Positions 1-64,000 of a stretch of 64,000 bases of DNA are shown here, in pieces. Within the stretch, counting starts at the first letter, position 1; each line of letters opens with the position of its first letter. Source of the DNA: Pseudomonadota bacterium (GTDB lineage: Bacteria; Pseudomonadota; Gammaproteobacteria; CALCKW01). Location: contig JBCCUP010000002.1 in the NCBI GenBank assembly GCA_039196715.1, positions 1 to 64,000 on the forward strand, in the 5' to 3' direction. The translations under genes and the position numbers were made by a program. The notes under the pieces were generated by a model, which saw only the letters and a list, made by a program, of their open reading frames with translations, ran no database searches and was not told the origin of the DNA.

Positions 1-38
1 AGTCTTTCAATACCTGAAAATTGGTGGGTCGGGAGAGC

Positions 39-247
39 ATGCTCGTAACGTGGGGTCGTTGCATCGGCTCGGGGCCTATTGGCCGCAAATAGCAAGAGCG
101 CTGGAGTACTCGGGACACATCGTCAGAATTGATCATCTTTATTTGGGCCAATCGGGTCGAGACGATAGAGCCAGCCCTGGCCTGTCCAACCTAGTCTTTC
201 TACATGGTGATGCGCTATTCCGTTTCTCGTTACTCGAATTGCGTTAA
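39..247 (+). pseudogene. decayed N-terminal fragment of an NAD-dependent epimerase/dehydratase
   Basis: An ATG at 39, after GGGAGAGC, opens a frame reading MLVTWGRCIGSGPI. This resembles the Rossmann start of sugar epimerases (LVTGGxGxIGS) with one Gly turned to Trp. The frame stops at 90, but another frame (about 93-247) continues the family pattern: ARALEYSGH, then IDHLYLGQ, then FLHGD and LLEL, ending in a stop at 245-247. Epimerases normally have about 300 residues, so this looks like a frameshifted and truncated remnant. The surrounding bases look less GC-rich than the rest. From 248 to 453 I see no gene. The assignment rests on motif reading only. Confidence 0.42.
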
Positions 248-453
248 TCAAGCACACTTGAACCGCTGATAGCGGGCGCTTTGTTGTGTAGAGGCTTGCC
301 GAATAGATGTATTCAGCAAGGGGAACAGGAGTACGTCGCATTGAAAGTTCACAGGCTGCCGGATCATCTGTTCGCCGCGTCTTGCTTTGCAAGGACGCGA
401 CTCCCGCGGGCAGTGACGGGTAGTCGTGTGCAACACACGGACTTTGCGCCTGC

Positions 454-1461
454 CTACACCGGCCCGACACGCAAGCCGTGGGGCTCTTGCATGGCGGCGA
501 TCTGTTCGCGCAGGTCGAGGACGTGTTGGTCCCAGTAGCGGGCTTCGCCGAACCAGGGGAAGGCGGCGGGGAAGGCGGGGTCGGACCAGCGCGCGGCGAG
601 CCAGCCGGCGTAGTGCAGCAGGCGGAGGCTCGCGAGCGGTGCTATGAGCGGGAGTTCTCGCGTTGGGAAGGGCCGGAATTCTTCGTAGCCTTCGACGAGT
701 TCGGCGAGTGCAGCGTTGCGCGCGGCCACGTCGCCGGAGAGAAACAGCCAAAGGTCCTGGATGGCTGGGCCGCTTCGCGCGTCGTCGAAATCCACCAGCA
801 GCAGCCGGTCGTCGCGGATCAGCACGTTGCTCGCGTGGCAGTCGCCATGAAGGCGGATTTCGGTGATGTCCCCAAACGCCGCGAGTGACTGCTTGACGCG
901 CTCGAGCAGGTCGGTGGCGACGCCCTCATACACCGCGCGCATGTCGAGCGGCACAAGGTCGCTGCCAAGGACGCGGGCAATGGCGTGGTCGCCGAATTCT
1001 TCGGTGCTCAGCCGCGGGCGTGCGGTGAACGGCCGCTGTTCGGCCACAAGGTGCAGGCGGCCGAGCACCTGACCGACGCGGTAGAGGTGGTCGGGTTGGT
1101 CCATCTCGAGCGCGTAGCCGCCCCGGCGCGGGTAGACCGCAATCCACCAGGGCGCGCAGTGGTTGAGGGCTTCGCCCGTGGCGGGCGCCGGCAAGGCTGC
1201 TACCACCGGCACCTCGCGTGCAGCCAGCTCACCGACGAGGGCGTGCTCCTCGGCGACGGCCTCGGCCGACCAGCGCCCGGGCCGGTAGAACTTCGCGACC
1301 ACCGGGTCGCCGTCTTCAAGCCCGACCTGGTAGACCCGGTTCTCGTAGCTGTTCAGCGCCAACAGCCGCCCGTCGCAGCGCCAGCCCAAGGACTCGATGT
1401 CGTCGAGTATCCGGTCGGGGGTCAGGCTGGCATAGGCCCAGTCGTCGGTGTCGGTCGGCAT
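454..1461 (-). CDS. srkA: stress response Ser/Thr kinase SrkA (YihE/RdoA family)
   Basis: Cytosolic kinase-fold protein of 335 residues, close to the 328 of E. coli SrkA, which protects cells during envelope and oxidative stress. A lysine in VAKFYRP (about residue 57) fits the ATP-binding position. The catalytic loop HGDCHxxN lies at 205-211 and the metal-binding DFDDA at 224-228. I chose the ATG at 1461; an in-frame start 12 codons upstream would run into the neighbour's terminator region. In E. coli srkA belongs to the Cpx regulon; a CpxAR system lies in this window, but I saw no CpxR box in front of this gene. Confidence 0.9.
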   Translation of the reverse strand: MPTDTDDWAYASLTPDRILDDIESLGWRCDGRLLALNSYENRVYQVGLEDGDPVVAKFYRPGRWSAEAVAEEHALVGELAAREVPVVAALPAPATGEALNHCAPWWIAVYPRRGGYALEMDQPDHLYRVGQVLGRLHLVAEQRPFTARPRLSTEEFGDHAIARVLGSDLVPLDMRAVYEGVATDLLERVKQSLAAFGDITEIRLHGDCHASNVLIRDDRLLLVDFDDARSGPAIQDLWLFLSGDVAARNAALAELVEGYEEFRPFPTRELPLIAPLASLRLLHYAGWLAARWSDPAFPAAFPWFGEARYWDQHVLDLREQIAAMQEPHGLRVGPV

Positions 1462-1483
1462 GGCGTTAGCGCACCTCGGTGAC

Positions 1484-1517
1484 AAAAAAAAGGGCAAACG
1501 GCGAACCGTCTGCCCTT
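1484..1517 (-). terminator. rho-independent terminator of the OmpA-like gene
   Basis: On the minus strand AAGGGCAGACGG pairs with CCGTTTGCCCTT around a short loop and is followed by eight T. It sits between the OmpA-like gene and srkA, so the two are probably separate transcripts. Confidence 0.85.
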
Positions 1518-1559
1518 CGTGCTGGCGCCGGGAACCGTTGCCCCGGCGCTGCCGAGCCC

Positions 1560-2243
1560 TTACTGGGTCTCGGACTTGCTGCCGATCACCACCACTTCAA
1601 CGCGGCGGTTCTTGGCGCGGCCCAGTGCCGTGTCGTTGCTGGCGATGGGCTTGGTCTCACCGCGGCCAACCGCTGCCATGTCGATGCCCGGCAGTTTGCC
1701 GCCGAGGTAGTCGGCGACCGCTTGCGCGCGGCGCTCGGACAGGGCCTGGTTGTAGGCGTCAGAGCCGGTGCTGTCGGCGTGGCCGACGACCACGACGCGG
1801 CGGACCTTGTCGAGCGCGCCGATGCCGGCTGCGAGCGAGTCGAGTGCCGCGGAACCGGAGCTGCCGATGTCGGAGCTGTCGGTGGCGAAGAGCGCCTGGG
1901 CGTCGAGCTTGACCGGCACGTTCATCACCACCGGGGTGGCATCAGGCTCCGGCTCTGGCTCGGGTTCCGGCTCGGGTTCCGGCTCCGGCTCGGGCTCCGG
2001 GAAGATGCCTTCACACGGGTGGAAGGCGTCGTCTTCACCCCAGCCCGGGCCGTGCAGGAATTCGCTGCCGGCGTTCAGGTAGATGTTGCTCGCGGGGTTG
2101 CCCACGTAGCCGTCACGCGCGCCTTCGCCGCCGGGGCAGTTGATGTTGTGCATCGGCGAGGCTTCACCGCTGCCGCCGCCCAGTGAACTGCAGCCGGCGA
2201 GAACCGCACTCGCCGCCAACGTGATCAGTACTTTCTTCTGCAT
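1560..2243 (-). CDS. OmpA-family peptidoglycan-binding lipoprotein
   Basis: Outer-membrane lipoprotein of 227 residues. A lipoprotein signal ends in LAGC, with acylated Cys at residue 18. Residues 82-100 are a Pro-Glu repeat (EPEPEP...), probably a stiff periplasmic spacer. The C-terminal OmpA domain (about 110-220) carries the peptidoglycan-binding signature: Asp157 in GHADSTG, RRAQAV at 171, and RAKNRRVEV at 209-217. The ATG at 2243 is preceded by AGGAGA, which decides the start. Residues 30-80, rich in Gly and Asn with two Cys, match no domain I know. It is monocistronic and ends at a strong terminator. Pal is an alternative name, but the spacer and the lack of tol genes argue against calling it pal. 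Confidence 0.85.
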   Translation of the reverse strand: MQKKVLITLAASAVLAGCSSLGGGSGEASPMHNINCPGGEGARDGYVGNPASNIYLNAGSEFLHGPGWGEDDAFHPCEGIFPEPEPEPEPEPEPEPEPEPDATPVVMNVPVKLDAQALFATDSSDIGSSGSAALDSLAAGIGALDKVRRVVVVGHADSTGSDAYNQALSERRAQAVADYLGGKLPGIDMAAVGRGETKPIASNDTALGRAKNRRVEVVVIGSKSETQ

Positions 2244-2462
2244 TGAGAGGTCTCCTAAATATGCCAAGCTGGTATTACGGACACAGCGCGCATCTCACCC
2301 GCAGGATGATACCACTCGGCTCACGCAGCTTCGCTTAGCATATTGCAACATAGCGAATTCCACGTGTCGCCGCGCGTCGGATTTCCGGCAGGCGTGACTG
2401 CCGCGGTGGCCCGCAGTCCGTTTAACAGTCAAAAGATAGACGACCGATTACGATTCGCAAGG

Positions 2463-2484
2463 AATCGTCAACGGCTTGACGATT
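2463..2484. other. perfect hairpin just after gnd
   Basis: AATCGTCAA and TTGACGATT form 9-bp perfect arms around CGGC, immediately beyond the gnd stop. The T-run lies on the plus-strand side, so as a terminator for gnd (minus strand) it is imperfect. It may instead stop antisense transcripts or protect the gnd mRNA 3' end. Confidence 0.5.
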
Positions 2485-2486
2485 TT

Positions 2487-3890
2487 TTACCAGGGCCCGT
2501 GAAAGGCCCCGGTTTTGTCGAGCCGCTCGAAGCCGTGGGAGCCGAAAAAGTCCCGCTGTGCCTGGATCAGGTTGGCTGTGCTGCGCGCCTGACGGATGCC
2601 GTCAAACCACGCGAGCGCCGACGACAGCGCCGGCACCGGCAGGCCCGCAGCCACACAGGCGCCAACGGTTTGGCGGAGTGCCGGCACCGCCACCGCCGTT
2701 TGTGGCACAAAATGTTCATGCGTCAACAAGTTGTCGTAGTCCACGCCCGAGCGGAACGCCGACGCCATGTCGTCGAGCAGGCGCGACCGGATGATGCACC
2801 CCGCCCGCCAGATCTCGGCGACACGCGCGAGCGGCACGTCCCAGTGGTGTTCGCGCGACGCGGCCGCAATCGCACTGAAGCCCTGCGCGTACGCACACAC
2901 GCGCCCGGCCAGCAACGCGAGCTCGAGCAGCTCGACCGTGTCGTCGTTGAATTCCACTTTGCCGGTGCCGGTGTCGGCGTAGACCGGCGCGAGGCGCTCG
3001 CGCAGCCCGGATAGCGAGGACACACAGCGCGCCGACACCGCCGCTTCCACGGTGGTGGCCGGCCGGCCGAGTTTCTGCGCCTCGATGGCCGACCAGGTGC
3101 CCGTGCCCTTCTGGCCGGCGCGGTCGGCGATGATGTCGACGATCGGCCCGCCGGTGGTGTCGTCGGTGACTTTCAGCACCTCGGCGGTGATTTCGACGAG
3201 GTAGGCGTTGAGCACGCCGTCGTTCCAGCGCTCGAACACCGCAGCGATGTCGGCCGCAGACCAGCCGAGCCCGTCGCGCATCACGCCGTAGGCCTCGGCC
3301 AGCATCTGCATGTCGGCGTACTCGATGCCGTTGTGCAGGGTTTTGACGAAATGGCCGGCGCCGTCGGTGCCGAGGCGCGCGCAACAGGGCGCGCCATCGT
3401 ACTGGGCCGCGATGGCAGTCAGCACGGGCGACACGCGCGCGTACTCGTCCTCGGTACAGCCGACCATGATCGACGGCCCGAAGCGCGCGCCCTCGCTGCC
3501 GCCCGACACCCCGACGCCCACCCAGCCGATGCCGGTGTCGGCTAGCGCCGCCAGGCGCCGCTGGGTTTCGTTGAAATCGGCGTTGCCGCAGTCGAGCAGC
3601 AGGTCACCCGGCTCGAGCAACGGGTGCAACGCGTCGAGCTGCGCGTCGACCGCTGCACCCGCGGGCACCATGAGGATGATCATGCGCGGCGCCTCGAGGG
3701 CGGCGACCAGATCCTCGAGCGACTGCGTCGGCACAAAGCGGTCGGCGAGCTCGTCGGCGGATTCCATGAACGCGGCGGTACGCTCGACCGTGCGGTTGAA
3801 GACCGCGACGGTGTTGCCGCGCTCGGCGATGTTGAGGGCGAGGTTTGCGCCCATGACACCCAGACCGATCAAACCGATTGAAGCACTCAC
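2487..3890 (-). CDS. gnd: 6-phosphogluconate dehydrogenase, decarboxylating
   Basis: Oxidises 6-phosphogluconate to ribulose 5-phosphate and CO2 with NADP in the pentose phosphate pathway. The protein has 467 residues, against 468 in E. coli. The dinucleotide motif GLGVMGAN is at 9-16, and Lys183, Asn187 and Glu190 match the catalytic positions (HFVKTLHNGIE). The family signature AGQKGTG is also present. The start is a GTG at 3890 with AAGGAG nine to ten bases upstream. The stop of the upstream transporter is two bases before it, so translation is probably coupled. Substrate-binding and C-terminal helical domains appear complete. Confidence 0.95.
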   Translation of the reverse strand: MSASIGLIGLGVMGANLALNIAERGNTVAVFNRTVERTAAFMESADELADRFVPTQSLEDLVAALEAPRMIILMVPAGAAVDAQLDALHPLLEPGDLLLDCGNADFNETQRRLAALADTGIGWVGVGVSGGSEGARFGPSIMVGCTEDEYARVSPVLTAIAAQYDGAPCCARLGTDGAGHFVKTLHNGIEYADMQMLAEAYGVMRDGLGWSAADIAAVFERWNDGVLNAYLVEITAEVLKVTDDTTGGPIVDIIADRAGQKGTGTWSAIEAQKLGRPATTVEAAVSARCVSSLSGLRERLAPVYADTGTGKVEFNDDTVELLELALLAGRVCAYAQGFSAIAAASREHHWDVPLARVAEIWRAGCIIRSRLLDDMASAFRSGVDYDNLLTHEHFVPQTAVAVPALRQTVGACVAAGLPVPALSSALAWFDGIRQARSTANLIQAQRDFFGSHGFERLDKTGAFHGPW

Positions 3891-3892
3891 CG

Positions 3893-4819
3893 TCAGCTTT
3901 CTCCTTGTGTTGCACGCGCGAGTCTGTGTTCGCGCCAGGCGATGAACAGACCCGATCCAATGACCCCTATCATACCGACAACGGCCAGACCGCTCGGCAA
4001 ATCCCCAAACACACTGTAGCCGAGCGCCGTGGCGGTGATGATCTCGAGGTACTGAAACGGCGCGAGCGTCGACGCGGGCGCGCGGGCAAAGGCGAGCACC
4101 ACCATGAAGTGCCCGACCGACGCAATCGCGCCCAGCAGCGCGAGCCACAGCCAGTCGGTCCACGCCGGCCACACCGGCTGCCAGTCGGCCACCCAACCGA
4201 CGGCACCGAGGCCCAACACCGCCGTCATCACCGCCGCGCCCGCGACCCCGGCGTAGAACTGCATCGCAAGCGGTGTCACCACGGCGCTGAGGCTCCGCGT
4301 CAGGATGAGGTAGAAGGCAAAGGCCCCGGCCGCCGCGACCGGCAGCAAAGCCGCCGCGCCGACCCGGGCGAAGCTCGGTTGGATGATCAGCAACGCGCTG
4401 CCGAAGCCGACCGCCACGGCGGCCAGGCGACGCCACCCGATCGCTTCACCGAGCAGCACCGCAGCCAGGAGCGTCAGCAGCAGGGGCTCGACGAAGAAGA
4501 GCGCGATGGCGTCGGCCAGCGGCAGGTGCGGCAGCGCACTGAAGAACAGCACCGTCGCCAGCGCAATCAGGGCGCCGCGGGCCAACTGGCGCGGCAACTG
4601 GACCGGCCTGGCGCTGCCGGGCCGGCCCCAAAGGGCCAGTGCGACCCCAAAAAACACCGACTGGAACGCGAAGCGCGCCCAGACAATCTGGACAACCGGC
4701 ACCCGCTCGGCGAGCAGTTTGGCAATCGCGTCGATGCCGGGCAGCAGCAGCATCGCGACCGACATGAGCAGGATGCCCTGCAGGGGACGGTCGGACGCCG
4801 TCGATGAACGCGTGGCCAT
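3893..4819 (-). CDS. EamA/DMT-family transporter
   Basis: Inner-membrane protein of about 308 residues with ten predicted hydrophobic helices in two EamA repeats, as in drug/metabolite transporters of the RhaT/SAM-permease type. The substrate cannot be read from the sequence. I start it at the ATG at 4819, in front of MATRSSTASD; ATG 4843 and an upstream start at 4927 are possible, and none has a clear ribosome site. It ends two bases before gnd and is divergent from the MttB-like gene. The link to gnd may be only co-transcription. Confidence 0.8.
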   Translation of the reverse strand: MATRSSTASDRPLQGILLMSVAMLLLPGIDAIAKLLAERVPVVQIVWARFAFQSVFFGVALALWGRPGSARPVQLPRQLARGALIALATVLFFSALPHLPLADAIALFFVEPLLLTLLAAVLLGEAIGWRRLAAVAVGFGSALLIIQPSFARVGAAALLPVAAAGAFAFYLILTRSLSAVVTPLAMQFYAGVAGAAVMTAVLGLGAVGWVADWQPVWPAWTDWLWLALLGAIASVGHFMVVLAFARAPASTLAPFQYLEIITATALGYSVFGDLPSGLAVVGMIGVIGSGLFIAWREHRLARATQGES

Positions 4820-4979
4820 GCTGTGGGGGGTTCCGGGCGGCATACCGGGGCGCACGCGGCCCGCACGCCCGAGGTCGGTCGTAAAAACGGCGCTGAGGGT
4901 CGCCCAGTCAACACCGGCAAGCGGCAACCCGGAGCGTTTTTTCCAATAATAGAGTGTTCAGTCCGGATGAGAGCTCGCC

Positions 4980-6557
4980 ATGGCCTCTGCAAGCCCCCGA
5001 CGTCGCCGAAACGCCCGCGCCGCCAAACACGCCGAACGCGCGGCCCCACTGCAAGAACACGAGCGCCCGGTCCGCCCGGGGTTCGAAGGCGGACGCTACG
5101 CGCCCTTCACCGATGCCCAGCTCGAGCACCTGCACCGGGCCACGCTGGACGTGCTCGCCGACATCGGCCTTGCCAACGCGATCCCGAGTTGCGTTGAGCG
5201 CGTGGTCGCCGCGGGCGGTGAGCTCACGGACGCCGGCCGCTTGCGCTTTCCGAAGGCCCTCGTCGAGGACACCCTTGCACACTGCATGCGCAACGTGGTG
5301 ATGCACGCTCGCGACCCGCAGTACGACCTCAACCTCAGCGGCAGCCGCGTGCACTTCGGCTCCGCCGGTGCCGCGGTGCACATGGTCGACATCGAGAACG
5401 ACACCTACCGCGACTCCACCCTGCTCGATCTCTACGACCTTGCTCGCCTGGTCGACACGCTCGACAACGTGCACTTCTTTCAGCGACCGGTGGTCGCACG
5501 CGACATGGTCGACAACCGCGACCTCGACATCAACAGCCTCTACGTGTGCCTCGCCGGCACCACCAAGCACATCGGTGTCGGTTTTACCGAACCCGACTAC
5601 GTGCGCGAGGGCCTCGAGCTTTTGCACAAGGTCGCCGGTGGCGAAGACAAATGGCGAGAGCGTCCTTTTGTCAGCATGAGCAACTGCTTTGTCGTTCCAC
5701 CCTTGCGTTTTGCTGAAGACGCATGCCGCTGCATGGAAGTAGCCATCGAAGGCGGCATGCCTGTCTTGCTGCTCTCCGCCGGCCAGGCTGGCGCGACCAG
5801 CCCCGCGTCGCTCGCAGGCTCGGTAGTGCAAGCCGTGGCCGAGTGCCTTGCCGGGCTCGTGTACACCAACTTGATCAAGCGCGGCGCACCCGCGGTGTTC
5901 GGCACCTGGCCTTTCGTGTCGGACTTGCGCACCGGTGCGATGACCGGCGGCTCGGGTGAGCAAGCTGTGCTGGCGGCCGGCGTCGCCCAGATGGGCCGCT
6001 ACTACGGACTCTCCTGTGGCACCGCGGCCGGCATGTCCGACGCCAAGCTTCCTGATTGCCAAGCCGGGTACGAGAAAGGTGCTGCCATTTCCCTCGCCGC
6101 GCACGCCGGCGCCAACATGGTGTACGAGAGCTGCGGCATGTACGGCAGCCTGCTTGGCTGTTCTTATGAGGGCATGGTCATCGACAACGACATGCTCGGC
6201 GCAATCAACCGCACCGTGCGCGGCATCGAGGTCAGCGACGAGACCATCGGCATCGAGACCATGCGCGAAGTCACGAGCGGCGTCCAGCACTACCTCGGCA
6301 GCAACCAGACCATGTCGCTGATGCAGAGCCACTACATCTACCCTGACATCGGCGACCGCACCAGCCCCAAGGAGTGGGGCGAGCTCGGCAAGCCGAAGCT
6401 GCTCGACGTGGCACGCAAGCAACTGCACGCCACGCTCAGCAGCCACTACCCGCAGCACCTTTCGCCCGAACTCGACGCCCAGCTGCGCGCCGAACACACG
6501 ATTCACCTTGACCCGGTGCTGATGACCGTCAGCGACCGCTGGACCACCGAGAACTGA
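4980..6557 (+). CDS. MttB-superfamily (trimethylamine methyltransferase-like) protein without pyrrolysine
   Basis: Member of the MttB family (525 residues), which moves a methyl group from a quaternary or tertiary amine to a corrinoid protein. True MttB needs an in-frame amber codon read as pyrrolysine; none is present here, as in the MtgB type that demethylates glycine betaine. The region around SDAKLPDCQAGYEKG matches the family's conserved segment. The N-terminus is basic. It starts at ATG 4980, after GAGAG, and ends two bases before the DMGDH-like gene, so the two form an operon. No corrinoid protein is encoded nearby. Glycine betaine, proline betaine, carnitine or another methylamine could be the substrate; this is inference. 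Confidence 0.85.
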   Translation: MASASPRRRRNARAAKHAERAAPLQEHERPVRPGFEGGRYAPFTDAQLEHLHRATLDVLADIGLANAIPSCVERVVAAGGELTDAGRLRFPKALVEDTLAHCMRNVVMHARDPQYDLNLSGSRVHFGSAGAAVHMVDIENDTYRDSTLLDLYDLARLVDTLDNVHFFQRPVVARDMVDNRDLDINSLYVCLAGTTKHIGVGFTEPDYVREGLELLHKVAGGEDKWRERPFVSMSNCFVVPPLRFAEDACRCMEVAIEGGMPVLLLSAGQAGATSPASLAGSVVQAVAECLAGLVYTNLIKRGAPAVFGTWPFVSDLRTGAMTGGSGEQAVLAAGVAQMGRYYGLSCGTAAGMSDAKLPDCQAGYEKGAAISLAAHAGANMVYESCGMYGSLLGCSYEGMVIDNDMLGAINRTVRGIEVSDETIGIETMREVTSGVQHYLGSNQTMSLMQSHYIYPDIGDRTSPKEWGELGKPKLLDVARKQLHATLSSHYPQHLSPELDAQLRAEHTIHLDPVLMTVSDRWTTEN

Positions 6558-6559
6558 TC

Positions 6560-9010
6560 ATGTCTGATATCCCCACTACCGCGCGCGTCGTCATCATCGG
6601 CGGCGGTGTCGTCGGCGTCTCCACGCTCTACCACCTCGCGCTCGCCGGCTGGACCGATTGCGTGCTGCTGGAGAAGAACGAGCTCACCGCTGGCAGCACC
6701 TGGCACGCGGCGGGCAACGTCCCGACCTTCTCGGCCTCGTGGTCGGTGATGAACATGCAGCGCTACTCGACCGAGCTCTACCGCGAGCTCGGTGAGCGGG
6801 TCAACTACCCGATGAACTACCACGTCTCGGGCTCCTTGCGCCTCGCGCACAGCAGCGAGCGCATGCAGGAGTTCGAGCGCGCGCGCGGCATGGGCCAGTA
6901 CCAGGGCATCGGCATCGAGATGTGCCAGGTGTCAGACCTGAAAGACCGCTACCCCTTTCTCGAGACCCACGACCTGGTCGGTGGCCTCTACGACCCGACC
7001 GACGGCGACATCGATCCAGCCCAGCTCACCCAGGCACTCGCCAAGGGCGCGCGCGAGCTCGGCGCCACCATCATCCGTTTCAACCCCGCGACCGGCGTGC
7101 GCCGCGAAAACGGCGAGTGGGTGGTCGAAACGGAAAAAGGCGAAATCCGCTGCGAGAAGGTGGTGAACGCGGCGGGCTACTACGCCCAGCGCGTTTCCGA
7201 GTGGTTCAAGCCCTACGGCGGGCGCACCCTGCCAATGATGGTCATGAGCCACCAGTACCTGATCTCCGAGACCATTCCCGAGATCGAAGCCTGGAGTGCC
7301 GAGCACGGTGGCAAGCTGCCGCTGTTGCGCGACGTGGACTCCTCCTACTACCTGCGCCAGGAAAAGATGGGGCTGAACCTCGGCCCCTACGAGAACAACG
7401 GCGAAGGGGCGTGGCTGAGCCCGAGCGACCCAATGCCCGAGGACTTCAGCTTCCAGCTTTACGACGACGACCTCGACCGCATCGCCTGGCACATCGAAGA
7501 CGCCATGGGCCGCGTGCCACTGCTCGGCAGCGTGGGCATCGAACGCGTGATCAACGGCCCGATCCCGTACGCACCCGACGGCCTGCCGTTGATCGGGCCG
7601 ATGCCCGGCGTGCCAAACGCCTTCGAGGCCTGCGTGTTCACCTTCGGCATCGCCCAGGGCGGCGGCGCCGGCAAGGTGATGGCGGAGTGGATCACCGAGG
7701 GCGAGACCGAGTGGGACATGTGGTCCTGCGACCCGCGCCGCTACACCGACTACACCGACCAGGACTACTGCAACCAGAAAGGGCTCGAGGTCTACCGTAA
7801 CGAGTACGCGATGCACTTCCCGCATCACGAGTGGCCGGCCGGTCGCGACCGCAAGCTCTCCCCCGCGCACGACGCGATCAAACTCGCCGGCGCGCAGTTC
7901 GGTGCCTACAACGGCTGGGAACGCGCCAACTGGTTTGCCAAGCCCGGTGATGACACGTCTCACGAGGCGACGCAGACCTGGAACCGCGAAGGCCCGTGGG
8001 CGACCCGCATCCGCGAGGAATGCCACGCCGTGCGCGACAGCGTCGGCGTGCTCGACCTGCCAGGCTTCTCGCGCTTCAGCGTGAGCGGCGTGGGCGCCGC
8101 CGACTGGCTGCTCGGCCTGATCGCCGGCAACCTGCCAAAGGTCGGACGCATGAACCTCGCGTACTTCCCGACCGCCCAGGGCCGCATCCTGACCGAGATG
8201 TCGGTCATGCGCCACGGCGACGACGACTTCACGCTGATCACCGCGGCGACCGCCCAGTGGCACGACTTCGAGATCCTGCGTGACGCGCTGCCGGCTGACG
8301 GCAGCATCAGCCTGAGCGACCACACGACCGAGTTCTCCACGCTGATCGTGTGCGGGCCGAAATCGCGCGAGCTGTTTGCCGGCCTGAGCGACGACGCCGA
8401 CCTCAGCCTCGGCTGGTTGAACCACCAACAAGCGACGGTCGCCGGGCAACCCGCCACCCTCGCCCGCGTGAGCTTCGCCGGTGAACTCGGCTGGGAGATC
8501 CACGCCCGCAACGCGCACATCCCCGCGCTCTACGCCGCCGTGACCGGGGCCGGCGCCACACCCTTCGGCATGTACGCGCTCGATTCGATGCGCCTCGAGA
8601 AGGGTTACCGCACCTGGAAGGGCGACCTCTCGACCGACTACAGCCTGGTGGAAGCCGACCTCGGCCGCTTCATCAAGCTCGACAAGCCGCAGGACTTCCC
8701 GGGCAAAGTCGCCATCCAGACGGAAATACAAGCCGGTTCGAAAAAGCGCTTTGTGCACCTCGAGGTGGACGCAGGCGACTGCGACGCGCCCTACATGTCG
8801 ACCCTGTGGCAAGGCGACGAGATCGTCGGTGAAACCACCTCGGGCGGCTGGGGCTACCGCAGCGAGAAGTCGCTCGCGCTCGGCATGCTGAAGTCAGACC
8901 TCGCCGAGCCCGGCACCGTGGTGGACGTCGACATCTACGGCGAACGCCGCAAAGCCACGGTGATGGCCGGACCCGCCTGGGACCCGGCAAACGAGCGCCT
9001 GCGCGCCTGA
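6560..9010 (+). CDS. dimethylglycine/sarcosine dehydrogenase-like FAD protein with GcvT C-terminal half
   Basis: Fusion protein of 816 residues. The N-terminal DAO domain binds FAD (IIGGGVVGVS at 12-21). GSTWHAAG holds His49, the position that carries covalent FAD in dimethylglycine dehydrogenase. The C-terminal half (about 430 on) is a GcvT-like folate-binding module with GELGWEIH and the RLEKGYRTWKGD segment. Family members oxidatively demethylate N-methyl amino acids and pass the C1 unit to tetrahydrofolate. It lies two bases after the MttB-like gene, suggesting sequential removal of methyl groups from one substrate. A strong terminator follows. The exact substrate (dimethylglycine, sarcosine or another N-methyl compound) is open. 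Confidence 0.88.
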   Translation: MSDIPTTARVVIIGGGVVGVSTLYHLALAGWTDCVLLEKNELTAGSTWHAAGNVPTFSASWSVMNMQRYSTELYRELGERVNYPMNYHVSGSLRLAHSSERMQEFERARGMGQYQGIGIEMCQVSDLKDRYPFLETHDLVGGLYDPTDGDIDPAQLTQALAKGARELGATIIRFNPATGVRRENGEWVVETEKGEIRCEKVVNAAGYYAQRVSEWFKPYGGRTLPMMVMSHQYLISETIPEIEAWSAEHGGKLPLLRDVDSSYYLRQEKMGLNLGPYENNGEGAWLSPSDPMPEDFSFQLYDDDLDRIAWHIEDAMGRVPLLGSVGIERVINGPIPYAPDGLPLIGPMPGVPNAFEACVFTFGIAQGGGAGKVMAEWITEGETEWDMWSCDPRRYTDYTDQDYCNQKGLEVYRNEYAMHFPHHEWPAGRDRKLSPAHDAIKLAGAQFGAYNGWERANWFAKPGDDTSHEATQTWNREGPWATRIREECHAVRDSVGVLDLPGFSRFSVSGVGAADWLLGLIAGNLPKVGRMNLAYFPTAQGRILTEMSVMRHGDDDFTLITAATAQWHDFEILRDALPADGSISLSDHTTEFSTLIVCGPKSRELFAGLSDDADLSLGWLNHQQATVAGQPATLARVSFAGELGWEIHARNAHIPALYAAVTGAGATPFGMYALDSMRLEKGYRTWKGDLSTDYSLVEADLGRFIKLDKPQDFPGKVAIQTEIQAGSKKRFVHLEVDAGDCDAPYMSTLWQGDEIVGETTSGGWGYRSEKSLALGMLKSDLAEPGTVVDVDIYGERRKATVMAGPAWDPANERLRA

Positions 9011-9034
9011 CGCGATACCCCACTCGACCTGTCC

Positions 9035-9064
9035 GCCCCGCCGATCCCGGCGGGGCTTTTTTTT
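9035..9064 (+). terminator. rho-independent terminator after the DMGDH-like gene
   Basis: GCCCCGCC and GGCGGGGC pair around a six-base loop and are followed by eight T. It ends the MttB/DMGDH transcript, so the MAPEG gene downstream probably needs its own promoter. Confidence 0.9.
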
Positions 9065-9125
9065 GGCTGACCGACCGGTGCGCGGCCACGCTATAGTGGC
9101 GTGACACCCGCACCCGCCTGCCAAC

Positions 9126-9506
9126 ATGGTCACGCCGCTCTACGCCGCCCTGCTGACGGGTCTGTTCCTCGTGTTGAGTTTCCGGGCGCTGCTGTTGCGC
9201 CGCAAGCACGGCGTCGGCGTCGGCACCGGCGGCAACCCGACGCTGGAGAAGGCCCTCGCAGCCCACAGCAACTGCGCCGAGTACCTGCCGCTGGCGCTGT
9301 TGCTGCTGTACATGCTCGAGGTGCAGACCGGCACGGGGCTCACCGTGCACGCGCTCGGCGTGGCGCTCGTGATCGGCCGCTGCCTGCACGCTTACGGGGT
9401 CAGTCAGGTCGATGAGGACTACCGCTTCCGGGTCGCCGGTATGGTGCTGACGCTGAGCTGCCTGATCGGCGCGGCCTGGCGCCTCGCCGCGAGCACCCTC
9501 GGCTAG
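9126..9506 (+). CDS. MAPEG-family membrane protein
   Basis: Small integral membrane protein of 126 residues with four hydrophobic helices and the MAPEG pattern: a GN-x-LE-KALAAHSNCAEYLPLALLLL stretch and a conserved GRCLHAYG segment. Characterised MAPEG proteins are membrane glutathione transferases or peroxidases; many bacterial ones are uncharacterised. The gene begins after a terminator and ends 15 bases before the GMC oxidoreductase. A role in detoxifying reactive products of the neighbouring oxidases is possible but is not shown by the sequence. Confidence 0.8.
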   Translation: MVTPLYAALLTGLFLVLSFRALLLRRKHGVGVGTGGNPTLEKALAAHSNCAEYLPLALLLLYMLEVQTGTGLTVHALGVALVIGRCLHAYGVSQVDEDYRFRVAGMVLTLSCLIGAAWRLAASTLG

Positions 9507-9521
9507 CGGCCCGCGCGCACC

Positions 9522-11129
9522 GTGGCCGCGCAGGACACCTTCGACTACATCGTGGTGGGCGGCGGCGCCGCCGGTTGCGTGCTCGCCGCGCGGCTCGCGT
9601 TGGAGAGTGAGGCCTCGGTGCTGTTGCTCGAACGCGGCAACGCCGACACCAGCCGTTGGATTCACATCCCCGCCACCTTCTTCAGGGCGCTGCAGAGCGC
9701 TGACGCCGACGTCGTGGTTTCTGAGCCCGACGCCTCGCTCGACGACAAGCCCTTCCCGGTGCCGCAGGGCCGAGTGCTCGGCGGCGGCTCGTCGGTCAAC
9801 GGCATGATCTACATGCGCGGGCAGGCCCGCGACTACGACGACTGGGCGGCGCAGCACGGCTGCGCTGGCTGGGCCTACGCCGACGTCCTGCCGACCTTCA
9901 AACGTCAGGAGCGCAACACCCGGCTCGCCGACCCGTACCACGGCACCGACGGCGCACTCGTGGTCGCGGACCCGGCAACGAAACACCCCGTCTCGGCTGC
10001 GATCATCGCCGCCGCCCACGCCGCCGGCGTGCCACCCACCGAAGACTTCAACGGCGCACAGCAGGCCGGCGCCGGTTGGTACCAGGTGACCGCGCACGCC
10101 GGGCAGCGGCAGTCCGCGGCCCACTGCTTTCTCCGCCCGGCGCTGGGCCGCGACAACCTGAGCGTGCTGACCGGGCACCTCGTCGCCCGGCTGCAGTTCA
10201 CCGCGCGCCGGGCCACCGCGGTCGACTGCCTGACCCCGGAAGGCACGCCAACGCGGTTTCGGGCCCGACGCGAGATCATCCTGACCGCCGGCAGCTTCCA
10301 CAGCCCGAAGCTCCTGATGCTCTCGGGCATCGGCCCGGCCGCGGAGCTCCGTCGCCACGGCATCGACACCGTCCACACGGTGGCGGACGTCGGCCAGCAC
10401 TACCAGGACCACGTCGGCGCGCCGGTCACCCGCCGACTGAAGGACAACATCGGCTTGTACGGTGCCGAGCGTGGACTCACCGCGCTGCGCCACGGCCTCA
10501 ACTACGCGCTGTTCAAGCGCGGTCTGTTGATGAGCAACCTGCTGCAGGCCGGCGCCTGCGTCGACACCCGGGGGGACGGCCGTCCCGACGTGCAGTACAA
10601 CTTCGCGCCTTTCGCGCCGGGCAGCCCCGGCTCGCCACCGCTGCCCTTTCACGCGATCCAGGTGCACCCGATGACGATGCGGCCGGCGTCCAGAGGGCAC
10701 CTCGGCCTCGCCTCGACCGACCCGCGCGACCCGCCCCGCTTCCACGCCTCGGCGCTCGCCCACGAGGCCGACCTCGACACCCTGCGGCGCGGCGTGCGCC
10801 TGGCACGCGAGATCTGCGACCAGGCGCCGCTCCGCGAGCTGATCGACGAGGAAATCTGGCCCGGTTCGGACGTCAGCAGCGCCACCGGGTCCAACGCGCT
10901 GGACCGCGCCATCCGGTCCCAGGCGCGCACGATCTTTCACCCGGCGGGCACCTGCCGCATGGGTCCGGACGCCGGTGCCGTGGTAGATTTGCAACTCCGG
11001 GTGAACGGGGTCAGCGGCCTGCGCGTGGCCGACTGTTCGATCATGCCGGCGCTGACCTCCGGCAACACCAAGGCACCGACGATGATGATCGCAGACCGCT
11101 GCGCCGACGCCCTGCTGAACGACCACTGA
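9522..11129 (+). CDS. GMC-family FAD oxidoreductase (choline/alcohol dehydrogenase-like)
   Basis: Flavoprotein of 535 residues of the glucose-methanol-choline family. It has the N-terminal FAD motif VVGGGAAGCVLAARL, GMC signature 1 (GRVLGGGSSVNGMIYMRG), signature 2 (GSFHSPKLLMLSGIGP) and the C-terminal HPAGTCRMG with the catalytic His, followed by the family Asn in SGNTKAP. Such enzymes oxidise primary alcohols, including choline, to aldehydes. The start is a GTG at 9522. It is co-directional with MAPEG and a cupin gene spaced 10 bases downstream. It may feed the adjacent methylamine genes (choline to betaine aldehyde), but BetA, AlkJ-like and polyol dehydrogenases share these motifs, so the substrate is not decided. 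Confidence 0.88.
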   Translation: MAAQDTFDYIVVGGGAAGCVLAARLALESEASVLLLERGNADTSRWIHIPATFFRALQSADADVVVSEPDASLDDKPFPVPQGRVLGGGSSVNGMIYMRGQARDYDDWAAQHGCAGWAYADVLPTFKRQERNTRLADPYHGTDGALVVADPATKHPVSAAIIAAAHAAGVPPTEDFNGAQQAGAGWYQVTAHAGQRQSAAHCFLRPALGRDNLSVLTGHLVARLQFTARRATAVDCLTPEGTPTRFRARREIILTAGSFHSPKLLMLSGIGPAAELRRHGIDTVHTVADVGQHYQDHVGAPVTRRLKDNIGLYGAERGLTALRHGLNYALFKRGLLMSNLLQAGACVDTRGDGRPDVQYNFAPFAPGSPGSPPLPFHAIQVHPMTMRPASRGHLGLASTDPRDPPRFHASALAHEADLDTLRRGVRLAREICDQAPLRELIDEEIWPGSDVSSATGSNALDRAIRSQARTIFHPAGTCRMGPDAGAVVDLQLRVNGVSGLRVADCSIMPALTSGNTKAPTMMIADRCADALLNDH

Positions 11130-11139
11130 GACCCACACC

Positions 11140-11514
11140 ATGGACCAGCATTTCTTCAATCTGAACGACGCCGAGGGCGGCATTGAGCGCGAACTCGCGC
11201 CCGGGATCACCACGCGGGTGTACAACGGTGAGCACGCCATGGTGTCGATCGTGCGTTTCGAGCCGAACATCCGCGGCACCCTGCACCACCACCCCGAAGA
11301 ACAGTGGGGTCTGTGCGTCGAGGGCGGTGGAAAGCGCTTTCAGGGTGAGCAGGTCGTCGACGTGTCACCCGGCGATTTCTGGCGCACGCCGGGCGGCGTG
11401 CCACACACCATGGAGGCCGGCGACGCCGGCCTGGTGGTCATGGATGTGTTTGCGCCGCCGCGCACCGCGTACACGCAGCCCGGCAGCGGCTTTGCCGCCG
11501 AGACGGCCGACTGA
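11140..11514 (+). CDS. single-domain cupin protein
   Basis: Small cytosolic beta-barrel protein of 124 residues. Cupin motif 1 is visible as TLHHHPEEQWGLCVEGGGK (His and Glu metal ligands), and motif 2 as PGDFWRTPGGVPHTMEAGD (third His). It sits 10 bases after the GMC oxidoreductase gene, likely in the same transcript, and converges with the iron alcohol dehydrogenase gene. Stand-alone cupins may be isomerases, dioxygenases or binding proteins; the sequence does not say which. Confidence 0.8.
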   Translation: MDQHFFNLNDAEGGIERELAPGITTRVYNGEHAMVSIVRFEPNIRGTLHHHPEEQWGLCVEGGGKRFQGEQVVDVSPGDFWRTPGGVPHTMEAGDAGLVVMDVFAPPRTAYTQPGSGFAAETAD

Positions 11515-11529
11515 TCCCGCGACGCGCGC

Positions 11530-12675
11530 TCACAACAGGGCTTCGAAAAGGGCGCGCGTGTTCTCGGCGGTCAGTGTGACCGGGTTGCCGCCGGTGCTCG
11601 GGTCGCGCAGCGCGGCGTCAACCAGCGCGTCGAGGTCGGGGTTCTCGACGCCGAGCTCGGTCAGCGTCTTCGGAATGCCAAGGGCGGCATTGAGTTCATC
11701 GACGTAAGCGCGAAAGCCGTCGAAGCCGCCGTCGATGCCGAGGTAGGCCGCCACCCCGTCGAAGCGTTCGCGAATCGCGTCGGCGTTGAACCTGAGCACC
11801 TCTGGCATGCAGACCGCGTTGGTGGTGCCGTGGTGGGTGTTGTGCACCGCGCCGATCGGGTGGCTGAGCGCGTGGATTGCCCCGAGGCCCTTCTGAAACG
11901 CCGTCGCGCCCATCGCCGCCGCGCTCATCATGTTGGCCCGAGCCTCGAGGTCGCTGCCGTCCGCGTAAGCGCGCGGTAGATAGGTTTTCACCAGGCGCAT
12001 ACCCTCGAGCGCGATGCCCTGGCTCATCGGGTGGTAGTGCGGCGAGGAATAGGCCTCGACACAGTGGGCAAAGGCGTCGAGGCCCGTTCCGGCAGTGATG
12101 AACTGCGGCATGCCAACCGTCAGCGCCGGGTCGGCGATGACGACCGCAGGCAACATCTTCGGGTGGAAGATGATTTTCTTCTCGTGCGAGTCCGAGTTGG
12201 TGATGACACTCGCCCGCCCCACCTCGGACCCGGTGCCCGCGGTGGTCGGCACCGCCACAACCGGGGCGATCGCGTCGCTGTTGGCGCGTGTCCACCAGTC
12301 GCCAATGTCTTCGAAATCCCAGATCGGGCGCGTCTGGCCGGCCATGAACGCGATCACCTTGCCGAGGTCCAGACCGGAGCCCCCGCCAAAGGCGATCACC
12401 CCGTCGAAGCCGCCCTCGCGGTAGACGTGCACGCCTTCGACCGCGTTGCGGTCGGTGGGGTTGGCGTCGACGTTGGAAAAGCAGGCCCGACCCAGGCCGG
12501 CCTCGGCCATCAGCTCGAGCGTGCGCGCGGTGATCGGGTTGTCGGCCAGGCCCCGGTCGGTCACCAGCAGCGGCTTGCGGATGCCCGCTGCCGCGCAGGC
12601 CTCGCCAATCTCGGCAATGCGGCCGGCGCCGAATCGAATGGGGTTGGGGTAGCTCCAGTTCGCTGTCAGGGTCAT
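11530..12675 (-). CDS. iron-containing (group III) alcohol dehydrogenase
   Basis: NAD(P)-dependent alcohol dehydrogenase of 381 residues. The dinucleotide site reads IAFGGGSGLDLGK, followed by PTTAGTGSEV. Metal ligands are visible in GLDAFAHCVEAYSS (Asp and His) and in GAIHALSHPIGAVHNTHHG (two His). It starts at ATG 12675, overlapping the aldehyde dehydrogenase stop by four bases (ATGA), so the two are translationally coupled. It is the last gene of the minus-strand operon. The natural reading is alcohol to aldehyde oxidation feeding the partner dehydrogenase; the family also works in the reducing direction. Confidence 0.9.
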   Translation of the reverse strand: MTLTANWSYPNPIRFGAGRIAEIGEACAAAGIRKPLLVTDRGLADNPITARTLELMAEAGLGRACFSNVDANPTDRNAVEGVHVYREGGFDGVIAFGGGSGLDLGKVIAFMAGQTRPIWDFEDIGDWWTRANSDAIAPVVAVPTTAGTGSEVGRASVITNSDSHEKKIIFHPKMLPAVVIADPALTVGMPQFITAGTGLDAFAHCVEAYSSPHYHPMSQGIALEGMRLVKTYLPRAYADGSDLEARANMMSAAAMGATAFQKGLGAIHALSHPIGAVHNTHHGTTNAVCMPEVLRFNADAIRERFDGVAAYLGIDGGFDGFRAYVDELNAALGIPKTLTELGVENPDLDALVDAALRDPSTGGNPVTLTAENTRALFEALL

Positions 12676-14045
12676 GTCGTGCGTTTCTTCAAGTGGTAGG
12701 ACTTCGGCCGTGTCAGGGCGTGGTAACCGAGTTCGGAGAGGCCGGCGCCGCGGCCGGTGTCCTTGCAGCCGGTCCAGCAGAGCGCCGGGTCGAGGTAGTC
12801 GCAGCGGTTCATGAACACCGTGCCGGTCTGCAGTTGCCGGCCGATGGCGAGTGCCGCGTCGCTGTCGGCGGTCCACAGCGAGCAGGTCAGGCCGAAGGGG
12901 CTGTCGTTCATGAGCTCGATCGCGTGGTCGTCGTCGCGCACCGGCATGATACCGACCGCCGGTCCGAAGGTTTCCTCGCGCATGATGCGCATGCCGTGGT
13001 GCACACCGGTGAGCACCTGCGGCGTGAGGTAAGCCCCGCCGTCGTCGGCCGCAACCGTGTCGATGTGGGCCACCGCGCCCTCGGCCACCGCGTCGTCGAT
13101 GTGCTCGCGCACCAGCGCAGCAAAGCGCGCGTTCGCCATCGGCCCGAGGGTCGTCGCCTCGTCCAGCGGGTTGCCGAGTGTGTAGCCACGGACCAGCGCG
13201 ACGGCGCGCTCGACAAAGGCGTCGAACAGGCTCTCGTGCACGTAGATGCGCTCGATGCCACAGCAGCACTGCCCGGAATTGAACATGGCGCCGTCGATCA
13301 GGGTGTCGACTGCGGCGTCGAGGTCGGCGTCGGCGCGCACGTAGCCCGGGTCCTTGCCGCCGAGCTCGGTCGACACCGCGGTGAAGGTGCCGGCCGCCGC
13401 GACTTCCATCGCCCGGCCGCCGCCGACCGAGCCGGTGAAGTTCACGAGCCCGAGGTCGCCATCGGCGATCAGCGCCGCGGTGGTCTCGTGCGCCAGCACC
13501 ACGTTGCTGAACACGCCGGGCGGCAGACCGGCCGCGGCGAAGGCGTCGGCCAGGTGTTCGCCGACGAGGATCGTCTGCGCGGCGTGTTTCAGCACCACCG
13601 TGTTGCCGGCGATCAGCGCGGGCGCAACGGTGTTGATCGCGGTCATGTAGGGGTAATTCCACGGCGCGACCACGAACACGACACCGACCGGCTCGCGTTC
13701 GATCATGCGCAGGAAGGCCGAGGACTCCTCGACCATCAGCGGTGCCAGTGCGCGGTCTGCAATGGAGATCATGTACTCGGCGCGTTCGGCGAAGCCGCCG
13801 AACTCGCCGCCGTAGCGGACCGGCCGGCCCATCTGGTGCGCCAGCTCCTGCACCATGCGGTCCTGCGTCTGACCAATGAAGTCCACCGCCCGCTGCACAC
13901 AGGCGGCGCGTTCGGCCACCGGCCGCGCGGCCCAGTCGCGTTGCGCCGCACGCGCGGCCGCGACCACGTCACGCGCTGCATCAAGATCGAGCGGGGTGCG
14001 CTCGGCCACCAGGCTGCCGTCAATCGGTGAGATGCATCGGATCAT
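12672..14045 (-). CDS. aldehyde dehydrogenase (NAD(P)+) family protein
   Basis: ALDH-superfamily enzyme of 457 residues, slightly shorter than the common 480-500. It has VAPWNYPYMTAINTVAPAL, the glycine turn FTGSVGGG, the general base Glu in TELGGKDP, and the catalytic Cys in NSGQCCCGIER (three adjacent Cys). It oxidises an aldehyde to an acid. It begins three bases after the ligase gene and overlaps the alcohol dehydrogenase by four. In this context I infer that it oxidises a gamma-glutamylated amino aldehyde, like PuuC or IpuG, but no residue proves that. Confidence 0.9.
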   Translation of the reverse strand: MIRCISPIDGSLVAERTPLDLDAARDVVAAARAAQRDWAARPVAERAACVQRAVDFIGQTQDRMVQELAHQMGRPVRYGGEFGGFAERAEYMISIADRALAPLMVEESSAFLRMIEREPVGVVFVVAPWNYPYMTAINTVAPALIAGNTVVLKHAAQTILVGEHLADAFAAAGLPPGVFSNVVLAHETTAALIADGDLGLVNFTGSVGGGRAMEVAAAGTFTAVSTELGGKDPGYVRADADLDAAVDTLIDGAMFNSGQCCCGIERIYVHESLFDAFVERAVALVRGYTLGNPLDEATTLGPMANARFAALVREHIDDAVAEGAVAHIDTVAADDGGAYLTPQVLTGVHHGMRIMREETFGPAVGIMPVRDDDHAIELMNDSPFGLTCSLWTADSDAALAIGRQLQTGTVFMNRCDYLDPALCWTGCKDTGRGAGLSELGYHALTRPKSYHLKKRTT

Positions 14046-14048
14046 GGC

Positions 14049-15413
14049 TCAGGCCTTTTCGAACCCGCGCGCGATCTCCCAATCGGTCACGGCGCGGTCA
14101 AACTCGGATTGTTCCCACTCGGCGCAGCGCGTGTAGTGGTCGACGACGTCGTCGCCCAAGGCGCTGCGCAGAAACGTGGAGCCGCGCAAGCGCTCGGTGG
14201 CCTCGCGCAGCGTGGCCGGGATCTCCGGCACGCTGTCGTCTTCGTACAGGTCGCCGGCCGCCGCCGGCGGCAACGCCAGCGCGTCGTCCAGCCCACGCAG
14301 GCCCGCGGCCAGCAACGCGGCCTGCGCGAGGTAGGGGTTCATGTCGCTGCCGGGTATCCGGCACTCGACCCGCACCGCGCCGGTGTCGGCGCCACAGAGG
14401 CGGAAACCCGCTGTGCGGTTGTCGACCGACCAGGCGGTCTTGGTGGGTGCAAAGGTGCCCTTGGCGAAGCGTTTGTAGGAGTTGACGTAGGGCGCGAGGC
14501 ACACGGTGTACTCCGGCGCGTAGGTGAGCAGGCCGGCCATGAACTGCGCCATGGTCTCGGACATGCCGTGTTCGCCATCTCGGTCGGCAAAGGCATTGGC
14601 GCCGTCGCGCCAGAGCGACATGTGGATGTGGGCGGCGCTGCCGACGCGGTCGGCGTGCCACTTCGGCAGGAAGGTCGCAGCGTGGCCGTGCTGCCAGGCA
14701 ATTTCCTTGGTGGCGTGCTTGGCAATCGTGTGGTGGTCGGCACAGGCCAGCGCATCGGCATAGCGGATGTTGAGCTCTTCCTGGCCCACCTCGGCTTCGC
14801 CCTTGGAGTTTTCCACCGGCACACCCGCCGCCACCAGGTGGTTGCGCAGCGGTCGCATGACGTGCTCTTCCTTGGTGGTCTGGAGGATGTTGTAGTCCTC
14901 GTTGTAGGCGCCGAGCGGCTGCAGGTCGCGGTAGCCCTCTTCGCGCAACACGTCGAGCGGTTTGCGGAACAGGAAGAATTCGAGCTCGGTCGCCATCATC
15001 GGCGTCAGCCCGCGCTCGGCGCAGCGTGCCACCTGGGCCTTGAGGATCTGCCGCGGTGAATGCGCGACAGGGGCGTGGGTGTGGTGGTCGAGGATGTCGC
15101 AGAGCACCATCGCGGTGCCCTCGAGCCAGGGCATCAGCCGCAGGGTCGAGAGGTCCGGCTGCATGACGTAGTCGCCGTAGCCCGCCTGCCAACTGCTCGA
15201 GGCGTAGCCGTCGGGTGTGGCCATCTCGAGGTCGGTCGCGAGCAGGTAGTCGCAACAGTGGGTTTCGGCGTGCGCGCTCTCGAGGAAGTTCGAGACGTGG
15301 AAGCGCTTGCCCATGAGCCGCCCTTGCATATCGACAAGGCAGACGAGCACGGTGTCGATGGCGCCGTCGCGGGCCAGGTCGCCGAGGGTGTCAAAGCTGA
15401 TCAAACCGGACAT
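14049..15413 (-). CDS. glutamine synthetase-like gamma-glutamyl-amine ligase
   Basis: GS-fold protein of 454 residues. The beta-grasp N-terminus contains LVDMQGRLMGKRF. The catalytic domain has ATELEFFLF and GEAEVGQEELN with metal-binding Glu residues, the ATP/glutamate site GSAAHIHMSLW, and a late PGSDMNPYLAQA segment. It resembles the PuuA/GlnT class that joins glutamate to an amine rather than housekeeping GlnA; no adenylylation loop is evident. It lies in an operon with TRAP transport, aldehyde and alcohol dehydrogenases and an amidohydrolase. I infer that it activates an imported amine or amino alcohol by gamma-glutamylation. The amine's identity is unknown. Confidence 0.85.
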   Translation of the reverse strand: MSGLISFDTLGDLARDGAIDTVLVCLVDMQGRLMGKRFHVSNFLESAHAETHCCDYLLATDLEMATPDGYASSSWQAGYGDYVMQPDLSTLRLMPWLEGTAMVLCDILDHHTHAPVAHSPRQILKAQVARCAERGLTPMMATELEFFLFRKPLDVLREEGYRDLQPLGAYNEDYNILQTTKEEHVMRPLRNHLVAAGVPVENSKGEAEVGQEELNIRYADALACADHHTIAKHATKEIAWQHGHAATFLPKWHADRVGSAAHIHMSLWRDGANAFADRDGEHGMSETMAQFMAGLLTYAPEYTVCLAPYVNSYKRFAKGTFAPTKTAWSVDNRTAGFRLCGADTGAVRVECRIPGSDMNPYLAQAALLAAGLRGLDDALALPPAAAGDLYEDDSVPEIPATLREATERLRGSTFLRSALGDDVVDHYTRCAEWEQSEFDRAVTDWEIARGFEKA

Positions 15414-15441
15414 GAATTACCCATTGACTTCTGTGGCGTCA

Positions 15442-15477
15442 AAAGACGCTCGAAGCCCAGCAACGGGCTTCGAGCGT
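15442..15477 (-). terminator. intercistronic hairpin with short T-run
   Basis: ACGCTCGAAGCCC and GGGCTTCGAGCGT form 13-bp perfect arms around a six-base loop. On the minus strand this is followed by CTTTTG. It lies between the TRAP binding-protein gene and the ligase gene. With only four T it may be a partial terminator or a mRNA-stabilising stem that raises expression of the binding protein over the enzymes. Confidence 0.65.
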
Positions 15478-15493
15478 GCGCTGTGGCGCGAAC

Positions 15494-16534
15494 TCAGCTG
15501 TAGCGGTACGGCCGCCCCGCTTTCGCCATGTCCGCGTTGTATTGGCGGAAGATGTTAACAATCTTTGCCTTGGTCTCGGACTCGCTTGCGATCTCGTCCC
15601 AGAACTTGACCGCCGCCTCTTCGACCTGCGCCCACTCCGCGTCCGGGATGGACGTGAGCTTCATCTTGGTGCCGTTGACGCGCAGGTTCGCCTCGCCGCC
15701 CCAGTACCACCACTGGCGGTAGTAGTGGCTCTGCTCCATGCACACGGTGAGCAGCGCCTGGAGGTCTTCGGGCAATTCGTCCCAGCGCTCCTGGTTGGCG
15801 AAGAAGTGGCCAATCCAGGCCCCGGAGATGTTGTTGGTCAGGAAATAGTCGGTGACGTCCGCCCAGCCGACCGTGTAGTCCTCGGTGATGCCGGACCACG
15901 CAATGCCATCGAGCTCACCGGTCTGCACCGCCACTTCGATGTCTTCCCACGGCAGGGTCACGGGCACGACGCCGAACTGCGCGAGGAAGCGGCCTGCGGT
16001 CGGGAAGGTGAACACCCGCTTGCCCTTGAGGTCGGCGAGCGAGTTGATCGGGTCCTTGGTGGCGAAGTGACAGGGGTCCCAGGAGCCGGCCGAGATGTGC
16101 TTGACACCCACCTTGGCGTATTCGGCTTCCCAGATCTCCTTGAGACCGTACTGGTTGAACAGCACCGGCACGTCGAGCGAGTAGCGCGACCCGAACGGGA
16201 AGTAGCCACCGAAGACGGTGACCTCGGTCGGCGACGCCATAGAGTCGTCGTCGGACTGCACGGCGTCGATGGTGCCGCGTTGCATCGCCTGAAACAATTC
16301 GCCCGTCGGCACCAACTGGTCGGCGGTGAACAGCTCGATCTGCATGCGGTCGCCGGCGATCTTGTTGAAGGTGTCGATCGCAGGCTTGACGACGTGCTCG
16401 GCGAGCGGCCCGCCGGCGTAGGTCTGCATGCGCCACTTGATCGTGGAATTCGCGATGGCGGGCGCGGCGAAGGTGGATGCGGCGGCCGGGGCGGCAACGG
16501 CAGCGCCTTTGATGAAATTGCGTCTTGTGGTCAT
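15494..16534 (-). CDS. dctP: TRAP transporter periplasmic substrate-binding protein
   Basis: DctP-family solute receptor of 346 residues. The N-terminus TTRRNFIKG followed by an Ala-rich stretch ending AAPAIA is a twin-arginine (Tat) signal, so it is exported folded. The mature part shows the family layout, with a ligand-contact Arg region around PTAGRFLAQFG and the WSGITEDYTVGWADV segment typical of the mandelate/keto-acid-like subgroup. The ATG at 16534, preceded by CTGGAGAG, is preferred over an upstream one. Together with DctM and DctQ it forms a Na+-driven importer. The ligand cannot be deduced. A hairpin follows. Confidence 0.92.
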   Translation of the reverse strand: MTTRRNFIKGAAVAAPAAASTFAAPAIANSTIKWRMQTYAGGPLAEHVVKPAIDTFNKIAGDRMQIELFTADQLVPTGELFQAMQRGTIDAVQSDDDSMASPTEVTVFGGYFPFGSRYSLDVPVLFNQYGLKEIWEAEYAKVGVKHISAGSWDPCHFATKDPINSLADLKGKRVFTFPTAGRFLAQFGVVPVTLPWEDIEVAVQTGELDGIAWSGITEDYTVGWADVTDYFLTNNISGAWIGHFFANQERWDELPEDLQALLTVCMEQSHYYRQWWYWGGEANLRVNGTKMKLTSIPDAEWAQVEEAAVKFWDEIASESETKAKIVNIFRQYNADMAKAGRPYRYS

Positions 16535-16589
16535 GGACAACTCTCCAGGGATGACAGTCAACGTGACAAGGAAACACGCTCTCGTCGGG

Positions 16590-17915
16590 TTACTTCGCGT
16601 AAATCAGTTCCGGTAACCACAGAGCGATCGAGGGAAACACCATGATGGCGGCCAGTGCCAGGGTCATGACACACACGAACGGGATGATCGAACGGTAGAT
16701 GTCGCCGAGCCCGATCTCGGGCGGCGACATGGCACGCATCAGAAAGAGGTTGTACCCGAAGGGCGGTGTCATGTAGGCGATCTGTGTGGTGATGGTGTAG
16801 AGCACGCCATACCAGATGAGATCAAAGCCCAGTGAACCGACCAGCGGGATGTAGAGCGGTGCGACGATCACCAACATGGCGGTGTCGTCGAGAAAGGTAC
16901 CCATCAGAATGAAGCTGAGCTGCATGAGGATCAGGATCGCCCAGGGGCTCAGGCCGAGGCGTTCGGTGAACACGCTTTCGATCGCCTTGACCGCACCGAG
17001 GCCATCGAACACGGCGCCGAAGGCGAGCGCAGCGAGGATGATCCACATGAACATGCAGGTGATGCCGAGCGTGTTGCGCACGGACGTCTCGAACACGGTC
17101 CAGTTCATGCGCCGCTTGAGCACGGCCGCGACGAACGCCGTGATCGCGCCGATCGCCGAACTCTCCACCAGCGAGGTCCAGCCGTTGACGAAGGGGATCA
17201 TCATCGCGAAGAAAATCGCGAAGGGCAGCAAGCCGGCGAGCAGCAGGCGGTTCTTCTCGCGCTGCGGCATGGCGCGGTCGGCCTCGGACAACACCGGGCC
17301 GAGCGCCGGGTTGAGCCGGCAGCGCACCGCGATGTAGATGACGAACATACCGGCCATCATCAAGCCCGGCACCACGCCCGCCAACCAGAGTTGGCCGACT
17401 GGTTGCCGGGCGATCATGGCATAGAGCACCAGCACCACCGACGGTGGCACCAGGATGCCGAGCGAACTCCCCGCCTGGATCACCCCGGTGACCATGCGCT
17501 TGTCATAGCCCCGCCGCAGCAACTCCGGTAACGCAATGGTGGCCCCGATGGCCATGCCCGCAACCGACAGGCCGTTCATGGCCGAGATCAGCACCATCAA
17601 GCCGATGGTGCCGATCGCGAGGCCACCGCGCAGCCCGCCCATCCAGACGTGGAACATGCGGTAGAGGTCGTCGGCGATGCGACTCTCGGACAGGATATAG
17701 CCCATGAACACGAACATCGGCACCGTCAGCAACGGGTACCAGCGCATCAGCTTGATGCTCTGCGAGAAGGCGATGTCGAATCCGCCGCGGTCGCCCCAGA
17801 GCGCCAGGGCGGCAATCACGGCGACAAAGCCGATCGCACCGAACACGCGCTGGCCGCTGAACAGCAACAGCATCATGGTCGAGAACATCAGGAGGGCGAT
17901 GAGCTCGTAGGACAT
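16590..17915 (-). CDS. dctM: TRAP transporter large permease DctM
   Basis: Polytopic inner-membrane protein of 441 residues with about 12 hydrophobic helices and the family regions GLSVAGMAIGATIALPELLRRGYD, GILVPPSVVLVLYAMIARQPVG and the late TPPFGYNLFLMRAM segment. It forms the ion-coupled translocation channel. Its ATG shares one base with the stop of dctQ (TGATG), so the two subunits are coupled in translation. Nothing is missing. Confidence 0.93.
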   Translation of the reverse strand: MSYELIALLMFSTMMLLLFSGQRVFGAIGFVAVIAALALWGDRGGFDIAFSQSIKLMRWYPLLTVPMFVFMGYILSESRIADDLYRMFHVWMGGLRGGLAIGTIGLMVLISAMNGLSVAGMAIGATIALPELLRRGYDKRMVTGVIQAGSSLGILVPPSVVLVLYAMIARQPVGQLWLAGVVPGLMMAGMFVIYIAVRCRLNPALGPVLSEADRAMPQREKNRLLLAGLLPFAIFFAMMIPFVNGWTSLVESSAIGAITAFVAAVLKRRMNWTVFETSVRNTLGITCMFMWIILAALAFGAVFDGLGAVKAIESVFTERLGLSPWAILILMQLSFILMGTFLDDTAMLVIVAPLYIPLVGSLGFDLIWYGVLYTITTQIAYMTPPFGYNLFLMRAMSPPEIGLGDIYRSIIPFVCVMTLALAAIMVFPSIALWLPELIYAK

Positions 17916-18484
17916 CAGTCGAGCGCCTCACCGCGCAGCCGCAACACGTCCTTGCCGAGCTCGGAGAGTGCCTGCAGCAGCATCAGCACAATGCCGACGC
18001 ACATGATCGTCTTCACCGGCCAGAGGTAGGGCCGCCAGATCGTTCGGCTGCGTTCCAGCGTGCCCACCGATTTCTCCCCGGTGGCGAGGTCGACGAAGAA
18101 GCCCACCGGCTCCGAGCCGAAATAGCCGAGCGAGTAGGCCGTCGAGCTCAGCCCACCCCACAACAGCACGCCGAGGTAGACGAGCAGGCACAGCACCGTC
18201 ACGGCGTCGACCGCCGCCTTGCGGTGCGCGCTCCAGCCGTCGTAGAAGAGGTCCATGCGCACGTGCGAGCCCATCTGGATGGCGTAGGGCCCGCCGAGGA
18301 AGAAGTAGGCGATCATCGCGAACTGCGCGACCTCGAGCGTCCACAGCGAGGGTTGGTCGCCGAACTTGCTGACCGTCGACCACAGCAACACGGCCATCAT
18401 CACGAAGACGCCGTACATGATGACCCGCCCCACCCCGCGGTTGAGCCGGTCGGCGAAAGCGATGTACGACCGCAGCAGCGTCAC
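17915..18484 (-). CDS. dctQ: TRAP transporter small permease DctQ
   Basis: Inner-membrane protein of 189 residues with four hydrophobic helices and the DctQ pattern: MGSHVRMDLFYD after helix 2 and a long loop before the last helix. It scaffolds DctM. I choose the GTG at 18484, which overlaps the amidohydrolase stop as GTGA; an ATG at 18571 would overlap that gene by about 90 bases. The large loop (about 120-150) is somewhat longer than in the smallest DctQ proteins. Confidence 0.88.
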   Translation of the reverse strand: MTLLRSYIAFADRLNRGVGRVIMYGVFVMMAVLLWSTVSKFGDQPSLWTLEVAQFAMIAYFFLGGPYAIQMGSHVRMDLFYDGWSAHRKAAVDAVTVLCLLVYLGVLLWGGLSSTAYSLGYFGSEPVGFFVDLATGEKSVGTLERSRTIWRPYLWPVKTIMCVGIVLMLLQALSELGKDVLRLRGEALD

Positions 18485-19245
18485 GTCCGGCTCGCCTGCG
18501 CGGGCGCCGCCAGGGCGTCGCTGATGCTGTGCGACAACCAGATCGCCAGCAGCTTCGCCATACGTTGACACGGCTCGGCCGAGGCGATGAGGTCGTTGCG
18601 GATTTCGATCATCACGTTCAGCAGGCCGCGCGGCAGCGCGTGCCGGCGCAAGGTGTGGGTGACGCCGTCATCCGGCCCGTAGGGCTCGTTGCGGCGGCAC
18701 TCGAAACCGTCAACCCGCGCCAGCAGCGCGTCCGCGAGGCGCGTGTCGCTGTCGTGGAGGACGCCGATTTCCACCTCGCGCGGCGTGCCGAAGTAGGTGG
18801 GCGTAAAACTGTGCACGGTCGCGAGCACCGGCGGCAGCGCGCGGCGCGACAACACTTCCGCGAGCCGCTGCTCGAAGGGCTCGTAGACCGACCGCGTGCG
18901 CGCCGCCCGGGCGTCGGGCGTGAGGTCGAGGTTGCCGGGGATCACCGTGTCTTCGCTCTGCGCCGGCATCGCGCTCGCCGCCTCGGGCGGGCGGTTGCAG
19001 TCGTAGACGAGCCGCGACACGGTGCCGTACACCAGCGGCGCATCGAGCAGCGCCGACATCTCGCGGGCGGTGTCGAAGGCACCCGGGTCCCAGGCGATGT
19101 GGCTGGTGAGCGCCCCGTCGGGCAAGCCGAGGGTGCCGTAGGCCGGCGGGATGGTGTGGCTCGCGTGCTCGCACACCAGCACACACGGGTGGCGTCCGTC
19201 CGGGTTCAGAACGCGCACAGGCGGCGCGTCCAGCGGGTCATCCAT
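18481..19245 (-). CDS. N-formylglutamate amidohydrolase-family protein
   Basis: Zn-hydrolase-like protein of 254 residues of the family containing HutG (N-formylglutamate deformylase). It has VLVCEHASHTIPP near the start, HIAWDPGA, a YDCNRPP segment and TVHSFTPTYFG with conserved His. No hut genes are present. It is the first gene of the TRAP/ligase/dehydrogenase operon and overlaps dctQ by four bases (GTGA). I infer that it cleaves the amide of a glutamyl conjugate, as a hydrolase closing the pathway; true N-formylglutamate activity remains possible. Start at ATG 19245; an upstream in-frame ATG at 19365 would cover the promoter. Confidence 0.82.
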   Translation of the reverse strand: MDDPLDAPPVRVLNPDGRHPCVLVCEHASHTIPPAYGTLGLPDGALTSHIAWDPGAFDTAREMSALLDAPLVYGTVSRLVYDCNRPPEAASAMPAQSEDTVIPGNLDLTPDARAARTRSVYEPFEQRLAEVLSRRALPPVLATVHSFTPTYFGTPREVEIGVLHDSDTRLADALLARVDGFECRRNEPYGPDDGVTHTLRRHALPRGLLNVMIEIRNDLIASAEPCQRMAKLLAIWLSHSISDALAAPAQASRT

Positions 19246-19281
19246 GTGTCGCCCCTGGCACGGCTGGGATAGCGGATGTAA

Positions 19282-19311
19282 ATTTTTCTTCAGGGCGAGC
19301 CGCCCTGTCAA
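19282..19311 (-). promoter_or_regulatory. promoter of the catabolic operon with a palindrome in the spacer
   Basis: On the minus strand TTGACA (19311-19306) is an exact -35, followed after 18 bases by AAAAAT as a weak -10. The spacer contains a perfect dyad, CAGGGCG-GCT-CGCCCTG (19291-19307). A dyad between -35 and -10 is a plausible operator, most simply for the divergent RpiR regulator. Further A/T-rich repeats (GTAAATTTTTC, GAATTTTTAC) flank it. Confidence 0.5.
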
Positions 19312-19395
19312 TGATTTTTGATCAGAATTTTTACTCGGCGCAACGGATTGAACCGTTTTTGACAATGCGTTTCAGGCTGGGATAGCGTTGGCCGG

Positions 19396-20271
19396 ATGAC
19401 CGACGACCCGACCGATAACACGATTGCCGAGAAGCTCCAGCAGAACCGCGACGCGCTGACCCGCGCGGAGCGCCAGCTCAGCGACGTGATCCTGCAGAAC
19501 TACCCGGCCTCCGGGCTCGGCACCATCACCACCCTTGCGGCGGCGGCCGAGGTGTCGACCCCGACGGTCGCGCGGCTGGTCCAGAAGCTCGGCTTCGCGG
19601 GCTTCCCGGCGTTTCAGCGCAGCCTGCGTTCCGAACTCAACGAGAAGATCTCGAGCCCGCTGACAAAACGGGAGAAGTGGGTCGACGACGCCCCCGAGGA
19701 ACACCTGCTCAACCGCTTCACCAAGGCGGTGATCGACAACATCGGTCAATCGATGGCCAAGGTTGACCCCGACGACTTCGAGACCGCCTGCACCATGCTC
19801 GGCGACCCGGAGCGTCGGGTGTTCGTCGTGGGTGGCCGCATCACGCGCACACTGGCCGACTATTTCTACCTGCACTTCCAGGTGATTCGGCGCGACGTGG
19901 TGCATATCGCCTCGAATTCCAATGCCTGGCCCCACTACGTGCTCGATTTCAAACCGGGGGACGTGGTCGTGGTGTTCGACATCCGTCGTTACGAAAACAG
20001 CACGCTCAAGCTGGCGGAGTTGGCGCGCGAGTGCGGCGTCGAAATCGTGCTGTTCACCGACCAGTGGATGTCTCCGATCGCACAACACGCCACCGTGTGC
20101 TTCACGAGCCAGATCACCGCGCCCTCGGCCTGGGATTCGAACATCGCCACGATGCTGCTGTCCGAGATCGTGATCGCCGAAGTCGAGGAGCGCAACTGGG
20201 ACACCACGCGCGACCGCATGGAAGCGCTCGAGGACATGTTCGACCGCACGCGCTTCTTCCGGAAATTCTGA
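19396..20271 (+). CDS. RpiR-family transcriptional regulator
   Basis: DNA-binding regulator of 291 residues. The N-terminal RpiR helix-turn-helix covers about residues 1-80 (TITTLAAAAEVSTPTVARLVQKLGF). A C-terminal SIS domain (about 125-265, RVFVVGGRITRTLADY onward) would bind a phosphorylated sugar or another acidic metabolite. It is divergent from the TRAP/ligase operon and is the obvious candidate to control it. TTGACA at 19359-19364, with a weak ATAGCG 17 bases on, would give a start site almost at the ATG, so a leaderless transcript is possible. The ligand is unknown. Confidence 0.9.
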   Translation: MTDDPTDNTIAEKLQQNRDALTRAERQLSDVILQNYPASGLGTITTLAAAAEVSTPTVARLVQKLGFAGFPAFQRSLRSELNEKISSPLTKREKWVDDAPEEHLLNRFTKAVIDNIGQSMAKVDPDDFETACTMLGDPERRVFVVGGRITRTLADYFYLHFQVIRRDVVHIASNSNAWPHYVLDFKPGDVVVVFDIRRYENSTLKLAELARECGVEIVLFTDQWMSPIAQHATVCFTSQITAPSAWDSNIATMLLSEIVIAEVEERNWDTTRDRMEALEDMFDRTRFFRKF

Positions 20272-20571
20272 GCGCGGGCACGCCTGACGCAGCGGGGTGA
20301 ACGGGGCCAACGCGGTCGCGAGCTGCAACAGGACGGGCGACACACCGGGTGGGTGCGACGCGGTCAGTATGGCGACCGTCGGGGCGTTTCCGGGCACGGC
20401 CATGTCATAGGCATGCGATCCAATCCCGTGCTGACGGACAGGGGGACGCAGTTGCGGGCACCGGAGCGGCTTTGCATACTGCACTTCAGTGCCTAACATC
20501 GCCGGGAACGCACCTATGCTGCAGCCCCGTCGACGAGGAGGCCACCACCGCACACGACGCAGGATCGCTCG
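20272..20571 (+). promoter_or_regulatory. mtoX upstream region with candidate promoter
   Basis: This 300-base region holds no convincing gene. The best promoter-like pattern is TTGCAT (20472-20477), 16 bases, TAACAT (20494-20499). The spacer contains a dyad GCACT-TC-AGTGC (20481-20492). AGGA lies a few bases before the mtoX ATG. Confidence 0.35.
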
Positions 20572-21972
20572 ATGAACCTCAGACCAGACCCCACCTTCTA
20601 CGCCTCGCCGAAGCTCGCCATGCAGGCCCCAGCCGAGAACTACGGCTTCACGATCATGCTGAGCCCGGACGGCAAGAAGGGCGACGGCATCGCGGTGGTG
20701 GACCTCAATCCGGACTCGCCGAAATACGGCAAGATCGTGCACAAAGTGATCGTGCCGACCAAGGGCGACGAGTTTCACCACTTCGGTTGGAACGCCTGCT
20801 CCTCGGCACTCTCGCCGATGTCGGGCCACGCCTTCCTCGAGCGCCGCTACCTGATCGTGCCCGGCATCCGCTCGTCGCGCGTGTACATCTTCGACGTCAA
20901 GGAGCCGCTGAAAGCGAAGATCCACAAGGTCATCGAACCCGAGGAAATCTTTGCCAAGACCGGCTACTCGCGGCCGCACACCATCCACTGCGGACCGGAG
21001 GGCATCTACGTGTCGACGCTCGGCGGCGGCGGCGAGGACGGCACCGACGGCCCGCCGGGCATCTTCATCATGGACTGCGAGACCTTCGAAGTCATCGGCC
21101 GCTACGAGATGGACCGTGGCAAGCAGGACAAGCACTACGACTTCTGGTGGAACCTGCCCCAGGACTACATGGTGAGTTCCGAATGGGGTCTGCCGCCGCA
21201 GTTCGAGGACGGCGTGGTGCCGGACGACCTGTTGTCCAACCAGTACGGCCACTCGATCCATTTCTGGGACCTGCGTGCGCGCAAGAACATCCAGACGATC
21301 GATTTCGGCGAGAACCACCAGATGGCGCTCGAGATCCGGCCGGCGCACGACCCGACCAAGGCCTACGGCTTTTGCGGTGTGGTGGTCGACACCACCAACT
21401 TGCAGGGGGCCATCTTCACCTGGTGGCGCGACGCCAAGGGCAAGTGGAAGGCGAAGAAAACCATCACCATCGACCCCGTGCCGGCCGACCCGGACGACCT
21501 GCCGCCGCTGCTCAAGGGATTCGGCGCTGTGCCGCCGCTGGTCACCGACATCGACCTGAGCATGGACGACAAGTACCTCTACGTCGCCTGTTGGGGCCTC
21601 GGCGAGATGCACCAGTACGACGTCTCCGACCCGATGAAACCGAAGCTCGCCGGCAAGGTGGAAATCGGCGGCATCGTCGCCAAGCACAAGCACCCGAACG
21701 GCAAGGACTTCATGTACGGCCCGCAGATGGTGGAAATCAGCCGCGACGGCAAGCGCGTGTACTGGACCAACTCGCTCTACTCCACCTGGGACGACCAGTT
21801 CTACCCGGATGACGAGGGCGGGCAGATGGTCATGGCCAACGTCGGCGAAGACGGCTCGTTTGCGCTGGACAAAACGTTTTACATCAACTTCCCGAAGGGC
21901 TACCGCAGCCACCAGATCCGCCTCGAGGGCGGCGATTGCTCCACGGACAGCTTCTGCTACCCCTCCGTCTGA
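20572..21972 (+). CDS. mtoX: methanethiol oxidase (selenium-binding protein SBP56 family)
   Basis: Beta-propeller enzyme of 466 residues. Members oxidise methanethiol to formaldehyde, H2S and H2O2 during DMS and DMSP sulfur turnover. The motif GDEFHHFGWNACSS marks the conserved His pair and Cys; the second Cys of the CSSC form found in animal SELENBP1 is replaced. Many His residues (SRPHTIHCGPEGIYVS, NQYGHSIHFWD, SHQIRLEGGDC) fit a copper site, as reported for bacterial MtoX. There is no clear signal peptide, unlike some periplasmic homologues. A membrane-protein gene follows 19 bases downstream. Confidence 0.88.
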   Translation: MNLRPDPTFYASPKLAMQAPAENYGFTIMLSPDGKKGDGIAVVDLNPDSPKYGKIVHKVIVPTKGDEFHHFGWNACSSALSPMSGHAFLERRYLIVPGIRSSRVYIFDVKEPLKAKIHKVIEPEEIFAKTGYSRPHTIHCGPEGIYVSTLGGGGEDGTDGPPGIFIMDCETFEVIGRYEMDRGKQDKHYDFWWNLPQDYMVSSEWGLPPQFEDGVVPDDLLSNQYGHSIHFWDLRARKNIQTIDFGENHQMALEIRPAHDPTKAYGFCGVVVDTTNLQGAIFTWWRDAKGKWKAKKTITIDPVPADPDDLPPLLKGFGAVPPLVTDIDLSMDDKYLYVACWGLGEMHQYDVSDPMKPKLAGKVEIGGIVAKHKHPNGKDFMYGPQMVEISRDGKRVYWTNSLYSTWDDQFYPDDEGGQMVMANVGEDGSFALDKTFYINFPKGYRSHQIRLEGGDCSTDSFCYPSV

Positions 21973-21991
21973 CGGCGCGCGCGTCTGACGG

Positions 21992-22651
21992 ATGACTGAA
22001 CCGACGACGGTGGTGGCCCTCTGGTGGGCCGTCCTCTTTTCGGGCGTCTACCACGGCATCAACCCGGGCATGGGGTGGCCGTTGAGCGTCACGGCTGCGC
22101 TCATGGAACAAAAGGCCCGGGCCCTGCCGCGCGCGCTGGCGCTGCTCGCCTTCGGCCACCTGCTCGCCATGCTGGCGATCCTGCTGCCGTTCTCGATGCT
22201 GGCGGTGCTGGTGCAGTGGGAGGATACGATCCGCGTTGGCGCCGGCCTGATCGTGATCGGGATGGGGGTGTATCTTGTGATCAACCGCCGACACCCGCGC
22301 TTACTCGCGCGCGTGCACCCGACGCGGCTCGCGCTCTGGTCCTTTCTCGCCGCGATGGCGCACGGCGCGGGCCTGATGCTGGTGCCGATCTACCTCGGTC
22401 TGTGTGCGGCGGAGGAACTTGACGCCGGCCACAAAGCGGCGTTTTCACTGATGAACGGGACGGTGGGCACGGCACTCACCGTGGCGGTGGCGCACACGCT
22501 TGCGATGACGGCCTCGGGCGGGGTGATTGCGGTGATCATCTACCGCTGGTTGGGGCTGCAGTTTCTCTCCAAGACCTGGTTCAACCTCGACCTGGTCTGG
22601 GCGCTGAGCCTGATTGCGGTCGGCGTGTTCGGCATCTACGCCGCGCACTGA
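21992..22651 (+). CDS. polytopic membrane protein linked to mtoX
   Basis: Membrane protein of 219 residues with six to seven hydrophobic segments. Near the N-terminus it has FSGVYHGINPGMGWPLSVTAA, and in the middle SFLAAMAHGAGLMLVPIYLG; the paired HG motifs recall NiCoT/HupE-type metal permeases, but I cannot place it in a named family. It directly follows mtoX, so it may supply a metal to, or move a substrate or product of, methanethiol oxidation. This is inference from position only. Confidence 0.7.
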   Translation: MTEPTTVVALWWAVLFSGVYHGINPGMGWPLSVTAALMEQKARALPRALALLAFGHLLAMLAILLPFSMLAVLVQWEDTIRVGAGLIVIGMGVYLVINRRHPRLLARVHPTRLALWSFLAAMAHGAGLMLVPIYLGLCAAEELDAGHKAAFSLMNGTVGTALTVAVAHTLAMTASGGVIAVIIYRWLGLQFLSKTWFNLDLVWALSLIAVGVFGIYAAH

Positions 22652-22726
22652 CGGCCGGCCGACGGGGGCGGTCGCAAGCAGATTCGACCGCCGTGACAGC
22701 CGGCGCGAAGGCCGGCGTTGGCCGGG

Positions 22727-23080
22727 TCAGAGAATCCGGTTGCCCGGCACCTTGTCCCACCCGAAGGCCGATTCCTCCGGCGCATTGCCCCAGTCGAAGG
22801 ACGAGGTCTGCGGGTCCCAGGTGCGGTTGACCGTGCGCTTGAACTGGAGCTGGCTGGTGCTCGCGCCCTCGCGCTCGACGTACACGTACTTGCAGATGTC
22901 GCGCAGCGCGTCGATGTCCTTGCGGTGCTTGATCTTGAAGGCGTGGCCGGGTGCGCCGTCCTCGCCCCAGGGGCGATCGAGGGCCACCACTTTCATGCCG
23001 ATGCCGAGCCCGATAATCGGCATCCGGTCGGCCTCAACGCCTTCGATGAACAATTCGGATTCTTGTGCGTGACTCTTCAT
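22727..23080 (-). CDS. hypothetical protein, 117 residues
   Basis: Unrecognised soluble protein. It shows no signal peptide or membrane segment. A GLGIGMKVVALDRPWGEDG segment, a KIKHRKDIDALRDICKYVYVEREG stretch and a Trp-rich tail (FDWGNAPEESAFGWDK) are visible. Codons favour G/C at third positions like real neighbours, and the reading looks compositionally normal, which favours it over the open frame on the other strand. It converges with the mtoX operon. Confidence 0.55.
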   Translation of the reverse strand: MKSHAQESELFIEGVEADRMPIIGLGIGMKVVALDRPWGEDGAPGHAFKIKHRKDIDALRDICKYVYVEREGASTSQLQFKRTVNRTWDPQTSSFDWGNAPEESAFGWDKVPGNRIL

Positions 23081-23417
23081 TTCGATCTGTCTCTGCTTCG
23101 GTTTTGAGACAGTCTGCCCATTTGCCCCAAGACCGTGTGTGACGCGGTTAACATTTTGGCTTTCCGGGTCGAAAAACGGGAAACCGGCCCGTTCCAGCGG
23201 CCAAAAATCAGACGCTTATCGCAACATGCGCCGTGTTCACACCCCAACGCTGGGGGTTTTGTGACCGGTCTGGCACCGCGTCGACCCGATCATGACCCTG
23301 TGCCAAGCCGCCGCACACACCGCGGGACGTCCCCACAGGCGACGCGCACCGTCGAAGCGCGGCTTTTTTTGGTACGAATGGACGGGACACAGCCCGGCTG
23401 GCGCGGGTGAGGGGCGC
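23081..23417. other. intergenic region, no gene seen
   Basis: These 337 bases contain no convincing reading frame. A small stem CCCCA-ACGC-TGGGG followed by GTTTT (around 23252) and a GCGCGGCTTTTTTT stretch near 23362-23376 are weak terminator-like patterns on the plus strand without an obvious upstream gene. Confidence 0.4.
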
Positions 23418-23651
23418 TCAGAAGCGCCCGGCCCGAAGCACCTCGCAATCGCCGAAGCTGACGCTGCCGATGTGCCGCTCGACCACCTGAAAGGCCGCGT
23501 CGAGCAGGGCGTCGAGGCGCGCTGCCCGCACCACGCAGACGATGGCCACCGTGCCACCCACCGAGAGCCCCACGACCGTCGCCGCCACAAAGCCGGCGAG
23601 CGCGCTGAGCAGAGTCATCACCGCGCCAAAAGCAATCAACCCGGGCCGCAT
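23418..23651 (-). CDS. small hypothetical membrane protein
   Basis: Short reading frame of about 77 residues with a long hydrophobic region, GAVMTLLSALAGFVAATVVGL followed by GGTVAIVCVV, then a charged tail. It lies in the same frame downstream of the thioesterase stop, about 65 bases away. I use ATG 23651; a TTG at 23672 would add seven residues. No ribosome site is clear. It may be a real small membrane protein or a non-coding stretch. Confidence 0.38.
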   Translation of the reverse strand: MRPGLIAFGAVMTLLSALAGFVAATVVGLSVGGTVAIVCVVRAARLDALLDAAFQVVERHIGSVSFGDCEVLRAGRF

Positions 23652-23717
23652 GTCGCGCGCGCTGGACCGCAAACGGACCGCGAGGTCAGCGTCAGTCAGG
23701 ACAGCTGAGCCACCGAC

Positions 23718-24584
23718 TCAGGGCGTCGGCGCTGCGCTCGGGCGCAGCTGCAACACGCCCTCCTGCGCGAGGCTCGCGAGCAGCACACCCTCGGTGTCGA
23801 AGATGTCCGCGCTGGCGTGCGCGCGACCGTGGCTGAGCAGGCGTGCACGGTAGTCGAATCGCATCCAGTCGCGCATCGAGAACGGCCGGTGCAGCCACAA
23901 GGCGTGATCCAGACTTGCAATTTTCAGGTTCGGGTCAGCCAGCCAGTGGCCGGTCAGGCGAAGCGCGGTCGGCAACAGGAAGAAATCCGACAACCACCCG
24001 AACAACGCCGCGTGGGCCGCCGCATCCTGGCTCGCTTCGCCGAGCCAGCGGAACCACATGGTGTTCTCGGCCGAGCGGATCCCGGTGATCACGCCGGAGG
24101 GCTCGCCGCGGATCTCGAACGCCGACAGGGGGTGCCCGGCGCTGCCGTCGCGGCGACGAAACGGAAAGGCCACGGCGTCGAAGTCGATTGCCGGCAGCGC
24201 GGCCGGGGGCGGGCAGTCGGGCGCGGTGAGCGCTTGTATCTCGAGGTGATCGGCGAACGTGTGAAAACTGCAGATGCCGGAGAACAACAGGGCGTCGTCC
24301 TGGTAGGCCTGGACGCGACGCGCGCTGAAGTTACCGCCGTCCCGAAGCCGGTTGACCGCGTAGCGGATCGCCTTGTCGCGTTGGCCCGCGCGCATGAAGT
24401 ACGCGTGCATGGAGTGCAAGGCACGGCCGTCCACGCACTGGGCCGACGCCGAAATGGCCTGGCCGATCAGTTGGCCACCGTAGGTGTTCGGGGCGCCGAA
24501 GTCGTCGGGCTGACCGGTGAACGCGTCGGTGTCGAGCGCATCGAGCCGAAGGGTGCGAGCAAGCGCCTCCGCAGGGGAACGCAT
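23718..24584 (-). CDS. tesB: acyl-CoA thioesterase II
   Basis: Double hot-dog thioesterase of 288 residues, against 286 in E. coli TesB, hydrolysing acyl-CoA to fatty acid and CoA in the cytosol. Family features are NTYGGQLIGQA near residue 35, LHSMHAYFMRAGQ, the first-domain end FSARRVQAYQ, and the second-domain SLDHALWLHRPF carrying the catalytic Asp. ATG 24584 fits the family N-terminus; 24623 would add 13 residues. Upstream on the same strand, about 50 bases away, is the Nudix gene. Confidence 0.92.
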   Translation of the reverse strand: MRSPAEALARTLRLDALDTDAFTGQPDDFGAPNTYGGQLIGQAISASAQCVDGRALHSMHAYFMRAGQRDKAIRYAVNRLRDGGNFSARRVQAYQDDALLFSGICSFHTFADHLEIQALTAPDCPPPAALPAIDFDAVAFPFRRRDGSAGHPLSAFEIRGEPSGVITGIRSAENTMWFRWLGEASQDAAAHAALFGWLSDFFLLPTALRLTGHWLADPNLKIASLDHALWLHRPFSMRDWMRFDYRARLLSHGRAHASADIFDTEGVLLASLAQEGVLQLRPSAAPTP

Positions 24585-24632
24585 AGTGTGCGGGCGGTGT
24601 CGGTGAGCGGCGCATGATAACACCGCCGTTTT

Positions 24633-25181
24633 TCAGCGATAGCTCAGGTGGTAGGACAGCAAGGTGTCGCTGTCAAAGTCGAGCGCGCCGTCGACACGGG
24701 CGCCGGCGAGCACGCGGTCGAGCCACAACCGGTCGTCGGCCCACATCCGATCGAAGGGAATGGCATCGCGCTCGCACCAGAACGGATCGGCCTCGTCGGT
24801 CGGGTGCGGGCTACCCTCGACATCCGAGCTCACGAACACGAACACACGCAGGCGGTAGCCGTCGGCGAAGGCAAAGCGCAGCTCACCCCGCGCCGACACC
24901 GCGCCGACGATCAGGCCGGTCTCTTCCGCCACCTCGCGCCGCGCGCAGTCGGCTGCAGACTCGCCGGGCTCGAGCTTGCCGCCCGGCCCGTTGACCTTGC
25001 CCGCCCCGAGCCCGCGCTTCTTCTCGATCAACAGGACCTGACTGCCGCGCAGGCAGAACACCAGCGTGGCGAGGTCGTCTGCGGGCCAATCGGACGCGAG
25101 CCGCCCGGACGCGGGCCGCCCGGACGCGGGCCGCTCGTCTTGCTGACCACCGAGCTCACCGCCGTGTGGACACATGGACAC
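24633..25181 (-). CDS. Nudix hydrolase, MutT/MTH1-like
   Basis: Protein of 182 residues with a complete Nudix box, GGKLEPGESAADCARREVAEETGL (Gx5Ex7REVxEExGx pattern), which binds Mg and the pyrophosphate. The preceding EKKRGLGAGKVNGPGGK resembles MTH1-type 8-oxo-dGTPases, so removal of oxidised nucleotides is the likely role. Residues about 16-31 hold a short tandem repeat (PASGRPASGRLAS) encoded by near-identical 15-base units. This N-terminal extension is not part of the fold, and translation may start later. Confidence 0.85.
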   Translation of the reverse strand: MSMCPHGGELGGQQDERPASGRPASGRLASDWPADDLATLVFCLRGSQVLLIEKKRGLGAGKVNGPGGKLEPGESAADCARREVAEETGLIVGAVSARGELRFAFADGYRLRVFVFVSSDVEGSPHPTDEADPFWCERDAIPFDRMWADDRLWLDRVLAGARVDGALDFDSDTLLSYHLSYR

Positions 25182-25273
25182 TCCAGTTTCCGGTCACCTG
25201 GCCGACACACGTCCTTGGACGTGTGCACAGCCACTGCTTGTCAAATTGGCAACACGGCGCCATCAAGGCACCG

Positions 25274-25279
25274 TATAAT
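25274..25279 (+). promoter_or_regulatory. consensus -10 element upstream of the subtilase-like gene
   Basis: An exact TATAAT stands 68 bases before ATG 25347. No good -35 occurs at 16-18 bases; TTGGCA is 22 bases upstream. The leader before the ATG is A-rich (AATAATAACAACAAC). Confidence 0.4.
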
Positions 25280-25346
25280 CGCGCCGCATTCGAGACGGTT
25301 CCGTTGTCACACACGTTTTACAGCGCCAGAAAATAATAACAACAAC

Positions 25347-25994
25347 ATGGCTTATTCCCCTGCTTTGGCCCGCCGCCTGCGGCTCGGCCTGATCGGCGAC
25401 GGTGCCGGTCCACTCGACACGCACCAGCTCGGCGCCGCCAGCGCCTTTCGCACCCTGCCCGACGGCGAGATCGTGCGACAGGTTCCGGGCGGCGGTGCCG
25501 GTACGGTGACGAGTGCAGCCCTGACCCGCATCCTGCCCAACCACCGACACGCGCTGGTGTTCGATGCGCAACTCGCGCCGGGCGGCGAGACCACTGCGGA
25601 CACCCTGGCCGAAGCGACGCTCTGGCTGCTCAATCAGGGTGTGGACATGGTGCTCTTCTGCCTCGGCACCGAACACACCAACCCGGCCCTGAACGCCTCG
25701 CTCGAGCGCTGCCACAGTGTGGGCGTCAGCTTGCTCGCCGGCGTCACGTCCACGTGGCCGGCGAGCCACACCGCGGTGTTGGGCGTGGCGGCACAACCGC
25801 ACCAACACGGCGGCCTGCACTGGGTCGGTGGCGACGCCTGCAGCGTGCTGCACGGCGAGACGGCGGACCCGGCGGCTGCGATCGGCGATGTCGCAAGCCT
25901 GGCGCTCAGTGGCGTGGCCAAAGGCCTCTCAGCCGACGCCCTGGCGGACCATGTCCGCGCCGCGTGCCAACGCACCGAGCGCCGCGCCGGCTGA
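25347..25994 (+). CDS. subtilase-fold protein lacking the catalytic triad
   Basis: Protein of 215 residues whose layout follows a short S8 (subtilisin-like) domain. LIGDGAG (15-21) stands where the Asp loop is, and GGGAGTVTSA (48-57) where GHGTxVA belongs, so the His is Ala51. WLLNQGVDMVLFCLG matches the conserved strand-helix, GVSLLAGVTSTWPAS the oxyanion region, and HGETADPAAAIG (169-180) replaces GTSxAxP, so the Ser is gone. It should not be an active protease. It has no signal peptide. Convergent with cobC. I know no function for this group, and the assignment rests on pattern reading. Confidence 0.6.
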   Translation: MAYSPALARRLRLGLIGDGAGPLDTHQLGAASAFRTLPDGEIVRQVPGGGAGTVTSAALTRILPNHRHALVFDAQLAPGGETTADTLAEATLWLLNQGVDMVLFCLGTEHTNPALNASLERCHSVGVSLLAGVTSTWPASHTAVLGVAAQPHQHGGLHWVGGDACSVLHGETADPAAAIGDVASLALSGVAKGLSADALADHVRAACQRTERRAG

Positions 25995-26001
25995 ACCGCC
26001 G

Positions 26002-26604
26002 CTAGGGCACCCCGAAGTCACTGCGATCGGCGGTGACACTGCGTGGCTGCCCGTCGTACCACTCGATCGTGTGTACGTGCGCGAGCGAACAGGGCCGGTC
26101 GAACGCTTCGCTCAGGGGGCGTTCAAAGATCACGCACAACAGGGCGCGGATGGTCCCGCTGTGCGAAAACACCACGGTCGGCGACGCCGGCGCGCGCTGG
26201 AAATCGGCTAGCCAACTCGCCGCGCGCTCGGCGACATCCGGGTAGGACTCCCCGCCCGGCACGCGCGCCTCGTACCACCGCTCACCCCACCGCTTGGCAT
26301 CGACGGCGTGGCTCGCCTCGACCTCGGACCAGACCTTGCCCTCCCAGGCACCGAAATGCATCTCGCGCAGCCGTGCGTCGGTGGCCAGTTGCTGGCCGAA
26401 GCGTGCACACAGGGGAGCAGCCGACTGCCGCGTGCGAAGCAGATCGCTGGCGACGATCTGCGCAGGCGCGGCACCGGACCAGGTCGAGGCCAGCGCGGCG
26501 ACGTCGGCATGCCCCTTGGTTGAGAGCGCGACGTCGGTGTGGCCGATCAGCGCGCCTTCGCCCTCGGCTTTCTCGCCGTGGCGTACGAGCACGAGCCGGG
26601 TCAT
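26002..26604 (-). CDS. cobC: histidine phosphatase family protein, probable alpha-ribazole phosphatase
   Basis: Phosphoglycerate-mutase-fold phosphatase of 200 residues. The phospho-accepting His lies in LVRHGEK (RHG motif), the second active His in VVFSHSGTIRAL, and REMHFGAWEGKVW matches the CobC region. It overlaps cobS by four bases (ATGA), so removal of the 5'-phosphate of alpha-ribazole phosphate in the last steps of cobalamin assembly is the likely role. Without that context the sequence alone would support only 'histidine phosphatase'. Confidence 0.82.
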   Translation of the reverse strand: MTRLVLVRHGEKAEGEGALIGHTDVALSTKGHADVAALASTWSGAAPAQIVASDLLRTRQSAAPLCARFGQQLATDARLREMHFGAWEGKVWSEVEASHAVDAKRWGERWYEARVPGGESYPDVAERAASWLADFQRAPASPTVVFSHSGTIRALLCVIFERPLSEAFDRPCSLAHVHTIEWYDGQPRSVTADRSDFGVP

Positions 26605-27344
26605 CGTTGGATCAACACGGTCAGCAACACCGCCACCTCAACCACGACGACCACGGCGCCGAAACCGTCGCCGGTGATGCCCCCGAGCCGTTGGCGAAAA
26701 TACCCCCACGCCGCCACCGACACCGCCGCCGCCACGAGCAACGGCACCAGACCGTCAAACAGCGCGGCGATGAGCAGGGTGAGCGCAGCAAACACCGCCA
26801 ATGTGCTCGGTGCGTGCGGCGCCATGAACGGCGAGCCGGCGCCCTGGTCTCGCAGGTACGGCAGCGTGGTCATCAGCGGCAGCACGCTTGCGCGCGCGAG
26901 GCTGTGCGCCAGCACGAGTGCCACCGGCGCGGCCCCGCCGCCGAGCGCAGCGAGCAGGGCGATGCGCAGCGACAGCGCCAGCACCAACGCGACCACACCG
27001 TAACTGCCCACCCGGCTGTCGCGCATGATCTCGAGGCTGTGTTCGCGGTCGCGCCCGCCGCCGATACCGTCGGCGGTGTCGGCCAAGCCGTCCTCGTGGA
27101 TCGCTCCGGTGACCAGGACCGTCACGAGCACCGCGGCGACCGCGGCAACCGTCGGGTGTGTCTGGTCGACCATCAACCAGAACACGCCCGCCCCGAAGGC
27201 GCCCACCACCGCGCCCACAAGCGGAAACCACGCGACGCTGGGCGGCACCCACTCCGCGCTGAAGCCGACCCACCGCGGCGCCGGCAAGCGGGTCAGGAAA
27301 GTCTGCGCGGTGAAATAGTGCCGCGCCGCATCGCGTGGGCCCAC
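26601..27344 (-). CDS. cobS: adenosylcobinamide-GDP ribazoletransferase (cobalamin synthase)
   Basis: Inner-membrane enzyme of 247 residues with six or more hydrophobic helices. It joins adenosylcobinamide-GDP to alpha-ribazole to make the cobalamin lower ligand. The hallmark GAIHEDGLADTADGIGGG, with metal-binding acids, is near residue 80, followed by REHSLEIMRDSRVGSYG. It begins two bases after the rhodanese stop and overlaps cobC. No other cob gene is in the window, so this may be a salvage set or part of a dispersed pathway. Confidence 0.93.
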   Translation of the reverse strand: MGPRDAARHYFTAQTFLTRLPAPRWVGFSAEWVPPSVAWFPLVGAVVGAFGAGVFWLMVDQTHPTVAAVAAVLVTVLVTGAIHEDGLADTADGIGGGRDREHSLEIMRDSRVGSYGVVALVLALSLRIALLAALGGGAAPVALVLAHSLARASVLPLMTTLPYLRDQGAGSPFMAPHAPSTLAVFAALTLLIAALFDGLVPLLVAAAVSVAAWGYFRQRLGGITGDGFGAVVVVVEVAVLLTVLIQR

Positions 27345-27346
27345 GG

Positions 27347-27769
27347 TCAGCGGCTGAGTGCTTCGGTGTCGCCGCCCGCCTCGGTCCAGGCCGTGAACCC
27401 ACCCTCGAGGTGGCAGACGTTGTCGAGCCCCATGTCCTGCAGCGTCTTGGTGGCCAGCGCCGACCGCCAGGCGGAGGCGCAGTAGAGGATGAGCTTGTCA
27501 CCTGATGCGAACACCTCACGGTGGTACGGGCTCTCGGGGTCGACCCAGAACTCCAACATGCCGCGGGGGGCGTGAACCGCGCCGGTGATCTTGCCGAGTT
27601 TCTGCAACTCGCGGATGTCACGGATGTCGACAAAGCGCACGCCGTCCTGGCCCAACAGCGCCCGGGCATCGGCGACGCTGAGGGTTTCGATTTCAGCGTT
27701 GGCCTCTCGCACCAGTTCCGCAGCAGTCTTTTTCACAGCGCCTTCCGTCGTGTTTGGTCGATGCGCCAT
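27347..27769 (-). CDS. rhodanese-like sulfurtransferase
   Basis: Single rhodanese domain of 140 residues. Asp in FVDIRD and the active-site loop YCASAWRSALA, with catalytic Cys and Arg, are intact; GLDNVCHLEGGFTAW is the usual C-terminal strand-helix. The protein could carry persulfide sulfur in the cytosol. It lies two bases upstream of cobS and is probably co-transcribed with it, although no functional link to cobalamin is known to me. Start at ATG 27769. Confidence 0.85.
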   Translation of the reverse strand: MAHRPNTTEGAVKKTAAELVREANAEIETLSVADARALLGQDGVRFVDIRDIRELQKLGKITGAVHAPRGMLEFWVDPESPYHREVFASGDKLILYCASAWRSALATKTLQDMGLDNVCHLEGGFTAWTEAGGDTEALSR

Positions 27770-27786
27770 GATAGCGCGCCCGACAC

Positions 27787-27813
27787 AAAAAAAAGCCCGG
27801 GCAGGGCCCGGGC
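27787..27813 (-). terminator. rho-independent terminator of the CpxP/Spy-like gene
   Basis: On the minus strand GCCCGGGC pairs with GCCCGGGC around a three-base loop and is followed by eight T. It separates the CpxP/Spy-like gene from rhodanese-cobS-cobC. Confidence 0.88.
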
Positions 27814-27849
27814 AAGTCGGAGAGGGTGTCAGGCACGCCGCGACGCGGT

Positions 27850-28317
27850 CTACTCGCCGTCGTGGCCACGCTTGTGGTGACGGCCCCAGCGCTTGGCTCT
27901 GCTCAGCATCTGGTCGAACTCCGCCTGCTGCTCGTCGCTCAGTACCGCTGACATGTCGAGGCGCGCCTGGCCGAGCTGTGTGACGATCGCACGGGCATGC
28001 TGGGCTGCGGTTTCGGCGAGCTCGGCCACCTCGGCGTTGTAGTCAGCCGAGGCCGGGTCGAGATCGATCAACGCGGTGCGACCGGCCATCATGTCTTCGC
28101 GCGCCGCCCGCATCACCGGCACGGCCTGCTCGACGATACCGCGCACCTCGGCCTGCTGGGTGTCATCGAGGTCGAGGCGCTTGCTGAAGCGCTCCACGGC
28201 GCGGTCGGGGTTGAACATCCGGTGGTGTCCACCGCCGCCGGCTACGGCGTAGGCCGAGAACGCGGCTCCGGCCAACAAGGTCAGGCCACCAACTGATGCG
28301 AGAAAGGTCTTGATCAT
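27850..28317 (-). CDS. periplasmic CpxP/Spy-like LTxxQ protein
   Basis: Exported protein of 155 residues with an N-terminal signal (MIKTFLASVGGLTLLAGAAF...). The mature helical part carries two variant LTxxQ motifs, LDDTQQAEV near residue 50 and LSDEQQAEF near 130, and begins and ends rich in His (GGGGHHR, GRHHKRGH). CpxP restrains the sensor CpxA, and Spy is an ATP-independent chaperone; this could be either. It is encoded beside cpxRA, and a CpxR box lies 73 bases upstream of the start, so Cpx control is likely. The His-rich ends might bind metal. Confidence 0.8.
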   Translation of the reverse strand: MIKTFLASVGGLTLLAGAAFSAYAVAGGGGHHRMFNPDRAVERFSKRLDLDDTQQAEVRGIVEQAVPVMRAAREDMMAGRTALIDLDPASADYNAEVAELAETAAQHARAIVTQLGQARLDMSAVLSDEQQAEFDQMLSRAKRWGRHHKRGHDGE

Positions 28318-28389
28318 GGTTGGAACTCCCGTTCCGTTGAGGTTCGACTACAGTATCGACACCCCGGCGTCAGCGTGTGTCAGGCGCCT

Positions 28390-28404
28390 GTAAAGCTTTG
28401 TAAA
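28390..28404. promoter_or_regulatory. CpxR box
   Basis: GTAAA-GCTTT-GTAAA is an exact match to the known CpxR consensus GTAAA-N5-GTAAA. It lies in the 99-base divergent region, 73 bases upstream of the CpxP/Spy-like ATG and 13 to 27 bases before the GTG of the outer-membrane protein gene, where its last bases touch the ribosome site. Confidence 0.72.
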
Positions 28405-28416
28405 AGGACCCGAACC

Positions 28417-28911
28417 GTGAAAAAACACGTGGCGATCGCGCTGCTGGCCACGACACTGGCAACGCCGACGCTGGCCGACGAGTGGGTGCTCGGGGCCTCG
28501 CTCGGCCTGATGCAACCTGGCGGCGAAAGCGGTGACACCACACCGGCCTTCACCGGCAGCGTTTCACTGGGCCTCGAGTTCCTGAACCTCGGTGTGATGG
28601 ACATTGGTGCCACGTTTGAATACACGGAGGGATTGAGTGACGCCGAAGTGGCCAACCGCGACACCGCGGTCTCGGCCAAGGCGGCCTGGCTGACCGCCCG
28701 CACGCTCGGCCCGCTGTACGTGATCGCGCGCACCGGGTACATCGAGCTGGACTTCGACCCGGCGACTGCCGGCAACACCGACGACCGCGAGCGCGCGTTG
28801 AGCGTAGGCCTCGGTTTCAGCGTCGGGCTGCGCTCCGAAATCCTCTACACCCGTGTCGACCACGACCAGGGCGACGCCACCCACTGGCTGGGACTGCACT
28901 GGGCATTCTGA
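28417..28911 (+). CDS. small outer-membrane beta-barrel protein
   Basis: Predicted exported protein of 164 residues. A signal peptide (KKHVAIALLATTLATPTLA) is followed by alternating hydrophobic strands with Gly and aromatic residues, and it ends in WLGLHWAF, a terminal Phe as in many outer-membrane barrels. The start is GTG 28417 with AAAAGGA eight bases upstream. It matches no named porin family that I recognise. It is divergent from the CpxP/Spy-like gene, and the CpxR box overlaps its translation start region, so CpxR may repress it. Confidence 0.65.
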   Translation: MKKHVAIALLATTLATPTLADEWVLGASLGLMQPGGESGDTTPAFTGSVSLGLEFLNLGVMDIGATFEYTEGLSDAEVANRDTAVSAKAAWLTARTLGPLYVIARTGYIELDFDPATAGNTDDRERALSVGLGFSVGLRSEILYTRVDHDQGDATHWLGLHWAF

Positions 28912-28917
28912 CGCGGC

Positions 28918-30279
28918 TCAGCTGGGTCCGAGTGGCAGGCTGACGCTGACCTCCAGACCGCCCCCCTCGAGGTTGCGCGCGCGGAGGGTGCCACCGTGGC
29001 GCGCCACCGCCTCCTTCGATATGGCAAGCCCGACACCGTGACCACCGGTGCTGGTTTCACGCGCACCGTCGACCCGATAAAACGCCTCGAACAGGCGTTC
29101 GAGTTTGCTCTCTTCGACACCGGGACCGCGGTCCGATACCGTCACGGTGACCTGTTGGCCCAACTGTGCCACGTGCAAAGTCACCGCACTGCCCTCCGGC
29201 GCGTAGCGCATGGCGTTGCGCACGATGTTCTCGAACGCACTGGCGAGCTTCTCGCGATCACCGCGCAACCGCGCCGCTTGCGCGGTCAGGCGCAGGTGGA
29301 CGTCCTTGTCAGCGAACTCGAACTCTGCGTTGGAACCGACGTCTTCAAGCAACGGCACCAGGTCAACCGGCTCGAGGTTCAGGGTGTCCGCTCCGCTTTG
29401 CAGGCGTGACAGCGACAACACCTGACCGATCAGGCTGTCGAGCCGCTCGAGCTCGGCTTCCATGCGGCCGAGCATGGCCGGCCCCTTTTCCGGCTCGTCC
29501 TGCGCCAGGGTCAGGGCGACCTGCAAGCGCGCGAGCGGCGTGCGCAGTTCGTGCGACACGTCCCGGAGCAGCTGCTGTTGCGAGCCGAGCAAGCCGTCAA
29601 CCCGTTCGGCCATGCGGTTGAACTCGGACCCGAGCTGACCCACAGCGTCCTGCCGTCCAGCCACGCTGAGCGGTACCCGTGCTTGCAAATCGCCTTCCGC
29701 CAATTGCTTGGTGCTTCGACTCAGGACACGAAGGGGCCGCGTCAGCATCCAGGCGATCCAGGCGCTCGCCAGCACCAGTGTGAGCAAGGCGAACACGACG
29801 CCCAGCGGCCGAGCCATGCGCCAGACACTGCGCACGTTCGGGATCAGGATGATCTGGTAGCCGTGGGCACCGTCGCTGAATTCGGCGTAGACGTAGCGTT
29901 GCACGCGGCGTTCGAGCTCCTCCGGGTGGTGTTCGCGCGCGTGCTCGAGTTGCCGCATCAACCAGCGTGGCGGTGACAGGCCCACCGGCCGTTTGTCGCG
30001 CAACACCACAAGGACAATGCCCTCTTGCCGCAGCATCTGGCTCTGCAGGCCGCGCACCGACTGGGTTTGTACCGCACGCTCGACGCGGCTCTCGAGGTTG
30101 CCAAGGTCGCGGTCGTAGAGGTCCTCCCAGACGTTGTCGAGCAACACCCAGAACAGCGCGCCGCTGAGTGCCACGGCCACGATCGCCGAGGCACCGATGG
30201 CGAGAAAGACCCGCAGGAACACGCCGTTGCGCGCGAGCAGCTGCCGCAGCCGTCCGCGTTCCGGCGCGGGTGCGCTCAC
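28918..30279 (-). CDS. cpxA: sensor histidine kinase CpxA-like
   Basis: Membrane sensor of 453 residues. A first transmembrane helix (about 24-50) and a second (about 165-185) flank a periplasmic domain; then come HAMP, the H-box SHELRTPLARLQ with the phospho-His, N-box FENIVRNAMRYAP, G1 DRGPGV and G2 GGHGVGLAIS. It senses envelope stress and phosphorylates CpxR. The GTG at 30279 overlaps the cpxR stop (GTGA), which fixes the start. The CpxP/Spy-like gene and CpxR box next door support the Cpx name. Confidence 0.88.
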   Translation of the reverse strand: MSAPAPERGRLRQLLARNGVFLRVFLAIGASAIVAVALSGALFWVLLDNVWEDLYDRDLGNLESRVERAVQTQSVRGLQSQMLRQEGIVLVVLRDKRPVGLSPPRWLMRQLEHAREHHPEELERRVQRYVYAEFSDGAHGYQIILIPNVRSVWRMARPLGVVFALLTLVLASAWIAWMLTRPLRVLSRSTKQLAEGDLQARVPLSVAGRQDAVGQLGSEFNRMAERVDGLLGSQQQLLRDVSHELRTPLARLQVALTLAQDEPEKGPAMLGRMEAELERLDSLIGQVLSLSRLQSGADTLNLEPVDLVPLLEDVGSNAEFEFADKDVHLRLTAQAARLRGDREKLASAFENIVRNAMRYAPEGSAVTLHVAQLGQQVTVTVSDRGPGVEESKLERLFEAFYRVDGARETSTGGHGVGLAISKEAVARHGGTLRARNLEGGGLEVSVSLPLGPS

Positions 30280-30977
30280 GCGCCACCCGCGTTCGGTGCG
30301 TACAGGTAGCCCTGTCCCCGGACAGTCTTGATCCGCGTGGTGCCGTCGGCGTACTCGCCGAGTTTCTTGCGCAGGTTGCTCACGTGCATGTCCGTGCTGC
30401 GGTCGTACAGCGCGAGCTTGCGTCCGAGCGCGGCCTCGCACAACACCGACTTGGTGACGACCTCGCCCACGTGTTGCATCAGCACGATCAACACGTTGAA
30501 CTCCGTGCTGGTCAGCACCAGCGGCGCGCCGGCGAGGCGCGCGCTGCGAGTGGCCGGGTCGAGCGTCACGTCGGCCACCGTGACCACCGCGTTGGCGTCG
30601 GCGCTGGGTTCCTCGGCCTGCGCACGGCGCAGGATGGCACGCACGCGCGCAGCCAATTCACGCGGGTTGCAGGGCTTGGGCAGGTAGTCGTCCGCGCCCA
30701 TCTCCAGCCCGACAATGCGGTCGATGTCGTCACCGCGCGCAGTCAGCATGATGATCGGCACCTGCGAGTGCTGGCGGATCTCGCGCAGCGCCTCGAAGCC
30801 GTCGAGCTCGGGCATCATGACATCGAGCACCACGAGGTCGACGCCGCCCGAGGCCACCGCCTCGACCGCGGCACGGCCGTTGCCGACCACGTTGACCGCG
30901 AACCCCTGACTCTCCAGGAACTCCCGCAACAACTCGGACAACACCGCATCGTCGTCTGCCAGCAACAACGTGGCCAT
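30276..30977 (-). CDS. cpxR: response regulator CpxR-like (OmpR family)
   Basis: Two-domain regulator of 233 residues. The receiver has the acidic pair in LLADDD, phospho-Asp52 in VVLDVMMPELDG, and Lys in DDYLPKPCNP. The C-terminal winged helix (about 135-230) has STEFNVLIVLMQHVGE and the DRSTDMHVSNLRKKLG recognition region. It is the first gene of the cpxRA pair, transcribed away from the ABC transporter. No CpxR box was seen in front of it. Confidence 0.9.
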   Translation of the reverse strand: MATLLLADDDAVLSELLREFLESQGFAVNVVGNGRAAVEAVASGGVDLVVLDVMMPELDGFEALREIRQHSQVPIIMLTARGDDIDRIVGLEMGADDYLPKPCNPRELAARVRAILRRAQAEEPSADANAVVTVADVTLDPATRSARLAGAPLVLTSTEFNVLIVLMQHVGEVVTKSVLCEAALGRKLALYDRSTDMHVSNLRKKLGEYADGTTRIKTVRGQGYLYAPNAGGA

Positions 30978-31135
30978 GGGGTTCCTCGCTCATCGAATCC
31001 GTGTGTCGACACGGCGCAACCACTACACTGCGTTGACCGCGCCACCGACGCACAGAGTAGCAAAGGCGTGTGCATGCGCCGCGCCAGGCCGCGTTCCGGC
31101 AGCCGCTGCACGCTCACCTGTGCAGGAGAACCCCC

Positions 31136-32032
31136 GTGACCCCCACGCCCGAGGCTCTGATGCAAACCCGCGCGCTGCACATGCGCTTCGGCGAGGTGCA
31201 CGCCGTGCGCGGGGTCGACCTCGACATCGGCACCGGGACCTGCTTCGGCCTGCTCGGACCAAACGGTGCCGGCAAGACCACGACCATCGAGTGCATGGAG
31301 GGTATCAAGGTGCCCACCGAGGGGTCGGTGCGCTACCGCGGTGCGCCGCTCGGGCCGACCTTCGCCGAGGACGCCGGCATCATGTTCCAGCAGACCGCAC
31401 TGCAGGAATTCGTCACCGCCGGTGAGATGCTGACGATGTTCGGCCGACTGTACCAGCGGACCACGCCACTTGACCCGCTGATCGAAGCCTGCCAGTTGCA
31501 CGATCTGCTCAAGCGCGAGCCGAAAAAACTCTCCGGCGGCCAACGCCAGCGCCTGTTGCTTGCCATCGCCCTGATCAACGACCCCACGATCCTCTTTCTC
31601 GACGAACCCACAACCGGCCTCGATCCGCAGGCGCGGCGAAACCTCTGGGCGCTGATCAACCGGATCAAATCGGAGGGGGTCACGATTGTGATGACCACCC
31701 ACTACATGGACGAAGCGCACGCGCTGTGCGACCAGATCGCGATCATGGATCACGGTCGGGTGATCGCGCAGGACACGCCGGACGCCCTGCTCGCGACCAC
31801 CTTTGACGACGTGATCATGCAACTGCCGACGGCCGATTGGCCCGACGGTGTCGATGTGCCAGAGCTGCACTTGACACGCGGTGACGACCACGTGCAACTG
31901 CTCACGCGCGACGTCAACGCCAGCATTGCCGAGCTGCTGCAACACGGTGTGCCGCTGCGCAACCTGCGAATCCGCTCGCGCAACCTCGAGGACCTGTTCA
32001 TCGAGCTCACCGGGCGGGAGCTGCGCAACTGA
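31136..32032 (+). CDS. ABC transporter ATP-binding protein
   Basis: ATPase subunit of 298 residues. Walker A is GPNGAGKTT, signature LSGGQRQR, Walker B ILFLDEPTTGLDP, and the switch His lies in TTHYMDEA; these place it in the ABC-2 drug/polysaccharide-export (DrrA/CcmA-like) class. The C-terminal 70 residues form the extension common in that class. The GTG at 31136 is preceded by AGGAGA six bases upstream. Its stop overlaps the permease ATG by one base. The substrate is unknown. Confidence 0.9.
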   Translation: MTPTPEALMQTRALHMRFGEVHAVRGVDLDIGTGTCFGLLGPNGAGKTTTIECMEGIKVPTEGSVRYRGAPLGPTFAEDAGIMFQQTALQEFVTAGEMLTMFGRLYQRTTPLDPLIEACQLHDLLKREPKKLSGGQRQRLLLAIALINDPTILFLDEPTTGLDPQARRNLWALINRIKSEGVTIVMTTHYMDEAHALCDQIAIMDHGRVIAQDTPDALLATTFDDVIMQLPTADWPDGVDVPELHLTRGDDHVQLLTRDVNASIAELLQHGVPLRNLRIRSRNLEDLFIELTGRELRN

Positions 32033-33045
32033 TGTTTCACTTCCGGCGCTTCTACGCGATTCTGGTGGCCCGCAACCTCGAGTTCGTCCGCGACTACGCG
32101 TCGCTCGGGTGGGGGCTGGTCTTCCCGATCTTCATCGTGGTCGGCTTTGCCTTCATCTTCAACAACCAGCAACCGCTGTACACCGTCGGCAGCCTCGGGC
32201 CCGGCGACGTCGACGCCACCGCGCTCCTGGGCCTCGATGACGAGCTCGTCGACATCACGCCGCAACACGACCGCGACGCCGCGATCCGCAAGGTCGAGCG
32301 CCACGGGCTCGACCTGCTGGTCGAACCGTCGGCGGGGCGCTACTGGATCAACCCGAGTTCGCCAAACGGCATCGTGCTGGAGAAGGTGCTCAAGGCCGAG
32401 GGCAGTATGGAGTCGCTCTCTCGCCTGCCGGTCAGCGGCGAGGCACTTCGGTACGTGGACTGGGCGCTGCCCGGGGTACTCGCGATGAACATCATGTTTG
32501 CCGCGCTCTACGGCATCGGCTTCGTGATCGTCCGTTACCGCAAGATGGGCGTGCTCAAGCGCCTGCTGGCGACGCCGGTCAGCGCGGTGGAGTTCCTCTC
32601 GGCCCAACTGGTATCGCGGCTGCTGTTGATTCTGGTGGTCAACACCATCCTGTTTGTCGGCCTGTGGATCACCGTCAATTTCCGCATGGAGGGCAGCGCC
32701 CTGTTGCTGTTGCTGGTGTTCGCCGTCGGCTCGACCTCGCTGATCGCGATGGGCCTGCTGATCGCTGCCCGCATCAGCTCGGAAGAGCTCGCCAACGGCC
32801 TGCTCAACCTCGCAACCTGGCCGATGATGCTGCTCAGCGAGGTCTGGTTCAGCATGGACGACGCCGCCCCGTGGCTGCAGCGCGTGGCCGATGCCTTGCC
32901 GTTGACACACATGACCCGCAGCGCACGCGCCATCATGCTCGACGCCGCAACGTTCACCGACGTGTTGCCGAGCCTGCTCTACCTCGGCGGCGTCACCACG
33001 GTCCTGCTGCTGATCGGCGCCGCCCTCTTCCGCTGGGAAACCTGA
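32032..33045 (+). CDS. ABC-2 type transporter permease
   Basis: Inner-membrane permease of 337 residues. One N-terminal helix is followed by a roughly 100-residue external domain and five C-terminal helices, the ABC-2 layout. The segment RYRKMGVLKRLLATPVSAVEFL is the typical coupling region. It works with the upstream ATPase as an exporter. The two genes are translationally coupled. The external domain (about 45-140) shows no named fold to my eye. Confidence 0.88.
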   Translation: MFHFRRFYAILVARNLEFVRDYASLGWGLVFPIFIVVGFAFIFNNQQPLYTVGSLGPGDVDATALLGLDDELVDITPQHDRDAAIRKVERHGLDLLVEPSAGRYWINPSSPNGIVLEKVLKAEGSMESLSRLPVSGEALRYVDWALPGVLAMNIMFAALYGIGFVIVRYRKMGVLKRLLATPVSAVEFLSAQLVSRLLLILVVNTILFVGLWITVNFRMEGSALLLLLVFAVGSTSLIAMGLLIAARISSEELANGLLNLATWPMMLLSEVWFSMDDAAPWLQRVADALPLTHMTRSARAIMLDAATFTDVLPSLLYLGGVTTVLLLIGAALFRWET

Positions 33046-33195
33046 GCGCCCCAGTCTGACCCATTTGGGCCAGACCCACGTCGAATCGCGCACGACAGCC
33101 TTGCGCGCACACCGACCCGGCGCAGTCTTTGCTGAGCCTCTTCCAGACGCGCGGCCACACAGGCGATTTTGGCGTCCTCAACCTTCGAGAAGAAG

Positions 33196-33477
33196 ATGGC
33201 TACACACTCGCACGATCTGCGTGCCTGGCTGCACCAGGGCACGCGCAGCTGGCACCTGCTCGCGGTGCCCACCACCCTGGTCATTGCCATTGTCTTGCTG
33301 ACCCAGGGCAAGAGCCAGGCACTGTCCCCCCGCACCGAAGCGCTGACCGCCTACAGTGCGGACGCCCCGCTGCTGTCGGACAACTCGACCGACCGCGTGA
33401 CCCTGATCTACCACGACACCGGGCGCCCGAAGCCGGGCACACCGTCCACCGCAGGCGAGCAGCCGACCTCACCCTGA
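33196..33477 (+). CDS. small single-pass membrane protein, hypothetical
   Basis: Reading frame of 93 residues starting MATHSHDLRAWL, with one hydrophobic helix (LLAVPTTLVIAIVLLT) and a polar tail rich in Thr, Asp and Pro. Third codon positions are strongly G/C. Weak AAGAAG precedes the ATG; an upstream in-frame start at 33169 is possible. It lies between the ABC permease and gmk. I do not recognise it. Confidence 0.5.
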   Translation: MATHSHDLRAWLHQGTRSWHLLAVPTTLVIAIVLLTQGKSQALSPRTEALTAYSADAPLLSDNSTDRVTLIYHDTGRPKPGTPSTAGEQPTSP

Positions 33478-33585
33478 CCGCGACACCGCACCCGGTGGCC
33501 CACAGCGCAGCCCAGACGCACAGAGGGCTACACCTCGGGGAGCGAAGTCGGCACACTTAGCGCGGTTCCCGTTCAGCAGGCCGCC

Positions 33586-34206
33586 ATGTCTGGTCACCTC
33601 TTCATCGTCACCGCCCCGTCAGGTGCCGGCAAAACCAGCCTGGTCTCGCGGCTGCTGCGGGACACAGCGAACATCCGCCTGTCGGTGTCGCACACCACGC
33701 GCGCACGCCGCGACGGCGAAGTCGACGGTGTGCACTACCACTTCGTCGACACCGCCACCTTCGATGCGCTGCGGGAACAGGATGCCTTCCTCGAATCGGC
33801 CGACGTCTTTGGCAACCAGTACGGCACCAGCCACGCCGCCGTCGCAGCGGTGACCGAGACCGGCGACGACGTGGTGCTCGAGATCGACTGCCAGGGCGCC
33901 GCCCAGGTCCGGGCGCGGCACCCGTCGGCCACCAGTGTGTTCATCCTGCCGCCGTCACGTGCCACGCTGCTGGCCCGCCTCACCGGCCGGGCCTCGGACA
34001 GTGCGGAAGCAATCGCGCGGCGCACCGCGGACGCGATTGCCGAAATGCGCCAGCACGGCGACGCCGACTACCTGATCATCAACGACGATTTCGACACCGC
34101 CTTCACCGAGTTGCAGGCCATCGTCCTGGCCGAACGCTGCCGACACGGCCGGCAAGCCACCCGGCACGCTGCGCTGATCGCCGACCTGGTTCAGGGCGAC
34201 ACCTGA
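33586..34206 (+). CDS. gmk: guanylate kinase
   Basis: Phosphorylates GMP to GDP with ATP. The enzyme has 206 residues, normal for the family. The P-loop is TAPSGAGKTSL (8-18), the GMP-binding part is SHTTRARRDGEVDGVHYHFV (36-55), and the lid includes FILPPSR. First of the gmk-rpoZ-spoT-ridA-recG run, which is conserved in gammaproteobacteria and ties GTP supply to (p)ppGpp metabolism. Confidence 0.96.
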   Translation: MSGHLFIVTAPSGAGKTSLVSRLLRDTANIRLSVSHTTRARRDGEVDGVHYHFVDTATFDALREQDAFLESADVFGNQYGTSHAAVAAVTETGDDVVLEIDCQGAAQVRARHPSATSVFILPPSRATLLARLTGRASDSAEAIARRTADAIAEMRQHGDADYLIINDDFDTAFTELQAIVLAERCRHGRQATRHAALIADLVQGDT

Positions 34207-34213
34207 CACCACA

Positions 34214-34241
34214 TTGACACTCTGACCGTCTGTGACATAAT
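34214..34241 (+). promoter_or_regulatory. sigma70-type promoter of rpoZ
   Basis: An exact TTGACA (34214-34219) is followed after 16 bases by CATAAT (34236-34241), 36 bases before the rpoZ ATG. It allows rpoZ-spoT expression independent of gmk. Confidence 0.65.
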
Positions 34242-34276
34242 GTCGGGTTCGCAATTCAACCCTGCCGGTACCCCAC

Positions 34277-34537
34277 ATGGCCCGTGTCACCATCGAAGAC
34301 TGCCTCGAGCACGTCGACAACCGCTTTGACCTCGTGGTCACGGCTGCGCGGCGCGCGCGGCACATCGCCATGGGCGGCGAGGCGCTGGTTGAAGCGGACG
34401 GCGACAAACCGACCGTCACGGCGTTGCGCGAAGTGGCCGACGGCCTGGTCACCGAAGACGTGCTGGCGATGGCCATCGAGCACCGTCCGGCCCCGGTCGC
34501 ACCGATCATCCGCGACGAGGACGCCCGCGAGTTCTGA
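34277..34537 (+). CDS. rpoZ: RNA polymerase omega subunit
   Basis: Small subunit of 86 residues that helps assemble RNA polymerase by holding the beta' subunit and is part of one ppGpp site. The family start ARVTIEDCL, then [17 protein letters not shown] and [13 protein letters not shown] are intact. Its place between gmk and spoT is standard. Confidence 0.97.
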
Positions 34538-34665
34538 TCGCGGTCCGAACAGCCCCCCACGCACGCGCGGCCGCGTGCGCCGTGCGCGCGACAGCACACG
34601 GAATTTTGACGCCGAGACGTTGTAAGCTCTGGGTAGAGACACCGACCCGAGCCCGTTGAGCGCGC

Positions 34666-36819
34666 ATGGCCGACCTGCCACTCCCCCTGGACAACCCGCA
34701 CGGCGACACCGAGTTCCACATCACGGACCTCTGCCGCATGGTGGAGTCGCGTTTCAGTGGGGCCGAAGTGCAGCGGATCTACCAGGCCTACCTGCTCGCG
34801 GCCGAGGCCCACGACGGACAACGGCGCCAGTCCGGCGAAGCCTACATCACGCACCCGCTCGCGGTCGCGCGCATCGTCGCCGACGACATGCGCATGGACT
34901 CGCACGCGATCATGGCGGCCCTGTTGCACGACGTGCTCGAAGACACGCCAGTGACCTACCTGCAGCTCGCCGAGCAGTTCGGCGACGAGGTCGCGCAACT
35001 CGTTGAGGGCCTGAGCAAGCTCACCAACCTCGAGGGCTCCAAGGCCGAGGCGCAAGCCGAGAATTTCCGCAAGATGCTGCTCGCGATGGTCAGCGACATC
35101 CGCGTCATCGTGATCAAGCTCGCCGACCGCTTGCACAACATGCGCACCCTCGGCGCCGTGGGCCTCGCCAAACGCCGGCGCATCGCACGCGAAACGCTGG
35201 AGGTGTTTGCCCCGATCGCCCACCGCCTGGGCATCACCAGCATCAAGAACGAGCTCGAGGACCTCGGCTTCGCAGCACTCTACCCGCACCGCTACAACAC
35301 CCTGCGGGCCGCGGTCGAGAAAGCGCGCGGCAACCGCTCCGAGCTCGTCTCGAAAATCGAAATACAGTCGCGTGCAGTGCTCGAGGAAATGGGCCTCAAC
35401 GCGGACGTGTTCGGGCGCGAGAAGCACCTCTACAGCCTGTTCCTGAAGATGCGCAACAAGCAGATGTCTTTCGGGGACGTCTACGACATGTTCGCGATAC
35501 GGGTGATTGTCGACTCGGTCGACGATTGCTACCGGGCACTCGGGCGCCTGCACAACCTCTACAAGCCGGTCGAGCGTTCGTTCAAGGACCACATCGCGAT
35601 CCCGAAGAACAACGGCTACCAGAGTTTGCACACTGTCATGCAAACCAACACCGGCGTGCCGGTTGAGGCGCAGATCCGCACACGCGATATGGACCGCATG
35701 GCGCAAGACGGCATCGCCGCGCACTGGAAATACAAGACCGGAGAGAAAGACACACCCACGCATGCCCAGGAGTGGCTGCAACAGGTGCTTGAGCTGCAAA
35801 AAAGCGCGTCCGACACGCTCGAATTCTACGAGAGCGCCAAACACGATCTGGTGCACAAGGAGATCTACGTCTTCTCGCCAAAGGGCCGTATCTTCCGCCT
35901 GCCGATGAACGCAACGCCGGTGGATTTCGCCTACGCCGTGCACTCCGACATCGGCAACCAGTGCCGGGCCGCGCGCGTCGACCGACGCATGATGCCGTTG
36001 AGCACACAATTGTCATCCGGGCAGACGGTCGAGATCTACACGCACGAATTCGCGTCGCCGAGCCCCATGTGGCTGGACTTCGTCGTGACCGCACGCGCGC
36101 GGCACGCCATCCGCCACTACCTGCGCACCATGGACGACGAGAAAGCCCTGCTGTTCGGACGCCGCCTGATCATGCGCGCACTCGCCGCACTCGGCGGCGC
36201 ACTGGACGCCGTGACCGACGACAACCTGCAGCGGGTACTGCGGAAATTCAACCACGGCGACCTGGACGCGCTGTTGCTCAACCTCGGTATCGGCAACCAT
36301 ATCCCGAGCGACATTGCCGCCCAGTTGCTCGGCGAGGACACCGACCCCGCACCGGCCCAGCAACAGACCACGCCACTGCTGGTCGACGGACCCGAGGGCT
36401 CGGTTGTGAGCATGGCGCGCTGCTGTCTGCCGATACCGGGTGACAACATCCAGGGTGTGATCAGTGCCGGACACGGGGTTGTCGTCCACCGCGCCGGCTG
36501 CCGCAACGTGCTCAAACGCAGCCGAAACCGCAGCTCGGACTGGGTGCCGGTGCAGTGGTCGTCGCACACCACTGCCGAGTTCACCACCCACCTGTGGGTG
36601 GCGATGCGCAACCAACCGGGCTCGCTCGCGCGCGTCGCCGACACCATTTCGCGGCTCACAGCCAACATCGAGAACATCAGCTTCTCGAACAGCCACGACA
36701 GCCTGACCGACATCCAGTTCACCCTCACAGTGCGCGACCGCAAGCACATGGCCCGTCTCATTCGCCAGATCCGCAACCTGCGCGTCGTCGAGCGGGTTCG
36801 CCGCGAACCGTTGAGCTGA
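34666..36819 (+). CDS. spoT: bifunctional (p)ppGpp synthetase/hydrolase SpoT
   Basis: Stringent-response enzyme of 717 residues. The HD hydrolase has THPLAVARI and [10 protein letters not shown] (His88-Asp89). The synthetase region has [15 protein letters not shown] and [15 protein letters not shown], close to the SpoT rather than the RelA form. TGS (about 400-460) and a C-terminal ACT domain follow, with RCCLPIPGD between them. It makes and breaks (p)ppGpp. In E. coli trmH lies between spoT and recG; here ridA takes that place. Confidence 0.95.
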
Positions 36820-36901
36820 CACGGCGCACAAAACGACCCGGCGGCGCGGTCGAACCCGGCTGCTATCATGCGGCGCTCACACCCCCGTTGGAACGCGCCC
36901 C

Positions 36902-37288
36902 ATGGCCAAACACATCATCGCCACCGACCAGGCTCCGTCTGCGATTGGCGCCTACTCACAAGCCGTTCGCACCGGCAACACCGTCTACATCTCCGGTCAG
37001 ATTCCGCTGGACCCGGCGAGCATGACGGTGGTTGAAGGCGGCATCGACGCGCAGATCCGCCGCGTGTTCGACAACCTCAAGGCCGTCTGCGAGGCCGCCG
37101 GTGGCGACCTGTCCCAGGTCGTCAAACTGACGGTCTACCTGACCGACCTCGCCAACTTTCCGGCGGTGAACGACATCATGGCCGAGTACATCGAGCAGCC
37201 CTACCCTGCGCGGGCAGCCGTCGGCATCTCTGCGCTGCCCAAGGGCGTGGACGTGGAGATCGAAGGCATCCTCGTCCTCGACGCCTGA
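36902..37288 (+). CDS. ridA: RidA family enamine/imine deaminase
   Basis: Trimeric cytosolic deaminase of 128 residues that hydrolyses reactive 2-aminoacrylate-type enamines. Key parts are [11 protein letters not shown] near the start, [11 protein letters not shown], the catalytic Arg in [14 protein letters not shown] and the ending EIEGILV. It ends eight bases before recG. Confidence 0.95.
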
Positions 37289-37296
37289 GCCCAGGC

Positions 37297-39393
37297 ATGG
37301 CCCGTGCTGCCCAGGCCCTGCATGACGTGCCGGTCACCGCACTGCGCGGGATCGGCCCCGCTGCGGCAGAAAAACTGGCAGGGCTCGGCATCCGCTCGGT
37401 CCAGGACATCCTCTTCCAATTGCCAAGCCGGTACCAGGACCGAACGCGGATCACACCGTTGGCCGCACTGCATCCGGGCCTGCACACCCAGGTCGAAGTC
37501 GAGGTGGCCGGCAACGAGGTCGCATTCGGCCGGCGGCGCTCGTTGTTGGTCACCACCAGTGACGGGTCCGGAGGCCGCCTGACCCTGCGTTTCTTCCATT
37601 TCAGCCAGACGCAAAAGGCGCGGCTGGAACGCGGCGCGCGGTTGCGCTGCTTCGGCGAGGCCCGGCGCGGACCGCGTGGCCTGGAGATGGTGCACCCGGA
37701 ATACCAGCACGTCGGCGACGACGACGACACGCTCGACGACCGCCTGACCCCGGTCTACCCGAGCACCGAGGGCATGCACCAGGCGACCTGGCGCAAACTC
37801 AGCGACCAGGCACTGACTCTGCTCGACGCAGGCGCGGACGTACACGACCTGCTGGCCGACGTGCCCACCGGCGACCTCGACCTGCCGTCGCTGCACGAGG
37901 CACTGCGCACCCTGCACCGCCCCGCCCAGGACACCGATATCGCCGCGCTGCTTGACGGCAGCCACCCGGCGCGCAAACGGCTCGCCTTCGAGGAGCTGCT
38001 GACGCACCGCCTGGCGATGCTCAACCTGCGCGACCGGGCGCGCTCGCGCGGGGCCCCGACGCTCGACGCCGCCGGGCACGTGCGCGCGGCCTTGATCGAG
38101 CGGCTGCCGTTCGAGCCGACCCGCGCACAGCACCGCGTGATCGCCGAGATCGTCGCCGACATCGCCGAGCCCCACCCGATGCAGCGTTTGGTGCAAGGCG
38201 ACGTCGGGTCGGGCAAAACCGTGGTGGCGGCCGCCGCCGCCGCGCAAGCGATCGAGAGCGGCGTCCAGGTGGCCCTGATGGCACCGACAGAGTTGTTGGC
38301 CGAACAGCACTTCCACAACTTCGACGCCTGGTTCAGCCCGCTCGGCATCTCGGTCGGGTGGCTGTCCGGCAAGCAAAGCGCTCCGCAGCGGCGTGCCAGC
38401 CAGTCGGACATCGCTAGCGGCCACACCGACATCGCCGTCGGCACGCACGCGTTGTTTCAGGACGACGTGCGCTTCGACAACCTCGGCCTGATCGTCATCG
38501 ACGAACAACACCGCTTTGGCGTGGCACAACGGCAAGCCCTGCGTGACAAAGGGCCCCACGCCGACGCCGTGCCGCACCAGCTGATCATGACCGCGACACC
38601 CATCCCGCGCACCCTGGCGATGACCTCGTGCGCGGACCTCGATTACTCCGTGATCGACGAGCTGCCGCCCGGCAGAACACCGGTCACCACCGTGGCGGTG
38701 TCGACCAAGCGCCGCGGCGACGTGGTGCAACGGGTCGCCGCCGCGCTGTCCGAGGGCCGGCAGGCGTACTGGGTCTGCACCTTGATCGAGGAATCCGAAT
38801 CGCTCGCCGCGGAGGCAGCCGAGAACACCAGCATTGCGTTGGCCGACGCCCTCGAACCCCACACGGTCGGGCTCGTGCACGGCCGCCTGAAAGCGGTCGA
38901 GAAAGAAACGCGCATGCAGGCGTTCAAACAGGGCGTGACCGGTCTGCTCGTGGCCACCACGGTGATCGAAGTCGGCGTCGACGTGCCGAACGCCTCGCTC
39001 ATGATCATCGAGAACCCCGAGCGACTCGGTCTCGCCCAACTGCACCAGCTGCGGGGCCGTGTCGGCCGCGGCAGCGCCGAGAGCACCTGCGTGCTGTTGT
39101 ACAGCCCACCGTTGGCCGACACCGCCCGCGAGCGTCTGCAGGTGCTGCGGGACACCAACGACGGGTTTGAAATCGCCGAGAAGGACCTGCTGCTGCGCGG
39201 ATCGGGTGAGATCTTCGGCACCCGCCAGACCGGCGACCTGGCGTTCCGCGTGGCCGACCTCGGCCTCGACCGTGCGCTGCTGCCGGACGTGGCCCAGGCC
39301 ACCACGGCGCTGCGCAGCGCACACCGCCGCCGCATTCCCCGCCTGCTCGCCCGCTGGCTCGGCGAGGCCGCCGACCGCTACGCCAGCGTCTGA
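37297..39393 (+). CDS. recG: ATP-dependent DNA helicase RecG
   Basis: Helicase of 698 residues that remodels stalled replication forks and Holliday junctions. The N-terminal wedge/OB part starts with LRGIGPAAAEKLAGLGI. The motor has Walker A GDVGSGKTV (about 306), motif II IVIDEQHRFG, motif III MTATPIPRT and motif VI QLRGRVGRG, with the C-terminal TRIP segment. Complete, as in E. coli (693 residues). No terminator is clear after it. Confidence 0.96.
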   Translation: MARAAQALHDVPVTALRGIGPAAAEKLAGLGIRSVQDILFQLPSRYQDRTRITPLAALHPGLHTQVEVEVAGNEVAFGRRRSLLVTTSDGSGGRLTLRFFHFSQTQKARLERGARLRCFGEARRGPRGLEMVHPEYQHVGDDDDTLDDRLTPVYPSTEGMHQATWRKLSDQALTLLDAGADVHDLLADVPTGDLDLPSLHEALRTLHRPAQDTDIAALLDGSHPARKRLAFEELLTHRLAMLNLRDRARSRGAPTLDAAGHVRAALIERLPFEPTRAQHRVIAEIVADIAEPHPMQRLVQGDVGSGKTVVAAAAAAQAIESGVQVALMAPTELLAEQHFHNFDAWFSPLGISVGWLSGKQSAPQRRASQSDIASGHTDIAVGTHALFQDDVRFDNLGLIVIDEQHRFGVAQRQALRDKGPHADAVPHQLIMTATPIPRTLAMTSCADLDYSVIDELPPGRTPVTTVAVSTKRRGDVVQRVAAALSEGRQAYWVCTLIEESESLAAEAAENTSIALADALEPHTVGLVHGRLKAVEKETRMQAFKQGVTGLLVATTVIEVGVDVPNASLMIIENPERLGLAQLHQLRGRVGRGSAESTCVLLYSPPLADTARERLQVLRDTNDGFEIAEKDLLLRGSGEIFGTRQTGDLAFRVADLGLDRALLPDVAQATTALRSAHRRRIPRLLARWLGEAADRYASV

Positions 39394-39732
39394 ACCGCGG
39401 ACCGGTGGCGACCGACCGGCCATTGCAACGTTGCCACCCTGACCGAGCCGAAACCGGCCCCAACCTGACCCCAACCGGGCAGCAACACGCCTGGTGGCAG
39501 TCGCTTTGGACGCTGAAGTCGTGAACTTATCGTGAAATAAAAAGAAATTACGTGAAATTTATAGCTGTTTAGTCCGTTTCAGCGTGATTTTTTTCCGATT
39601 GTCAACAGCCTGGATGGACTGTGTTCACGCGCACAATCGGCCCAACTTCGCCCGGTCGACTGCGCTTGCCAAGCCGTTTTCTTTAATGAATACAATGACC
39701 TGAAAGTCCATCCCGCCGGAGGCAGCGGTGCC

Positions 39733-39750
39733 ATCAGGCCTCTGCCTGAT
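39733..39750. repeat. perfect inverted repeat, possible stem
   Basis: ATCAGGC-CTCT-GCCTGAT has 7-bp perfect arms around four bases. There is no T-run, so it is not an ordinary terminator. It could be a protein-binding site or part of a structured leader. Confidence 0.4.
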
Positions 39751-39900
39751 CGGGCCTTGGCCAGATTCTGATCGGCACGTCATTTTTTACTCACATTATG
39801 TCACCACAGCCGATTCCCCATTACCCAAATGGGTTACCCCGCTATGGCCATGATGAATCAAATTGCTTTGCACTAGGATGGATTTCACGCCAACGCCAAA

Positions 39901-39920
39901 TGTCAAGTAACGACTTGGCA
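39901..39920. promoter_or_regulatory. 20-bp dyad upstream of the LuxR gene
   Basis: TGTCAAGT-AACG-ACTTGGCA has 8-bp arms with one mismatch, ending 75 bases before the LuxR ATG. LuxR-type proteins commonly bind 20-bp dyads, so autoregulation is plausible. Confidence 0.35.
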
Positions 39921-39994
39921 AGGCGGTTGGGCGGCTTCTCGGGACACGCGTCCTCGCGCCAGACAAGGCTTTGACAAGGGAGAGGTTCATCAGC

Positions 39995-41104
39995 ATGGAT
40001 CAACAACGCCTGCTTAACACTGCGTACACCACCCCCAGCACAGGGGACATTCAACCGCTGCTGAGTGCGCTGTGCGATGCGACGCGCCAGGAGCGCGCCA
40101 CCTACGGCGAGTACCACGCAGCCGACACCCTGCCCCAGTCGTTCATGTCAATCGGCGTGGACGAGGATGAGTCCAGGGAGTTTCTCTCATCCCACCACCG
40201 CCACAACGTGTGGCGCCACTACCGCAACGCGAGCACCCTGCTCAACACCAACCTGTTTGTCGCCAGCCGCGACGTCAGTGCAAACGACCGCCGTGACACC
40301 GCGTGGTACCAGAGCTTCATGCCGCGCCACCACATGGCCGATGCGCTCAGCATCTGCTCTCAGCGCGACCACGCCTCGCACGTCGCCCTAACGGTGATCA
40401 GCGAGACCGGTCAGGGCACCTTCGAGGCTGACACCCTGGCGGCGCTGGACGGCATCTACCCACAGCTCAGCCAGGCGTTGGCGCTGTTCAGGCGCATGCG
40501 CGGGATCACCCTGCAACGGCAGTTCTACGAGACCACCAGTTGCTCCAAGCAACAGGCGCACGTGCTGTTGGACAACTTCGGCCGCATCGTCGAGTGCACC
40601 GACAACGCGCTTGACCTGCTGCGGGAGGGCGACGGCATCCACACCGAAGACGGCTACCTGCGTCTCGACGACTCGGCCCTCGACCAGCGCTACAGGTCCA
40701 GTTTCAAGCAGACCCTCGAAGCCCTCAACGGCCGTGCCATGCCGACGCCCATCGCGGTCGACCGGCCGAGCGGTGACATGCCCTACGTGCTGGATTTCTG
40801 CCCCTGGGTGCTGCACGAGTCCTCGGCAGCGGACAAACAGGTGCACGTGCTGATCACCCTGTTTTCACCCGACAAGAAACCGGACCTGCGAGACGAGCTG
40901 GTGCAAGCGGCCTACGGCCTGTCGTGTGCGGAAACACGCGTGGTGCGGGCGCTGGTCAACGGCATGGACCTCAAGGAAATCGCCGAGGCCAACCACATCA
41001 CCGTGTACACGGTCCGGAACCACCTGAAATCCGTGTTCGCCAAGACCGGCTTCAAGCGTCAGGGCGAACTGATCGGGAAGCTCGTCAATTTCATTGCCGA
41101 GTGA
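39995..41104 (+). CDS. LuxR-type transcriptional regulator
   Basis: Regulator of 369 residues. The C-terminal LuxR/GerE helix-turn-helix is at about 305-365: LSCAETRVVRALVNGMDLKEIAEAN, then HLKSVFAKTGFKRQ. The N-terminal 290 residues have no recognised signal-binding domain; a mid-region DNFGRIVECTDNALDLL looks PAS-like. No autoinducer synthase is nearby, so this would be an orphan regulator. ATG 39995 is preceded by GGGAGAGG. The target is unknown; the long upstream region suggests controlled expression. Confidence 0.85.
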   Translation: MDQQRLLNTAYTTPSTGDIQPLLSALCDATRQERATYGEYHAADTLPQSFMSIGVDEDESREFLSSHHRHNVWRHYRNASTLLNTNLFVASRDVSANDRRDTAWYQSFMPRHHMADALSICSQRDHASHVALTVISETGQGTFEADTLAALDGIYPQLSQALALFRRMRGITLQRQFYETTSCSKQQAHVLLDNFGRIVECTDNALDLLREGDGIHTEDGYLRLDDSALDQRYRSSFKQTLEALNGRAMPTPIAVDRPSGDMPYVLDFCPWVLHESSAADKQVHVLITLFSPDKKPDLRDELVQAAYGLSCAETRVVRALVNGMDLKEIAEANHITVYTVRNHLKSVFAKTGFKRQGELIGKLVNFIAE

Positions 41105-41215
41105 CGGCAGACTGGTGTTTTCAGGGATGAGAACGGTGGGCGAGGCGGCGGGACGCCGATTGCAAGGTTATCTCTATATTACAGGCCATGGACGGCCCCT
41201 CGCCCGCCACTTTTT

Positions 41216-42049
41216 TCAATCGCCGAAGTCAGCCGCACTGTGCCGTTCGGGCACGGCGCCCTCTCCCTCGGTGCGGTTCACACGTTTCCCACGCTGCACT
41301 GCGGGCCGCGCAGCGACTGCCTCGGCCCACCGCCGTACGTGCGGGTACTCCCGAACTGAAAGAAAGGCACCGGCGTCGTAGATCGTGTTGAGCACCAGCG
41401 CACCAAACCAGGGCCAGATCGCGATGTCGGCGATACCGTACTGCGAGCCGCCGACGTAGTCGGCCTGCGCCAGACGCTGGTCGAGCACGTCGAGCAGACG
41501 CTTGGTTTCCATCGTGTAGCGGTTGATCGCGTATTCGATCTTGATTGGGGCGTACTTGTAAAAATGCCCGAAGCCGCCACCGACAAAGGGTGCTGCGCCC
41601 TGCAACCAGAACAGCCAGTTCAGCGCCTCCGTTCGGCCGGCGGGGTCCGCCGGCAGGAAGGCCTCGAAGCGATCAGCCAGGTACAACAGGATTGCGCCGG
41701 ACTCGAACACCCGCACGCCACGCTCGACGTCGAACAGGGCCGGGATCTTCGAGTTCGGGTTGAGCTCGACAAAGCCACTGCCGAACTGCTCACCGTCGCC
41801 GATGCGGACCAGGAAGGCATCGTACTCCGCCCCCGGCACGCCGTGCTCGAGCAGCTCCTCGAGCAGGATGGTGACCTTCTGACCGTTCGGCGTGCCCAGC
41901 GAATACAACTGCAGGGGGTGCTCACCGCGCGGCAGCACCATGTCCGTCTGGGCCCCCGCGGTCGGTCGGTTGATCGACGCCCAGGTGCCGCCACTGGCGT
42001 CATCCCAGGTCCAGACGGCAGGGGGCGTGTACGGGTCGTTCTCTGACAT
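41216..42049 (-). CDS. yghU: glutathione S-transferase, YghU type (Nu class)
   Basis: Cytosolic protein of 277 residues, against 288 in E. coli YghU. The thioredoxin-like N-terminal domain carries LYSLGTPNGQKVTILLEEL, with the Thr-Pro-Asn motif of disulfide reductases in this class, and NPNSKIPAL. The helical C-terminal domain has YGIADIAIWPW. Members reduce organic disulfides and peroxides using two glutathiones. AGGAG stands nine bases before ATG 42049. Confidence 0.9.
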   Translation of the reverse strand: MSENDPYTPPAVWTWDDASGGTWASINRPTAGAQTDMVLPRGEHPLQLYSLGTPNGQKVTILLEELLEHGVPGAEYDAFLVRIGDGEQFGSGFVELNPNSKIPALFDVERGVRVFESGAILLYLADRFEAFLPADPAGRTEALNWLFWLQGAAPFVGGGFGHFYKYAPIKIEYAINRYTMETKRLLDVLDQRLAQADYVGGSQYGIADIAIWPWFGALVLNTIYDAGAFLSVREYPHVRRWAEAVAARPAVQRGKRVNRTEGEGAVPERHSAADFGD

Positions 42050-42109
42050 GCTGTTGACTCCTGACACGAGTGGACTCGCGTCGATGAAAGGCGGGCGGGG
42101 GTGTCGAGC

Positions 42110-43204
42110 TTAGCGGCCGCTGACGGCCCCTCCAAGTGCGGGAAACCGCACGATCTTGAATTGCCCCGTGGTTGCCAGGGTGCCACCGTTCAGCACGGGG
42201 CTGCGGTGCAGCTCGTTGACCGTCGCGTAGACGTGACCGTCGACCCCCATCGCAAAGCCGTCCGGCCAGGGCAACGCGTCAGCGGACTGGTACAACACGC
42301 TGTACTCGCCACTCGGCCGCACCACACCAATGGCATCGTCGGCCATGGCCGTTATGTACACGTTGCCGTCGGCATCGACGGTGGAGCCGTCCGAGATGGG
42401 TTTGTCGCCGTAGCGCTCCACCCGCTCGAGCAACTGAGACGGGCCCAACGCGGCGTCGTTCAGGTCGGCCGTGCGCACCCGGTACATCGACGTGCCGCTC
42501 ATCGGGGCGAAATAGACCCAGGTGTTGGTGGGGTCGACCGTGATCGGGTTGACACCGATGCGCGCCGGCTGGCCCCCGAGCTCGATCGTGCGACCGTCGA
42601 TGACCATGTCGATGTCCTCGGGAACCGTGTAGTGGCTCCCCTCGAGCACGCGCCGGGCGCGGCCGGTGTCGAGGTCCAGCACAATCAGCGCGGAATTGCG
42701 TCCATCACCGGTGTCCGAGATGTAGACGGCGTTGTGCTCCAGGTCGACGGCCAGGTCATTGAGGAACGAGCTCGCGCGCGTCACCGGCGCCGCCAGGTAG
42801 TGCACGCTGTGCAACGATTCAGACCGGGTGTCCCAGGCGACGACACGCCCCGCCCGCGCCTCGGACTGACCGTCGAGCATCCACAGCACCCCGTTGCGGT
42901 CGGCTCGCAGCCCGAGCACACCGTTCAGGCCGGGGCCGTCCCCGCTCGGCGCAGCGGACCACGCGGCGTCGGGGTAGGGCTGCACGGCACCGTCGGCCAG
43001 CACCTCGACCACGCGCAGCGGCTGACCGTAGAACTCGTGAACGCTCATGAACATCCGACCGTCCGGGCCGATGGCCAGGTTGCCGGGTGGGTGCGCCGCC
43101 CCGAAGGTGGCGACGATTTCGAACCCGGTGGCAACAGCGGGGCCGGCCGACACAGTCAGCCCCAAGGCCATTGCGTGCAGCCAGGATCGGGCGTTTTTCG
43201 ACAT
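42110..43204 (-). CDS. secreted beta-propeller of the SMP-30/major royal jelly type
   Basis: Predicted exported protein of 364 residues with signal peptide MSKNARSWLHAMALGLTVS... Recurrent blades show GNLAIGPDGRMFMSV, NDLAVDLEHNAVYISDTG, GSTVDADGNVYITAM and DGFAMGVDGHVYATVNE. This layout is shared by gluconolactonase-like and royal-jelly-type proteins; a lactonase or binding role is possible. It is divergent from a LysR gene, which may control it, and ends shortly before the GST gene is reached. Confidence 0.75.
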   Translation of the reverse strand: MSKNARSWLHAMALGLTVSAGPAVATGFEIVATFGAAHPPGNLAIGPDGRMFMSVHEFYGQPLRVVEVLADGAVQPYPDAAWSAAPSGDGPGLNGVLGLRADRNGVLWMLDGQSEARAGRVVAWDTRSESLHSVHYLAAPVTRASSFLNDLAVDLEHNAVYISDTGDGRNSALIVLDLDTGRARRVLEGSHYTVPEDIDMVIDGRTIELGGQPARIGVNPITVDPTNTWVYFAPMSGTSMYRVRTADLNDAALGPSQLLERVERYGDKPISDGSTVDADGNVYITAMADDAIGVVRPSGEYSVLYQSADALPWPDGFAMGVDGHVYATVNELHRSPVLNGGTLATTGQFKIVRFPALGGAVSGR

Positions 43205-43299
43205 GGGGACGTCCTCGGTTGGTTGACGTCTCACACCGTATTATTCGAACATATCTAAAACAACGCGGTATTTCTGAAAGCTGCATTCGATATTTTCAA

Positions 43300-44181
43300 A
43301 TGTACAGTGTGGATGACCTCAGCACCTTCGTGACCGTCGCGCACCGCGGGGGCATCACCGCGGCAGCCCAGCAACTGGGTATCTCACCGGCGACCACAAG
43401 CCACCGCATTGCGAAGTTGGAGCGCGCCCTGCGGCTGACCCTGTTCCACCGCAACAGCCGCAGTTTCCAGCTGACCGACGAAGGGCAACGCTACCTCGAC
43501 CGCATCGAGCCGGTGCTCGACGACCTGGCGGCGGCGCGCGACGACGCGGGCGGCACCCGCACGGCCTTGCGCGGCCACCTGCGCGTGACACTGTCCCCGT
43601 GGATACTGTCGCGCTACATCCTGCCCGCGCTGGCCCCGTTCAAACGCGCGCACCCCGAACTGAGCCTCGAGTTTCTCGCCGTCGACCGCTTCGTCTCGCT
43701 GGTCGAGGAGGGCCAGGATTGCGCTGTGCGGGTGGGCCAACTGAAAGACAGCGGGTTGTTGGCGCGGCGCATCGCCGACAACGAGCGGGTGCTCTGCGCC
43801 GCGCCGTCGTACCTTGCCGATGCCGGCGCGCCCACCGACATCGACACGCTCGACGCGCACAGCTGGGTGTGCCTGCCTTGGCAAATGCGCTTGCCGCTTC
43901 GCACCCCGCTCGGTGGCGAGCGCCCGTTCACTGCCACGCGCAATATCCTCGTCTCGAACTCGGACATGCTGACCGATGCAGCCGTCAACGGGCTCGGCAT
44001 CGCCATCAAATCGCGGCTCGCGGTCCAGGACGAGCTGCGCGACGGCCGTCTGGTCGAAGTCCTGCCGGGCGCGCTGGCCGCCGCCGACGCCCCGATCTGG
44101 TTTGTCAGTGCACCGGAGTCGCGCGCGGGCCTGAAGAACCGCGCGTTCGGCGGCTTTGTGGCAAGCCGGTTTCAGACCTGA
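43300..44181 (+). CDS. LysR-family transcriptional regulator
   Basis: Regulator of 293 residues. An N-terminal winged helix (1-60) has FVTVAHRGGITAAAQQLGISPATTSHRIAKLE, and a type-2 periplasmic-binding-like effector domain follows (about 90-290). It is divergent from the SMP-30-like gene with 95 bases between, the usual place for LysR control. That gap has ATTCGAACATATC and CATTCGATATTTTC as similar A/T-rich elements. The long reading frame opens upstream, but ATG 43300 fits the family N-terminus. Confidence 0.9.
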   Translation: MYSVDDLSTFVTVAHRGGITAAAQQLGISPATTSHRIAKLERALRLTLFHRNSRSFQLTDEGQRYLDRIEPVLDDLAAARDDAGGTRTALRGHLRVTLSPWILSRYILPALAPFKRAHPELSLEFLAVDRFVSLVEEGQDCAVRVGQLKDSGLLARRIADNERVLCAAPSYLADAGAPTDIDTLDAHSWVCLPWQMRLPLRTPLGGERPFTATRNILVSNSDMLTDAAVNGLGIAIKSRLAVQDELRDGRLVEVLPGALAAADAPIWFVSAPESRAGLKNRAFGGFVASRFQT

Positions 44182-44254
44182 CGCTCGGACGGTCAGGCCC
44201 TGTCGGTCGCCGCCATGTCCTCAGACCAGCCGGCCTCCGCCGAGCGCCCCATCC

Positions 44255-44680
44255 TCAGTGCCAGCGCCCCCCTTTGAAGGCGTCGAGCAGCGTCTTGGCT
44301 CGCCCCTCCTCGAGCTCGAGAAACGACTTGCCCTGGGAGAAGAAGTCGTTCATGCCGTCGATCTGCGCCAGCTCCTCGCGTGAGACCCGTGGGTAGCCCA
44401 TCGACCAGCTGCCAAAGCTGCGTTCCGAGATCGGCTCGACGATCAACTTGATCACACCCTGGTGTCGCGGATCGCGCTCAAGCCGTTTGTAGAGCCGCTC
44501 GACCACTTCGCGATCGCCCTCGAGCACTTGAAAAAACGCCCCCGATTCGTACAGCAGCATGCCGGTCACGTCGATCGCCGCGTTGTTCACCCGACTCTGC
44601 TCGAGCAACGCGTCAAGCGCGCTGGCCGTGAGCTCCCCATCGACCGATTTGCTGCAGTAGATGCACTGAATCATGTCCAT
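44255..44680 (-). CDS. stand-alone BLUF blue-light sensor
   Basis: Flavin-binding photoreceptor of 141 residues. The BLUF residues are in place: Tyr8 (IYCS), Asn32 or Asn33, Gln51 in FFQVLEG, and Trp92/Met94 in GSWSMG. The C-terminal tail of about 40 residues is helical and charged (FLELEEGRAKTLLDAF). There is no fused output domain, so it must act on a partner protein. ATG 44680 follows GGAGGT. No obvious partner such as an EAL or cyclase gene is adjacent. The 285 bases upstream (44681-44965) hold no gene that I can see. Confidence 0.88.
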   Translation of the reverse strand: MDMIQCIYCSKSVDGELTASALDALLEQSRVNNAAIDVTGMLLYESGAFFQVLEGDREVVERLYKRLERDPRHQGVIKLIVEPISERSFGSWSMGYPRVSREELAQIDGMNDFFSQGKSFLELEEGRAKTLLDAFKGGRWH

Positions 44681-44965
44681 CCGACACCTCCGAACACAAA
44701 AAGACACCGGTGTGTGAGGACCGATCGAGGTCAGTGGACGCTTCGACACCCGATCCCTGACCGGGGCTGGGGCTGGGTGCAACGCGCTGCGCCAGGTCGG
44801 TGCCTCACAGCGCGCGGCCGCGCGGTGTCGCCCGGGCAGGCGAGCGCGCGACGCGGTTTCAGGGACGGTATCGGCCGTCAGCCAGATTATTTGAGTGCAT
44901 ATAAAGAAACCGGTGAATCTGCCGCGGCCGGTACCCGAGCGGGGCCGGCCGGGTGCGGTCGGCGG

Positions 44966-45382
44966 TCAGCCGTTGCCGCCGTCGACCACCGGCGCACTCG
45001 CCATGAAGCGGTTGAATTCGTCTTCGTCCTGGCGGCGTTTGGCGTCGGCGCGAAACGTGGCGAAGCGGCGCGCGCGTTCTTCGATTTCCGCCTTGATCTC
45101 ACGGATGCGGTCGTACTGTGTCTCCTGGTACTCGTTGAAGACGACGTTGTCGTGGTCGGCGCCGCTGTCTTCGCCGCGCCGGGCGACCTTCGACCAGACG
45201 CCGCGGACGGCGGCCGGGAAGTCGCGGACATCGCGACCGGTGATGTTCCAGTAGAGCAGCACGAGCCCCACCGGCCAGAACAACACAAAGCCAACCACCA
45301 TGGCGGCGATGTTGCGGCCACTCCAGTTGCCCTTTTGGCCCGAGAAAGCACAGTGGGTCTGTTTGGCGTTCGTGTGAGTCAT
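44966..45382 (-). CDS. DUF2852 family membrane protein
   Basis: Protein of 138 residues. An N-terminal hydrophobic helix pair (IAAMVVGFVLFWPVGLVLLYWN) precedes a charged helical part ending DEDEFNRFMAS, the pattern of DUF2852, mostly known from alphaproteobacteria. No function is established. GAGGAA precedes the ATG. It is divergent from a TetR gene, and two similar dyads lie between, so it is probably that regulator's target. Confidence 0.82.
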   Translation of the reverse strand: MTHTNAKQTHCAFSGQKGNWSGRNIAAMVVGFVLFWPVGLVLLYWNITGRDVRDFPAAVRGVWSKVARRGEDSGADHDNVVFNEYQETQYDRIREIKAEIEERARRFATFRADAKRRQDEDEFNRFMASAPVVDGGNG

Positions 45383-45448
45383 ATTCGGTTCCTCATGTGG
45401 TCAAAGCGGTGCCCAACGGTGTTCACGGGCGGCTTCGATCCGAGTTAA

Positions 45449-45466
45449 TGTAAACACCGTTCACAT
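45449..45466. promoter_or_regulatory. TetR operator candidate, site 1
   Basis: TGTAAACACCGTTCACAT is an imperfect dyad, 67 bases upstream of the DUF2852 ATG. Its first 16 bases match the inverted site 2 (45515-45531) at 13 positions. Confidence 0.5.
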
Positions 45467-45514
45467 AAAGGTACGACCCACACGGCCAAAAATCAAGGGG
45501 GTGGCAGAAAAAAA

Positions 45515-45531
45515 GTGAACACTGTTAACAT
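45515..45531. promoter_or_regulatory. TetR operator candidate, site 2
   Basis: GTGAACACTGTTAACAT lies seven bases before the TetR ATG and is an inverted near-copy of site 1. Binding here would block translation initiation or transcription of the regulator itself. Confidence 0.5.
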
Positions 45532-45537
45532 AGGGCC

Positions 45538-46152
45538 ATGAAGAAGCACCGCGACAGCTACCACCACGGGAACCTCGCCGAGTCTCTGCTCGATGCGGTG
45601 GAGGACCTCGCGACCCGTTTCGGGCTCGAGGCCGTGAGCTTGCGCGCCTGCGCCAAGCAGCTCGGCGTCTCGCCGTCGTCGGCGTTCCGGCACTACCCGG
45701 ACAAGCGGGCGCTGCTGACCGCGTTTGCCACGCGCGCCCTGCAGCAGCTCTCGGCGGCGCTGGCCGAGGCCGCCACCAACCACACCACGTTTCGGCCGAT
45801 CGCGCTCGCCTACGTTCGCTACGCGATCGAGAAGCCGGCGCTGTTTCGCGCCATGTGGCGCGAGGACACCATCTACGCCCAAGACGAGCAATACCGCGCA
45901 GCCACCGCCACGCTGACCCGGCAACTGACGGCCGGGTTCGGCGACGCCCTCAGGGACTGCGACCCGGACCACCTGAGCGATCAGGAACTGCTGGTCTGGT
46001 CGACCTTGCACGGCTTGGCGGTGCTGTTCGTCGACGGGCCGTTGAACCAGGTCGCCGACGACGCCACCCGCCTCACCTCCGCCGAGCACGTGATCGATCG
46101 CCTGATCCCCACCCTCGACCTGAACAGCACACCTCCGGCACCGACGGCCTGA
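45538..46152 (+). CDS. TetR-family regulator (divergent to DUF2852)
   Basis: Repressor-like protein of 204 residues. The N-terminal helix-turn-helix reads SLRACAKQLGVSPSSAFRHYPDKRALL (about 34-60); the C-terminal part has LAYVRYAIEKPALFRAMW, typical of the subgroup with a WHG ligand domain. Two similar dyads lie in the 155-base region shared with the DUF2852 gene. The ligand is unknown. Confidence 0.88.
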   Translation: MKKHRDSYHHGNLAESLLDAVEDLATRFGLEAVSLRACAKQLGVSPSSAFRHYPDKRALLTAFATRALQQLSAALAEAATNHTTFRPIALAYVRYAIEKPALFRAMWREDTIYAQDEQYRAATATLTRQLTAGFGDALRDCDPDHLSDQELLVWSTLHGLAVLFVDGPLNQVADDATRLTSAEHVIDRLIPTLDLNSTPPAPTA

Positions 46153-46153
46153 A

Positions 46154-46169
46154 CCTACCCATAGATAGG
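46154..46169. promoter_or_regulatory. operator-like site upstream of the second TetR gene
   Basis: Read on the minus strand, CCTATCTATGGGTAGG resembles the perfect dyad at 46879-46898 (CTATCTA, a short spacer, then TAG). It lies 72 bases before the TetR ATG and could mediate autoregulation. Confidence 0.42.
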
Positions 46170-46240
46170 CATTTGCGGTAGGGTCCCGGCTCCAGCGTCA
46201 CGCACCGCGGACGCCGCCGCACCGGGGAGCCGAGCAACCG

Positions 46241-46795
46241 ATGGCCGATAACCGACAGAAATTGACCGACGTGGCGCAGTCGAGCGTCCAGAAGAGCGGC
46301 CTGCGTGGCTTGAGTTTCCGCACCCTGGCCAACGAAGTGGGCATCAAATCCTCGAGTGTGCACTACCACTTCCCCGAGAAGTCCGACCTCGCCCAGGCGC
46401 TGATCGAGCAGTACACCACGACCTTCATGGCCAAGCTCGAGGCGATCGCAGCGGAGCCCTGGTCGCTCAAGCGCAAGCTCACCGCCTTCATGGCGGTGAT
46501 CGAAGACGTCGCGCGCTCCGACAGCCTGTGCCTGTGCGGCATGCTGGCCGCCGAACTCGAATCCCTGTCCGCCGAAAACCGCACCGCGTTGCGCCGGTTC
46601 TTCACCGAGATGGCGAGCTGGCTGACACGCGAACTGAGCGCGCACGCCGACGAAGTGAACAGCGACCTCGCCCCGGCAGACCTCGCCAGCGTGATGGTGT
46701 CGGGCATCGAGGGCGCGCTGCTGGTCGACCGGGTCCACGGCGACACCGTGAGCCTCACCGCCCAACAACGGCTCTACACCAGCCTGTTGCGCTGA
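46241..46795 (+). CDS. TetR/AcrR-family regulator (upstream of cupin gene)
   Basis: Regulator of 184 residues. The helix-turn-helix LSFRTLANEVGIKSSSVHYHFPEKSDL lies at about 24-50. The ligand domain includes DSLCLCGMLAAELESLS with two close Cys, which could sense electrophiles as in NemR-like or AcuR-like proteins; that is inference. A perfect dyad follows the gene, in front of the cupin gene, and a related site precedes it. Confidence 0.87.
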   Translation: MADNRQKLTDVAQSSVQKSGLRGLSFRTLANEVGIKSSSVHYHFPEKSDLAQALIEQYTTTFMAKLEAIAAEPWSLKRKLTAFMAVIEDVARSDSLCLCGMLAAELESLSAENRTALRRFFTEMASWLTRELSAHADEVNSDLAPADLASVMVSGIEGALLVDRVHGDTVSLTAQQRLYTSLLR

Positions 46796-46878
46796 CGCCC
46801 AGCACGCCCGCCCGGGGCGCTGTCGTCGGCCGCCACCTCACCTGCACAAGGCACGCGGTAAAAAATTGGCCCTTGCAA

Positions 46879-46898
46879 TCTATCTAGTGATAGATAGA
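46879..46898. promoter_or_regulatory. perfect 20-bp dyad, TetR operator candidate
   Basis: TCTATCTA-GTGA-TAGATAGA has 8-bp perfect arms and a 4-bp spacer, 43 bases before the cupin ATG, where it would overlap the promoter. A related site precedes the neighbouring TetR gene. Confidence 0.62.
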
Positions 46899-46941
46899 AT
46901 ATAGCCCAACACTCCCCGATTCGCCCCAGCCGGAGGCCCAA

Positions 46942-47604
46942 ATGGACGTCAACGCCGATTTTGCCCAGCGCGTGCTGCTGCACGCAGATGAGATCGAGTG
47001 GGAGAAATCCCCCATGCCCGGCGTCGACCGCCGGCGCCTCGACCGGGTCGACACCGAAGACGAGCGGGTCACGACCATCGTCCGCTACGCCCCTGGCAGC
47101 GCCTTCTCCTCGCACGTGCACACGGGTGGCGAAGAGTTCATCGTGCTCGAGGGCGTGTTCGAAGACGACTACGGCGAGTGGCCCGAGGGCAGCTACATCC
47201 GCAACCCGCCGCAGTCCCGGCACACACCCGGGTCAAAGCCCGGCTGCGTGATTTTCGTCAAGCTCTGGCAGTTCCAGCCCGACGACCGCACCTTCGTGCA
47301 CGCCAAGCTGGACAAGCTGGGCGCGGTGCCAGACCGACACCGCGACGGTGTCAGCGTGTCACCCTTGTACAAGGATGCCTTCGAGAATGTCCGCGTCGAG
47401 CAGTGGGAGCCCGGCGCCGTGGTCGACGTCGACGCTTCAGGTGGCGCCGAGGTGCTGGTGCTCGACGGCGGCTTTGACGAGCAGGGCGACCGTTTGCGAA
47501 AGCACTCCTGGCTGCGCGTGCCGGTTGGCACCACCCTGAACGCCACCGCCGGGCCCCATGGTGCCCGAGTCTGGATCAAGTCCGGACACCTGCGGGGCTT
47601 GTGA
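46942..47604 (+). CDS. ChrR-like double-cupin protein
   Basis: Protein of 220 residues made of two cupin-like repeats. The first repeat has intact metal ligands, SSHVHTGGEEFIVLEG (His, His, Glu) and a later His in QSRHTPGS. The second, about 130-215, is degenerate. The family includes the C-terminal part of the anti-sigma factor ChrR, but the N-terminal zinc anti-sigma domain is absent and no sigma factor gene is near. A perfect TetR-type dyad stands before the gene. A peroxide, electrophile or aldehyde response is possible. Confidence 0.8.
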   Translation: MDVNADFAQRVLLHADEIEWEKSPMPGVDRRRLDRVDTEDERVTTIVRYAPGSAFSSHVHTGGEEFIVLEGVFEDDYGEWPEGSYIRNPPQSRHTPGSKPGCVIFVKLWQFQPDDRTFVHAKLDKLGAVPDRHRDGVSVSPLYKDAFENVRVEQWEPGAVVDVDASGGAEVLVLDGGFDEQGDRLRKHSWLRVPVGTTLNATAGPHGARVWIKSGHLRGL

Positions 47605-47685
47605 CCGGCCACCCCTTACGCCTGCAGGCACCTGCCTGCGCCACACCACCGCGGCCACCGCGTCGCCATACGGAGACCACATCTG

Positions 47686-48054
47686 ATGATTGGTTATGCA
47701 ACCCTGGGTTCCACGGACCTCGACCGCGCCCTCGCGTTCTACGATGAGCTGCTCGCCCTGGTGGGCGGCAAACAGAAATTTGGCCTCGACCGTATCAAGT
47801 TCTACGGCACCGACGACAACGGCGCCATGCTTGCAGTGTGTACGCCGGCAAACGGTGAGGACCAGAGCTGTGGCAATGGCCAGATGGTCGCTATCCCGGG
47901 TGGCTCGCCCGAGGGTGCTGACGCACTGTACGAGAAGGCCCTGTCACTCGGCGCTACCGACGCGGGCGCTCCGGGTCAACGCATGGACGGTTTCTACGGC
48001 GCCTACGTGCACGACCCGGACGGCAACAAGCTGTGCTTCTTCCACATGGGCTGA
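47686..48054 (+). CDS. VOC (glyoxalase/dioxygenase-fold) family protein
   Basis: Protein of 122 residues with paired beta-alpha-beta-beta-beta modules: YATLGSTDLDRALAFYDELL at the start, GFYGAYVHDPDGNKLCFFHMG at the end. Members are metal-dependent lyases, isomerases or binding proteins such as glyoxalase I or fosfomycin resistance enzymes. It may be in the TetR-controlled unit with the cupin gene 81 bases upstream. A strong terminator follows. Confidence 0.85.
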   Translation: MIGYATLGSTDLDRALAFYDELLALVGGKQKFGLDRIKFYGTDDNGAMLAVCTPANGEDQSCGNGQMVAIPGGSPEGADALYEKALSLGATDAGAPGQRMDGFYGAYVHDPDGNKLCFFHMG

Positions 48055-48064
48055 CGCCCTGAGT

Positions 48065-48093
48065 CGAAAAGCCCGTCGCTGACGGGCTTTTCG
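48065..48093. terminator. bidirectional rho-independent terminator
   Basis: CGAAAAGCCCGTC-GCT-GACGGGCTTTTCG has 13-bp perfect arms with a T-run on each strand. It sits between the convergent VOC and DUF4864 genes. Confidence 0.9.
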
Positions 48094-48114
48094 AATACCG
48101 TTGGCGTTGTGTGC

Positions 48115-48501
48115 TCAGGCGCCGACGCCGGCCTGCCGCACGTACACGCCATTGATCTGCCAGCTGGACTCGGTCTTCAGCATCTCGTAGCGCGCTTCGA
48201 ACACCGAACCCGTGGTGTCAGTGAAAAACACCGTTTGCACACCGCCGTCGGAAAATTGACCGTACCGCACACGTGCCGGTCGCCACACCATCGGGTAGCT
48301 CCGCTGCACCATGCGACCGAATCGCTCGGCCGTGCCAAAGATGCGTTTGATCGTGGGCGACGCGAACGAGAAGGCCGTGTCGAGGTCGTTGGCCTGGAAC
48401 GCGGCAATTTGCGCGTCGATCACCTGTGTGGGTTCGGTGTCGTTCGCGTGCACTGCCGGTGCCAGGCCGATCATCAGAACCAACGGTAGCCAGAATCGCA
48501 T
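48115..48501 (-). CDS. DUF4864 family exported protein
   Basis: Protein of 128 residues with an N-terminal signal peptide (MRFWLPLVLMIGLAPAVHA). The mature part reads VIDAQIAAFQANDLDTAFSFASPTIKRIFG, then GRMVQRSYPMVWRP and WQINGVYV, the DUF4864 pattern, an NTF2-like fold. Function unknown; probably periplasmic. GAGGTG precedes the ATG. Confidence 0.8.
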   Translation of the reverse strand: MRFWLPLVLMIGLAPAVHANDTEPTQVIDAQIAAFQANDLDTAFSFASPTIKRIFGTAERFGRMVQRSYPMVWRPARVRYGQFSDGGVQTVFFTDTTGSVFEARYEMLKTESSWQINGVYVRQAGVGA

Positions 48502-48590
48502 GGTGTCACCTCGTGTTCAGATCGGTGGACGCGTCGCCCGTCTTGGGTGCTGACTGCCGTTCACGCCGTTGGTTCCCGAGCGGACCGGAA

Positions 48591-49400
48591 TCAGGGCGCC
48601 GTCAACACACCGGCTTGCAGCAGCGTGGTGGGGTCTGGCACCCACATGGCCTCGGCGGGGGCCTGGTAGATCTGCTCGACAAAGGCAGCCGAAACCCCGC
48701 GCTGGCGCAGGTAGGCCTGGTCTCGGCGCTGCGCCTCGGCCGTGTCGACCAGCGCGCGCTGGACCGGCGCCCGCACACTGTACTGGTGGAAGCCGAGTTC
48801 GGCACCGGCGCCAAGGCGCCGATCGGCTCCGGCGAGAAACACCAGGGTGCACGCCGAATAGCACCGCGTGTCGCTGCGCGTCTCGAGAGCGTGTGGCTCG
48901 ATGTCGGCCGCAATTGCACGCGCCGCCATGACGAGACCGCCCTCGCTGCGCAGCAGGACGCGGCCGATCCCGGGCTCGCTTGCCAACGCAGCCTGCACCG
49001 CGCTGTGGTGCTGCCAGCCGATTTCACCCTCGATCACCACCGTGCGACCGCCGTCGAGGCGCGGCAACGTGAATACCTCGGCCGGCGGCGCCGGTGGCGG
49101 GGCCACGTGGCCGCGCCGCGCGGCGGCATCGAGCGCCTGCACGGCGGTCAGGGCCAACACCAGCGTGAGGGCCGCGTAGCCAAACCACCCGCCCACCGCA
49201 CTGCCGAGCGAGCGCGTGTGCCGATCGATGGCACGCCAGCCGCCGACCACCTGCCACGTGCACACCACCAGGCTCAAAGCCAGCCAGACCACCAGGGCCG
49301 AGCGGGGAACCGCGCCCTGCAGCAGGCCCAGGCCCACCCGCAGCCCGACCAGCAACACCGCCAACGTCACCCAGAAGGGCACGCGCCCCTGCCAGTGCAT
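48591..49400 (-). CDS. membrane protein with ClpP-like protease domain
   Basis: Protein of about 269 residues. Three hydrophobic segments fill residues 1-105; the rest follows a ClpP/crotonase-like fold. It keeps a likely Ser nucleophile in RCYSACTLVFLAG and a His 23 residues later in LGFHQY, near the spacing in ClpP. LLRSEGGLVMAARAIA fits the helix before the nucleophile. It could be a membrane-bound peptidase. The start is uncertain (ATG 49400 chosen). It is divergent from hrpA with about 190 bases between. Confidence 0.72.
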   Translation of the reverse strand: MHWQGRVPFWVTLAVLLVGLRVGLGLLQGAVPRSALVVWLALSLVVCTWQVVGGWRAIDRHTRSLGSAVGGWFGYAALTLVLALTAVQALDAAARRGHVAPPPAPPAEVFTLPRLDGGRTVVIEGEIGWQHHSAVQAALASEPGIGRVLLRSEGGLVMAARAIAADIEPHALETRSDTRCYSACTLVFLAGADRRLGAGAELGFHQYSVRAPVQRALVDTAEAQRRDQAYLRQRGVSAAFVEQIYQAPAEAMWVPDPTTLLQAGVLTAP

Positions 49401-49587
49401 TGCCAGCCAACGTGCAATCACCAACAGCACCCCCTTCGTGACGTGCCACACAGCGTCGCACGCCCCTTCCACCCGGTTCAACACAGCGCCTGAAGCGTGG
49501 CGCCCGGGCTTGTGCCGCACCCCGCGAGGCGTACACTGCCGTGGGCCGACCGCCGGCAAACGCCTTTGTGACCCCTTCACCGTGACC

Positions 49588-52500
49588 ATGCCAACCCTCT
49601 CGTCCCTGCGCGGCCAACTCGACGCCGTGCAGACCCGGGACCGACACCGTTTGCGCCGCGACATCACCGCGCTCGCCGCACGTGCGCGTACCGACCAGCC
49701 GGACATCGATGCCCTGACACAGCTGCAGACACGCGTGCGTGCATCGGTCGCGGTGGTCGACGCCCGCCGCGCGGCGCCGATCACGCTGAGCTACCCCGAG
49801 GCACTGCCGGTGTCTGCGGCGCGCGATCCGCTGCGCGAGGCCATCGCGGCCCACCCGGTGGTGATCGTTTGCGGCGACACGGGCTCCGGCAAGACGACAC
49901 AGCTGCCGAAACTTTGCATGGAACTCGGCCGCGGCACCCACGGGCTGATCGGCCACACCCAGCCACGGCGTATCGCCGCGCGCACCGTTGCCGACCGCAT
50001 AGCGCGCGAGTTGCAGACCGAGCCCGGCGCGGTGGTCGGCCACACCGTGCGTTTCTCCGACACGGTGTCGCCAACGGCGCGTGTCAAGGTGATGACCGAC
50101 GGCATCCTGCTCGCCGAGATCCAGCGCGACCCCTGGCTGAACGCCTACGACACGCTGATCATCGACGAGGCCCACGAGCGCTCGCTCAACATCGATTTCC
50201 TGCTCGGCTACCTCGCGCAATTGCTGCTGCGCCGACCAGACCTCAAGCTCATCATCACCTCGGCCACCATCGACCCCGAGCGCTTCGCGGCCCACTTCAC
50301 ACACGGCGACACGCCGGCGCCGATCGTGCGCGTCGAGGGACGCACCTACCCGGTCGAGCTTCGCTACCGGCCGACGGTCGACACCGAGTCCGGCCGCGAG
50401 ACCGACCCGCTGGCGGCGCTGATCGACGCCACTGAGGAGCTCGCTGCCGCCGTCGACGGGGACATCCTGATCTTCTTCCCGGGCGAACGTGACATCCGTG
50501 ATGCAAGCGCGGCCCTCAGCAGGCACGCGAGCCAATCGAAACGGTTGCGCGGGCTCGAGGTGCTGCCGTTGTTCGGCCGACTCTCGCACGCCGAGCAGCA
50601 GAAGATCTTCAAACGCGGCGACCGCCGTCGCGTCGTGCTGGCCACCAACGTGGCCGAGACCTCGCTCACCGTGCCCGGCATCCGCGCCGTGATCGACACC
50701 GGCACCGCGCGGGTGTCGCGCTACTCGGCGAGTTCGAAACTGCAGCGCCTGCCGGTCGAGCCCATCTCGCAGGCGTCGGCGAACCAGCGATCGGGCCGCT
50801 GCGGCCGCGAGGCACCCGGCGTCGCAATCCGCCTGTACAGCGAGGACGATTTCAACGCGCGCCCCGCTTTCACCGACCCCGAGATCCTGCGCACCAACCT
50901 CGCGTCGGTAATCCTGCAAATGGCGGCGTTGCGCCTGGGCGCGGTCGAGGACTTTCCCTTTGTCGAGGCCCCCGAGCGGCGCTTCATCAACGACGGCTAT
51001 CTGCTGCTGCAGGAACTCGGCGCGGTCGACGAGCGGCGCGCGCTGACCAAACTGGGGCGGCGCATGGCGCGCTTGCCGGTCGACCCGCGCCTCGCCCGCA
51101 TGCTACTCGCCGCCGACAACGAAGCCTGCCTCGACGAGGTCCTGACGGTTGTCTCGGCGCTCTCGGTGCAGGACCCGCGCGAACGCCCGCTCGAGGCGCA
51201 GGCCGGCGCCGACCAGGCCCACGCCGAGCACCGCCACGAGAGCTCGGATTTTCTGAGTTTCACCAACCTCTGGAGCCTGGTCACGGTGCAACGCAGCGCC
51301 CTGTCGGGCAACGGCTTTCGCAAGTGGTGCAAGGCGCAGTTCCTCAGCCCGCTTCGGGTGCGTGAGTGGATCGACATCCGCCGGCAGCTTGCGGAGGCCT
51401 GCAGCAGCCTCTCGCTGCGGCGCAACGACACCGAAGCGCCACCGGACAACGTGCACCGCGCGGTGTTGGCCGGCCTGCTGTCGCACATCGCGCGCAAGAC
51501 CGACAAGGGCGACTACGCCGGCGCGCGCGGCAGAAAGATGCACATTTTCCCCGGCTCGAGCCTGCGCCGGCGCGGCCCCAGCTGGCTGGTTGCGGCGGAA
51601 ATCGTTGAAACCAGCCGCGTGTTTGCCCGCTGCGTGGCGCCGATCGACCCGCGCTGGCTGGAGGCGCTCGCGCCGCACCTGGTGAAGTACAGCTATTTCA
51701 GTCCGCGCTGGCAACGCAAACGCGGCCAGGTCGGTGCCTACGCCAAGGTGTCGCTCTACGGCCTGATCGTCAACCCGAAAAAGCGGGTGAACTACGGCCC
51801 GATCGACCCGGCCGGCGCCCGGGACATCTTCATCCGCCACGCGCTGGTGGAAGGCGAGCTCAACACCCAGGGCGCGTTTCTCGCCCACAATCTGGCACTG
51901 CTCGACTCGGTGCGTGCGCTCGAAGACAAGTCGCGACGCCGGGACCTGCAAGTCGACCCGGAAACGCTCGCCGCGTTCTACCATGCGCGCCTGCCCGCCG
52001 ACGTGTACAACCAGCCGGCGTTCGAGACCTGGCGCACCGAGGTCGAGCGCGAGACGCCGCGGTTGCTGTACTTCGACACCGCCGACGTCATGCTCGAGGA
52101 CGCGGCACCGGTCGCCTACGAGAGCTTCCCCGACCACATCGACATCGCCGGCGCCACGCTGCCACTGCGCTACCACTTCGCGCCCGGCGCCGACGACGAC
52201 GGGGTCACCCTGAGCATCCCGGTGGTGCTGCTGAACCGGGTGGGCGCGGCGCAGTGCGAGTACATCGTGCCGGGCTTGATGTACGAGAAGATCGAGGCCC
52301 TGCTGCGTTCGCTGCCGAAGGCCAGCCGCAAGCAGGTGGTGCCGGTACCGGACGTCGCCCGCGCACTGTTGGCCGACATCACACCGTCCGACACCACCCT
52401 GACGCGCGCACTCTCGGCCAGGCTGAAGGCCAGCCGCGGTCTCGACATCGCGGTGTCCGACTGGGACCCCACCGCGCTGCCTGCACACCTCTTCATGCGG

Positions 52501-53493
52501 TTCGAAGTGCTGGCGAGCGACGGCACGGTGCTGGCGAGCGGCCGCGACCTCGGCGCCCTGCAGCGCGCGTTCGAGGGCCAGGTCGAAGAGAGCCTCTCTG
52601 ACAGCCCCGACAACAGCCTCGAGCGCGACGGCCTGACCGACTGGCGCTTCGGCGATCTGCCCGAGCAGGTCGACATCGACCAGGCCGGCATCGCGCTGTC
52701 CGGCTACCCGGCACTCGTCGACCACGGCGACACGGTCGCCATCCGCGTCTACGGCGCCTCGGCACAGGCGAGCCGCGAGCACCGGCTCGGCCTGCGTCGC
52801 CTGTTCGCACTGCACCTGCGCGACGAGATCCGCTACCTCAACAAGCAATTGAAATCGCTCGACAAACTCGCGCTCCGTTTCGCCGGGCGCGGCACCGTCG
52901 ACGAACTCAAAGCGGACCTGCTCGACAGCGCACTCGACGCGGTCTTCCTCGCGGGCCGCGCGCCCGCGCGCACCCGCGAAGCCTTTCTCGAGACGCTCGC
53001 GTCGGGCCGACGCGACCTGCAGGGCGCCGCCAACCGCCTCAGCGAGCACCTGGTCACCGCGCTCGACGCCTGCGCAACCGTCGAGCAGCGGATACGGCGA
53101 AGCAGCTCGCTGGCCTGGGTGGAGCCGGTTGCCGACATCCGCGACCAGATCGACCACCTGATCTACCCCGGCATGCTGTCCGCCACCCCGGCCGAGCAGC
53201 TCAAACGCATGCCGGTGTTTTTCAAGGCGATCGACCGCCGGCTCGACGCAATCGACAGAGCGCCGGACAAGGACCGGCGGCTGCGCACGGACCTCCTACC
53301 CTTGTGGGAACGCTTCAAGTCACTGCCGACCGCGCTCGACGACGATCTGAGCTTTGACGGCGACTGGCTGGCCGTGCGCTGGCTGTTTGAAGAGCTCCGC
53401 ATCTCGTTGTTCGCACAGGAACTCGGCACCCGTGACAAGGTCTCAGTGGCCCGCATCGAAAAACGCCTCAGCGCGTTGGAGCGGCGTGTCTAA
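49588..53493 (+). CDS. hrpA: ATP-dependent RNA helicase HrpA (DEAH box)
   Basis: RNA helicase of 1301 residues, against 1300 in E. coli. Walker A is GDTGSGKTTQ (about 95), then TQPRRIAA, DEAH motif IIDEAHERSLN, SATID, and motif VI QRSGRCGR. The C-terminal half includes the DUF3418-type region with repeated acidic segments. It has been linked to mRNA processing and rescue of stalled ribosomes. ATG 49588 fits the family; GTG 49582 is an alternative. The next gene overlaps its end. Confidence 0.95.
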   Translation: MPTLSSLRGQLDAVQTRDRHRLRRDITALAARARTDQPDIDALTQLQTRVRASVAVVDARRAAPITLSYPEALPVSAARDPLREAIAAHPVVIVCGDTGSGKTTQLPKLCMELGRGTHGLIGHTQPRRIAARTVADRIARELQTEPGAVVGHTVRFSDTVSPTARVKVMTDGILLAEIQRDPWLNAYDTLIIDEAHERSLNIDFLLGYLAQLLLRRPDLKLIITSATIDPERFAAHFTHGDTPAPIVRVEGRTYPVELRYRPTVDTESGRETDPLAALIDATEELAAAVDGDILIFFPGERDIRDASAALSRHASQSKRLRGLEVLPLFGRLSHAEQQKIFKRGDRRRVVLATNVAETSLTVPGIRAVIDTGTARVSRYSASSKLQRLPVEPISQASANQRSGRCGREAPGVAIRLYSEDDFNARPAFTDPEILRTNLASVILQMAALRLGAVEDFPFVEAPERRFINDGYLLLQELGAVDERRALTKLGRRMARLPVDPRLARMLLAADNEACLDEVLTVVSALSVQDPRERPLEAQAGADQAHAEHRHESSDFLSFTNLWSLVTVQRSALSGNGFRKWCKAQFLSPLRVREWIDIRRQLAEACSSLSLRRNDTEAPPDNVHRAVLAGLLSHIARKTDKGDYAGARGRKMHIFPGSSLRRRGPSWLVAAEIVETSRVFARCVAPIDPRWLEALAPHLVKYSYFSPRWQRKRGQVGAYAKVSLYGLIVNPKKRVNYGPIDPAGARDIFIRHALVEGELNTQGAFLAHNLALLDSVRALEDKSRRRDLQVDPETLAAFYHARLPADVYNQPAFETWRTEVERETPRLLYFDTADVMLEDAAPVAYESFPDHIDIAGATLPLRYHFAPGADDDGVTLSIPVVLLNRVGAAQCEYIVPGLMYEKIEALLRSLPKASRKQVVPVPDVARALLADITPSDTTLTRALSARLKASRGLDIAVSDWDPTALPAHLFMRFEVLASDGTVLASGRDLGALQRAFEGQVEESLSDSPDNSLERDGLTDWRFGDLPEQVDIDQAGIALSGYPALVDHGDTVAIRVYGASAQASREHRLGLRRLFALHLRDEIRYLNKQLKSLDKLALRFAGRGTVDELKADLLDSALDAVFLAGRAPARTREAFLETLASGRRDLQGAANRLSEHLVTALDACATVEQRIRRSSSLAWVEPVADIRDQIDHLIYPGMLSATPAEQLKRMPVFFKAIDRRLDAIDRAPDKDRRLRTDLLPLWERFKSLPTALDDDLSFDGDWLAVRWLFEELRISLFAQELGTRDKVSVARIEKRLSALERRV

Positions 53494-54931
53494 ACACCCG
53501 ATGGTCTGGATTCTCGTGGCCGCGCTCGCACCGGGCGTCGCCGTCGCAGTGTGCGAGCCGACCTTCGAAACGGTGCCGCGCGCCTTGGCGCGCACCTGGG
53601 TACCGATTCCGCCGCACCTCCCCGACCCCGGGGAGGACACCGTCTGGACGCACCCGACCCAGCGCAACGGCCACGCGTTGCGCGTGCACCACGTCGCCGA
53701 CAAAGCGGTGTTGCAGGCCGCCGGCATCGCGCCTGAAACGCTCAACACCCGACACGAGTACAGCCAACACAGTGCCTTTTCGGCCACGGGCCGCTGGCTG
53801 GTCAGCCACGGCAAGGAGCAGCGCGTGCTGTTCGACGGTATGCAATACAAGCCTGTCCGTACCGTGCAGGACAACGGCCCACTGCTCGATTGGCTGTGGG
53901 ATCCGGTGGACGACGACACGGCGTACTATGTCTCGCAAAGCACGCACGCGGTGGTGCGCTACGACGTCGAAACCGACACGCACACGCCGGCGTTCACGCG
54001 CGCCCAGCTCGCCCGCCACCTCGACCTGCCGAACGCCGACGCGCTCAGGCTCGAAGGACACCATGGCCAGGGGGCGTTGTCGGCCTCCGGGGACCGCCTG
54101 GTGACCAAGTTTGCCCGCGGCGAGGACGCCGTTGTCGTGGTCTTCAACCCCCGCACCGCCGACGTGATTTCGCACGCCACGTTTCCGGGTCTCGCGGGCC
54201 GTCGCAACATGGACTGGCAGGCGTTGAGCCCCTCAGGCAAGCACGTGATCGTGCAGGCTCAGTTCGACGCGCTGTACGGGACGCAATTCGCCGGCAGCCG
54301 CGGCACGCAGCAGGTGCGCGTGTTCGACACCGCCCGCTTCGAGGCGACGTCGGGCAAGCTGGTGATCGGGCGGCCCTCGCACTTCGACGTGATGCAAAAC
54401 AGCAACGGGCGCGAGTTTTTCGTCATCGCCGGCTCACAGCCGCCGCAGGGTTGGCGGGGCCTGTCGAGCCCGCCACGGGGCTTGGTGCAGGGCTTGTACA
54501 CAGTCGACCTCGACTCGCTGACCTGGCGACAACACCTCAACTTTCGCGAACGGTTTCAGAACGGCGTGCCGGCGGCTCACGTCTCGGCGGCGCCCGACCG
54601 CGCTGAGGTGCTGCTGAGCTTCTACCAGGGAGGCAACGAGGACAGCGCCAGCGACGCCCAAACCACACCGCTGTTGCTGGTCGATCTGGACGCCACCTGG
54701 CGCGTGCGCACAGCCTGGATGGGCTGGGACCTCGCCGCCAACCCGGGGCGGGGCAACTCCTCTCAAGGCTACCTCGCCCAACCGCACGCGAGTTTCAGTC
54801 CCGGCGTCTGGTTGGCCAACGGTGAGCGTGGCCTCAAACTGGTGTGGGCGTCGGACAACAACCGCCGCGACGCGCGCGTGGGCAACCTCGTGGTGGCCGA
54901 AGTGATCTGCCCGGCCGGGGCGACACGCTAG
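53486..54931 (+). CDS. secreted protein with propeller-like repeats, unknown
   Basis: Predicted exported protein of 481 residues. A signal peptide (MVWILVAALAPGVAVA) follows either GTG 53486, overlapping the hrpA end by eight bases, or ATG 53501. Repeated segments such as SAFSATGRWLVSHG, GALSASGDRLVTKFA and QALSPSGKHVIVQA suggest a beta-propeller. I cannot name a family. It is co-transcribed with hrpA by position and converges with the MFS gene, overlapping it by four bases. Confidence 0.6.
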   Translation: MSKHPMVWILVAALAPGVAVAVCEPTFETVPRALARTWVPIPPHLPDPGEDTVWTHPTQRNGHALRVHHVADKAVLQAAGIAPETLNTRHEYSQHSAFSATGRWLVSHGKEQRVLFDGMQYKPVRTVQDNGPLLDWLWDPVDDDTAYYVSQSTHAVVRYDVETDTHTPAFTRAQLARHLDLPNADALRLEGHHGQGALSASGDRLVTKFARGEDAVVVVFNPRTADVISHATFPGLAGRRNMDWQALSPSGKHVIVQAQFDALYGTQFAGSRGTQQVRVFDTARFEATSGKLVIGRPSHFDVMQNSNGREFFVIAGSQPPQGWRGLSSPPRGLVQGLYTVDLDSLTWRQHLNFRERFQNGVPAAHVSAAPDRAEVLLSFYQGGNEDSASDAQTTPLLLVDLDATWRVRTAWMGWDLAANPGRGNSSQGYLAQPHASFSPGVWLANGERGLKLVWASDNNRRDARVGNLVVAEVICPAGATR

Positions 54932-56163
54932 TCGGCTTCGTCCGCGTTGCGGGAGCCCGCGTACACCGCGGTGCAGACGGCGATCACCGCGGCCATCGCA
55001 GCGAAGGCCAGCCGGTACTGCTCGCGCGGCGGCCAGCCGAGCGCCGCCGCGAGATCGAGCACGAGCCCGAAGCCGGTTTGCATGACCGGGATGGCCAACA
55101 CCGCGACGAAGGTGAACACCGCCACCGCACGGCCGAGCCCCTCGGGCGCGACCACCCGACGCAGGTGCGCGCTCAACGGCACGTAGTACTGCTGGCTGAA
55201 CACCATCAGGAGCAGCAACGCGATTGCAAGCTCGGCACGCACGTCGGGCCACACCGCGAGACACAGCAGTGACCCGACTGACACCAACGCCGACACCACG
55301 ATCAGTCGTCGCCGGCGTCGGACTGACCGGTCCAGCACACCGAAGCTGTAACCCGCGGCAATGGTCGCGGCGAAGAACAACATCAACACCGCGCCCGCCC
55401 GGGCCGGGTCGAAGCGGTAGACGGTCTGCAGGTAAGGTCCGCCCCACAAGCCGGTGACGGTGGTGATCGGCGCGTAGCTCACCACGGCCAACGCGAGAAT
55501 GCGGCCGACGTCGGGTTGCGCCAGCACCCGTCGCACGCCGAGACCCCGGCCCGCCGATGACGACGTCGGCTGCGGTGTCGGCGGCTCGGCCACGGCGCGG
55601 TGAATCGCCACCGCAATCAGCACGCTCACGAACGCCACCGCGGCAAAAACCGTGGACCAGGCAAAGGCGCCGAGGGCCACCGCGAGCGGGAAGGTGCCGA
55701 GCAGGCCGCCCACGCCGCCGAGGCTGACGACCAGACCGTTGGCATAGCCGAATTGCCGCGCCGGGACGCTGCGGGCGAGCAGGACCTGGCTGCCGGCGCC
55801 AATCGCCGCCATGCCGAGGCCGATGGTGGCACGCGACGCCATCAAGCCCGCGGGACTGTCGGCGAGGGCAAAGCCGAGCGTGCCGAGCGCCACACACGCG
55901 GACGACACCAGCAGGGCACGGCGAGGCCCGACGCGGTCGAGCCAGACACCCGCCGGCACCTGCGCCACCACGCTGGCAAAAAAGAGGGTCGACACCAGCA
56001 GGCCCACCGCCGAGGCCGAGAGCGCGAACCGCTCGATCACGATCGGCGAGAACACCGAACCCGCCGCGCGGTGAAACTGACCGAGGGCAAACAGCGCGAC
56101 ACAGACCCCGATGGCCACCCGCGCGCTGTTCAGGCCCGTGGACGGCGCCCTGTCACGCGTCAT
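54928..56163 (-). CDS. MFS transporter
   Basis: Inner-membrane protein of 411 residues with twelve hydrophobic helices. The MFS loop 2-3 motif appears as GVWLDRVGPRRALL; the N-half ends in the GSQVLLARSVPARQFGYANGLVVSLGG region. It could export or import small molecules; the substrate is unknown. ATG 56163 lies inside the end of pepN (11-base overlap), which supports co-transcription. Confidence 0.86.
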   Translation of the reverse strand: MTRDRAPSTGLNSARVAIGVCVALFALGQFHRAAGSVFSPIVIERFALSASAVGLLVSTLFFASVVAQVPAGVWLDRVGPRRALLVSSACVALGTLGFALADSPAGLMASRATIGLGMAAIGAGSQVLLARSVPARQFGYANGLVVSLGGVGGLLGTFPLAVALGAFAWSTVFAAVAFVSVLIAVAIHRAVAEPPTPQPTSSSAGRGLGVRRVLAQPDVGRILALAVVSYAPITTVTGLWGGPYLQTVYRFDPARAGAVLMLFFAATIAAGYSFGVLDRSVRRRRRLIVVSALVSVGSLLCLAVWPDVRAELAIALLLLMVFSQQYYVPLSAHLRRVVAPEGLGRAVAVFTFVAVLAIPVMQTGFGLVLDLAAALGWPPREQYRLAFAAMAAVIAVCTAVYAGSRNADEAD

Positions 56164-58804
56164 GCAAGGCCTTGGACACGATCTCCCAGGTGTCTCGCGA
56201 GAGCCCCTCGCGATCGCGCAACGCCGACAGGGTCGCACGGGCGTGGGCCTGACGCGCGGGCGTGTGCCGCCGCCACTGCGCCAGCGCGCTCGCAAGCCGC
56301 GCCGCGGTCTGGGGGTTGATGGCGTCGTAATCGGCCAGGAAATCACCCAGCAAGCGGTAGCCGCTGCCGTCGGCGGCGTGAAACCGCACCGGGTTGTTGA
56401 ACGCAAACACGCCAAACAGCGCGCGCGCCCGGTTCGGGTTGAGCACGTCGAAATCGGCCCGTTGCCGGAGGCGTCTGATGTCCTCGACCACCGCCCCACG
56501 CGGACTGGTCGCCTGCAACGCGAACCACTTGTCCATGACAAGCTTGTCACCGGTATACCGCTGCTCGTAGTCGCCGAGCAGTTCTGCCCGCAGCGCCTCG
56601 TAGCCGGGGTCGGTGGCGTGCGTGACGATGCGCAGCGCGGCCAGGCGGTCTGTCATGTTGCCCGCGCTGTGGTACTGATCGGCCAGCACCGGATGCGCCC
56701 AGCTCGGGTCCGAACAACTCAGCCAATCGAGGCACAGCGCGCGCAGCGCGCGTTCGCCGACGGCGTCGGGCGTGAGCGAGAACTGCGCCGACCGCGGCGC
56801 CTCGACGACCGCGCGCAGGTGCGGTGCGAGCCGCTCAGCGAGGCTGCGCTTGAGCACGGTGAGGCCACGGTCGACCGCGTCGATATCGACCGTGTCGAGT
56901 TGGGCCGTCACCGTGTTCACGTCGGGCAGGGTCAGCGCCTCGGCGCGCACGCCCGGCGGCAGCGAGCCGTCGCGCAACACCGTCGCAAGCCCGTCAACGA
57001 CCGCCTCGGACAGTTCGGCCGTCGCATCCGGCTCCGCGGCATCGGCGAGGGCGCGCACGCGGCTGCCGAGCATGTCCTGCGCCGCCTGCCAGCGGTTGAA
57101 GAGGTCGCTGTCGTGCTGCAACAGGACAAGGTTGTCCGCGTCGCTGACCGTGTGCACCAGGGTCACAGGGGCTGAAAACCCACGCAACAGCGACACCACC
57201 GGCGGCGACGCCACGCCCTCGAAGACGAACTGCGCCACGCGGCTGTCGACCACCAGCACGCGCTCGAGCGGTGCCTCGGCGTCTGACGCCAGCCGCAGCG
57301 GGATGGCGCCGCCGTCGCGGCCAAGCAGCCCGAGCCGCACGGGGATCACCAGCGGTCCGGCTTCAGCCTGCCCTGGTATCCGCTGGCTGAAGGTCAAGGT
57401 GAACCGCTGCAGCTCGGCGTCGTGGTGGCTGTCCACGCGCAGCTCCGGCGTGCCGGCCTGCGCGTACCAGCGCTCGAACTGGGTGAAATCGACGCCGTTG
57501 GCGTCGGCCATCGCCCGGCGAAAGTCGTCGCAGGTCGCCGCCGAGCCGTCGTGGCGCTCGATGTACAGGTCCATGCCCCGCCGGAACCCGTCCTCGCCGA
57601 GCAGGGTGTCGTACAGGCGGACAACTTCGGCGCCCTTCTCGTAGACCGTGAGGGTGTAGAAGTTGTTGATCTCGACGTAGCTCTCCGGCCGGATCGGGTG
57701 TGCCATGGGACCGGCATCCTCCGGGAACTGACGCGCCTTGAGCAGGCGCACGTCTTCGATGCGTTTGAGCGCGCGCACGTGCAGGTCACTGGAGAACTCC
57801 TGATCCCGGTAGACGGTCAGGCCCTCCTTGAGACTCAACTGGAACCAGTCTCGGCAGGTCACCCGGTTGCCGGTCCAGTTGTGAAAGTACTCGTGTGCGA
57901 CGACCGACTCGACGCCGAGAAAGTCGGTGTCGGTGGCGGTCTCGGCGTCGGTCAGCACGTACTTGGTGTTGAAGATGTTGAGGCCCTTGTTTTCCATCGC
58001 CCCCATGTTGAAATCGTCCACCGCGACGATGTTGAACACGTCGAGGTCGTAGGCGAGCCCGTAGCGCTGTTCGTCCCACGCCATCGCCCGCTTGAGCGAG
58101 GCCATGGCGTGCGCGGTGCGGTCGATGTAGGCGTCGGTGGTGAAGATGTTCAGCGACACCTCGCGCCCCGCCGACGTGGTGAACGCATCGCTGCGGCAGG
58201 CGAGGTCACCGGCAACGAGGGCGAACAGGTACGCCGGCTTCGGGTGCGGGTCGTCCCAGACCGCTTCGACACGCCGCGGGTCGATGGCGCGGGTCGAGAC
58301 CGGGTTGCCGTTGCTCAACAACACCGGGCAGCGGGCCCTGTCGGCGCGCAACACCACGCGGTAGGGCGCGAGCACGTCCGGGCGATCGGGGAAGTAGGTG
58401 ATACGCCGAAAGCCCTCGGCTTCACATTGGGTGCAGTAGACCCCGTTGCTGACGTAGAGGCCGCTCAAGGCGGTGTTGTCCGCCGGTGCGATCCGCGTGT
58501 CGACTTCGAGCTCGAAGTGCTCGGGCAAGCCGCGGAGCGTCAGGCCGTGCTCGTCCACCTCGTAGGCCGCACGCGCCAACGGCTGCCCGTCGATCCGCAC
58601 ACCCAGCAGGGTCAACGCCTCGCCGTCGAGCGTCCAAAGCCCTTCGGGGTTGGCGACGTCGGGGTTGCGGCGCACCGTCAAGCGACTGCGCAACCTCGTG
58701 GACGCGTCGTCGAGGTCGAATTGCAGCCACACCGCGTCGAGCCAGAACGGCGGCGGCTGGTAGTCGAGCCGGTGAACGGTGCGGTGCGCGGCGGCGGAAC
58801 CCAT
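56153..58804 (-). CDS. pepN: aminopeptidase N
   Basis: Zinc aminopeptidase (M1) of 883 residues, against 870 in E. coli, trimming N-terminal residues from peptides in the cytosol. GAMENKGLN binds the N-terminus; VAHEYFHNWTGNR holds HExxH, and the third zinc ligand is Glu in SLKEGLTVYRDQEF, 18-19 residues on. The catalytic Tyr region and the C-terminal ARM-like domain are complete. ATG 58804 fits the family; an upstream in-frame ATG at 58873 is less likely. Confidence 0.95.
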   Translation of the reverse strand: MGSAAAHRTVHRLDYQPPPFWLDAVWLQFDLDDASTRLRSRLTVRRNPDVANPEGLWTLDGEALTLLGVRIDGQPLARAAYEVDEHGLTLRGLPEHFELEVDTRIAPADNTALSGLYVSNGVYCTQCEAEGFRRITYFPDRPDVLAPYRVVLRADRARCPVLLSNGNPVSTRAIDPRRVEAVWDDPHPKPAYLFALVAGDLACRSDAFTTSAGREVSLNIFTTDAYIDRTAHAMASLKRAMAWDEQRYGLAYDLDVFNIVAVDDFNMGAMENKGLNIFNTKYVLTDAETATDTDFLGVESVVAHEYFHNWTGNRVTCRDWFQLSLKEGLTVYRDQEFSSDLHVRALKRIEDVRLLKARQFPEDAGPMAHPIRPESYVEINNFYTLTVYEKGAEVVRLYDTLLGEDGFRRGMDLYIERHDGSAATCDDFRRAMADANGVDFTQFERWYAQAGTPELRVDSHHDAELQRFTLTFSQRIPGQAEAGPLVIPVRLGLLGRDGGAIPLRLASDAEAPLERVLVVDSRVAQFVFEGVASPPVVSLLRGFSAPVTLVHTVSDADNLVLLQHDSDLFNRWQAAQDMLGSRVRALADAAEPDATAELSEAVVDGLATVLRDGSLPPGVRAEALTLPDVNTVTAQLDTVDIDAVDRGLTVLKRSLAERLAPHLRAVVEAPRSAQFSLTPDAVGERALRALCLDWLSCSDPSWAHPVLADQYHSAGNMTDRLAALRIVTHATDPGYEALRAELLGDYEQRYTGDKLVMDKWFALQATSPRGAVVEDIRRLRQRADFDVLNPNRARALFGVFAFNNPVRFHAADGSGYRLLGDFLADYDAINPQTAARLASALAQWRRHTPARQAHARATLSALRDREGLSRDTWEIVSKALHDA

Positions 58805-58956
58805 GTGGAAACGTCCAGAAATCCGGCTCGCCAGTATGCGCAGCCGCTTGCAGGGCGACAAGCTCTGGAGCATTGCCGATTCCGGCCGATAAGGAGGGTC
58901 TGGTGGGGGTGTTCACACCGGGCTGAGACGAGCGAGCCGAGACAGGGGACCGGAAC

Positions 58957-59727
58957 ATGCGATGGGCAACGATCAGGCAAGCCACGCTCGCCGTGTTTTT
59001 GCTGTCGTTCCTGCTCGTGGCAGCGGTTCAGCTGCTCTACTCGCGCAACTGGGGCGTTGCGCTGCCCGTGGTCGTCTACCCGATCGCGGCCACCCCCGAC
59101 CGCGACGTCCTCGACTACATTGACACGCTCAAGACCGCGGACTTCGAGATCATCGACCGCTGGATGGCGCGCGAGGCCGAGCGCTACAAGCTGCCCAACC
59201 CAGTGCCCACCCGGGTCCGGCTCGGACCGACGCTGAACACCCTGCCGCCGCCCTACCCCGAACTCGACGGCGTGGCCTGGTTGATCCTCTGGCAACTGCG
59301 GATGCGCCTGTGGGCCGCTTTCAACTCACCCGAGGCCTTCTGGAATTGGCGCACGGTGCGCATCTATCTGGTGCTGCACGGCGCCAACCGACCGAAGTAC
59401 CTGCCTCACAGCATCGGCATGCAGAAAGGCCTGATCGGACTCGTGCACGGTTTCGCCGAGCCGCGCCAGACGTCGCAGAACATCGTCGTGGTCGCGCACG
59501 AGCTGCTGCACACGGTGGGCGCAACGGATAAATACAACCAGGTGGGCAACCCGATTTTCCCCCAGGGCTACGCCAACCCCACACGCAAGCCGCTCTACCC
59601 GCAACGCTCTGCCGAGATCATGGCCGGCCGCATCCCGACGTCCGAGTTTCGCTCGGTCATGGCCCACAGCCTGCGCAGCTCGCGCATCGGTCCGCACACG
59701 GCGCGCGAGATCAACTGGATCGAGTGA
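58957..59727 (+). CDS. membrane-anchored metzincin-like putative metallopeptidase
   Basis: Protein of 256 residues. An N-terminal anchor (about 10-28) is followed by a presumably periplasmic domain. HELLHTVGATDKY (181-193) gives HExxHxxGxxD, and AEIMAGRIP (219-227) looks like a Met-turn, so a zinc peptidase of the metzincin kind is likely. I do not recognise a named family. It is divergent from pepN and 65 bases upstream of envC. A role in cell-wall or envelope processing would fit its neighbours but is inference. Confidence 0.65.
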   Translation: MRWATIRQATLAVFLLSFLLVAAVQLLYSRNWGVALPVVVYPIAATPDRDVLDYIDTLKTADFEIIDRWMAREAERYKLPNPVPTRVRLGPTLNTLPPPYPELDGVAWLILWQLRMRLWAAFNSPEAFWNWRTVRIYLVLHGANRPKYLPHSIGMQKGLIGLVHGFAEPRQTSQNIVVVAHELLHTVGATDKYNQVGNPIFPQGYANPTRKPLYPQRSAEIMAGRIPTSEFRSVMAHSLRSSRIGPHTAREINWIE

Positions 59728-59791
59728 TTTCACGCCCCGCTGCGGCGAGTGCTTCCTATACTGAAAGGACTGCCCCAACACGCGGTCCGCT

Positions 59792-60895
59792 GTGGTTTCG
59801 AGGTTCTTTCTCCTGACGGTCTTCGGGTTGGCGGCCGGGCCGCTCGCACAGGTGCCCGTGGCGGCGGGCGAACAGCTGCTTGCCCGCCTGGACAGCGGCA
59901 CCCCTGCCGAGGCACCGCGCCCCGCGCCCCGCCACCAAACCCACGAATCCCTGCTGTCCGAACTGGCGGCTGTGGACCGCACGATCGGCGACGCCGAAAC
60001 GCGCATCGACGCGTTGCAGACGCGCATCGACGAAAGCAGCGATGTGCTGACCGCGCTGCGACGCACCATTGAAGCGCGGCGCGACATCAGTGCGGCCCAG
60101 CAAGCGCACGTCCGCGCACAGATCCGAGCCACCTGGCGGCTGCACCGCGTCCAGCAACAGCGCGCCGAACAGTACCGCACCCCGCCGCGCGGCTGGCGCC
60201 GAACCCAGCGGTACATCGCCGCCGTGAACGACCACCTGGCCCGCCAGCGCGGGCACGCGCGCCTCGCTCTGGTCGACGTGATGGCCACGGTGCACGAGGC
60301 CGATGCGGTGCAACGCACGCTCACCGGTGATGAACAGGCACTGCGGCAGGAGCGCAGCAACCTCAAACACCTCCAGGCCAGCCGTCAGCCGGTGTTGCTG
60401 CAGCTCGAAACCGCAATCGAGGCTGCTGGCGACAACCTGATCACGCTCTACGCCGAGACCGACGCGGTCCGACACACACTCGAAACCGCCGACACGGCAC
60501 TGGCGGACCACGGCCTGCCGTGGCCGTTGGTTGGTCGGGTGCGCACGCGTTTTGGTGAGAAGACGCCCGCGACCAAGCAGGCCTCACGCGGAATCCAGAT
60601 CGACGCCGTCGCGGGCGACACCGCGCACGCCGTCGACGCCGGCGTGGTGGTGTTTGCCGACTGGATGCGGGGCCAGGGCCTCCTGGCGGTGGTCGACCAC
60701 GGCAACGGCATGATGGCGGTCTACGGCAACAACCAGCGCCTGCTGGTTTCGGTTGGCGACCGGGTGGCGCCGGGCGACCCGGTCGCGGTGGTCGGAGCCG
60801 AGGGGTCGGTCGAGCAGGCACAGCTCTACTTCGAGCTTCGCCTGGAGGGCCAGGCGGTCGATCCGCTCGACTGGCTGACCACCACACCGAGTTGA
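59792..60895 (+). CDS. envC: EnvC-like murein hydrolase activator
   Basis: Periplasmic protein of 367 residues. A signal peptide is followed by a long coiled-coil part (about 50-225) and a C-terminal LytM/M23 domain (about 255-365). The HxH and Asp zinc ligands of active M23 enzymes are missing (LYFELRLEGQAVDPLDWL instead of an LHFE form), the mark of EnvC, which activates AmiA/AmiB amidases at division. The start is a GTG at 59792. It precedes ctpA and yibQ, a conserved order. Confidence 0.9.
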   Translation: MVSRFFLLTVFGLAAGPLAQVPVAAGEQLLARLDSGTPAEAPRPAPRHQTHESLLSELAAVDRTIGDAETRIDALQTRIDESSDVLTALRRTIEARRDISAAQQAHVRAQIRATWRLHRVQQQRAEQYRTPPRGWRRTQRYIAAVNDHLARQRGHARLALVDVMATVHEADAVQRTLTGDEQALRQERSNLKHLQASRQPVLLQLETAIEAAGDNLITLYAETDAVRHTLETADTALADHGLPWPLVGRVRTRFGEKTPATKQASRGIQIDAVAGDTAHAVDAGVVVFADWMRGQGLLAVVDHGNGMMAVYGNNQRLLVSVGDRVAPGDPVAVVGAEGSVEQAQLYFELRLEGQAVDPLDWLTTTPS

Positions 60896-61039
60896 AACCA
60901 CGAGCAGCGCACGGAAATCCCGTAGGTAAAAGCGCTACCCTTGGGCTGGCACAGACTGTGTAGAATCTGTGTCAGTGAACCCTTGTGCGGTTTTGGCAGA
61001 CAAACCGTATACACAGCCTCGTGCACAGGACCCCGCGAT

Positions 61040-62386
61040 ATGCCCGCAGTCAGAAAAAACTACCTTGGTGTACTGATCGGGGTCTTGATCGGCGCCTCCC
61101 TGACGCTCGGCCACAGTGTGCTGGCAACGCGCAATGACCCGGGCGCGATTCCGATCGACCAACTGCGCACCTTCACGGACGTCTTCACCCGCATCAAACG
61201 CAACTACGTCGAAGAAGTCAGCGACGAAGACCTGCTCGAACTCGCCATCCGCGGCATGCTCTCGGGGCTGGACCCGCACTCGGCCTACCTCGACGAGGAG
61301 CAGTACAACGAGCTGCGCATCGGCACCTCGGGTGAATTCGGCGGCCTCGGCATCGAGGTCGGCATGGAGGACGGTTTCGTCAAGGTGGTCTCACCGATCG
61401 ACGACACCCCGGCCCAACGCGCCGGTGTGCTCGCCGGGGACCTCATCATTCGCCTGGACGACAAATCCGTCAAAGGCTTGTCACTCAACGACGCCGTCAA
61501 ACTGATGCGGGGCAAACCCGGCAGCCCGATTTCGCTGACGATCGTGCGTGAGGGGGCAGACGCCCCGCTAACCATCGAGGTCGTGCGCGACATCATCCAG
61601 GTCAGCAGCGTGCGTGATCGCCTGATCGAAGGCGGTTTCGGCTACGTCCGCATCTCGAGCTTCCAGAACAAGACCACGCGCAACCTGGTCAGCTCGGTGC
61701 GGGAACTCACCGATCGCCACGGCGACGACCTGCGCGGCCTGGTGCTGGACCTGCGCAACAACCCCGGCGGCGTGCTGTCCGCGGCAGTGGGCGTGTCGGA
61801 CGCCTTCCTCGAAGAGGGGCTGGTGGTCTACACCGACGGCCGCGACCGCGACAACCACCTGAGCTACAGCGCACGCCGCGGCGACATCCTCAACGGCGCG
61901 CCGCTCGTGGTCCTGGTGAACCAGGGCTCGGCCTCGGCGTCCGAGATCGTCGCCGGTGCGCTTCAGGATCACCGCCGCGCCATCATCCTCGGCCACACCA
62001 CCTTCGGCAAAGGCTCGGTGCAGACCATCCAGGACCTGCCAAACGGCGGCGCCGTGAAGCTGACCACCGCGCGTTACTACACGCCGGATGGCCGCAGCAT
62101 CCAGGCCGAGGGCATCGTGCCGGATATCGAAGTCGGCAACTTCCAGCTGCAGCAGGAGAGCGCGAACCGGCTCTCGCCGATCTCGGAGTCGTCACTCAGC
62201 GGCCACCTGAGCAACCCGAACGACGAAGCTGACGCCGAGTCGGCCGACGCCGCTGACGCCGCCGAACTGGACCCGAACGCGCCCACCACACTGCGCGAGA
62301 TCGCCAACAGCGACTACACGCTGTACGAAGCCGTCAACCTGCTGCGGGGCCTGGACATCACCCGCTCCGCTGCGCGCGACTCCTGA
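61040..62386 (+). CDS. ctpA: carboxy-terminal processing protease, S41 family
   Basis: Periplasmic serine protease of 448 residues. An N-terminal signal or anchor (YLGVLIGVLIGASLTLGHSV) is followed by a PDZ domain (about 90-170) and an S41 core. The catalytic Ser is in NQGSASASEIVAGALQ, the Lys in TFGKGSVQT. RNNPGGVL is the usual strand. It trims C-termini of periplasmic or envelope proteins. AGGA precedes ATG 61040 in the message. Confidence 0.93.
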   Translation: MPAVRKNYLGVLIGVLIGASLTLGHSVLATRNDPGAIPIDQLRTFTDVFTRIKRNYVEEVSDEDLLELAIRGMLSGLDPHSAYLDEEQYNELRIGTSGEFGGLGIEVGMEDGFVKVVSPIDDTPAQRAGVLAGDLIIRLDDKSVKGLSLNDAVKLMRGKPGSPISLTIVREGADAPLTIEVVRDIIQVSSVRDRLIEGGFGYVRISSFQNKTTRNLVSSVRELTDRHGDDLRGLVLDLRNNPGGVLSAAVGVSDAFLEEGLVVYTDGRDRDNHLSYSARRGDILNGAPLVVLVNQGSASASEIVAGALQDHRRAIILGHTTFGKGSVQTIQDLPNGGAVKLTTARYYTPDGRSIQAEGIVPDIEVGNFQLQQESANRLSPISESSLSGHLSNPNDEADAESADAADAAELDPNAPTTLREIANSDYTLYEAVNLLRGLDITRSAARDS

Positions 62387-62499
62387 AGCGGCCCACGCCC
62401 CCCGGCCGATCGACCCGGCCGGTGCGGCGTCGCGCTGTCTCAGATCGGCAGCACTAACAACGCCCAATGTCAACGTGGCGCTACGCCGACCCTTCTCCG

Positions 62500-62505
62500 T
62501 ATAAT
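62500..62505 (+). promoter_or_regulatory. consensus -10 element upstream of yibQ
   Basis: An exact TATAAT stands 36 bases before the GTG start. No good -35 is seen at the normal distance. Confidence 0.35.
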
Positions 62506-62540
62506 TTTACGCGTCGTCTATACTCCTGTGGGGACCGTGC

Positions 62541-63458
62541 GTGCGCATCACACCTTGGCTGGCCAACCTGGCTGTTGGCATCACCCTGCCGCTGACCCTC
62601 CTGTCCCCGCTTGCACACGCCGCTGACGCCCTGCCCAATGTCACGGCGGCGTTGGCCGAGAGCCGCGCCACGGTGTCGATCATCATCGACGATGTCGGAC
62701 ACAACCGGCGCTACGGCGAGCGTGTCGCCCGACTGCCCGCGCCCCTGACCCTGTCGATCCTGCCGCACACGCCGTTCGATCAGCACTTCGCCAACCTCGG
62801 GCGGACACTCGGCAAGGAAGTGATGTTGCACATGCCGATGCAGGCCATCGGCAACCGGGCGGCGTATCCAAACCAGCTTGAAGCCGACATGGCCCACCCG
62901 ACTTTCATGGCCACGCTGCGCAGCAACCTCGGCGCTTTTGACGGGTACACCGGCATCAACAACCACCAGGGCAGCCTGATGATGGGCAACGCACCGCGGC
63001 TCGAGTGGATGATGGCCGAGATTGCCAACCGCAACGTGTTCTTTGTCGACAGCCGGACGATTGGTCGCTCACCGGCCAACCGCATTGCGACGCGCTACGG
63101 CATCGCCACCAGCGACCGCGACGTGTTCCTCGACCACGAGGTGTCCGAGACCGTGATCAGCCGGCAGTTCGACCGTCTCGTGACACGGGCGCTGCGCGAC
63201 GGGCACGCCGTGGCCATTGGCCACCCGCACCCTGCCACCATTGCCGTGCTCGAACGCAAGCTGCCGTCGCTCGCGAAACTTGGCATTGCCGTGGTGCCGG
63301 TCTCGACCACCATCGCGCTGCAGAGCGGCGCGACGCTGTACGCCGCAGGCGACGCGGTGCTCGACCACGGTCGCCCCGCCCAGCCGACGGTCCGCGCGAG
63401 ACAGAACCCGCTGCTGCGTGAGATCGGCGACAACGAGCTCTACACCGCCACCCGCTGA
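62541..63458 (+). CDS. yibQ: divergent polysaccharide deacetylase family protein (YibQ)
   Basis: Periplasmic protein of 305 residues. A signal peptide (VRITPWLANLAVGITLPLTL...) is followed by the DUF610-type deacetylase-like fold: VSIIIDDVGHN, LTLSILPHTPFD, EVMLHMPMQ, and FVDSRTIG further on. Catalytic activity is unproven in the family. The start is a GTG at 62541. It commonly follows envC and ctpA, as here. Confidence 0.9.
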   Translation: MRITPWLANLAVGITLPLTLLSPLAHAADALPNVTAALAESRATVSIIIDDVGHNRRYGERVARLPAPLTLSILPHTPFDQHFANLGRTLGKEVMLHMPMQAIGNRAAYPNQLEADMAHPTFMATLRSNLGAFDGYTGINNHQGSLMMGNAPRLEWMMAEIANRNVFFVDSRTIGRSPANRIATRYGIATSDRDVFLDHEVSETVISRQFDRLVTRALRDGHAVAIGHPHPATIAVLERKLPSLAKLGIAVVPVSTTIALQSGATLYAAGDAVLDHGRPAQPTVRARQNPLLREIGDNELYTATR

Positions 63459-63474
63459 ACCCGCTGGCAGGGCA

Positions 63475-63505
63475 CAAAAAAAGGCCGCGTCACCGCGGCC
63501 TTTTT
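63475..63505. terminator. bidirectional terminator between yibQ and glmS
   Basis: GGCCGCG-TCAC-CGCGGCC is flanked by an A-run and a T-run, so it ends both convergent genes. Confidence 0.9.
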
Positions 63506-63547
63506 CGGTCCGAGTGTCGGGTTGCCCGAAGCCACCCGGGTGTGCGC

Positions 63548-64000
63548 CTACTCGACGGTCACACTCTTGGCTAGGTTGCGCGGCTGGTCCACGTCGGTGC
63601 CACGCATCACCGCCACGTGGTAGCTCAGCAGCTGCACAGGGATGGTGAACACGATCGGCGCGACCGACTCCGGGCAGTCCGGCAGGCGCAGGATCTTGAA
63701 GCCGTCGGCGTCCTTGATGTCCGAGCTCTGCTCGGCGAACACGTAGAGCTGACCACCGCGGGTGCGAACCTCCTCCATGTTGGCCTTGAGCTTTTCGAGC
63801 AGCACATCGTTCGGGGCCACGGTGACCACCGGCATGTCGTTGTCGATCAGCGCGAGGGGGCCGTGCTTGAGCTCGCCGGCCGGGTAGCCCTCGGCGTGGA
63901 TGTAGGAGATTTCCTTGAGCTTCAGCGCGCCCTCAAGCGCGATCGGGAAAAAAGGCCCTCGGCCGAGAAAGATCGCGTTGTGCTTCTCGACGAAATCCTC
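63548..64000 (-). CDS. glmS: glutamine-fructose-6-phosphate aminotransferase, C-terminal part
   Basis: The last 150 codons of glmS; the gene runs off the right edge. The reading shows [46 protein letters not shown], the SIS sugar-isomerase domain, and ends in LAKSVTVE, the family C-terminus with the catalytic Lys. The enzyme makes glucosamine 6-phosphate for cell-wall and LPS synthesis. The N-terminal amidotransferase part is outside the window. Confidence 0.95.

Follow-up and report, generated by a model that had tools for sequence, protein, structure and literature searches.

Organization of the locus

What substrate is served by an operon that joins a TRAP transporter to a glutamine synthetase (GS)-like ligase and two dehydrogenases, and does such an operon represent a new pathway? 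The question is raised by a minus-strand operon at positions 11530 to 19245 of a 64-kb stretch of DNA (the window, meaning the whole stretch analysed), which a preliminary description had put forward as a possible undescribed pathway. Six-frame open reading frames (ORFs), their translations and Pfam searches showed seven genes in one unit, adjoined by a divergent rpiR gene on the plus strand (19396 to 20271; HTH_6, PF01418, and SIS, PF01380). In order of transcription, the operon encodes a protein of the formylglutamate amidohydrolase family (18481 to 19245; PF05013), the TRAP small permease DctQ (17915 to 18484; PF04290), the TRAP large permease DctM (16590 to 17915; PF06808), a DctP binding protein with a twin-arginine signal (15494 to 16534; PF03480), the GS-like ligase (14049 to 15413; PF00120), an aldehyde dehydrogenase with the motifs ELGGK and GQCC (12672 to 14045; PF00171), and an iron alcohol dehydrogenase (11530 to 12675; PF00465 and PF25137). 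Pfam agreed with the family assignment of every gene of the operon and of rpiR, and the content, order and position of all eight genes were as the preliminary description had proposed. The mechanical ORFs of the alcohol dehydrogenase and the amidohydrolase probably start too far upstream, and better starts lie at 12675 and 19245, respectively. The same description had placed overlaps of 1 to 4 bases at most junctions. This holds for three of the six, amidohydrolase/DctQ (4 bp), DctQ/DctM (1 bp) and aldehyde dehydrogenase/alcohol dehydrogenase (4 bp), but the other three are gapped, by 3 bp (ligase/aldehyde dehydrogenase), 55 bp (DctM/DctP) and 80 bp (DctP/ligase).

The operon corresponds to a published ethanolamine operon

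Phaeobacter sp. MED193 carries an ethanolamine operon (MED193_10021-10056) that consists of RpiR, GGAH, EtoV, EtoW, EtoX, ETAGA, GAADDH and GETADH (PMC10132767). The window carries the same eight genes as the MED193 locus (L069 in our set), in the same order and orientation and with rpiR in the same divergent position, and differs from it by sequence divergence only. This divergence is greatest in RpiR (52% identity), in GGAH, the gamma-glutamylglycine amidohydrolase (54%), and in EtoV, the small permease (58%). Identity is higher for ETAGA, the ethanolamine gamma-glutamyl ligase (67%), GAADDH, the gamma-glutamylacetaldehyde dehydrogenase (69%), EtoW, the large permease (70%), GETADH, the gamma-glutamylethanolamide dehydrogenase (75%), and the binding protein EtoX (84%). 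The proteins of the MED193 operon are upregulated on phosphorylethanolamine, and MED193 EtoX has a Kd of 7.9 uM for ethanolamine and showed no binding of phosphorylethanolamine, phosphocholine or glycerol phosphates; the intermediate steps of the pathway are predictions in that work also (PMC10132767). In that paper, the MED193 genes are said to be closely related to the ethanolamine pathway of Chromohalobacter salexigens and A. tumefaciens of Vetting et al. 2015.

A search of other genomes for the same gene order, which the preliminary description had called for, found all eight genes in order at 59 of the 80 closest loci, and several of the loci not counted in the 59 end at contig ends. The proposal that the pathway is undescribed is thus ruled out by the literature and by the locus comparison (the MED193 operon; the enzyme families in PMC9397018). 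TRAP uptake and RpiR control had been predicted correctly, both being parts of the MED193 operon, but the combination of these with a hydrolase of the formylglutamate amidohydrolase family, which had been held to set the locus apart, is exactly the one published (PMC10132767). Judged by sequence, the operon is almost certainly the eto ethanolamine-utilization operon, a system already in print; we found nothing that contradicts this reading, and a close amino alcohol as substrate would still be compatible with the sequence.

The binding protein EtoX and the substrate

Among solved structures, the best match to the window EtoX is 4uab/4xf5 (E = 2e-193, residues 37 to 354 of the longer ORF), the next solved protein following at E = 5e-18, and 4uab matches EtoX across its full mature length. 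We take 4uab and 4xf5 to be Csal_0678 with bound ethanolamine. Csal_0678, from C. salexigens, binds ethanolamine and is without the carboxylate-binding arginine of nearly all TRAP binding proteins; in binding proteins in which this residue (Arg-147) is missing, it is most often replaced by Phe (PMC4646407). Ethanolamine has been called a surprising positively charged TRAP ligand (PMC5812351). When the alignment column is assigned by eye, the window EtoX has Phe at the position expected for the carboxylate arginine, in a GKRVFTFP segment that is identical in 4uab. Together with the identity to MED193 EtoX and the match to 4uab, the FTFP segment identifies the window protein as an orthologue of the ethanolamine-binding EtoX/Csal_0678 type, without the carboxylate arginine.

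The operon most likely functions to convert ethanolamine into glycine and glutamate. EtoVWX would import ethanolamine, and the GS-like ligase would couple it to glutamate at the expense of ATP. The resulting gamma-glutamylethanolamide would be oxidized to gamma-glutamylglycine in two steps, first by the iron alcohol dehydrogenase and next by the aldehyde dehydrogenase, and the enzyme of the formylglutamate amidohydrolase family would release glycine and glutamate from that product. This sequence agrees with the MED193 operon, as does the preliminary prediction of gamma-glutamylation of an amino alcohol, two oxidations and a final hydrolysis that yields glutamate together with an amino acid. 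In the window organism, every step is proposed from orthology; ethanolamine binding and phosphorylethanolamine induction are published for orthologues. The enzyme set would suit any small primary amino alcohol, and the evidence for the window genome is that of sequence, so that a lineage might have kept the eto gene set and shifted its substrate to alaninol, aminopropanol or serinol. We give this variant of the pathway only a slim chance, because EtoX is so close both to a proven ethanolamine binder and, over the full mature length, to 4uab, and because conservation with the MED193 locus extends over the entire operon.

Enzymes of the pathway

The assignment of the ligase to ethanolamine is consistent with its structural relatives. 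Its nearest solved structure is 5dm3 (E = 2e-205), whereas ordinary glutamine synthetases reach about E = 1e-53 at best. We take 5dm3 to be Csal_0679, the neighbour of Csal_0678. The ligase falls below the cut-offs of the GlnA and type III models and far under that for gamma-glutamylputrescine synthetase (216.5 versus 650 bits), and, with its 67% identity to MED193 ETAGA, it is assigned to the ethanolamine gamma-glutamylase branch. For GGAH, the nearest solved structure is 2odf (Atu2144; E = 8e-78), and the model of the HutG N-formylglutamate deformylase, TIGR02017, is matched at E = 4e-4 with 19.8 bits against a cut-off of 278.75. An ordinary glutamine synthetase and a HutG deformylase were ruled out on these grounds. 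Superfamily names alone would also fit an ammonia-assimilating glutamine synthetase lying next to an unrelated TRAP operon for carboxylates, and an amidohydrolase that serves as HutG in histidine degradation, but this is extremely improbable in view of the scores of both enzymes, the DctP protein without a carboxylate arginine, and the gene order kept as a single unit at the 59 loci mentioned above.

The E. coli Puu and Pseudomonas Ipu pathways follow the same logic of gamma-glutamylation, oxidation and hydrolysis as the eto operon, but with other substrates, transporters and hydrolases. Closer parallels are found in C. salexigens and S. coelicolor, whose pathways are listed with the same four enzyme families (Table 2 of PMC9397018). 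Those of C. salexigens are PF00120, PF00465, PF00171 and PF05013, all shared with the window, and its ethanolamine-binding TRAP protein is close to the window EtoX; this comparison covered proteins and families. In S. coelicolor, synthesis of gamma-glutamylethanolamide by GlnA4 has been demonstrated, and the GlnA4 pathway (SCO1611-SCO1615) has the same four proposed steps, including a hydrolase of the formylglutamate amidohydrolase family (PMC6529630); unlike the window operon with its RpiR protein, it is regulated by EpuRI, and the passages of that paper considered here name no TRAP transporter.

A search of the genome (assembly 96% complete) gave no match to EutB, and the same search detected the E. 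coli control, so the ammonia-lyase route (the canonical eut pathway) is absent from the assembly. Seven further GS-family matches, with 29 to 35% identity to the ligase, are present in the genome (G000; contigs C122, C15, C7, C26, C11 and C39), so that further gamma-glutamyl ligases are likely in addition to the housekeeping glutamine synthetase.

A predicted RpiR operator and an intercistronic hairpin

A palindrome of roughly TGAAAA-n-AT-n-TTTTCA/TTTACA is common to the rpiR-GGAH gaps of 60 nonredundant loci, among them that of the window. A motif model trained on 29 of these gaps, with the window excluded and 30 gaps held out, reached a score of 14 bits or more in 22 of the 30 held-out gaps; none of 114 other gaps from these operons and none of 300 shuffled gaps did so. 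The top-scoring site of the whole locus lay in the rpiR-GGAH gap in 26 of the 30 held-out loci. The best match in the 64-kb window is the predicted operator TGAAGAAAAATTTACA (read on the minus strand), at 19277 to 19292, and a pattern-only search of the genome found TGAARAANAWTTTWCA exactly matched here and nowhere else. The site overlaps the -10 region of a predicted sigma-70-like operon promoter on the minus strand (19282 to 19311; TTGACA, 18 nt, AAAAAT), itself the sole promoter-like match between 11400 and 20400, where 0.8 would be expected by chance. Many sites include TATTGACA, and a promoter-like TTGACA overlaps part of the motif in many loci, so that part of the motif signal may be a -35 element; several palindromes are without TTGACA, which argues for a site separate from the -35. 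The palindrome is probably the RpiR operator, a candidate repressor site being the simplest reading: the divergent RpiR protein would most likely act as a repressor, occupying the palindrome over the -10 of the operon until an inducer arrives. No report of an operator for this RpiR regulator, and no account of the operon other than those cited, was found in the literature searched, which did not extend to Vetting 2015 itself.

The 80-bp gap between etoX and the ligase gene (15414 to 15493, minus strand) contains a strong hairpin with a 13-bp stem, the whole gap folding at -38.1 kcal/mol (z = -4.6). By simple count, unadjusted for chance, 63 of 70 related loci have a stem of 8 bp or more in this position. 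The hairpin may serve to terminate transcription in part or to protect the message, so that more binding protein than enzyme is made, as is common behind binding-protein genes.

Neighbouring genes and related loci

Between 4980 and 9010, the window carries an MTTB (trimethylamine methyltransferase family) gene without an internal stop, followed by a dimethylglycine dehydrogenase-like gene (FAD oxidoreductase and GcvT domains), which suggests methylated-amine metabolism beside the operon. GMC oxidoreductase and cupin genes (9522 to 11514) converge on the operon end. On the other side, rpiR is followed, between 20572 and 22651, by a gene of the selenium-binding protein/SBP56 family, well under the cut-off for the methanethiol oxidase MtoX, and by a gene for a putative membrane protein with no Pfam match.

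Related loci vary in their enzyme genes. In several gammaproteobacterial loci, mostly from Granulosicoccaceae (L044, at 8000 to 15300, L021, L037, L072 and L054), the ligase and the iron alcohol dehydrogenase are kept but the sequence retrieved shows no aldehyde dehydrogenase, so that this enzyme must be supplied from elsewhere or the step differs; in L044, genes for a threonine dehydratase and a ribose-5-phosphate isomerase follow directly. EtoVWX occurs without enzyme genes nearby in L049 (7039 to 11029), L019 and L060. In L049 it is accompanied by an RpiR gene, beyond which lie Lon, TGT and nucleoside hydrolase genes. Among three other genomes of the same genus (G001, only 79% complete, G002 and G003), a close EtoX (83%) was found in G002 only, and the operon is thus patchy even within the genus.

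Conclusions

The operon is in all probability a further example of an already published bacterial route for the recycling of ethanolamine, a phospholipid headgroup, that works without ethanolamine ammonia-lyase. The predicted RpiR operator would be a modest, testable addition beyond the published system.
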